Below are positions 1-35,306 of a DNA stretch of 35,306 bases, in pieces (position 1 is the first letter of the stretch; every line of letters begins with the position of its first letter). This DNA is from Chimaeribacter arupi (GTDB taxonomy: Bacteria > Pseudomonadota > Gammaproteobacteria > Enterobacterales > Enterobacteriaceae). Location: positions 1 to 35,306 of the forward strand of contig NZ_PJZI01000045.1 of NCBI RefSeq assembly GCF_002858805.1. Reading direction: 5' to 3'. The position numbers and the translations under genes were made by a program. The notes under the pieces were generated by a model. That model ran no database searches and was not told the origin of the DNA. It worked only from the letters and a program-made list of their open reading frames with translations.

Positions 1-202
1 GGGTGAGCGGGCAGGACGCCCGCGAAAGACGCCCATGACAGGGACTGTCATTAGCGGCGGCCCGAAAAGCCCGGAGGCGGAGTGAGGGAACCCGCGGGAG
101 CGGGCAATGATTCAGCCGGGGCACCGGAAGCGCGCGGGTGCAGGGCCGGCGCGCCGGCAGGCCCTGCTCGGTTGAGGCGCAGTGTCTCAGGCAACACGCG
201 AT

Positions 203-311
203 GCCAGACAACCGAAACCCTCCACTGCCAGACAACCGAAACCCTCCACTGCCAGACAACCGAAACCCTCCACTGCCAGACAACCGAAACCTTCCACCGG
301 CAGACAACCGG
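203..311. repeat. 24-bp tandem repeat, about 4.5 copies
   Basis: Units start at 203, 227, 251 and 275, with a partial fifth copy from 299. The unit begins GCCAGACAACCGAAACCC. Copies 1-3 are identical; copy 4 has three changes near its end and copy 5 decays after about 13 bases. Identical inner copies suggest recent expansion by slippage. The array lies just beyond the azoR terminator, outside any supported gene. No function is evident. Confidence 0.9.
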
Positions 312-330
312 AATTGTCTCCAGGCCCAAA

Positions 331-359
331 TAAAAAAGCGCACCCTCTAAAGGATGCGC
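331..359 (-). terminator. rho-independent terminator of azoR
   Basis: On the minus strand the stem GCGCATCC/GGGTGCGC (one G-U pair) with a 6-nt loop is followed by TTTTTTA. It lies about 60 nt past the azoR stop codon and faces the right way to end azoR transcription. Confidence 0.8.
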
Positions 360-419
360 CCAAAACCTTCACCCCAAAACATCAGGAGCAAAAAATGAGG
401 GTAATCAACTCAACCTGAA

Positions 420-1028
<609 letters not shown>

Positions 1029-1285
1029 TCATTCCTTAGTTCGTCATGTCAGGGCTGTGTGCCCGTTGAATGGTTGCTACTGTAGGGGCAAAGCCACAAC
1101 AGTAAAAGCGCAATATTTCGAGCACTCTATTCGATTTTATTGAACAAGCAGAACCGCTGGCCGTGCGAAGGGTGCCGGAGCAGCCCCGGCCTGTGCTACC
1201 ATAAAAACCAGTATGGCCCGCCAAAGCCGAACTCTTTCAGAATCAAGTGCCTTCCGGGCGCTTGCCAGCAACAAGGAACACCATT

Positions 1286-4200
1286 GTGAAATCTCCGCTC
1301 GCGGCATTGGCCCAGCACCTGCCGGACCTGATGCTCCGTGACCAACAGCGCCTGCAGCGTCGCCTGCAGGGTGCCCGCAAGGTCAGTAATCCGCAGGCAC
1401 AGGAGGCGATCGCCGCCGAACTCAGCCAGGACATCGAGGCAGCCCGCCAGCGGGTGGCCCAGCGTATGGCCGCGCGCCCGCGCATCACCTACCCGGAAAA
1501 CCTGCCGGTCAGCCAGAAAAAACAGGCGATCCTGGAGGCAGTGCGCGACCATCAGGTGGTGATTGTGGCCGGTGAAACCGGCTCCGGTAAAACCACCCAG
1601 TTGCCGAAAATCTGTATGGAGCTCGGGCGCGGCATCAAAGGCCAGATCGGCCATACCCAGCCGCGGCGGCTGGCGGCGCGCACCGTGGCCAACCGTATCG
1701 CCGACGAGCTGGAAACCACGCTCGGCGGGGCCATCGGCTATAAAGTCCGGTTTAACGATCAGGTCAGTGACACCACCCAGGTGAAACTGATGACCGACGG
1801 CATCCTGCTGGCGGAGATCCAACAAGACCGGCTGCTGATGCAGTACGACACCCTGATCATCGATGAGGCGCATGAACGCAGCCTCAACATTGACTTTATC
1901 CTCGGTTACCTGCGCCAGTTGCTGCCGAAACGCCCGGATCTCAAGGTGATCATCACCTCGGCCACCATCGATCCGCAGCGTTTTTCACGCCACTTCAACA
2001 ATGCGCCGATTATCGAAGTCTCCGGCCGGACTTACCCGGTGGAAGTCCGTTACCGCCCGGTGGCGGATGACGCGGACGACACCGAGCGCGACCAGTTACA
2101 GGCGATTTTTGACGCGGTCGAGGAGCTGGGGCGCGAGGGGCCGGGCGACATCCTGATCTTTATGAGCGGTGAGCGTGAAATCCGTGACACGGCGGACGGC
2201 CTGAACCGGCTTAACCTGCCGCATACCGAGATCCTGCCGCTCTATGCGCGCCTCTCCAACAGCGAACAGAACCGGGTATTCCAGTCCCATTCCGGGCGGC
2301 GCATCGTGCTGGCCACCAACGTGGCGGAAACCTCGCTGACGGTGCCGGGCATTAAATATGTGATTGACCCCGGCACCGCACGCATCAGCCGCTACAGCTT
2401 CCGCACCAAAGTGCAGCGGCTGCCGATTGAGCCGGTGTCACAGGCGTCAGCCAACCAACGCAAAGGGCGCTGCGGGCGTGTCTCCGAAGGGATCTGTATC
2501 CGGCTGTATGACGAGCAGGATTTCCTGTCACGCCCGGCCTTTACCGACCCGGAGATTCTGCGCACCAACCTGGCGTCCGTGATCTTACAGATGACCTCGC
2601 TCGGGCTGGGCGACATCGCTGCCTTCCCGTTTGTGGAAGCGCCGGACAAGCGCAACATCCAGGATGGCGTGCGCCTGCTGGAGGAGCTGGGGGCAATCCA
2701 CACCAATGAGAAGGGCCACTACCAGCTGACCGCGCAGGGCCGGCAACTGGCCCAGTTGCCGATTGACCCGCGGCTGGCGCGCATGGTGCTGGAAGCGCAG
2801 AAAAACGGCTGCGTACGCGAGGTGATGATCATCACGGCCGCGTTGTCGATCCAGGATCCGCGCGAGCGGCCGCTCGACAAGCAGCAGGCCTCGGATGAGA
2901 AACACCGCCGCTTTGCCGACAAAGACTCTGATTTCCTGGCCTTTGTGAACCTGTGGGACTACCTGAAAGAGCAGCAGAAAGCGCTGTCGTCGGCGCAGTT
3001 CCGCAAGCTCTGCCGCAGTGATTTCCTCAACTATCTGCGGGTGCGCGAGTGGCAGGACATCTACACCCAGCTGCGCCAGGTGGTGAAAGAGCTGGGGCTG
3101 CCGGTCAACAGCCTGCCGGCGGAGTACCGCGAGGTGCATTGCGCGCTGTTGACCGGCCTGCTGTCGCACATCGGCCAGAAAGACGCCGAAAAACAGGAGT
3201 TCACCGGCGCGCGCAACGCCCGCTTTGCGGTGTTCCCCGGCTCCGGGCTGTTCAAGAAGCCGCCGAAGTGGCTGATGGTGGCCGAGCTGGTGGAAACCAG
3301 CCGCCTGTGGGGGCGCATTGCGGCGAAAATTGAGCCGGAGTGGATCGAGCCGCTGGCCCAGCACCTGATCAAGCGCAGCTACAGCGAACCGCACTGGGAG
3401 AAATCGCAGGGGGCGGTGATGGCGACGGAAAAAGTCACGCTGTTCGGCCTGCCGATTGTGGCGGCGCGCCCGGTCAACTACAGCAAAATCGACCCGGCGC
3501 TCTGCCGCGAGCTGTTTATCCGCCATGCGCTGGTGGAGGGCGACTGGCAGACGCGCCACGCCTTCTTCCGCGCCAACCTGAAATTGCTGGCGGAAGTGGA
3601 GGAGCTGGAGCACAAGTCCCGCCGCCGCGACATTCTGGTGGATGACGAAACGCTGTTCGCCTTCTATGACCAGCGCATCGGCCATGAGGTCATCTCGGCC
3701 CGGCACTTTGACAGCTGGTGGAAAAAACAGCCTGCCGATCTGCTCAACTTTGAGAAAGCGATGCTGATCAAAGAGGGCGCGGCCAGCATCAGCGCACTGG
3801 ATTACCCGAACTTCTGGCATCAGGGCAACCTGAAACTGCGGGTGACCTACCAGTTTGAACCGGGTGCGGATGCCGACGGCGTCACGGTGCATATCCCGTT
3901 GCCGCTGCTGAACCAGGTGGAGGAGCAGGGCTTCGAGTGGCAGATCCCCGGCGTGCGGCGCGAGCTGATTATTGCGCTGATCAAATCACTGCCGAAACCG
4001 GTGCGGCGTAACTTTGTCCCGGCACCGAACTATGCCGAGGCGTTCCTGGCGCGTACCACGCCGCTGGCGATGCCGCTGCTGGACGCGCTGGAAAAAGAGC
4101 TGCGCAAAATGACCGGCGTCACGGTGTCCCGCGAGGACTGGCAGTGGGATCAGGTGCCCGATCACCTGAAAATCACTTTCCGGGTGGTGGATGAGAAAAA

Positions 4201-5161
4201 CAAAACGCTGCGCGAAGGCAAAGACCTGGCCGCGCTGCGCAGCCAGCTGAAAGAGAAAGTGCAGGAGACGCTCTCCGCGGTGGCGGATGACGGCATCGAG
4301 CAGAGCGGCCTGCACCTCTGGAGCTTTGGCGCGCTGCCGGAACGCTACGAGCAAAAACGCGGCGGCTATGAAGTCCGCGCTTTCCCGGCGCTGGTGGATG
4401 AGAAAGAGAGCATCGGCATCCGGCTGTTTGACAGCGAGCCGGAACAGCAGCAGGCGATGTGGCAGGGCACGCGCCGCCTGTTACTGCTGAATATCCCGTC
4501 GCCGATCAAGTACCTGCATGAGAAGCTGCCTAACAAAGCCAAGCTGGGGCTGTACTTCAACCCGTACGGCAAAGTGCTGGAGCTGATTGATGATTGCATC
4601 GCCTGCGGCGTCGACAAGCTGATCGCCGAATTTGGCGGCCCGGCCTGGGATGAGGCGAACTTTGCCCGCCTGCATGAATTTGTGCGGGCGCGCCTCAACG
4701 AGACGGTGGTGGAGATTGCCCAGCAGGTCGAGCAGATCCTGACGGCGGTGTTCAACATCAATAAACGGTTGAAAGGGCGGGTGGACATGTCGATGGCGCT
4801 GGCGCTCTCTGACATCAAGAGCCAGATGGCCGGGCTGGTCTACCGGGGCTTTGTGACCCGCAACGGCTGGAAAAAACTGCCGGATACCCTGCGTTATCTC
4901 CAGGCGATTGAGCGGCGGATGGAGAAACTGCCGACCGATCCGCACCGCGATCGTGCCCAGATGCTGAAAGTGGAGCAGGTGCAGCAGGCGTGGCAGCAGT
5001 GGCTGAACAAACTGCCGCCCGCCCGGCGTGACGCCCCGGAGGTGACGGAGATCCGCTGGATGATTGAGGAGCTGCGCGTCAGCTATTTTGCGCAACAACT
5101 CGGTACGCCATACCCGATCTCCGACAAACGTATCCTGCAGGCTATGGAGCAGCTGAGCTAG
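1286..5161 (+). CDS. hrpA: ATP-dependent RNA helicase HrpA (DEAH box)
   Basis: This is a very long DEAH-box helicase (1291 residues from the GTG), close to the 1300 of E. coli HrpA. From the GTG, Walker A GETGSGKT is at about 96-103, DEAH at 193-196 and SAT at 225-227. The helicase C-terminal domain carries the motif around [12 protein letters not shown], followed by HA2, OB-fold and the long HrpA-specific C-terminal region. Bacterial HrpA takes part in mRNA processing and rescue of stalled ribosomes. Start choice: GTG at 1286 has AAGGA eight bases upstream. The in-frame ATG at 1247 has no ribosome site and adds 13 residues without likeness to E. coli. The last 20 bases overlap the end of ydgD on the other strand. 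Confidence 0.97.
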
Positions 5162-5969
5162 CCCCGGCGCGCGGGTCCAGCGCCGCCAACTGCGCCCGGA
5201 TGGCCGTGACGGCCAGGGCGCGGTTATCCGCGCGGTAGCGGTCCTCCGCGGAGGGGGCAGAGCTTTGCACCGCAATCAGCGACCAGCCTTGTTCTCCCTG
5301 CCTGAGTAACAACGGTGATCCGCTGTCACCGGGCAGGGTGTCACACTGGTGCGACAGCACGCCGCTTTGCGCCCAGCCGGTCACCAGACAGTCATGGTGG
5401 CTGTAGAGCGTTTCCAGGTGATCTTCCGGGTAGCCGGCCTGCGTCACTTTGCGTTCAGCCAGCTTCAGCGCGGTGGTGAGTTCCTGTTGCGACCCCTGCC
5501 AGAGCGGCAGCGGTTTCAGCGGCACCTTCACGCCTTCCGGCAGGCGGATCAGCGCGAAATCCCAGATTGCCGCTTTTGGCGGCACAATCCAGCCATCACC
5601 TTCAGCCTTGAGTTTCTTGCCCAACTCCTTGTTCACCAGCGTTTGTAATTTGGTGTATTCGTAACGCCATTTCCCGCCGCGGCTGACAAAGCGCAGCGCC
5701 ACGGCGCGGTCAATCACGCCCGGTGGCGACAGCACGCAGTGGCCGGCCGTCAGCGCCAGATGGGGGGAGATCAGGGTGGCGCTGCACAGATTGCCGCTGA
5801 CGGTTTCCACCTGGCCGATAGCCTGCCACGGCCAGTCGGTGGCGTGGGAAGGGCGGGTGCGATCGTCATGGCCGAAGAACAGCCGGGTTTGCTCACTTTC
5901 CGGGGCATCCGCGTGTGCCGGTAGCGCACATAACCCCCATAAACAGACAACAACTAGCGACATGCGCAT
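5142..5969 (-). CDS. ydgD: YdgD-like periplasmic trypsin-type serine protease
   Basis: This is an S1-family (chymotrypsin-fold) protein of 275 residues. The catalytic triad is visible: His in TAGHC, Asp in WDFALI and Ser in GDSGSP. The N-terminus from the chosen ATG ([20 protein letters not shown]) is a clear Sec signal peptide with an AHA cleavage site, so the protein is likely periplasmic. A longer frame starts at 6005, but it would put 12 residues before the signal peptide. The ATG at 5969 has AAGG upstream. E. coli YdgD is an uncharacterised protease in the asr-ydgU-ydgD neighbourhood, and the same order is kept here apart from asr. The substrate is unknown. Its 3' end overlaps hrpA convergently. 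Confidence 0.9.
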
Positions 5970-6114
5970 AACAATCTGGCCTTGAAAAGGGGATATCCCT
6001 AACATTTTTTATATAAGTAACTATAGCTGTATTCATCTTCAGTATGAATTGGTGCCATTTGATTTTGCGAAGGATTTCTTTCGCTTACCGGGCACCGGTC
6101 ACAAATAGCCACCC

Positions 6115-6201
6115 TCAAAGATAACAGCAGACGGCAATCAGGCCACAGAGGATCAGGGCGGCCAGAATAATTTCAAACAGGTAGCGGCGCAGCATATCCA
6201 T
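6115..6201 (-). CDS. ydgU: 28-residue single-span membrane peptide, YdgU-like
   Basis: A short gene reads MDMLRRYLFEII at the N-terminus and ends LIAVCCYL. Residues 8-28 form one hydrophobic helix after two arginines, as expected for a small inner-membrane protein with its N-terminus in the cytoplasm. Two cysteines sit next to the C-terminal end. AGGCAGG lies directly before the first ATG and at better spacing before the second (6195), so the start could be either. It lies upstream of ydgD on the same strand, the position of ydgU in E. coli, where the peptide is encoded beside acid-shock gene asr. I assign the name by position and type, not by a remembered sequence. Confidence 0.7.
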   Translation of the reverse strand: MDMLRRYLFEIILAALILCGLIAVCCYL

Positions 6202-6225
6202 CCTGCCTCATCAACGGGGCCTGAT

Positions 6226-6250
6226 ATAAAAAACCCGGCATAAGCCGGGT
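6226..6250 (-). terminator. rho-independent terminator upstream of ydgU
   Basis: On the minus strand a 7-bp stem ACCCGGC/GCCGGGT with a TTAT loop is followed by TTTTTTAT. It is a strong intrinsic terminator, yet no gene lies immediately upstream on this strand. In E. coli this position would follow asr. Confidence 0.8.
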
Positions 6251-6308
6251 GTCAGACGGTAGACGTGCCGGTACCACAACGGTATGGCAAGGCCGTGATG
6301 TGATAGTA
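6226..6308 (-). ncRNA. candidate small structured RNA at the asr position
   Basis: Between a possible -10 element (TACTAT on the minus strand, 6303-6308) and the terminator (6226-6250) lie about 70 nt without a reading frame. They can fold into a hairpin at 6267-6288 (TACC/GGTA with outer GCC/GGC) followed by the terminator stem. An RstA box lies further upstream at 6351-6364. The layout of promoter, hairpin and terminator resembles a small RNA. It could equally be the leftover leader and terminator of a deleted asr gene. No known RNA family was recognised. Confidence 0.25.
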
Positions 6309-6350
6309 GGGCGGTTGGCGGGCGCTTTCCGTGAGTGATTGGTGTCGGCG

Positions 6351-6364
6351 TGTAACCGAATGTA
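6351..6364 (-). promoter_or_regulatory. RstA-binding box
   Basis: The minus strand reads TACATTCGGTTACA. The E. coli RstA box is TACATNTNGTTACA, so 11 of the 12 fixed positions match. E. coli RstA activates asr through such a box, and asr would sit just downstream here. The rstAB genes themselves start 1.7 kb to the right. Confidence 0.65.
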
Positions 6365-6466
6365 CGGCAGGAAAAACAGGGGAAGCGGGTAACCTTCCCG
6401 GTATGTCCGGGAGAGGCGCTTATTAGTTACAACATACTAATAGTGACTTTATAGCCTCACCTCAGC

Positions 6467-6495
6467 AAAAGAAAACGGGCCGGAAAAGCCGGCCC
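6467..6495 (-). terminator. terminator of the M32 carboxypeptidase gene
   Basis: On the minus strand the stem GGGCCGG/CCGGCCC with a 5-nt loop is followed by GTTTTCTTTTG. It begins 8 nt past the stop codon of the carboxypeptidase gene. Confidence 0.8.
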
Positions 6496-6502
6496 GGCAT
6501 CA

Positions 6503-7984
6503 CTATAAATAACGGCTTTCCAGATGCTGACGGAACCATGCGGGGTTCAATGGCTCGCCGGTGGCGCGGGTCATCAGCTCATCCGTGGAGAAACGGCTGC
6601 CGTGCAGCCAGATATTCTGTTTCAGCCAGTCAAACAGGCCCGTCAGGTTGCCGCCGGCAATGTCCTGTTGCAGCGTCGGTAAGGCACGGTTAGCTGCCTG
6701 GAACAGTTGGGCGGCGTACATTGCGCCCAGCGTATAGGTCGGGAAATACCCGATCGCGCCGTCCGTCCAGTGGATGTCCTGCATACAGCCATTGCGGTAG
6801 TTCCCACGGGTATCCAGCCCCAGATAGTGCTGCATTTTTTCATCCCACAGGGCAGGGATGTCATCTACCTCGATCTCACCCTCAATCAGCGCCTTTTCGA
6901 TCTCATAACGCAGGATGACGTGCGCCGGGTAGCTCACCTCATCCGCATCCACGCGGATGAGGCCCGCCTGCACGCGCTGGTTCAGGCGCAGGAAATTCTG
7001 TTCGCTGAGTGCTTCCTGCTCGCCGAAAGCCGCGATGACCAGCGGGCGCAAGCATTGCAGGAATGGGGCACTGCGCGCCAGTTGCATCTCAAACAGCAGG
7101 CTCTGGGATTCATGGACCGCCATTGAACGGGCGAGGGCGACCGGCTGGCCGGCCCACTCACGCGGCAGGTTCTGCTCATAACGGGCGTGGCCGGTTTCAT
7201 GCACGATGCCCATCAGCGCCGTCAGGAAATCCTCCGGGTTGTAACGCGTGGTGATACGCACATCCTCCGGCACGCCGCCGCAGAACGGGTGCGCGCTGAC
7301 GTCAACCCGGCCGCCGTCAAAGTTAAAGCCGAGCAGCGCCATCACCTTCAGGCTCAGCGCCTGCTGGGCGTCTACCGCAAACGGGCCTTGCGGCGTCAGG
7401 CAGGTTTCGCTGCGCTGCTTTTCGGCCACCCGCTGCAACAGATCCGGCAGCCACTGTTTCAGGTCACCGAACAGGGTATCAAGCCGGGCGCTGGTCATCC
7501 CCGGTTCATACAGGTTCAGCAGCGCATCGTACCGGCCGGTACCGGCGGCCTGGGCGCGGATGGCCGCTTCTTCGCGGCTCAGGCGCACCACCTCTTTCAG
7601 GTTGGCGGCGAAACCTTGCCAGTCATTCGCCGGGCGCTGGCTGCGCCACGCATGTTCGCACCGCGCCCCCGCCAGCGATTTCGCCTCAACCAGCGAGGCA
7701 GGCAGCAGCACGGCGTTGTCATAGGCACGCTGCATCTCCAGCAGGTTGGCGCGCGCGGCGTCATCCAGCGTCTCCTGGTGCGCCTGCGCCAGCCAGTCAC
7801 CCACCTCCGGGGCAGTCAGGATGCCGTGGCACAGCACGCTCAGCTCGGCCAACGCTTCCGAACGTGCCTGGCTGCCCTGCGGCGGCATCATGGTTTGCAT
7901 GTCCCACCCGGCGATCGCCGACAGATGGCCGAAACGGGAGAGCCGGGTAAAGGTGCGTTGCAGGTGGGAATAAGCAGAAGTCAT
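6503..7984 (-). CDS. M32-family metallocarboxypeptidase (Taq type)
   Basis: This 493-residue protein has the expected length for thermostable carboxypeptidase Taq relatives. The zinc site HETGH is at residues 262-266, and the downstream HESQS (about 291-295) supplies the third ligand Glu. The DXRXT-type motif is present as DVRITTRY, and the conserved IHWTDGAIGYFPTYTLG segment is near the C-terminus. M32 enzymes are cytoplasmic and remove C-terminal residues from peptides. I chose the ATG at 7984 because GGAG lies seven bases upstream; the ATG at 7996 lacks a ribosome site. The gene starts 51 nt after rstB on the same strand with no terminator between, so it is probably transcribed with rstAB. 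E. coli K-12 has tus after rstB, not this gene. Confidence 0.92.
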   Translation of the reverse strand: MTSAYSHLQRTFTRLSRFGHLSAIAGWDMQTMMPPQGSQARSEALAELSVLCHGILTAPEVGDWLAQAHQETLDDAARANLLEMQRAYDNAVLLPASLVEAKSLAGARCEHAWRSQRPANDWQGFAANLKEVVRLSREEAAIRAQAAGTGRYDALLNLYEPGMTSARLDTLFGDLKQWLPDLLQRVAEKQRSETCLTPQGPFAVDAQQALSLKVMALLGFNFDGGRVDVSAHPFCGGVPEDVRITTRYNPEDFLTALMGIVHETGHARYEQNLPREWAGQPVALARSMAVHESQSLLFEMQLARSAPFLQCLRPLVIAAFGEQEALSEQNFLRLNQRVQAGLIRVDADEVSYPAHVILRYEIEKALIEGEIEVDDIPALWDEKMQHYLGLDTRGNYRNGCMQDIHWTDGAIGYFPTYTLGAMYAAQLFQAANRALPTLQQDIAGGNLTGLFDWLKQNIWLHGSRFSTDELMTRATGEPLNPAWFRQHLESRYL

Positions 7985-8035
7985 CACATTCTCCATAATG
8001 GGTACGTTCTTTAAGAATATCGGGTAACGGGGCGC

Positions 8036-9340
8036 TCAGCGCGGTTCGCCCGGCAGGCTCAGGGCCGCTTTTACCGGCCAGCAGAAGCGGAAACAGGCAC
8101 CGCCCAGCGGGCTGGTTTCCACAAACACCCGGCCCTGGAACGCCTGCGCAATGGAAAACACAATCGCCAGCCCCAGGCCACAGCCGCCGGTGGCGCGGTC
8201 ACGGCTCGGGTCGAGGCGGACAAAGGGCTCAAATACCCGCTCGCGCGCCTCCGGTGGAATGCCGGGGCCATCATCCTCTACCTGTAAACAGGCTTCCTCG
8301 CCGTTGAGCCAGAGGCTGATGCGCAAATGCAGGGTGGCATAGCGCAGGGCATTATTCACCAGATTATCCAGCACCCGCTCCATCAGCCGCTGGTCAATGG
8401 CACCGTAATCGCCCCGGTGCGGCATCGCCAGCGTGACCTCGCGCTGCGGGTTGACCAGCCGGATATCCTCCACCCGGTCAGCCAGCCAGGCGGGCAGATC
8501 CACCGGGTCAAGCTTCAGTGCCACCTGCGGGCGGTCGAGGCGCGCATAGGTCAGCAGCTCATCAATCAGCGATTCAAGCTGGCCGATGTCACGGTTCAGG
8601 GCGGTGTGCTCGCTCTCTTCCAGGTTGTCACTCATCGCCAGCCGGTAACGCAGCCGCACCAGCGGCGTGCGCAGTTCGTGGGCGATGCCGTCAATCAGCT
8701 GTTTTTTGCTGGCAATCAGGGTATTGATGTTGTCCGCCATCTGGTTGAAGGCGATACCGAGCCGGTTCAGGCTGGACGTGCTGTCGAAATGCGTGCGCTC
8801 GTCCAGGTGCCCGGCCCCCAGCCGCTGGGCGGCGTTCTCCAGTTGCATCAGGTCACGCCAGTGGGGCCGCATCCACAGAAAGACCGGCAACGCCAGCGAC
8901 AGCCCGATAAACAGCAGCAGCGCCAGATCCAGCAGCCGCATCTCATGCAGGTAGAAGAGGTAAGGGATCGGCCCGACCACCAGAACGTAATGGCTGCGCG
9001 GCACCCGTTGCATGAAGGTGTACTCATCATCCAGCGCCACAATCTCCCCCAGCCGCAGGCGGCGGTCGAGGTCAGCGCCCAGCGAGCGTTTGCCGAGCGG
9101 CTCAATATGCAGCTTGAACGAGAGGTTCAGGTCGAGCGTGGTCAGGGTTTTGTTCCAGTCGCGCATCGGGATCTCCCGCAGCTCGCTGCGCATCAGGTAG
9201 AGCGAGCTTTTCATCAGGTCATCCATCGACTGCCGCCCGGCGCGCTCCGCCGTGACTTTGTACACCAGCCCGACCAGCATCGCCATCACCAGAAAACAGA
9301 CAAACAGCAGCAGGAAGAACTGGATAAACAGCTTTCTCAT
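8036..9340 (-). CDS. rstB: sensor histidine kinase RstB
   Basis: The 434-residue protein matches E. coli RstB (433 residues) along its whole length. Domains in order: transmembrane helix 1 (about 5-27), a periplasmic RstB domain of about 105 residues, transmembrane helix 2 (about 134-156), HAMP linker, dimerisation helix with the phospho-accepting His in DGIAHELRTPLVRLR (about 225), and an ATPase domain with EDDGPGIP and GGCGLGLAI. It phosphorylates RstA. Its ATG overlaps the rstA stop (ATGA), so the two are translationally coupled. In E. coli and Salmonella the rstAB pair is under PhoP control and responds to low Mg2+ and acid. Confidence 0.97.
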   Translation of the reverse strand: MRKLFIQFFLLLFVCFLVMAMLVGLVYKVTAERAGRQSMDDLMKSSLYLMRSELREIPMRDWNKTLTTLDLNLSFKLHIEPLGKRSLGADLDRRLRLGEIVALDDEYTFMQRVPRSHYVLVVGPIPYLFYLHEMRLLDLALLLFIGLSLALPVFLWMRPHWRDLMQLENAAQRLGAGHLDERTHFDSTSSLNRLGIAFNQMADNINTLIASKKQLIDGIAHELRTPLVRLRYRLAMSDNLEESEHTALNRDIGQLESLIDELLTYARLDRPQVALKLDPVDLPAWLADRVEDIRLVNPQREVTLAMPHRGDYGAIDQRLMERVLDNLVNNALRYATLHLRISLWLNGEEACLQVEDDGPGIPPEARERVFEPFVRLDPSRDRATGGCGLGLAIVFSIAQAFQGRVFVETSPLGGACFRFCWPVKAALSLPGEPR

Positions 9341-10059
9341 GGCTGCGCCGTCTCCCAGGCGTTGGGGGCGAACAGGTAGCCCTTGTTGCGCACTGTCTTG
9401 ATGCGGAACGGCTCCAGCGCGTTGTCATAGAGTTTGCGCCGCAGGCGGGAAATCGCCACATCGATGCTGCGGTCCAGGCCGTCATAACTTACGCCGCGCA
9501 GCGTTTTCAGGAGCGCCTCGCGATCCATAATCTGCCCTGCATGGGTGGCCAGCTCCCACAGCAGGTCAAAGTCTGACGTGGAAAGGGTGATGGTTTCACT
9601 GCCCAACGTCACCTCGCGGTTAACCGGATCAATGCACAGCTGGCCGATATGCAGGGCATTGCGCGACAACAGCGGCGGCTCGTCACGCACCGGTTGCTGG
9701 CTGTGCTGGCGCAGGTGCAGGCGCAGCCGCGCCAGCAGCACCGCCGGCGGCGTGGTTTTCAGGATATAGTCATTCGCGCCCATCTCCAGCGACAGGATAT
9801 GGTTCATGTCACTGTCCAGCGAGGTTAACAGCACAATCGGGCCGGGAAACTGCGGCCGCAAATCGCGGCAGAGCGTCATGCCGTCTTTGCCGGGCAGCAT
9901 GATGTCAAGCAGCACCAGATCGGGCTGTTCGCGCGCAATCACCGCCTGGGCGGTATCGCCGCGCGGCTCCACCACCACGTCAATATCATGTTTGCCCAGA
10001 TAGGCGGCAATCAGCTTGCCGACCTCCGGATCGTCTTCGACGAACACTATTCTATGCAT
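9337..10059 (-). CDS. rstA: response regulator RstA (OmpR family)
   Basis: This 240-residue protein corresponds to E. coli RstA (239). The receiver domain covers about 1-115, with the phospho-accepting Asp in LVLLDIMLPGKDG. The C-terminal winged helix (about 135-235) includes the recognition-helix region SYDGLDRSIDVAISRLRRKL. The start at 10059 (MHRIVFVEDD) aligns with E. coli MNTIVFVEDD. The frame stays open upstream to 10137, but those 26 residues resemble no receiver domain. RstA binds TACATNTNGTTACA boxes; matches occur in this window at 6351-6364 and, with one extra base, at 13482-13496. The rstA, rstB and M32 carboxypeptidase genes form a likely operon. Confidence 0.97.
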   Translation of the reverse strand: MHRIVFVEDDPEVGKLIAAYLGKHDIDVVVEPRGDTAQAVIAREQPDLVLLDIMLPGKDGMTLCRDLRPQFPGPIVLLTSLDSDMNHILSLEMGANDYILKTTPPAVLLARLRLHLRQHSQQPVRDEPPLLSRNALHIGQLCIDPVNREVTLGSETITLSTSDFDLLWELATHAGQIMDREALLKTLRGVSYDGLDRSIDVAISRLRRKLYDNALEPFRIKTVRNKGYLFAPNAWETAQP

Positions 10060-10195
10060 AACGTTATACAAAATAAGGAAACGAAAGGAGCCGGAAGCCC
10101 AGCATAACGCGTGCCGGGCAGGGATGCCACGCCGCAATGGTAATAGGGTATGAGCAGGGCGGCCGCAATTATTCAGGGTGACAATGAATCATTAC

Positions 10196-10211
10196 AGTTT
10201 ATCCTGTTTTA
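10196..10211. promoter_or_regulatory. weak PhoP-box-like direct repeat
   Basis: The plus strand reads AGTTTATCCTGTTTTA, giving GTTTA and TTTTA 10 bp apart start to start. The PhoP box is a direct repeat of (G/T)GTTTA with 11-bp phasing, so this is only a partial match. It lies about 140 bp from rstA and about 120 bp from the unknown gene at 10332. It is listed because rstA is PhoP-controlled in E. coli. Confidence 0.2.
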
Positions 10212-10331
10212 TGAATGGACTGTTGCTGGCAATCCCCCAGCCGGTTATGCCATGATAAGCGCCGTTACCTTTGAAACGTCTTTTCAATGAATCATTTCAA
10301 TGCCAAACACTGGCCAGGAGAGGAACAGGGG

Positions 10332-10745
10332 ATGACGACAGATCGCCTTGCATCCGTTGCGGGCAGTGAACGAGTCTGCTTCAATTACATGGAGTATCTC
10401 TCTGCGTCGTGCAAGAAACAGTGGCGTTTCGTTGATGCGATTTATGGTGTCCTGCCCATTTTTGGTCTGGTGCTGAAATCCCGCGCGGTGGATGCCCAGT
10501 CGCGGCAGGAGCAACTCAAGGAACTGGCGTTGCAGGTGGTCTCCACCCAGGTCAGTGACGAAGTGAATATTGCCCGGCTGATTTTGCTGGCCAGGCAGCA
10601 GGGGTTGCGTACGGTAGACATCTGCCTGCCTTACGCGCTGACGCCGGAACAACTGGCTGTGGTGCGGGAGGAGTGCGAGCAGGATGTGATGCTGGAGCAA
10701 CACGGTGAATGTCTGACCGTCACCCTGAATGCCGCCACGCATTAA
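10332..10745 (+). CDS. protein of unknown function (137 residues)
   Basis: I do not recognise this gene. The product is soluble-looking, with a moderately hydrophobic stretch WRFVDAIYGVLPIFGLVL (about 31-48), a charged middle and four cysteines. It has no signal peptide. Start choice: ATG at 10332 follows GGAGAGGA at correct spacing, while the in-frame ATG at 10287 has no ribosome site. It is divergent from rstA and ends just before a strong bidirectional terminator shared with ydgI. In E. coli the space between rstA and ydgI holds ydgC and folM; this protein resembles neither. Codon and base use look like the neighbours, and the good ribosome site plus terminator support a real gene. Confidence 0.75.
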   Translation: MTTDRLASVAGSERVCFNYMEYLSASCKKQWRFVDAIYGVLPIFGLVLKSRAVDAQSRQEQLKELALQVVSTQVSDEVNIARLILLARQQGLRTVDICLPYALTPEQLAVVREECEQDVMLEQHGECLTVTLNAATH

Positions 10746-10761
10746 GCGCGCGTGCTGAGAT

Positions 10762-10794
10762 AAAAAAGGCCGTATCTTTCGATACGGCCTTTTT
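10762..10794. terminator. bidirectional terminator between the unknown gene and ydgI
   Basis: The stem GGCCGTATC/GATACGGCC with a TTTC loop has TTTTT on its right and AAAAAA on its left, so it can stop both the gene ending at 10745 and ydgI coming from the other side. Confidence 0.9.
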
Positions 10795-10814
10795 GTTTTC
10801 TGCGGTTGCCCGGT

Positions 10815-12206
10815 TTACTGCATCATCATCCAGCCGGCCGGCAGGCTTGCCAGCAGCAGCAGGGCGACGCCCGTCCACTCCAGCCGGTTCAGGGCCTTCG
10901 GTGCCGCATGGCCGCGGCGGGCATACAGGAACACCAGCACACCCGGCGCATACAGCAGCACCGACAGCAGCAGGTGCATCAGCCCGGAGGCGTAGAGCAT
11001 CCACACGCCATAGGCGCAGGCCCCACATGCGGCCAGCGTCAGGCGCAGGTCACGGCGCTGGCGGGCCAGCTTGAATAAGAATGCACCCACCAGCAGGTAA
11101 GGCACCAGAATCATCTCGGAGGCGATGGTCAACAGGTTGTTATAATCGCTGCCGGTCAGCCAGATCAGCACCAGCGACAGCTGCACGGAGCCGTTGGTCA
11201 TCCAGAGTGACGGGGCCGGGGCGTCATATTTGTTCTGCCCGTGGAAAATACGCGGGAAGGCACCCTGTTCAGCCGCCAGCAGCGGCACTTCCGCTGCCAT
11301 AATGGTCCAGCTCAGGTAGGCGCCGCACACCGAAATAATCAGCCCGGCGGCGATAATGATCTGGCCGTAAGGCCCCATCAGATCCACCATCAGCCCGGCC
11401 ATCGACGGGTTACGCATCTCCGCCAGCTCCGCACGCGGCAGCACGCCGAGTGACAGCAGGGTAATCAGCAGGTAGACGCCGAGCGCGCTCACCACCGCCA
11501 GCATCGTTGCGCGGCCGACGTCACGTTTGTTCTTCGCCCGTGCGGACACCACCACCGCGCCCTCCACACCGATAAACACCCACAGCGTAAACAGCATGGT
11601 GTCTTTCACCTGTTGCCACACCGGGGTACCCAGCGCCAGGCCTTTGAAGTCCAGTTTGAACGTGTCGAGCTTAAAGGCGAGGGCGGCCAGCACCACAAAC
11701 AACCCCAGCGGCAGCAGCTTGGCCAGCGTGGCCGCCATATTGATCCCGGCGGCGGTTTTCACCCCGCGCAGCACCAGCGCATGCACGCCCCACAGCAGGA
11801 TCGATTCGCCGATCAGCGCCTGCCAGGTGTTGCCGTCACCAAAGATGACCCTGTCCGGCGTGTCGGTAAAGAAGCTTATCGCCGCAAACACAATCACCAG
11901 ATAAGAGACGTTGGCGATCACCGCGCAGAGCCAGTAGCCCCAGGCGGAACAGAAGCCGATCAGTTCGCCGAAGCCCTCTTTGGCATAGGTGAAGATGCCG
12001 CCGTCCAGATCCGGCCGTAACCGGGAGATCAGCAGCATCGCCATCGCCAGGAAAAGAATGCCGACGCCGGTAATGCCCCAGCCGATCAGCAGGGCGGCGG
12101 GGCTGGCAACGGCCGCCATATTTTGCGGCAGGCTGAAGACACCGGCCCCCAGCATGGAGCTGAGCACCAGCGCGGTGAGTGCGGTTAACCCTAGTTTTTT
12201 TTCCAA
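10815..12206 (-). CDS. ydgI: APC-family amino-acid antiporter YdgI (ArcD type)
   Basis: This inner-membrane transporter of 463 residues, with about 12 membrane spans, matches E. coli YdgI nearly throughout (MEKKLGL at the N-terminus, GAGVFSLPQNMAAVASPAALLIGWGITG in the first helices). The GVEGAVVVSARAKNKRDVG segment between helices 6 and 7 is typical of the basic amino-acid/polyamine antiporter group. By family it would exchange arginine and ornithine, but the substrate is not proven by sequence. The start codon is TTG, kept because the residues after it align exactly with the E. coli N-terminus; GGAA lies seven bases upstream. The gene is downstream of ydgH on the same strand, separated by a terminator, and ends at the shared bidirectional terminator. 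Confidence 0.93.
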   Translation of the reverse strand: MEKKLGLTALTALVLSSMLGAGVFSLPQNMAAVASPAALLIGWGITGVGILFLAMAMLLISRLRPDLDGGIFTYAKEGFGELIGFCSAWGYWLCAVIANVSYLVIVFAAISFFTDTPDRVIFGDGNTWQALIGESILLWGVHALVLRGVKTAAGINMAATLAKLLPLGLFVVLAALAFKLDTFKLDFKGLALGTPVWQQVKDTMLFTLWVFIGVEGAVVVSARAKNKRDVGRATMLAVVSALGVYLLITLLSLGVLPRAELAEMRNPSMAGLMVDLMGPYGQIIIAAGLIISVCGAYLSWTIMAAEVPLLAAEQGAFPRIFHGQNKYDAPAPSLWMTNGSVQLSLVLIWLTGSDYNNLLTIASEMILVPYLLVGAFLFKLARQRRDLRLTLAACGACAYGVWMLYASGLMHLLLSVLLYAPGVLVFLYARRGHAAPKALNRLEWTGVALLLLASLPAGWMMMQ

Positions 12207-12425
12207 TGTCCTATTCCAATGCAGAATAAATGACCAAGTGTTAAATTCAAGTCAGCACAATGTTGCTGCGCCGCTTACTTATGTCGGGGGATTGCCCTGA
12301 AAAAGTGGGCAGATTCTACGGAGTGATGCCGGGCGATGCAATGATTGCGGCATAAAATTATGCAGGCGATCCGCATAAATAAACAACGCGGCTTCCCGCC
12401 CGCCGGGACGTGGCGGAAAAGCCAA

Positions 12426-12451
12426 TAAAAAAAGGCAGCCGGGGCTGCCTT
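12426..12451 (-). terminator. rho-independent terminator of ydgH
   Basis: On the minus strand the stem AAGGCAGCC/GGCTGCCTT is followed by TTTTT and lies 17 nt past the ydgH stop codon. Confidence 0.85.
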
Positions 12452-12467
12452 GGCAAAATGGGGCAGA

Positions 12468-13427
12468 TTACTTGTAAAGATCGGCGCTGATGGTCAGGTT
12501 GCCGCCGCTCTGGTTCTGTTCCCACTGGCGGGTGATGTGGTAGTACTTCGCGCCTTTGTCTGCGGCACGCTTGGCGACTTCCGACGAGATGTCGGTCATG
12601 CTGCCGAAGTGGCCGGTGAAGGTCACGGAGTCGAACGGCACCATCTGCGCCGCCGTGGCGTTATTCAGTTCCTGAATTTTGGTTCCGTTCGGCAAGGTCA
12701 CGGTGTAGCGTTCACCGGTGGAGGACTGGGTCTCAAAGAAACGGCCTACGTCACGGCTTGGTGTGCCGGAAGAGGCCACGCCTGGGATCTCCACCTTCTC
12801 TGCGGCCGCACCGCCGGTCGCCAACGCGGCTTTCGCGGCGTCAGAATCGGCCGGGATCACATCCGGGCTTTGCAGTTTGCGTTCTTTGGCATCTTTCTTA
12901 TACACATAAGCCGTCACGAACTGGTTGCCGCCCTGGTTGGCGTCAATCTGGCGGACAATAAAGAACGCATCCGCGTCTTTTTTCGCCGCGGCTTTGGAGA
13001 CGGCGTCGCTGATGTCCGGCTGGCTGCGGAAGAAGCCGCTGACGGTCACCGTGTCATACGGTTCCAGGCGGTAGGCTTCCGGCTTCGGCAGCTCACGCAC
13101 TCCGTTGAAAACGCGGTATTCGGTTTTTTGCGTATCCGCGGCGTTGGTGTCGTTGTGGTAAAGGTCGGCCGTAACCCGCCAGTTGCCGCCATTGTTGCTA
13201 TTATTGATGTCCTGAATATAGAAGGCATCCGCCCCTTGTTTATCCGCTTTACGGGACACGGCTGTCGCCGCCTCGTTAATGGCGTTGAACCGGCCGCTGA
13301 CGGTGATGCGGTCAAACGGTTTCAGGGCTGCGGCTTTCTCTGGAGTAAGTTCCTGCGCGGCGTGAGCAGCAGAGAGCGCAGAAATTGAAAACAGGGCTGA
13401 TGCGATAATCGTGTTCTTCAGCTTCAT
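12468..13427 (-). CDS. ydgH: periplasmic protein YdgH (three DUF1471 domains)
   Basis: This 319-residue protein has a signal peptide (MKLKNTIIASALFSISALSAAHA) and three DUF1471 (YdgH/BhsA/McbA) domains. Each has the pattern 'PFD-x-(V/I)-T-(V/F)-(S/T)-G' followed by 'AdAFyi...N.GG.w.vtAdlYk': roughly 22-100, 110-185 and 245-319. E. coli YdgH (314) has the same plan. The family is linked to stress resistance and biofilm traits; the molecular role is unknown. The ATG at 13427 has AAAGGA upstream; the open frame reaches 13451 but the extra residues would precede the signal peptide. A possible RstA-type site lies about 55 bp upstream. Confidence 0.95.
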   Translation of the reverse strand: MKLKNTIIASALFSISALSAAHAAQELTPEKAAALKPFDRITVSGRFNAINEAATAVSRKADKQGADAFYIQDINNSNNGGNWRVTADLYHNDTNAADTQKTEYRVFNGVRELPKPEAYRLEPYDTVTVSGFFRSQPDISDAVSKAAAKKDADAFFIVRQIDANQGGNQFVTAYVYKKDAKERKLQSPDVIPADSDAAKAALATGGAAAEKVEIPGVASSGTPSRDVGRFFETQSSTGERYTVTLPNGTKIQELNNATAAQMVPFDSVTFTGHFGSMTDISSEVAKRAADKGAKYYHITRQWEQNQSGGNLTISADLYK

Positions 13428-13481
13428 AATAAATCCTTTCGCCTTGCGCATTTACATAAGTAACGTGCTGACTTCTTGTTA

Positions 13482-13496
13482 TGTAACAGTAATGTA
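13482..13496 (-). promoter_or_regulatory. RstA-box-like site upstream of ydgH
   Basis: The minus strand reads TACATTACTGTTACA, which is the two RstA half-sites TACAT and GTTACA with a 4-nt rather than 3-nt spacer. A palindromic TTACTTATGTAA lies beside it at about 13452-13463. It sits 55-70 bp upstream of the ydgH start. The altered spacing makes binding uncertain. Confidence 0.35.
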
Positions 13497-13846
13497 TAAC
13501 AAAACAGCGATAATTATTACATGTAAACAGGTTAGGTGTCTCAGCTATTTATGTCACCTGCCGCGAAGACACAGGGTAGCCGGCGCGGACGGGGTTAATG
13601 CCATAATGTGAAGTAGTTTTGCTTATAACGCAATGCAGCGCATAAACAGCAATAATTAACACTATTCTAACCTTCAGGCAGGCCGCGCCGGTCACCGCAT
13701 GGCAACAGGTTTTAGCTCAACGGCGATAGTTTGCAAATATTTAGACAAAATGTTGCTTTTATTTGAAATGAAAAGCGTAAAAAAGCGTGCTGCCTTCCAT
13801 TTTTAACAAAAAAAGTCCGGCCTGCTGGGCGCTTTATAGATCATAG

Positions 13847-15520
<1,674 letters not shown>

Positions 15521-15530
15521 GAGGCCTTAT

Positions 15531-16922
15531 ATGTCTGAAGGATTGGTTACTGCAGCATATATTGTTGCCGCTGTTCTGTTTATTTTCAGCCTGGCTGGGC
15601 TGTCGAAACATGAAACCTCACGCCAGGGGAACCTCTTTGGCATCACCGGGATGGCGATTGCGTTGATTGCCACCATCCTCGGCCCCGATACCGGCCATGT
15701 CGGCTGGATTATTGTGGCGATGCTGATTGGCGGGGCCATCGGCATCCACCTGGCGCGTAAAGTTGAAATGACAGAAATGCCGGAGCTGGTGGCGGTGCTG
15801 CACAGCTTTGTCGGGCTGGCGGCGGTGCTGGTGGGGTTCAACAGCTACCTGGACCACGGCAGTGCGCCGATGATGCCGGTGATGGAAAACATCCACCTGA
15901 CCGAAGTGTTCCTCGGGATCTTTATCGGTGCGGTGACCTTTACCGGCTCGATTGTGGCGTTCGGCAAACTGCGCGGCAAAATCTCCTCCAAACCGCTGAT
16001 GCTGCCGAACCGGCATAAGCTGAACCTGGCCGCGCTGGTGGTGTCCGCGATGATGCTGATCATCTTTGTGCGCACTGACAGCGCCGGCTGGCAAGCCTTT
16101 GCCCTGCTGGTGATGACGCTGGTGGCCCTGGCGTTCGGCTGGCATCTGGTGGCCTCGATTGGCGGTGCAGACATGCCGGTGGTGGTATCGATGCTGAACT
16201 CCTACTCCGGGTGGGCAGCGGCGGCGGCCGGTTTCATGCTGAGCAATGACCTGCTGATCGTGACCGGGGCGCTGGTCGGCTCCTCCGGTGCGATTCTCTC
16301 CTACATTATGTGCAAGGCGATGAACCGCTCGTTTATCAGCGTGATTGCCGGGGGCTTCGGCACGGACGGATCGTCCACCGGCGAGGCCGAAGAGATGGGC
16401 GAGTACCGTGAAACCACGGCGGAAGAGGTGGCTGAGCTGCTGAAAAACTCCACCTCCGTGATCATCACCCCCGGCTACGGCATGGCGGTGGCGCAGGCGC
16501 AATACCCGGTGCATGACATCACCGCCAAACTGCGCGCGCGCGGCATCACGGTGCGTTTCGGCATCCACCCGGTCGCCGGGCGGTTACCGGGCCACATGAA
16601 CGTGCTGCTGGCGGAAGCCAAAGTGCCGTATGACATCGTGCTGGAGATGGATGAGATCAATGAGGATTTCAGCGACACCGACACGGTGCTGGTGATCGGC
16701 GCAAATGACACGGTCAACCCGGCGGCGCAGGACGACCCGCGCAGCCCGATTGCCGGGATGCCGGTGCTGGAAGTGTGGAAAGCGCAGAATGTGATTGTGT
16801 TTAAACGCTCAATGAACACCGGCTATGCCGGGGTGCAGAACCCGCTGTTCTTCAAGGAAAACACCCAGATGCTGTTTGGCGATGCCAAAGAGAGCGTGGA
16901 CAACATCCTGCGGGCGCTGTAA
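15531..16922 (+). CDS. pntB: proton-translocating NAD(P) transhydrogenase, beta subunit PntB
   Basis: The 463-residue protein aligns with E. coli PntB (462). About nine membrane helices (roughly 1-260) complete domain II. The C-terminal domain III (about 290-463) binds NADP(H), with the [13 protein letters not shown] loop and the [14 protein letters not shown] segment conserved. The ribosome site is AGAGG. It is the last gene of the pntAB operon, followed by a strong hairpin terminator. Confidence 0.98.
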
Positions 16923-16982
16923 CCGCCGGGAAACCACGGGAAACACCTCGTCACGTTATTCAGAAATAAACGTGCAGAAAAT

Positions 16983-17009
16983 AAAAGGGTCGCCGCGGCG
17001 ACCCTTTTT
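16983..17009. terminator. terminator of pntAB, able to act in both directions
   Basis: A 12-bp stem AAAAGGGTCGCC/GGCGACCCTTTT with a 2-nt GC centre is followed by a T. The plus-strand T run is five long, and the minus strand has TTTTATTTT, so it could also stop uspE read-through. Confidence 0.88.
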
Positions 17010-17068
17010 GCTGCCTGTTGACAGGCTTTTGCCTTTGACCCGCGTTTGCCGGTAACGGCGGCCCGGCG

Positions 17069-18067
17069 TCAGGCAACCGGGTTATTTTCGCTGGGCGGGG
17101 TAGGCTCCGCCGTCGGCATCTTCGGTTCCTGCTGCTCCGCTTCCAGCGGACAGACAAAATCATCCGGTTTCAGCGCAAGCAGGTCACATTTCAGGTGATC
17201 GATCACATGTTCCGTGGTGTTGCCGATAAAGGCCGCTGAAATCCCGGTGCGGCCGATGGTGCCCAGCACCACCACCCCGGCCTGAAGGTGCTCAGCCAGA
17301 TCGGGGATCACCTCTTCCGGCAGCCCTTTTTCAACGTGGGTCATCTCTTCGCCCAGGCCGAATTTCTGCCGCAGGCTTTTCATCGCCAGCAGGTGCTGGC
17401 CGCGGATCGCATCGTTATAGACGCTGGGGTCAAAGTCCGGCAGCTCAATGGCGATATTGATCGGCGTGACCGGATAGGCACCGACCAGATGCACTTCGGT
17501 CTGGTTGACATTTTTCGCCAGCGCCAGCGTCTCGCTCACCAGTTTCAGGTTGAGCGGGTCGTGGTACGGCTCCTCACTGGAAAGGTTGACTGCCACCAGC
17601 GCTTTGCCGCCTTCCGGCCACGGCTGGTCTTTGACCATCCAGACCGGGCAGGGGCATTTGCGCAGCAGGTTCCAGTCGGTGGGGGTGAAAATCACCGACT
17701 CCAGCCGGTCATGCTGGTGGGTCATTTTCAGCACCAGATCGTGCTTCTCGGCCAGCACTTCCTGGATGATCGCTTCATAAGGGCGGTTATGCCACACCAC
17801 TTTGATCTCGATCGGGACCCCGGCATCAATATAGTGACGGCACTGCTCACTAATCCAGGCTGCCCGCTGGCTGATCACGCCCTGACGCATGGCAGTCCGT
17901 TCATCAGGCGAAAGCAGGGTGGTCATTTCATACGAGAAATCATAAATGGACAAAAAGGCTTTGATGCGCCCGCCATTGTGCTGCACCAGGTAAACCGCGC
18001 GCCGCAGGGCGGGCTGGTCATCCTGGTTGGGGTCAATTGCCACCAGCAGATGTTGATAATTCGCCAT
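17069..18067 (-). CDS. uspE: universal stress protein UspE
   Basis: Two tandem Usp domains (about 1-150 and 155-305) identify UspE; the protein is 332 residues against 316 in E. coli. The second domain has [21 protein letters not shown], the phosphate-loop type segment of the family. UspE is a cytoplasmic stress protein linked to stationary phase, motility and adhesion. The C-terminal 25 residues (rich in E, P and T) extend beyond the E. coli protein and are probably disordered. The start at 18067 has a very strong GAGGAGG site; the frame remains open upstream to 18163 without another good site. It is downstream of fnr on the same strand, with an FNR-like site and a long hairpin between them. 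Confidence 0.95.
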
Positions 18068-18155
18068 AAGGTCCTCCTCACAGAGCTGTAAAATACAGAC
18101 TGTCAGCTTACAGAGTAACTCAACATTGGCGAACAGGACAGACGGAGAAGTGAGT

Positions 18156-18188
18156 CGGATCAATAAATTGCTTGAATTTATTGATCCG
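18156..18188. repeat. perfect 14-bp inverted repeat between fnr and uspE
   Basis: The arms CGGATCAATAAATT and AATTTATTGATCCG are exactly complementary, with a 5-nt spacer. There is no T run after it on either strand, so it is not a standard terminator. The right arm overlaps the FNR-like site at 18181-18194. It could slow or process the fnr transcript, or be a protein-binding dyad for the uspE promoter. Confidence 0.8.
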
Positions 18189-18194
18189 GACCAA
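18181..18194. promoter_or_regulatory. FNR-box-like site upstream of uspE
   Basis: TTGATCCGGACCAA matches the FNR consensus TTGATNNNNATCAA at nine of ten fixed positions. It lies about 115 bp upstream of the uspE start codon. Confidence 0.5.
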
Positions 18195-18226
18195 TAGACA
18201 ACTTGTATCAGTAACCGCCGGGAAAA

Positions 18227-18982
18227 TCAGGCAACCTGACGCGGGTTTCCGGCAAGCTGGGCCAGCGCATCGCCATTTTCAATGGTGATGTACTTGCCTT
18301 TCACGCTGAGGATCTCACTTTTCTGGAAACGGCCGAGCAGGCGGCTGATGGTTTCCACGGTTAAGCCGAGATAGTTGCCGATGTCACCACGGGTCATGGT
18401 GAGGCGGAACTCACGCGGGGAGAAGCCGCGCTGGGCAAAACGGCGTGCCAGGTTGTAAATAAAGGCGGCCAGCCGCTCCTCCGCATTTTTCTTGGAGAGC
18501 AGCAGGATCATGTCCTGATCGCCTTTAATTTCGCCGCTCATCAGGCGCATCATCTGCTGGCGCAGGTTAGGCATCTTGCCGGAGAGGTCATCCAGCGTCT
18601 CGAACGGGATTTCGCACACCATCGACGTTTCGAGCGCCTGGGCAAAACTCGGGTGCTGATGGGTACTGATGGCATCAAACCCCACCAGATCGCCCGCCAG
18701 ATGGAACCCGGTGATCTGCTCGTCACCCTGTTCAGTGATGGTATAGCTTTTGATGGTGCCGGAGCGGATGGCGTACAGTGATTTCAGTTCGTCGCCCGCC
18801 TGGAAAAGCGCCTGTCCTTTCTGAATCGGCTTCTTCCTTTCGATAATATTATCGAGCTGATCGAGTTCATGTTCGTTCAGGGTGAAGGGAATGCACAATT
18901 GGCTGATGCTGCAATCCTGGCAATGGATGGCACAACCGCCAGACTGGATACGTCGAATGATTCGCTGTTTTTCTGGGATCAT
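18227..18982 (-). CDS. fnr: oxygen-sensing transcription regulator FNR
   Basis: This 251-residue protein is almost identical to E. coli FNR (250), with one extra residue near the N-terminus. The four [4Fe-4S] ligands are visible as Cys21, Cys24, Cys30 and Cys123 (E. coli 20, 23, 29 and 122); Cys17 is the extra non-ligand cysteine. The CRP-type sensor domain covers about 30-160, and the DNA-binding helix-turn-helix contains [15 protein letters not shown] (about 208-222), whose E-SR pattern reads the TTGAT half-site. FNR switches anaerobic genes on and represses aerobic ones. An FNR box upstream suggests autoregulation as in E. coli. Neighbours ogt and uspE are the same as in E. coli. Confidence 0.98.
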
Positions 18983-19002
18983 AATAGTCGCTCAGGCAAG
19001 AA

Positions 19003-19016
19003 TTGATATTGGTCAA
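19003..19016. promoter_or_regulatory. FNR box in the fnr promoter
   Basis: TTGATATTGGTCAA (minus strand TTGACCAATATCAA) matches the FNR consensus at nine of ten fixed positions. It lies 20-35 bp before the fnr start codon, as in the autoregulated E. coli gene. Confidence 0.75.
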
Positions 19017-19269
19017 TTTTAACATCTTTTTTGGTCACTGATAAGCCACCCCAGAAGCGGTGTATGTCAAAAAAACGAGACAGGGCACGGAGTTAGCGAT
19101 AGGCACATGAAAATAAAGACTTATTTTGCATAGGGAAATAACAGATAAATCCGGCTGGCGTTATTTTGTGCAAAAAAAACGTGACACCAAGCGCAAAATA
19201 AAAAGAAAAGCGGCGAGCAGGCCGGAGAAAAAAGGGCGCTGCCGCTATTTATCAGCATTTAAATTTAAC

Positions 19270-19821
19270 TTAAAGCAAGCTTAACTGTTGTTTGTGCTGC
19301 ACCGGTGCCCGGCCGGGAACCCCTTCATGGTGCAGCAGCCACTGCTTACGGTTAACGCCCCCGGCATAGCCGGTCAGGGTGCCGTTCGCGCCAATCACCC
19401 GGTGGCAGGGCACCACAATACTTATCGGGTTTGCGCCGTTGGCGGTGCCCACAGCGCGTGACGCACCGGGTACGCCAAGCTGCTGCGCCAGCGCGCCGTA
19501 GCTGAGGGTCTGCCCGCAGGGAATGGTACGCAACGCGGCCCACACCTGCCGCTGGAACGCGGTGCCGCCGGTGGCGACCGGCAGGGTGTCGATAATGCCC
19601 AGATCGCCGCTGAAATAGGCCTCCAGCGCGCTGGCGAGGCCGTGCGGGTTCACCGCTTCGCGCAGCACAAACCCCGGCTTGGCGTAATGCAGCGCCAGTA
19701 ACCGCTGCATCCGGCCCTCAAACTCCTGCCACTCCACGCTGCGCAGGCAGCCTTGCTCATCCGCCACCACCAGCAGCTCGCCCAGCGGCGTCGGCATCTT
19801 CCCGATTAACAGTGTCAGCAT
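19270..19821 (-). CDS. ogt: methylated-DNA--protein-cysteine methyltransferase Ogt
   Basis: The 183-residue protein aligns with E. coli Ogt. The active-site motif PCHRVIG is present (about 138-144), preceded by the helix-turn-helix region with [19 protein letters not shown] and NANPIS-type asparagine hinge (ANGANPIS). It transfers alkyl groups from O6-alkylguanine and O4-alkylthymine to its own cysteine, a suicidal repair reaction. The ATG at 19821 has AGGAG at ideal spacing; a GTG two codons earlier is possible but worse placed. It ends with about 15 residues beyond the E. coli C-terminus. It is divergent from the NifM-like gene. Confidence 0.96.
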
Positions 19822-19980
19822 CGTCACTCTCCTGAATGCTTGCCAGAACCTGCTTCAGTGTAACGCGCCGTGCCCCGGCAGTGTGCAGCTTTTTCTGCCT
19901 GGGTGCGGCCGCTGCACCGTCACCCGGCAACGCGGCGGTAAGGCAGGGCGCACGCAGCGCACAGGGGCGCCTTTGCACGC

Positions 19981-19996
19981 TGGCACAGCCTTTGCT
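19981..19996 (+). promoter_or_regulatory. sigma-54 (RpoN) -24/-12 promoter
   Basis: TGGCACAGCCTTTGCT matches the consensus TGGCACRNNNNTTGCW at every fixed position, with the preceding C also fitting. The GG and GC pairs are spaced exactly as required. Transcription would begin near 20007 and run into the NifM-like gene, whose ATG is at 20097. An upstream GGTGC/GCACC inverted repeat (19902-19918), about 80 bp before the promoter, might be an activator site but does not fit the NtrC or NifA consensus. Confidence 0.6.
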
Positions 19997-20096
19997 TGTG
20001 CTTTTTATCATGATGCGCCGTTAGATAGTGGCGTGCCGCCAGGTGCAGATCCGTTACCCCGCATACCCGTGCCGCACGGCGGCAAGAGGAGAGAGT

Positions 20097-20540
20097 ATGG
20101 CAGAGCAGGAGACCCGTTATCACGCCACGGAACCGGCATGGGCTGGCTACCCCCCGGCCACCCAGCCCGTGCGTCGCCCGGCGGGTGTTGTGCCGCAACA
20201 CCTGCCGGAGCGCCGGCAGGCCAGCCACCTGTTTCTTGCCTGCACCCCGGCGCAGGCCGCTGACACGGAGCAACGTATGCGCAGCCTTTACCAGCGTCTG
20301 TTAATCGACATCCGCCGCTTTCACCGGCTGGCGCAGCGCCACTCAGACGGCCCGCAGGCCGCCGCCGGGGGCGCACTCGGCTGGGTAACGCGCGGCATGT
20401 TGCCCGCCTGCCTGGAACGCGTGCTGTTCGCGCTGGACGCCGATACCTTAAGCCCGGTGTTCCGCTCGCCGGACGGTTTCCATGTGATTTATTGCAGCGG
20501 CATCCGGCCGCACGGCGTCTGGTTGCCCGACGCGGGGTAA
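20097..20540 (+). CDS. NifM-like parvulin-type peptidyl-prolyl isomerase
   Basis: The 147-residue product resembles the C-terminal half of NifM, the isomerase needed to mature the nitrogenase iron protein. The parvulin fold spans about residues 41-135: SHLFLA (43-48), the helix around YQRLLIDIRRFHRLAQRHSDGP, GGALGWVTRGML (91-102), FALDADTLSPVFRSPDGFHVIYC (to 133). Full NifM is about 265 residues, so the N-terminal helical half is absent. There is no signal peptide, so it acts in the cytoplasm. The ATG at 20097 follows AGAGGAGAG at good spacing. A sigma-54-type promoter lies 100 bp upstream. No nif gene is in the window. It converges on gpgS, and the hairpin at 20554-20579 lies between them. 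The target protein is unknown. Confidence 0.8.
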   Translation: MAEQETRYHATEPAWAGYPPATQPVRRPAGVVPQHLPERRQASHLFLACTPAQAADTEQRMRSLYQRLLIDIRRFHRLAQRHSDGPQAAAGGALGWVTRGMLPACLERVLFALDADTLSPVFRSPDGFHVIYCSGIRPHGVWLPDAG

Positions 20541-20548
20541 ACCGCCAT

Positions 20549-20579
20549 AAAAAATGCCGGTCAGTGGCCTGACCGGCAT
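20549..20579 (-). terminator. terminator of the gpgP-gpgS unit
   Basis: An 11-bp stem ATGCCGGTCAG/CTGACCGGCAT with a 4-nt loop has a run of six T on the minus-strand side, so it mainly ends gpgS transcription. On the plus strand the T tract is missing, so the NifM-like gene would be ended only by the hairpin. Confidence 0.85.
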
Positions 20580-20627
20580 CTGTCATACGCAGCGGGCGTG
20601 AAGACCGCCTATTCCATGAAAAAAAGG

Positions 20628-21848
20628 CTACACGTCACCGGCGTTGTCTTTTTCCACCGCGTCGTAGATGCGTTCCAGCATATCCGGGAAGGCAGACTGG
20701 ATGCGGCTCCAGCTCGGGATAAACGGTTTTTCGCTTGGCGTGTCCGTGAAGGCGGCACCCGCTTCCATGATCGCGTTGGAGAACATCTCCACGGCGGACT
20801 CTTCGCTGTGACGGTCAAACGTCAGGCCGTTCATGCGCGCGTCGTGGTCGAAGTCATCGATCATATCCAGTGCGGTGCGGTAGTAGGTGGCACGCAGCAC
20901 GCGGAAGGATTCGCTGGTAATCGGCACGCCCAGGATCGCCAGTTTACGGTAGAGCGCTTTGGTGATGTCGATACTCATGCGTTGCAGGCCGGCCGTGGCG
21001 TCATCTTCTGACATCGGCTGGTGCTTGTGGTCATAGTTATCGGCAATATCCACCTGGCAGATGCGCTTGGTGGAGGTGGTGCGGTGCAGCTCAGAGAGCA
21101 CGCCGATCTCCAGGCCCCAGTCACTCGGGATACGCAGGTCATTCAGCACATGGGTGCGCATCGCGAACTCGCCGGAGAGCGGGTAACGGTAGCTGCGCAG
21201 GTACTCCAGGAAGTCTGAGCGGCCGTACACGCGCTCCAGCGATTTCAGCAGCGGGTAAACCAGCAGGCGGCCCACGCGGCCGTTCAGTTTGCCGTTGGCC
21301 ACACGCGCGTAATACCCCTTACAGAAGTCGTAATGGAAGTTCGGGTTGGCGATCGGGTACATCATGCGCGCCAGCATCTCACGGTTATAGGTGACAATGT
21401 CACAATCGTGCAGGCCGACGGCAGTGGTGCGGCGGGAGGCGAGGGTATACCCCACGCAGAACCAGACGTTACGGCCTTTGCCCGGCTCCTGCGGGGAGAG
21501 GCCCTCTTTCGCCAGTTCTTCATCCAGCGCTTTCAGGCGCGGGCCGTCATTCCACAGGATGCGGTGGCGCTGCGGCAGGCGGCTGAAGAACTCGCGGGCA
21601 AACAGGAACTGGTCACGGTCAGCGCGATCCAGGCCGATGACAATCTCTTCCAGGTAGTTCACCTTGCACAGCTCATCCACGATGTGCGTCAGCGCCGGGC
21701 CTTCCAGCTCAGAGAACAGGGAAGGCAGGATCAGCCCCATGGAACGTCGCCCGGAGAACACCTGAAGATCGTACTCCAGCTCCTCCAGCTTACGGCGGGA
21801 AAAGTTATGGAAGTTGGTAATCACACCGTCCTGATAAAAATCACTCAT
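20628..21848 (-). CDS. gpgS: glucosyl-3-phosphoglycerate synthase
   Basis: This 406-residue retaining glycosyltransferase (GT81-type) fits glucosyl-3-phosphoglycerate synthases. The metal-binding DXD motif is D148-C149-D150 in GLHDCDIV. The MRTHVLNDLRIPSDWGLEIGVLSE segment is the conserved acceptor-side region. The enzyme joins glucose from a nucleotide sugar to 3-phosphoglycerate; a phosphatase then frees glucosylglycerate, a compatible solute. That phosphatase gene lies 161 bp upstream on the same strand. In Dickeya dadantii glucosylglycerate builds up under osmotic stress with little nitrogen. The ATG at 21848 follows GGAG at seven bases; the frame is open to 21953, but that stretch lacks similarity and a ribosome site. 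Confidence 0.88.
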   Translation of the reverse strand: MSDFYQDGVITNFHNFSRRKLEELEYDLQVFSGRRSMGLILPSLFSELEGPALTHIVDELCKVNYLEEIVIGLDRADRDQFLFAREFFSRLPQRHRILWNDGPRLKALDEELAKEGLSPQEPGKGRNVWFCVGYTLASRRTTAVGLHDCDIVTYNREMLARMMYPIANPNFHYDFCKGYYARVANGKLNGRVGRLLVYPLLKSLERVYGRSDFLEYLRSYRYPLSGEFAMRTHVLNDLRIPSDWGLEIGVLSELHRTTSTKRICQVDIADNYDHKHQPMSEDDATAGLQRMSIDITKALYRKLAILGVPITSESFRVLRATYYRTALDMIDDFDHDARMNGLTFDRHSEESAVEMFSNAIMEAGAAFTDTPSEKPFIPSWSRIQSAFPDMLERIYDAVEKDNAGDV

Positions 21849-22009
21849 AAACGCTCCACTTTTAGAATTAATAAACGTATTGGGACTGTTGCCGCGCCCG
21901 GAGGGCGGCGTGTGGCGCCCTGGTGGGTGCCGGTATTCCCTTACCCAAAACACAGTGACTGCAAAACATGTCCTGAAAAAACCGTAAAAACCCCTGAAAA
22001 CGCGCCGCC

Positions 22010-22834
22010 TCAGGCAGGCGCTTTCTTCTTGATAAAATAGTCCAGCCCCTGTTTCCAGCCCTGCGGGCCGTACAGCGTGGTACGGAAAACGCTGTCGCTG
22101 TCGTCATGTTTCAGCGGCATCGGCTGGTCATGGTGCCCGCGGATCACGACCGCGCGGTCCACCGCATCCAGCATGGAGAGGTCATTCGGCCCATCGCCCA
22201 GGCCGATGGTCACCATGGCGTGGCCGCGCTGGCGGCGGTACTCCCCGGCCAGCCACTGCACTGCCTGGCCTTTACTGACGCCCGCGCCCATCACATGCCA
22301 GAAGCGGCCGCCACGGGTCAGCGTCAGGCCCTCCTGGTTGAGGTAGGTTTCAAAGCGCGCCAAATCACGCTCGCTGCCGAACCACACCAGCGGCTCAGAG
22401 CCTTCGCGCGTCATCGCCAGTTGCGCCTCATCAACCGGTAACCCGGTCCAGTCCGCCACCTGGGCGGCATTGACGTCACCGAATCCACGGCACTCAAAAT
22501 CATAGCGCAGCCGCAGCGCATCGATGATTTTTCGGATTTCGCCATACTCCGCGCCAAACACTTTGCGCGGCCAGGCGAGGTGGTCACGCCAGCTCTCCGG
22601 CAGCGCTATCACCGCACCGTTCTCGGCGATAAACGGCACATCGGTGAGGTTCAGCGCCTTTTGCAGCTCCGTCACTTCCGCGGCGGTCTTGCTGGTGGTG
22701 ATCACCACCGGAATCTGATGTGCCGCCAGATAGTCCAGCCAGCCCTGCGCAGGCTTCCAGCTGTAATCGTCATGATCCAGCAGGGAGCCGTCCAAATCGG
22801 TGAAAATAAGCAGTGAATTATCCAGATACGGCAT
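22010..22834 (-). CDS. gpgP: glucosyl/mannosyl-3-phosphoglycerate phosphatase (HAD family)
   Basis: This HAD-superfamily phosphatase of 274 residues is related to E. coli YedP and to mannosyl-3-phosphoglycerate phosphatases. Motif I is FTDLDGSLL with nucleophile D13 and acid D15. Motif II is in VITTSKTAAEV, and motif III is GLGDGPNDLSML near the C-terminus. The C2-type cap lies between. It most likely dephosphorylates the product of the adjacent gpgS, which gives the substrate assignment; sequence alone cannot tell glucosyl from mannosyl. The ATG at 22834 has GGGGA at good spacing; the ATG at 22840 lies too close to it. A possible -10 (TATACT, minus strand 22957-22962) lies about 125 bp upstream, but the -35 is poor, as is common for RpoS promoters. 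Confidence 0.85.
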   Translation of the reverse strand: MPYLDNSLLIFTDLDGSLLDHDDYSWKPAQGWLDYLAAHQIPVVITTSKTAAEVTELQKALNLTDVPFIAENGAVIALPESWRDHLAWPRKVFGAEYGEIRKIIDALRLRYDFECRGFGDVNAAQVADWTGLPVDEAQLAMTREGSEPLVWFGSERDLARFETYLNQEGLTLTRGGRFWHVMGAGVSKGQAVQWLAGEYRRQRGHAMVTIGLGDGPNDLSMLDAVDRAVVIRGHHDQPMPLKHDDSDSVFRTTLYGPQGWKQGLDYFIKKKAPA

Positions 22835-23110
22835 TGTCATTCCCCAAAGCGTGGTACAGATCGCGCATCGCCGATCCCTCTGCGCGCCGTAAACCGGGGG
22901 CGTCTGGCCTCCCGGCGCGGCGCTTTTCTGTCACAGTGACGGTATGGCCTGTTAAAAGTATATACGCTATTCAGACAGGCAATGGTTAAGCTGTAAACAG
23001 ACAAATTCTGAATGTTATCATTGCTGTTTTTTACATCAGCCAGACTATCGTTTTGCCATAAGCCGCAACCGGCAGATAAACCACGGCGCTAAGCGCAATC
23101 CGGGCAGCGA

Positions 23111-23842
23111 TCAACGGCAGATGCCGAAGCCGCGCATCCCGAGGTGAAAGTGGTTGGCGTGGGCGGCGTTGTAGTCCGGCCCGAGGGTATTGCCGAAAAA
23201 ACGGCAGCTCTGGCTGAACACCTGATGCAGATAGCCGGCGGTGGGGGTCGCCTGCGGCCACTGTTTCAGCACGCTGATGCTGCGCCCGTCCGCCAGGCGG
23301 AAGCCTGCGACATCCAGCGCTTCGGCGGTGGCGTGTTCGCTCAGCCGCGCATGTTCCCGGTGGTAGATATTGCGGCAGGCGTAACTGCCGAGGTGGTCAA
23401 TGCGCGTCAGGCGGCTGCCGAGCAGCTGTTCGGCCTGCGGCGCGGCGGCCTGATTGATGAACATCGCACTGCTGAGCGCCAGCGGGCAACTGGCCAGAAA
23501 GCTGCTGCTCAGGGCCACGTTCCCGAAACGGGTGACGCGCACCGGCGCGGGTAACGGGCATTGGCCGCCGAGCGGCGCAGGCCGGGTAAAGCTGATGCGG
23601 CCGCGCTCGCGCGCCTGCGTCAGCACCTGCAAACAGGCGGCCGGGTCATTTTGCAGGCGGCGCAGTTTATAGCGGGTCACAAAGGTGGGCGGGTCATCGA
23701 CCGTCAACGGCACAAACGGGTTATAGCCGGGCGGGATCTGCGCCATGATCCACGGCCGCCAGTCCGGGTACAGCCGCGGCACGGCGATCGCGGCCGCGGC
23801 CAGCACCCCCAACACCGCCACCCATTTCATGCCTCGTCCCAT
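23111..23842 (-). CDS. extensin-like family protein, membrane-anchored
   Basis: The 243-residue protein has an N-terminal hydrophobic helix (about 5-24) and an extensin-like C-terminal domain. Conserved blocks are YACRNIYHR, LSEHATAEALDVAGFRLADG, CRFFGNTLGPDYNAAHANHFHLGM and a final C-R. The SEHATAEALD and HANHFH blocks resemble the SxHxxGxAxD and HxH zinc motifs of M15/LAS peptidoglycan peptidases, so cell-wall binding or cleavage is plausible; this is inference. The ATG at 23842 follows AGGGAG. The frame opens further upstream to 23917 without a ribosome site. It is on the same strand as gpgP, 276 bp upstream of it, and divergent from smrA. Confidence 0.85.
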   Translation of the reverse strand: MGRGMKWVAVLGVLAAAAIAVPRLYPDWRPWIMAQIPPGYNPFVPLTVDDPPTFVTRYKLRRLQNDPAACLQVLTQARERGRISFTRPAPLGGQCPLPAPVRVTRFGNVALSSSFLASCPLALSSAMFINQAAAPQAEQLLGSRLTRIDHLGSYACRNIYHREHARLSEHATAEALDVAGFRLADGRSISVLKQWPQATPTAGYLHQVFSQSCRFFGNTLGPDYNAAHANHFHLGMRGFGICR

Positions 23843-23946
23843 TTTGCTGCTCCCTGAAGTGGCCCGGTGTTGAGTATAGCCGCTTGCAGCCTCCCGGTTT
23901 CCTGCCGGCAACATCATGGCTACAATACTCCCAGGAGGAAACCAGA

Positions 23947-24516
23947 ATGAGTGATGAAGATGACCTGTTCAGTCAGGAGATGGCGGATGTCACACCGCTG
24001 TCAGAGAAGCGCAGTGTGGTTTACCTCAAAAGCAGCAGCCCGGCCGAACGCCGTGAGGCGGAAGAGGCACGCCTGAAGGCGCTGGATAACCCGCTGACCC
24101 AGGGTTTTCTGGACATTATCGCGCTGGATGAGCCGCTGGATTATAAAGATCCCGGCGTGCAACAGGGCGTGCTGGACAAGCTGCGCAAAGGCAAATACCC
24201 CACGCAGGCCACCCTGAACCTGCTGCGAAAGCCGGTGGCGGAGTGCCGCCAGATGCTGTTTGACTTCTACCTCAGCGCGCAGGAGAACCAGTGGCGAACC
24301 TTACTGATTGTGCATGGCCGCGGGCGCGACGCCAACAGCCATGCCAATATCATCCGCAGTTATGTCGCCAAATGGCTGAAACAGCTCGACCAGGTGCAGG
24401 CGTATTGTGAGGCGCAGAAACAGGATGGCGGCGCCGGGGCGTGCTACGTGGTGCTGAAAAAATCGGCACAGGCGAAGCAACACAACTGGGAGCGGCACGC
24501 CAAACACAGCCGCTGA
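23947..24516 (+). CDS. smrA: Smr-domain protein SmrA (YdaL)
   Basis: The 189-residue protein matches E. coli SmrA (187), with identity concentrated in two blocks: TQGFLDIIALDEPLDYKDPGVQQGVLDKLRKGKYPTQATLNLL and the Smr domain (about 100-180), with VHGRGRD and SHANIIRSYVAKWL. Small MutS-related domains nick nucleic acids; E. coli SmrA has DNA endonuclease activity in vitro. The N-terminal 35 residues are acidic and poorly conserved. The GGAGG site precedes the ATG at 23947. The gene is divergent from the extensin-like gene and has its own terminator. In E. coli smrA also lies near ogt and fnr. Confidence 0.94.
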   Translation: MSDEDDLFSQEMADVTPLSEKRSVVYLKSSSPAERREAEEARLKALDNPLTQGFLDIIALDEPLDYKDPGVQQGVLDKLRKGKYPTQATLNLLRKPVAECRQMLFDFYLSAQENQWRTLLIVHGRGRDANSHANIIRSYVAKWLKQLDQVQAYCEAQKQDGGAGACYVVLKKSAQAKQHNWERHAKHSR

Positions 24517-24521
24517 CCCAC

Positions 24522-24548
24522 AAAAACCGGCCGCTGCGCCGGTTTTTT
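24522..24548 (+). terminator. rho-independent terminator of smrA
   Basis: The stem AAACCGGC/GCCGGTTT with a CGCTGC loop is followed by TTTT, starting six bases past the smrA stop codon. Confidence 0.88.
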
Positions 24549-24632
24549 TCGCGTTGTTGAGCCGGGGTTGCTGCAATTGCCCGCCCGATTTGGTGAAATC
24601 AGCGCCTGAATTTTTTTGCCGGACACTGCGTT

Positions 24633-25688
24633 ATGCCATTCCCTTTTTCCCGTTGTTCCTCTTTCCCCGCGCTGGGGCTGCTGGCCGCCGCACTGATGCT
24701 GGCCGGGTGTGACACGCCCCCCGCTGACCCCGGCATGGTGATTGAGGGCAAGATCATGGGCACCGTTTACCGCGTCAGCCTGGCGGGGGTCGATGAGGCC
24801 CGGCGTCCGGCGCTGGCGCGCGATATCCTGAAGGTACTGAACACCGACGACCAGGAAATCTCTACCTATAAGCCGGACTCGGTGCTGTCACGCTTTAACC
24901 GTTACCAGGGCAGTGCGCCGCAGCCCATCAGTGCCGACATGGCGGATGTGCTGGTCACCTCACTGCGGATCGGTACCCTGACGCAGGGCGCGATGGACAT
25001 CACCGTCGGCCCGCTGGTGAACCTGTGGGGCTTCGGGCCGGACAAGCAGCCGGTCAGCACGCCGGATGAGGCGCAGATTGCGGCGGCCAGGCAAAACGTC
25101 GGCTTGCAGCACCTGACGGTGACCGCACGGGCTGACGGCCAGTGGCTGCAAAAAGACCGGCCGGGGCTGTATGTGGATCTCTCCACCGTGGGCGAGGGCT
25201 ACGCCACGGATCATCTGGCGCGGCTGATGGAGCAACAGGGCATCAACAACTATCTGGTGTCGGTGGGCGGCGCGGTGCTGTCACGCGGCCATAATGCGCA
25301 GGGCAGGCCGTGGCAGGTGGCGATCCAGAAACCCACTGACCGGGAGAACGCCGTCCAGGCGATTGTGGATTTGCAGGGTCACGGCATCAGCACTTCCGGC
25401 AGCTACCGCAACTACTACGAGCTGGACGGCAAACGGCTTTCCCACGTCATCGACCCGGCCACCGGCCACCCGATTCATCATAAACTGGTTTCCGCCACGG
25501 TGATCGCCCCGACGGCCACGCTGGCCGATGCCTGGGACACCGGGCTGATGGTGCTCGGCACCGACAACGCGCTGGCGCTGGCGAAACAGCAGCAGTTGGC
25601 GGTCTACCTGATCACCCGTGAGGGCGACCATTTCGCCCATTACATGTCCCCGCAGTTCAAAACCTTCCTGGTCGAACAGGAAAAGTAA
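24633..25688 (+). CDS. apbE: FAD:protein FMN transferase ApbE (lipoprotein)
   Basis: The 351-residue protein aligns with E. coli ApbE throughout. The signal peptide ends in the lipobox LAGC (Cys at about 26), so it is a periplasm-facing lipoprotein. Conserved blocks: GTVYRV (about 43), MDITVGPLVNLWGFGPD, YVDLSTVGEGYATDHLA, GGAVLSRG, GISTSGSYRNYYELDGKRLSHVIDPATGHPI (Mg and FAD site) and ADAWDTGLMVLG. It attaches FMN to threonine residues of flavoproteins such as the NqrB/NqrC and Rnf subunits. The ribosome site is weak (GGA, nine bases). It is the only gene between the smrA terminator and the convergent pbpG. Confidence 0.96.
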   Translation: MPFPFSRCSSFPALGLLAAALMLAGCDTPPADPGMVIEGKIMGTVYRVSLAGVDEARRPALARDILKVLNTDDQEISTYKPDSVLSRFNRYQGSAPQPISADMADVLVTSLRIGTLTQGAMDITVGPLVNLWGFGPDKQPVSTPDEAQIAAARQNVGLQHLTVTARADGQWLQKDRPGLYVDLSTVGEGYATDHLARLMEQQGINNYLVSVGGAVLSRGHNAQGRPWQVAIQKPTDRENAVQAIVDLQGHGISTSGSYRNYYELDGKRLSHVIDPATGHPIHHKLVSATVIAPTATLADAWDTGLMVLGTDNALALAKQQQLAVYLITREGDHFAHYMSPQFKTFLVEQEK

Positions 25689-25702
25689 CCCTTTCCGGCG
25701 CG

Positions 25703-26602
25703 CTAACCGTGGCGCGCCAGCCAGTTTTTCAGGTGCAGCGCGTCACTATAGTGCGCATAACGGTTTTTGCCGCCCATGATCACCATTAACACCGGTTTGC
25801 CGTGGATAAGCGTCCGCACCACCATGCAGTGGCCCGCCTCGTTGGTGAAGCCGGTCTTTTGCAGCTGGATGCGCCAGTGGTGGTTATGGATAAGCCCATT
25901 GGAGCTGTGGTACACCAGCCGCCCGTGGCCGGGGTACACCACCTCACCTTTATCCGTCGAGAAACGGCGGATCAGCGGGAAGTGCCAGGCAGCGCGCGCC
26001 ATCCGGGCCACATCCTGCGCGGAGGCGACATTGCGCGGCGACAGGCCGGTCGGGTCAACAAAGTGGCTGTGGCGCATCCCGAGCCGGCGCGCCTTGCGGT
26101 TCATCTGCCGCAGGAAGCCGGGCCGCCCGCCCGGCGCATAACGGCTGAGCGCCGCCGCCGCCCGGTTCTCCGAGGACATCAGCGCAATGTGCAGCATATC
26201 GCGGCGTGACAGCACCGACCCGACCGTGAGGCGCGAGTGGGTCTTCTTCAGCAGATCCCGGTCCGTGGGTTTAACGTGGATGCGGGTGGTCAGCGGGCGC
26301 TTTCCCTCCAGTACCACCATCGCCGTCATCAGTTTGGTCAGGGAGGCCAGCGGGTAGGCGCGGGCGCTGTTTTTGCTGTACAGCACCCGGCCGGTCACCG
26401 CATTGACCACATACACCGAGCGCGATTGCAGGCGCGGTTTCCGGGCAGCAGCCACGGCCGGTGAGGGCGGCAACAGCAAAAAGACGAGCAGCGGGCACAG
26501 GGTGAACAGCAGGGAAACACGGCGGAGCAGCAGGGAAAAAAGCATGGGGGGCAACATCACCATCAGGTCAGCAGGAAATAACAGAACAGGCAAGTGGCTC
26601 AT
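25703..26602 (-). CDS. pbpG: D-alanyl-D-alanine endopeptidase, PBP7 type
   Basis: This low-molecular-weight penicillin-binding protein of the S11 family has 299 residues (E. coli PbpG 310). The three active-site motifs are SLTK (Ser about 87), SSEN (about 143) and KTGFTNEAG (about 248). A hydrophobic N-terminus with ...AVAAARKP marks a signal peptide. PBP7 cuts DD-cross-links in peptidoglycan in the periplasm. There is no membrane-anchor helix at the C-terminus, as in PBP7. The start is uncertain: ATG at 26602, 26563, 26557 and 26545 are all in frame and none has a good ribosome site; the later ones give a more usual signal-peptide length. It converges on apbE, 14 bp apart. Confidence 0.9.
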   Translation of the reverse strand: MSHLPVLLFPADLMVMLPPMLFSLLLRRVSLLFTLCPLLVFLLLPPSPAVAAARKPRLQSRSVYVVNAVTGRVLYSKNSARAYPLASLTKLMTAMVVLEGKRPLTTRIHVKPTDRDLLKKTHSRLTVGSVLSRRDMLHIALMSSENRAAAALSRYAPGGRPGFLRQMNRKARRLGMRHSHFVDPTGLSPRNVASAQDVARMARAAWHFPLIRRFSTDKGEVVYPGHGRLVYHSSNGLIHNHHWRIQLQKTGFTNEAGHCMVVRTLIHGKPVLMVIMGGKNRYAHYSDALHLKNWLARHG

Positions 26603-27054
26603 TCATAAGGAAAATACGCAATAAATCAGGCCGGGACAGTCTGCGGGGCAATTATGGAGAAAAAGTGGATACGGCGGCCCTTCCTGTCTACCGCAGGTAA
26701 GGGAGTATGTAGAAATCTTTCCGTTGCCCGCCGGAGGGCAGAAAATGAGGCAATGCAGCCGTCATGCCGGCAACGTTACGTGACGGTGTCACGTAACGTT
26801 GCCGGCAGACAGGGGGCTTGTCCCGTACAGCATGGCCGGGATAACAGCAGCAGAAGAGCAGAGAACCGGGTTGAACACAAGGGGAGCGGCCCTGAGCAAG
26901 CGGTTAACGCATTAACATTGTCTCAGTGGCCGCTTTATTGAGAAAACAGGTAGAGGTCTTCATCTGATCAAACAAAAGGTTAAGTCACTCGCCTGCAAGG
27001 GGCGCAGGGGGAGTCAGGGGGCGGCTGTTCATCATGATGCGGTTTATCATGACG
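26603..27054. other. 452-bp intergenic region with a large palindrome
   Basis: No credible gene was seen; the plus-strand frame from 26654 has no family signature. The main feature is the perfect inverted repeat at 26765-26807. A smaller TGCCC/GGGCA hairpin lies near 26728-26743. The right part (27025-27060) contains repeated TCATGA/TCATCATGATG elements next to the end of the regulator gene. The pbpG promoter should lie near 26603-26700 on the minus strand, but I see no clear -35/-10 pair. Confidence 0.6.
26765..26807. repeat. perfect inverted repeat, 20-bp arms, 3-nt loop
   Basis: The arm 26765-26784 (begins TGCCGGCAACG, ends ACGTGAC) is exactly complementary to 26788-26807 with GGT between. 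No T run follows on either strand, so it is not a standard terminator. It lies between the 3' end of the FadR-type gene and pbpG. The arms also contain the hexamer palindrome AACGTT. Function unknown. Confidence 0.95.
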
Positions 27055-27819
27055 CTATTCATCGTGTAAAAACTGGCTCACCAGCGTTGCCTGCAACGTC
27101 AGCATCGCCTGTTCTGCATGGCGCATGTGATCGGTGGTTATCCGGTATACCTGACAGCCATCCTGAGCCTGCAACGCGGTGATTAATTGGCGTTGCCATT
27201 CAATGCCTTGATGGCGGGCCACCGGCTGGGAAAGCAGGTAAATGTCTTTACAGATCGCCAGCTCTTTCAGCAGGCGTTGCAGAAAACGGCACATAAACGC
27301 CAGCAGGCTGTTATCAGAGTAACCGGCCACCAGCGAGTGGAAATCCAGCTCCGCCATGCGTTGCCGCCAGCGTTCGTCATCGTCGGCAGGTTCATGGTCA
27401 TACACCGCGATCAGCTCGTTTAACCGGGCGAACCCCGCCTCATCAATCCGGCCGATGGCGCTTACGGCCACCAGGGGTTCCAGTGCCTTACGCAGGGCAT
27501 AGATATCCGAGATAGAGATATTTTTTCCGAACAGGTAGTTGGAGAGGAGGCTCATGGCGCGGGATTCAGACATGGTTTCAATGAAGGCGCCGCCGCCGGG
27601 GCCGGTGCGGGTGCGTATCAGCCCTTGCGCTTCCAGCGATTTTAATGCCTCGCGTACCGTGCTTTTCCCGGCGGCGAACTGGTTTATCAGGTCTTTTTCC
27701 TGTGGCAGGCGATCGCCCGGCCCCAGGTTTTGTTCAATGATGTTGTCTTTAATCGCGTGGGCGATTTCATCTGTGCGTTTACGCCGAACCACGTCTGGTT
27801 TGTCGTCGTGTTCTGTCAT
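27055..27819 (-). CDS. GntR-family transcription regulator, FadR (FCD) subfamily
   Basis: The 254-residue protein has an N-terminal winged helix (about 10-80), with RLPQEKDLINQFAAGKSTVREALKSLEAQGLIRTRTGPGGGAFI typical of the family, and an all-helical FCD ligand domain (about 95-240). In FCD proteins a metal is usually held by Asp and three His. Here ELDFHSL and TTDHMRH supply candidates, but the middle helix reads GIEWQRQLITAL where a His normally sits, so the metal site may be changed. Such regulators sense small organic acids. The ATG follows AAGGA. It is divergent from the DUF1028 gene, its most likely target, and is followed by the long palindrome region. Confidence 0.9.
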   Translation of the reverse strand: MTEHDDKPDVVRRKRTDEIAHAIKDNIIEQNLGPGDRLPQEKDLINQFAAGKSTVREALKSLEAQGLIRTRTGPGGGAFIETMSESRAMSLLSNYLFGKNISISDIYALRKALEPLVAVSAIGRIDEAGFARLNELIAVYDHEPADDDERWRQRMAELDFHSLVAGYSDNSLLAFMCRFLQRLLKELAICKDIYLLSQPVARHQGIEWQRQLITALQAQDGCQVYRITTDHMRHAEQAMLTLQATLVSQFLHDE

Positions 27820-27978
27820 CTATAGTTCCTTTAAGATAAACCCATGCCGGACAGCAGGGGTCAACATAACCCGGTTACACACCTGGGTATCACCATTTTT
27901 TCCGGTACACGGAAAAAGCATTCTCCTGGGGCATGCGTCGCTGCCCGTCTGAAATGCGCATGACATGCGCCAAAAGGG

Positions 27979-27991
27979 CCGGTAAAACCGG
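27979..27991. promoter_or_regulatory. candidate operator for the divergent GntR-type regulator
   Basis: CCGGTAAAACCGG is a dyad with 5-bp arms around AAA and contains the GT-NNN-AC core seen in several FCD-type operators. It lies about 160 bp from the regulator's start codon. Confidence 0.25.
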
Positions 27992-28214
27992 GCCGGAAAA
28001 TCAACAATGGAATGTGTTCGCAATGGCAATGCCGGACATCACCGATGAAAGGAAAAACACGCAAATGTGGGCCTGGAAAAAACGGGGGGTTCCCATGCCA
28101 TTTTGCGCAAGCCTGCCCACACAGTGGTTCGACAAAGCAGCAAAACACATGCTAAGCATGATGAACTATTTTTATGACAATAATTAGCCGCAAGCTGCAC
28201 TTTTAACACAAAGG

Positions 28215-28230
28215 TGTGATTAATTGCACA
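28215..28230. promoter_or_regulatory. CRP-binding-site-like sequence
   Basis: TGTGATTAATTGCACA matches the CRP consensus TGTGA-N6-TCACA at nine of ten fixed positions. It lies about 180 bp upstream of the DUF1028 gene and within the AT-rich segment. Confidence 0.5.
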
Positions 28231-28362
28231 ATAAACCAACAATAAAATGAGGTTTTGCTAACCATTCGTGGCGGGGGTATTTATAATGACAAATAGATTA
28301 TCGCCAGGGAACGTTCCCATCCTGGTAAGGCCAGAGAGGGAAAAAACGCCCTGATCACCGCA

Positions 28363-28381
28363 GGCAGCCGGGGAGGCTGCC
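28363..28381 (+). promoter_or_regulatory. hairpin before the DUF1028 ribosome site
   Basis: GGCAGCC and GGCTGCC pair with a GGGGA loop, ending about 10 bases before the AGGCAGGA ribosome site. There is no T run. It may affect translation; nothing more can be said. Confidence 0.4.
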
Positions 28382-28402
28382 GGGCAGCATAGGCAGGAAA
28401 GC

Positions 28403-29044
28403 ATGACATTTTCTATCGTGGCCCGGGACGAAGCGACCGGGGAGCTGGGCGTGGCCGTCGCCGCCGGGCAACCGGCCATTGGCGCACTGGTGCCGCACGG
28501 GTTTTCACAGATTGGGGTACTCGCCAGCCAGGGGTTGCCCAACCCGCTTTACGGCCCGCAAGGGTTGGCGCAACTGGGTTCGGGGGTCAACGCTGCCTGC
28601 ACGCTGGAGCGGTTGCTCAACGCTGACAAGGCGCGGGCAGGGCGGCAACTGATTATTCTGGATCGGTTCGGCCGTACTGCCGCCTGGACAGGCGCGGACT
28701 GCGACGGGTACGCCGGGCATTTGCGGGCTGATCAGGTCGCCGTGGCCGGCAGTTTCCTGGCCGGGCACGGGGTATTACAGGGGATGATGAACAGCTGGCT
28801 GAAATCGCAGGGCAAGCCGCTGGCGAAAAGGCTGATGCTGGCGCTGCTGGCGGGTGAACATGCCGGCGGCGACGTCCGCGGCATCCACGCGGCCGCGCTG
28901 CGGGTTTACGGCGAGCGCCGTTACCCCGATCTGGACCTGCGGGTAGACTGGTGTGAGACGGCGCTGGTGAACCTGAAAGCCGCCCTGAAACAGGTGCAGT
29001 CCGCCTCCCACACCGCCTTTCTGCGCCGTCTGCCGGTACGCTGA
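28403..29044 (+). CDS. DUF1028-family protein (Ntn-hydrolase-like fold)
   Basis: The 213-residue protein matches the DUF1028 family over its length: MTFSIVARDEATGELGVAVA at the start, GALVPHG, the SQGLPNPLYGPQGL block (about 41-55), AAWTGADCDGYAGH, VAGSFLAG, and the end block GEHAGGDVRGIHAAALRV...DLRVDW. The family is classed with Ntn hydrolases and its substrate is unknown. Many such proteins lie beside amidase or peptidase genes. Here the only clear partner is the divergent FadR-type regulator. The ribosome site is AGGCAGGA. There is no signal peptide. It converges on cho with 19 bp between the ends. Confidence 0.88.
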   Translation: MTFSIVARDEATGELGVAVAAGQPAIGALVPHGFSQIGVLASQGLPNPLYGPQGLAQLGSGVNAACTLERLLNADKARAGRQLIILDRFGRTAAWTGADCDGYAGHLRADQVAVAGSFLAGHGVLQGMMNSWLKSQGKPLAKRLMLALLAGEHAGGDVRGIHAAALRVYGERRYPDLDLRVDWCETALVNLKAALKQVQSASHTAFLRRLPVR

Positions 29045-29063
29045 GCGGCCTGCCGGCGGCGGG

Positions 29064-29924
29064 TTACAGCTCCACAATCGGCAGTTTGCCGCGGATGATT
29101 GGCCCACAGAGAATTTTGTAGCCGTCACTGTCGAAGCTTTTGGCCGTGGCTTTCAGGCGCGGCGCATCGGCCAGATCCTCCACTGACCCCAGGTAGAACC
29201 AGTTATGGATGATATGGTACTGCTTCATACCCGGCCGCTCCTCCACTAACGCAATCGCGCCCTGATAGGGCCAGCAGACCACCTGCACCGAGGCCAGCGC
29301 ATCCAGCAGCCGCTGGTTATGCGCCTCCACCGTCTCTTTCCCGCAGCAGGCCCCGGCACAGCGCCCCAGGCTGGCGCGGAAACAGGCGCGCCCGGCGCGG
29401 GTCGCTTCCAGCCCAAGCAGGCCGTGGCACAGCTTGTGGTTATCTGCCAGCGTCAGCAACGTCTGCTGGGCGGCGCGGCGGCTGGAATACAGCCCATACA
29501 GCCCCGGTGCGTGGGAGAAGTCGATCTCTTTGGCATAGACCACGGTGGGTTTGCCGTCGAGCACCTGCAACGAGCAGAGCTGGCGGTTGTGGCGCAGCCG
29601 CTTATTGTGCAGCGGCTGTTGCTGCTTGATCATCTGCGCTTCCAGCAGCAGCGCGCCCACTTCTCCGGCCGTGGGAATAAAGGTGATATGGCGCGACTGG
29701 CGCAGCATCCGTGCTTCCTCTACCGTGCGCAGGTGCGACAACACCCGGCTGCGGATGTTGACACTTTTGCCGATGTAGAGCGGCATTACGTCGCTGTCAC
29801 CGTGGAACACATAAACGCCGGGGCACTTCGGCAGGGCGTCCAGGGAATCACGCAGATGTTCGGGGTATTGGTAAATTGCCGCCGGTTCAAACTCGAGCCG
29901 GTGGGTGGAAGCACGTCTGGCCAA
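29064..29924 (-). CDS. cho: UvrC-like endonuclease Cho
   Basis: The protein corresponds to the N-terminal, GIY-YIG half of UvrC and aligns with E. coli Cho (295). The nuclease domain (about 28-110) shows PGVYVFHG and LYIGKSVNIRSRVLSH. The cysteine-rich region ACFRASLGRCAGACCGKE (about 180-200) is also conserved. Cho makes the 3' incision in nucleotide excision repair and is SOS-induced in E. coli. Start: the TTG at 29924 is preceded by GGAG at eight bases, and the following ARRASTHRLEFE aligns with the E. coli N-terminus; a GTG at 29933 is the alternative, but GGA touches it directly. A LexA-like box lies upstream. It is divergent from the GyrI-like gene. Confidence 0.93.
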   Translation of the reverse strand: MARRASTHRLEFEPAAIYQYPEHLRDSLDALPKCPGVYVFHGDSDVMPLYIGKSVNIRSRVLSHLRTVEEARMLRQSRHITFIPTAGEVGALLLEAQMIKQQQPLHNKRLRHNRQLCSLQVLDGKPTVVYAKEIDFSHAPGLYGLYSSRRAAQQTLLTLADNHKLCHGLLGLEATRAGRACFRASLGRCAGACCGKETVEAHNQRLLDALASVQVVCWPYQGAIALVEERPGMKQYHIIHNWFYLGSVEDLADAPRLKATAKSFDSDGYKILCGPIIRGKLPIVEL

Positions 29925-29940
29925 AACATTCACTCCATCA

Positions 29941-29956
29941 CTGTAATTATATCCAG
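29941..29956. promoter_or_regulatory. lexA box: LexA (SOS) box of cho
   Basis: The minus strand reads CTGGATATAATTACAG, matching CTGT-N8-ACAG at seven of eight fixed positions, with the usual AT-rich centre. It lies 17-32 bp before the cho start, as expected for an SOS operator. Confidence 0.65.
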
Positions 29957-30152
29957 CCTACCAGAAGCGATACGATTGAGAAAGTCTGTATAAGATTTGT
30001 CCCGCATTAAGAGGCTGCCCGGACGGGGCTGCCGGCCGCGGGAGCGCGGCGGATAGTCTATCCTACCTGTAAGCGCGGTGCGCCCTGCCTGCGCCCGCCC
30101 GGAAAGATGCGTGTACCGCCTGCGCCGGCAGGCCATGCCGTGAGGAGAAACT

Positions 30153-30683
30153 ATGTCGTTGATTATTATGGAACAACCGGAACAGACCGTGTATGGCGTC
30201 CGGGTCGTCGGCCCCTATGAACGCACCATCCCGCTGGGGTTTACCCAGCTCACCCGCTGGCGCAAAGCGCGCAACATCACCGGCGGTGACATCATGACCC
30301 TCTACCTCGACAATCCGCTGACGGTGGCGCAGGAGACGCTGCGGGCTGACGTGGTGTTTACGTTTGAAGAGGGCATGACACTGCCGCCGCCGGAGCAGAT
30401 GACGCGCGGCAACGTGCGCATTACCGAGCAGGTGATCCCCGGCGGTATTTATGCCATGTGGCGCACCCGGGTCTTCAAGACCGATTTTGTGAAGGCGTGG
30501 CGGGAGTTCTATGAGCAGCGCCTGCTGGAGAGTGAATACCGCCCCTGCCTCGGCGCCTGCTATGAACGCTACCTGAACGAGGGCGCGGAAGCAGACTATT
30601 TCGATATTGAAATCCACCAGACGGTGTGCCTGCGCGCCTCGCTGGAATCCGGGGCGGTGCTGCCCGCGCCGGACAGGCGTTGA
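30153..30683 (+). CDS. GyrI/SbmC-like protein
   Basis: The 176-residue protein has the GyrI-like small-molecule-binding fold. It aligns with E. coli SbmC: TVYGVRVVGPYERTIPLGFTQLTRWRKARNI, MTLYLDNP, GGIYAMWRTRV, FVKAWREFYEQRLLESEY, ACYERYLNEGAE.DYFDIEIHQTV. The E. coli protein (157) binds gyrase, blocks some inhibitors and is SOS-induced. The similarity is clear but not at ortholog level, and there is no HTH domain. AGGAG lies before the ATG. No LexA box was found upstream. It is followed at 137 bp by a pentapeptide-repeat gene on the same strand, with a possible shared role in gyrase protection. Confidence 0.85.
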   Translation: MSLIIMEQPEQTVYGVRVVGPYERTIPLGFTQLTRWRKARNITGGDIMTLYLDNPLTVAQETLRADVVFTFEEGMTLPPPEQMTRGNVRITEQVIPGGIYAMWRTRVFKTDFVKAWREFYEQRLLESEYRPCLGACYERYLNEGAEADYFDIEIHQTVCLRASLESGAVLPAPDRR

Positions 30684-30820
30684 TCCCCCACCGGGCATAA
30701 TGCTGAAAACCGGCGCTGCCCGGTTGCCTGCCTGCCGGGGATCGGGCAGATTAAGGGGAAATCTGCGGCTGTATACCGGATTACCCCCCGTTACCCCCGG
30801 CAAAAGACAGGTATGTATTT

Positions 30821-31393
30821 ATGCGCCACTATCGCCCGGTCGAGAACCGGCATTTCAGATCATTGCGGATTAAAGATAAGCGCATCAGCGGGTTGGGCTT
30901 CTACCAGTGTACCTTTGAAGGGTGCGACTTTTCCTCGCTGGCGCTCACCGGCTGCATGTTCGAGCAGTGCGAGTTTATCAATTGCAGCCTGGCCAACCTC
31001 ACGCACCAGCAGCTGTCGGTGCTGTCGGTGCGTTTTCAGTCGTGCAAAGTGCTCGGCATCGAGTGGGCAAGCCTCAATATCCCGCTCGCGTTCTGTATGA
31101 CCGGCTGCAAGCTTATCTACAACACCTTCCAGGGCAACAGCCTGCCGGAGATTGAGTTCTCCCACTGCAACCTGATCGACACCCAGTTCTCCCGCTGTGA
31201 CCTGCGCAAAAGCAACTTCACCGGCAGCGAGTTCATCCACACCACGTTTGAACACTGCTGCCTGAACGGGGCCAACTTCCTCGACAGCGAAGGGCTGGTG
31301 CTGGACGCCGAAAGCAACGCCATCACCGAGGTCTCCTTGCCGCTGGACGCGGCGCTGGGGCTGTTGCAGAAGTACCGCCTCACGATCCGTTAA
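30821..31393 (+). CDS. pentapeptide-repeat protein
   Basis: The 190-residue protein is built of pentapeptide repeats (A/C-D/N-L/F-x-x) in two runs, about residues 23-62 (CTFEGCDFSSLALTGCMFEQCEF) and about 107-155 (IEFSHCNLIDTQFSRCDLRKSNFTGSEF), joined by a less regular stretch. It should form a right-handed four-sided helix. It is shorter than Qnr proteins (about 215-220), and I see no Qnr loops that would prove gyrase protection. Other family members have no known role. The ribosome site is weak (ACAGG, ten bases). It lies after the GyrI-like gene on the same strand. Cysteine is unusually common. Confidence 0.88.
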   Translation: MRHYRPVENRHFRSLRIKDKRISGLGFYQCTFEGCDFSSLALTGCMFEQCEFINCSLANLTHQQLSVLSVRFQSCKVLGIEWASLNIPLAFCMTGCKLIYNTFQGNSLPEIEFSHCNLIDTQFSRCDLRKSNFTGSEFIHTTFEHCCLNGANFLDSEGLVLDAESNAITEVSLPLDAALGLLQKYRLTIR

Positions 31394-31412
31394 CCCTGCC
31401 GCCCACGCACCG

Positions 31413-32186
31413 TTACTCCGCGCCGGGCAGGGTCAGTTGTTGCCGGGCGTTGAAGAAGGTGCGGCAGGCGAGGTAACCGGCGATGATCGCCGCCAGGCTG
31501 GCGGTGGAGAGCAGCATAAACGTCACCATGATCTGGTATTTGATCGCCATCACCGGATCAACCCCGGCAAAAATCAGCCCGGACATCATGCCCGGCAGGC
31601 TCACCAGCCCCACGGTTTTCGCCGCGTCCACGGTCGGGATCATCGCCGCGCGGAGGCTGCCGCGCAGGATGGCGCGGGCGGACTGGCGCGGTGTGGCCCC
31701 GAGGCTCAGCATCTCCAGCACCTGTTGCTGCTGGTCATGGAAGCGCCGGCGGAGCTGGGTGTAGCAGAGGCCCACCGCGACCATCGCGTTACCGGCGATC
31801 ATGCCGGTGATGGGGATCACCTGCATCGGCAGGAAAGCAATCGCCCCGCTGGCAAGCAGCAGCGCGAGCGTCAGCCCGGTCGCCACCCCGATGGCGGCAA
31901 AAGAAATGGTGAACGCGTGCGGCAGGTTGCGGCTGCGTTTGCGCGCATTGAGCGCCGCGTTGAAACAGATAAACAGCACCATCAACAGCGTCAGCCAGGT
32001 GTTATCCAGCGCAAAAAGGGTCTTCAGCACATAGCCGACCAGCACCAGTTGCACCACCGCGCGTAAGCTGCTCCAGAGCATCTCTTTTTCCAGCCCGAGC
32101 TGCTCACGGCGGCTCACCAGCAGGGCGACCAGCACCAGCCCCAGCGCCATCATCAATGCGCTGTTGGTTATCGCAGGGTGGGTCAT
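31413..32186 (-). CDS. fetB: iron-export ABC transporter permease FetB
   Basis: The 257-residue membrane protein aligns with E. coli FetB/YbbM (259), with about six to seven spans. Strongly conserved are LLMVLFICFNAALNARKRS, MQVIPITGMIAGNAMVAVGLCYTQL, LSLGATPRQSARAILRGSLRAAMIPTVD and AKTVGLVSLPGMMSGLIFAGVDPVMAIKYQIMVTFMLLSTASLAAI. With FetA it exports iron and helps resist oxidative stress in E. coli. The ATG at 32186 overlaps the fetA stop codon (ATGA), so translation is coupled. The frame opens earlier to 32225 but that would lie inside fetA. Confidence 0.95.
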   Translation of the reverse strand: MTHPAITNSALMMALGLVLVALLVSRREQLGLEKEMLWSSLRAVVQLVLVGYVLKTLFALDNTWLTLLMVLFICFNAALNARKRSRNLPHAFTISFAAIGVATGLTLALLLASGAIAFLPMQVIPITGMIAGNAMVAVGLCYTQLRRRFHDQQQQVLEMLSLGATPRQSARAILRGSLRAAMIPTVDAAKTVGLVSLPGMMSGLIFAGVDPVMAIKYQIMVTFMLLSTASLAAIIAGYLACRTFFNARQQLTLPGAE

Positions 32187-32848
32187 GGTGCCTCCCCGGC
32201 CGTCAGGCGCTGGTGCTTCAGCCACAGCACCCGGTCAGCATGGCGTGCTTCCTGCCGGTCGTGGCTTATCCACACCACGGCGGTCACGTGCTGACGCGTC
32301 TCGCGGCGCAAAAAGGTGCCGACCCGCTGTTTGTTTTCGTCGTCCAGCGCGCTGGTGACTTCGTCAAGCAGCAGCACCTGCGGCATACATTGCAGGTTAC
32401 GCAGCAGCGCCACCCGCTGTTTTTCACCGCCGGAGAGCGCGGAGACCGGTTTCGCCAGCATCGTTTCCGGCAGGGCCACCCCGGCCAGCCCGGCCCGGAT
32501 CCGCTCTTCATCCACCGGCAGCCCGCGGATCAGGTAAGGGAACGCCAGATTGTCCCGCACGGTGTCGCCGAACAGGTGCGGTGACTGGAAACCGTAAGAC
32601 ACCTGCTGCCGGTAGGCGGCCGGCTCCCGCGCGGCGATATCCTGCCCGTTAAACAGGATGCGGCCGCTGTCCGGTGTCAGCAGGGCGGCCATCAGCTTCA
32701 GCAGGGTACTTTTGCCGCTGCCGGAGGGGCCGCGCAGCATCACCCATTCACCGGGTGCCAGTGAAAAGGAGAGGGCCTGAAGCAGGGGACGATCGTTAAG
32801 GCGGTAACTGACGTCAATCAGTTGCAGCAATGCGGGGGGAACAGCCAT
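32183..32848 (-). CDS. fetA: iron-export ABC transporter ATP-binding protein FetA
   Basis: The 221-residue ABC ATPase aligns with E. coli FetA/YbbL. Walker A is GPSGSGKST (40-48), the signature is LSGGEKQR (138-145) and Walker B is VLLLDE (158-163), followed by the D-loop SALD and the switch His in WISHD. The Q-loop reads FQSPHLFGDTV. It drives FetB. The ATG at 32848 has AGGAG six bases upstream; the frame is open to 32908 without need. fetA is first in the fetAB operon, and the cytosine-deaminase-like gene lies upstream on the same strand at 126 bp. Confidence 0.95.
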   Translation of the reverse strand: MAVPPALLQLIDVSYRLNDRPLLQALSFSLAPGEWVMLRGPSGSGKSTLLKLMAALLTPDSGRILFNGQDIAAREPAAYRQQVSYGFQSPHLFGDTVRDNLAFPYLIRGLPVDEERIRAGLAGVALPETMLAKPVSALSGGEKQRVALLRNLQCMPQVLLLDEVTSALDDENKQRVGTFLRRETRQHVTAVVWISHDRQEARHADRVLWLKHQRLTAGEAP

Positions 32849-32974
32849 GCAGACTCCTGTCGCCGGCAGCCGCTGCCACGGCTGCCGCTGAATAAAGGGC
32901 GACAGCATAGCGAATATTCCGCCTTTACGCTGCCGGCCTGCCGGGCCTTTTTTAGGGAAAGGGCGTTATGCCGG

Positions 32975-34210
32975 TCAGTGATAGCGTATCTGTTCCGGCT
33001 CCCGCGCCATGATCACCTTGCCGTGGCGGATGGAGAGGCGCACCCTGGCCTGCCGGCGCAGCACCTCGTAATCATTTTCGGCCTCCAGCACCACAAGATT
33101 GGCCGGGCGGCCCACCGCCAGCCCGTAGCGTTCACCGAGGTGCATCACTTTCGCGCTGTGGCCGGTCACGAAATCCAGGCAGCGTTGCAGATCCTCATAG
33201 CCCATCATATGGCAGATGTGCAGCCCGGCATCCAGCACCCGCAAAATGTTGCCGTTGCCGAGCGGATACCACGGATCTTTGATCGAGTCCTGGGCGAAAC
33301 AGACGTTCAGCCCGGCGCGGTCCAGTTCCGCCACGCGGGTGACGCCGCGCCGTTTCGGGAAGCTGTCGAAACGCCCCTGTAAGTGGATGCTTTCCGTCGG
33401 GCAGGAGACAAAATTCAGCCCGGCCAGCCCCAGCAGGCGGAACAGTTTCGCGCAGTAGGCGTTGTCATACGAGCCCATCGCCACCGTATGGCTGGCAGTG
33501 ACGCGCTCACCCATGCCGCGCGCCCGCGTCTGCTCCGCCAGCACCTCCAGGAAACGTGACTGCGCATCGTCGGTTTCGTCACAGTGCACATCCACCAGCG
33601 CGTCATGCCGCTCTGCCAGATCCATCAGAAAGCCCAGGGAACTGACGCCCTGTTCGCGAGTGTGTTCATAGTGCGGGATGCCGCCGACCACATCCGCGCC
33701 CATCGCCATCGCGGTTTCCATCAGTTTCCGCCCGTCCGGGAACGACTCAATGCCCTCCTGCGGAAACGCCACGATCTGGAGATCCACCCGGTCGCGCGCC
33801 TCGTCACGCACCTCCAGCAGCGCCTTCAGCGCGGTCAGCGCCGGAGAGGTGACGTCCACATGGGTGCGCACATGCTGGATACCGTGATCGCGCAGCAGAT
33901 CCAGCGTGGCGTGGGCGCGCTGTTTCACATCCTGATGCGAGAGCGTGGCTTTGCGCTCTGCCCAGCGCGCAATGCCCTCAAACAGCGTGCCGCTCATGTT
34001 CCAGGCCGGCTCCCCGGCGGTCAGCGCCGCATCAAGATGGATGTGCGGCTCCACCAGCGGCGGGATGACCAGTTGCCCGGCGGCGTCCAGCGCGTCCGGG
34101 TGCGGGGGCAGTGAGCCGGGTTGGGCATCAATGGCGGTCAGCACGCCCTGTCCGGCGCAGAGGGTAAACAGGCCGCTGCGGTGGCGCAGCCGGGCATTGA
34201 TTAGTTTCAT
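32975..34210 (-). CDS. CodA-like amidohydrolase (cytosine deaminase family)
   Basis: The 411-residue enzyme is related to E. coli cytosine deaminase CodA (427). Metal ligands are visible: H56 and H58 (EPHIHLD), H209 (DVHCDE), and D308. Also kept are E212 (proton shuttle), H241 (ASHT) and Q151 (AFPQEG). E. coli has HDD around the ligand Asp; here it is Q307-D308-S309, so the neighbour Asp (E. coli D314) that bears on base specificity is Ser. Thus deaminase chemistry is likely, but the substrate may be another base or cyclic amide. AAGGAG gives a strong ribosome site for the ATG. No codB permease gene is nearby. It is divergent from the PhzF-like gene. Confidence 0.85.
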   Translation of the reverse strand: MKLINARLRHRSGLFTLCAGQGVLTAIDAQPGSLPPHPDALDAAGQLVIPPLVEPHIHLDAALTAGEPAWNMSGTLFEGIARWAERKATLSHQDVKQRAHATLDLLRDHGIQHVRTHVDVTSPALTALKALLEVRDEARDRVDLQIVAFPQEGIESFPDGRKLMETAMAMGADVVGGIPHYEHTREQGVSSLGFLMDLAERHDALVDVHCDETDDAQSRFLEVLAEQTRARGMGERVTASHTVAMGSYDNAYCAKLFRLLGLAGLNFVSCPTESIHLQGRFDSFPKRRGVTRVAELDRAGLNVCFAQDSIKDPWYPLGNGNILRVLDAGLHICHMMGYEDLQRCLDFVTGHSAKVMHLGERYGLAVGRPANLVVLEAENDYEVLRRQARVRLSIRHGKVIMAREPEQIRYH

Positions 34211-34439
34211 CGGATCTCCTTCTACAAGGCAGATAACACGAAAGGGGGAGGCCGGCCCGGCAGCGCGGGCGGCAAGACGGTTTTAATGCACCGCTTTCAC
34301 AGAGTATGGCAATTTCATTTTAAATTTTTTCACAATGTTCTATAGCTTAATAGGCATGTTACAAAAAAGTTACTTACAAAATACCTGTTATCGTAACGGC
34401 CGGACGATCCAGAGAGATCGCCGGTGAGAGGGGGGATGT

Positions 34440-35249
34440 ATGGACGTGGATCTGTATGAGGTAAATGCCTTCAGTAACCGGCCGCTGGGCGGTAACCCGA
34501 TGGGGGTGGTGTTACTGGAAGAGTGGCTGCCGTCCCACACACTCCAGGGCATGGCAAGCCAGACGATGACACCGGTCACCGCGTTTGTGGTGCGGCGCGG
34601 CAAGGTATGTGAAATCCGCTGCTTTACCGCCTGGCGGGAGCTGGCGCTCAACGGCAGCGCGGTGCTGGCGTCTGCCGCCGTGATCATGGACTTTTATGAC
34701 CGGCACCAGCGGCGGGTCACGTTTATCCATTCGCGGGGTGAGGCGGAAGTGTGGCGGCAGGAAGGGCGGTTGCATCTGGATTTGCCGCAGTGGCGGCTGC
34801 GCCCGCGTGCCGACAGCGCGCCGGTGCTGGCGGCGCTGGGGGTCGCACAGGGGGAAGTGTGGCAAGGGCGCGATCTGGTGGTGGTGCTGGAGAGCCGGGA
34901 ACAGGTCGCGGCGCTGAAGCCCGATTTTATCCGGCTGGCGCGGCTGCCGGCAGCGCTGGTGGTGGTGACCGCCGCCGATCAGGACAGCGGCTATGTGCTG
35001 CGCGCGTTCAGCCCCTCTACCGGGGTCTGTGAAGATGCCGCCACCGCCACGGCGCACTGTGCGCTGGCCCCGTTCTGGGCGGCCCGGCTGGGCAAAAGCC
35101 AGTTACAGGCCGAGCAGCTCTCGTCACGCCGGGCGAACTTTACCTGTGAACTGCTGGGCAACCGGGTGGTGATTGAAAGCCAGGTGTTGCAGGTGCGCCA
35201 TAAATTATTGACCCTCCCGCGTGAAATGACCCAACCCTCCTCGCTGTAA
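34440..35249 (+). CDS. PhzF-like protein lacking key catalytic residues
   Basis: The 269-residue protein has the PhzF double hot-dog plan: YEVNAFSNRPLGGNPMGVVL at the start, RCFTAWREL, and RAFSPSTGVCEDAATATAHCAL near 188-209. In active isomerases of the PhzF type the motif SETAF carries the catalytic Glu; here it is P45-V46-T47-A48-F49, so the Glu is Val. The usual CGHAT is N71-G72-S73-A74-V75, so the His is Ser. EDP-TG-A is EDAATATA, with Asp kept. It is therefore probably a non-catalytic or redirected member. The frame is intact and the ribosome site GAGGGGGG precedes the ATG, so it is not a decaying gene. It is divergent from the CodA-like gene and has its own terminator. Confidence 0.85.
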   Translation: MDVDLYEVNAFSNRPLGGNPMGVVLLEEWLPSHTLQGMASQTMTPVTAFVVRRGKVCEIRCFTAWRELALNGSAVLASAAVIMDFYDRHQRRVTFIHSRGEAEVWRQEGRLHLDLPQWRLRPRADSAPVLAALGVAQGEVWQGRDLVVVLESREQVAALKPDFIRLARLPAALVVVTAADQDSGYVLRAFSPSTGVCEDAATATAHCALAPFWAARLGKSQLQAEQLSSRRANFTCELLGNRVVIESQVLQVRHKLLTLPREMTQPSSL

Positions 35250-35272
35250 CCCTGCACTGTTTCTGCCCCAGC

Positions 35273-35306
35273 TTACCCGCCGTTAATCACGGCGGGTAAA
35301 GTTTTT
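35273..35306 (+). terminator. rho-independent terminator of the PhzF-like gene
   Basis: An 11-bp stem TTACCCGCCGT/ACGGCGGGTAA with a 5-nt loop is followed by AGTTTTT at the very end of the window. Confidence 0.88.

Follow-up and report, generated by a model that had tools for sequence, protein, structure and literature searches.

A NifM-derived parvulin in Chimaeribacter genomes without nitrogenase, behind a conserved sigma-54 promoter and predicted NtrC boxes

To our knowledge, the only client of the prolyl isomerase NifM is NifH, the iron protein of nitrogenase, and we know of no parvulin in the NtrC regulon. The other parvulins of enterobacteria include PpiC and SurA, the latter being periplasmic. 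One study, which leaves open why only some nitrogenases need NifM, describes the N-terminal half of NifM as the part that binds NifH; in it, the C-terminal half of Klebsiella oxytoca NifM gave by itself 39% of nitrogenase activity, or 80% when stabilised as a GST fusion (PMC12691677). The parvulin domain can thus act alone (PMC12691677). The NtrC-sigma-54 regulon of enterobacteria (glnA, glnK, rutA, gltI) has the same promoter type and paired upstream NtrC boxes as the gene described here, while differing in that this gene encodes a parvulin; a literature search for one found none. Searches of an open-access library listed no paper whose title or abstract concerns a NifM that is controlled by NtrC or occurs without nitrogenase, and the main text of the Chimaeribacter arupi genome paper holds no word beginning nif or isomerase (PMC10587679). 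We consider it likely that the gene encodes a reduced NifM placed under NtrC, a parvulin made in starvation for proteins of the same response.

The window, meaning the whole stretch of DNA that was analysed (35,306 nucleotides of C. arupi, contig NZ_PJZI01000045.1), carries the isomerase gene between ogt (named by eye) and a glucosylglycerate-type synthase gene. A first-pass annotation had placed promoter and gene at 19981-20540, which is exact to the base. The features are:

19871..19887, no strand assigned: predicted NtrC box A, TGCCCCGGCAGTGTGCA, at about -128 relative to the expected start (held-out motif 13.6 bits, the window's highest; identical in C. californicus)
19913..19929, no strand assigned: predicted NtrC box B, TGCACCGTCACCCGGCA, spaced 42 bp, or some four turns of the helix, from box A (held-out motif 11.6 bits, the window's third highest; 8.3 in C. 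californicus)
19981..19996, plus strand: sigma-54 -24/-12 promoter, TGGCACAGCCTTTGCT (exact match; kept in all three orthologues, absent with the gene in the fourth genome, G003)
20007, plus strand: expected transcription start, inferred from promoter geometry, 12 bases downstream of the GC in the -12 box
20087-20091, plus strand: ribosome-binding site AGGAG (sequence reading)
20097..20540, plus strand: orphan NifM-derived parvulin gene, 147 aa (reading of the open frame and profile searches; ATG at 20097 and stop at 20538-20540 in the window sequence; no signal peptide by eye)
20097..20198, plus strand: poorly conserved proline-rich N-terminal tail, residues 1-34, replacing the N-terminal domain of NifM (protein alignment and dN/dS)
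20226..20495, plus strand: parvulin (PpiC-type) domain, residues 44-133, with His44 and His129 kept and Gly85 at the NifM-cysteine position (profile and alignment)
20554..20579, no strand assigned: hairpin lying between the two converging genes, with stems at 20554-20564 and 20569-20579 (by eye; a T run follows on the minus strand)

Given the T run after it on the minus strand, the hairpin is a likely terminator of the synthase operon. Elsewhere in the window, a 24-bp tandem repeat lies at 202-310 (4.5 copies, 96% matches).

The 147-aa protein matches the parvulin domain profile PF00639 over residues 44-133, both histidines included, at 65.7 bits against a cut-off of 21.7 (E 7.5e-18). Its best curated family is NifM (TIGR02933) at 87.3 bits, which is below that model's cut-off of 168.2 bits, followed by SurA (22.7) and PpiC (17.9). 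The match to TIGR02933 spans only positions 120-223 of the 256 in the profile, and the N-terminal client-binding half of NifM is thus absent, with the variable 34-residue tail in its place; the C-terminal tail of NifM is likewise missing. The first-pass annotation had compared the protein to the C-terminal half of NifM and had called the N-terminal half missing, and the family assignment and the start of the match at position 120 bear it out on both counts. The protein shares its domain with the PpiC and SurA parvulins of enterobacteria, and SurA is its best sequence match among solved structures, whereas the NifM profile scores 87 bits to their 18-23 and the Chimaeribacter protein has no signal peptide by eye. 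A predicted structure, built from a two-row alignment, reached a mean pLDDT of 44.3, too poor for structural comparison with NifM.

When the three Chimaeribacter proteins are set against 30 NifM domains, most near-invariant NifM positions are kept in the Chimaeribacter domain, including both histidines. However, the cysteine of the active-site loop, present in all 30 NifMs, is gone from all three: the C. arupi (Gly85) and C. californicus proteins have glycine there, and the loop is shortened in the protein of the third genome, G001. We take this cysteine to correspond to the catalytic cysteine of Pin1, and its loss may have weakened catalysis. It need not have abolished activity, since the two SurA domains that were aligned also lack the loop cysteine, and one or both of these are active.

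In the sequence tree, the three Chimaeribacter proteins fall inside a NifM clade of 35 rows with a support of 100/99, and not with ordinary PpiC, a grouping that the first-pass annotation had named as counting against it. The main tree held 27 of the 33 NifMs found elsewhere in the family, 40 other parvulins and the three Chimaeribacter proteins, after three duplicates (L012, L013, L142), a fragment from G031 (L015) and a 109-aa PpiC-like row (L028) had been dropped. Within the clade, the Chimaeribacter proteins group with the NifMs of their family (97/89) and adjoin those of a single genus, g138 (99/93, 97/94); their branch is long, at 1.1 changes per site, in a tree whose bootstrap had not settled and whose columns were few by the program's own account. 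In a reduced tree of 42 rows, support for the join with g138 was 92/92, which falls short of the program's mark, and a topology uniting the 27 family NifMs to the exclusion of Chimaeribacter was not rejected (AU p 0.114). The parvulin domain thus belongs, by its place in the tree, to the NifM lineage, and its finer placement is less sure.

Among 392 genomes of the family, with at most nine candidates scored in each, 36 matches were obtained at 1e-8, three of them in Chimaeribacter and 33 in others; 31 of those 33 lie in open frames of at least 264 (stop to stop), the two short ones being in G031 (120; a genome 49% complete) and G342 (165). Among 398 genomes of the phylum there were 69 matches at 1e-10, and every frame except the window's own was at least 307. 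The NifM loci of G017, G140 and G373, viewed by eye in 20-kb stretches, sit in nif clusters. The NifM clade also takes in five parvulins from beyond the family; three of these (L014, L018, L141) have NifW/NifZ-like neighbours by eye and so look like ordinary NifM. Nitrate-reductase-linked parvulins were considered as closer kin and set aside after a literature search found nothing on point. In sister nifM genes, the codons for LAHHLL at the start of the isomerase domain can be read as a -24/-12-like sequence inside the gene (L086 9507, minus strand; L085 10149, plus strand), which is probably a coincidence.

Orthologues of the isomerase are present in three of four Chimaeribacter genomes (the window genome, G001 and G002, which is C. 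californicus). The C. californicus protein is 86% identical over the match and that of G001 75% identical over residues 20-146, and a scan of named genomes with two short peptide patterns led to one locus, that of C. californicus. G003 has only weaker parvulins, and the gene and its upstream region, promoter included, are missing there together, so the isomerase is not needed throughout the genus. None of the four genomes passes for NifH, with weak partial hits far below the cut-off, and none has a member of the NifD/K/E/N family, for which 4 of 14 controls are positive; NifZ also scored in none of the four, which says little as no control was positive either. The window itself shows, by eye, no other nif gene or remnant beside the NifM-like gene. 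The orphan status proposed for the gene at first pass, from the absence of nif genes in the window, therefore extends by profile search to four genomes without nitrogenase.

The isomerase might still serve a nitrogenase iron protein carried on a mobile element in other strains, as the sister NifMs of G140 and G373 sit in nif clusters by eye. However, NifH and NifDKEN are absent from all four genomes, and three species keep the gene regardless. Its upstream region also has no NifA box, the best match to TGT-N10-ACA being 4/6 in all three species, although three of the eight -24/-12-like sites listed in control nif loci have such boxes at -97 to -99. We regard this explanation as highly improbable.

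Kinship with the NifMs of nif clusters also raises the question of whether the gene is a relic: a final remnant of a vanished nif cluster, transcribed but functionless and being lost in turn. One of four species lacks it, and the protein no longer has the cysteine, the N-terminal half or the C-terminal tail of NifM. Yet the frames are intact in three species and the domain has a dN/dS of 0.176, 0.172 and 0.22 in the three species pairs, which shows it to be under purifying selection; the N-terminal tail is less so (0.44 and 0.45, with the third pair saturated). A relic is also at odds with the conserved promoter, and with a locus between ogt and the glucosylglycerate-type synthase in which no other nif remnant is seen in the window, and we think it quite unlikely.

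In the promoter, TGGCACAGCCTTTGCT is the sole window match to TGGCACNNNNNTTGCW without a mismatch; with two mismatches allowed, there are 16 matches against a shuffle mean of 29, so only the exact match is informative. Across the C. arupi genome, TGGCAYNNNNNTTGCW has 29 exact matches against six for a reversed control pattern (C. californicus 29 and 5; G001 23 and 5; G003 18 and 11), a ratio by which some four fifths of the C. arupi matches lie beyond chance, conservation aside. In the intergenic alignment of three species, with gap columns scored as not identical, the -24/-12 box is the best-conserved window of 19 columns (16/19 identical, against 64/256 in the flanks), and the TGGC-N7-TTGC core of the box at 19981-19996 keeps its exact spacing and is conserved with the gene. 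The match to the RpoN consensus that the first-pass annotation had reported is thus exact, and its loss from relatives that keep the gene was not seen; promoter and gene are retained together in all three orthologues, and G003 is without either. In G001, a second -24/-12-like sequence, TGGCCGCCATTTTGCT (L011 1364-1379), lies 27 bp upstream of the conserved box.

For 14 of the 29 exact sites in C. arupi, that of the isomerase gene among them, the orthologue of the downstream gene also follows an exact site in both C. californicus and G001. The other 13 precede, as named by family or by eye, ten genes of nitrogen acquisition or catabolism (allophanate hydrolase, guanine deaminase, XdhA, GltI, PII, RutA, an NMT1-type binding protein, two amino-acid binding proteins and one DAO oxidase), one MFS transporter and two AraC-type regulators. 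G003 has 11 of these 13 sites, those of XdhA and of one AraC-type gene being missing. Xanthine dehydrogenase was for this reason entertained as a client and dropped. The alignment of G003 retains guaD and xdhA and is without the stretch that separates them, so the two genes are probably co-transcribed.

The boxes upstream of the promoter were sought with a motif learned, in three species, from up to 200 bases upstream of each of the other 13 conserved sigma-54 promoters, the isomerase gene being held out. Its width of 17 and its palindromic symmetry were imposed by the analyst; up to 150 random starts were run briefly, and the best eight and one NtrC-seeded start were run fully. All nine full runs agreed on TGCnCnntnannGnGCA, although some training promoters are without it. 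The learned motif is close to the published NtrC box, TGCACCAnnnTGGTGCA (PMC8743547), and it recovered the glnA pair outside the training set (16.2 and 13.5 bits, 32 bp apart). At the isomerase promoter it gave 13.6 and 11.6 bits in C. arupi, with a shuffle P of 0.007 for the better one, and 13.6 and 8.3 bits, 41 bp apart, in C. californicus. The window has three sites of at least 11.5 bits, and two of them are boxes A and B, the only such pair. However, the hits in G001 are weak (6.5 and 5.0 bits, 22 bp apart) and no better than shuffles (P 0.35), so that predicted paired boxes are found in two of the three species.

Simply counting matches to the NtrC consensus gave mostly non-significant results (P 0.18, 0.10 and 0.018 across the three species, and 0.23 on a second run), but glnK, a proven NtrC target, fails that count too (P 0.47). 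A single hit of the learned motif is no proof, as two equally strong ones, of 13.9-14.0 bits, fall within genes at the C. californicus locus; hits of at least 13.5 bits occur about once per 44 kb over the 87 kb of the window, L081, L082 and L083, with the promoter pair set aside. The argument for NtrC is carried by the pair, its position and its conservation. The nitrogen control through RpoN that had been proposed is supported by the two predicted boxes, an encoded NtrC and the lack of a NifA box; the weak boxes of G001 count against it.

The search for RpoN activators that the first-pass annotation had called for gave 12 activator-domain matches in the C. arupi genome, eight of them strong. 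Seven of the eight strong ones (all but L008) were typed: NtrC, NorR, GlrR, PspF, TyrR, a fusion with a sulfonate-binding domain and a DagR-like protein, none of which passes the NifA cut-off. The promoter could thus be a true sigma-54 promoter that answers to NorR, GlrR, PspF or the sulfonate-binding-domain fusion, all four of which are encoded. A palindrome, GGTGC-N7-GCACC, chosen post hoc, is conserved in all three species, at -79, -78 and -67 (P 0.002, 0.022 and 0.02); it shares bases with the NtrC-like boxes and could thus be meant for a different dimer. However, NorR, GlrR and PspF consensus sequences score at chance in all three species, and the held-out NtrC motif reaches the window's top score at this very promoter. 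We therefore hold an activator other than NtrC to be unlikely. The fusion is a 633-aa sigma-54 activator (L004 136-2034, minus strand, contig C110 of C. arupi), the C-terminal half of which resembles aliphatic sulfonate-binding proteins (NF008588 250.6 bits, cut-off 299; SsuA_fam 169.8 bits, cut-off 163.5), and it is apparently a sensor and activator in one protein.

The first-pass annotation had also tied the isomerase to the converging glucosylglycerate genes, a link that we reject. The synthase occurs in 11 of 37 sampled genera, whereas Chimaeribacter is the only genus in which close isomerase orthologues were seen, and G003 has an identical synthase and no isomerase. C. californicus carries the isomerase gene and, between it and the synthase, a set of three genes: a permease that passes a galactoside permease model, a gene of about 670 aa, and a regulator that passes an AraC model. 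At the ogt-synthase junction of G003, the same set (its middle gene of 665 aa, a glycosidase by eye) stands and the isomerase is missing. The set marks a variable site (L081 5822-9991 in C. californicus, L082 4263-8490 in G003) and is absent in the window and G001; its gene of about 670 aa, a glycosidase by eye, has no NCBIfam match at 1e-10. Over 406 aa, the synthase (20631-21848, minus strand) shows 100% identity, as printed, among three Chimaeribacter genomes, although the DNA around it is only 87-91% identical.

Taken as a whole, the protein differs from NifM (TIGR02933) in its reduced architecture and sub-threshold score while keeping the parvulin domain of that clade, and its gene has predicted NtrC boxes in place of NifA boxes, in genomes without nitrogenase. 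We propose that, in a lineage that lacked nitrogenase, an ancestor shared by at least three Chimaeribacter species reduced an enterobacterial-type nifM to its prolyl-isomerase domain, and that its control would have moved from NifA to NtrC. Under nitrogen shortage, phosphorylated NtrC would bind the two boxes, located some 128 and 86 bases before the start, and drive sigma-54 RNA polymerase from 19981-19996, with transcription starting near 20007. The cell would then make a small cytoplasmic parvulin that aids the folding of at least one protein of the same starvation response, presumably a product of the NtrC regulon, by isomerising or holding Xaa-Pro segments.

That the client would be other than NifH is suggested only by the absence of nitrogenase together with purifying selection. 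A change of client would fit a parvulin half that can act alone but without its targeting part (PMC12691677). The protein may instead be a general cytoplasmic PpiC-like foldase without a dedicated client, adding folding capacity in starvation, its NifM origin being incidental. It is a complete parvulin domain without the N-terminal half, the NifH-binding part of NifM (PMC12691677), which such a role would suit. The invariant long stretches shared by all three proteins (e.g. TEQRMRSLYQRLLIDIRRF) nevertheless hint at a specific surface, and endogenous PpiC-domain proteins are, according to a section heading of one study, unable to do the work of NifM, so that parvulins are not freely exchangeable (PMC12691677); we find a general foldase somewhat unlikely. 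Our tentative fuller account, held with less confidence than the reduced NifM under NtrC itself, is of a nitrogenase maturase that outlived nitrogenase: the isomerase domain of NifM, minus its client-binding half, would have passed from NifA to NtrC and would serve a non-nitrogenase client in starvation, possibly as a holder and not an isomerase, given that the NifM cysteine is gone.

A cut-down nitrogenase helper kept under selection and, judging from its upstream region, apparently induced by nitrogen starvation suggests a new job. A NifM-derived domain selected in a nitrogenase-free lineage, and apparently under nitrogen control, is a natural test of the stand-alone abilities of the domain and of whether it has other clients. 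The case also hints that control of a nif gene has shifted from NifA to NtrC, and it would add a folding helper to a promoter set that otherwise drives mainly transport and catabolic genes in Chimaeribacter.
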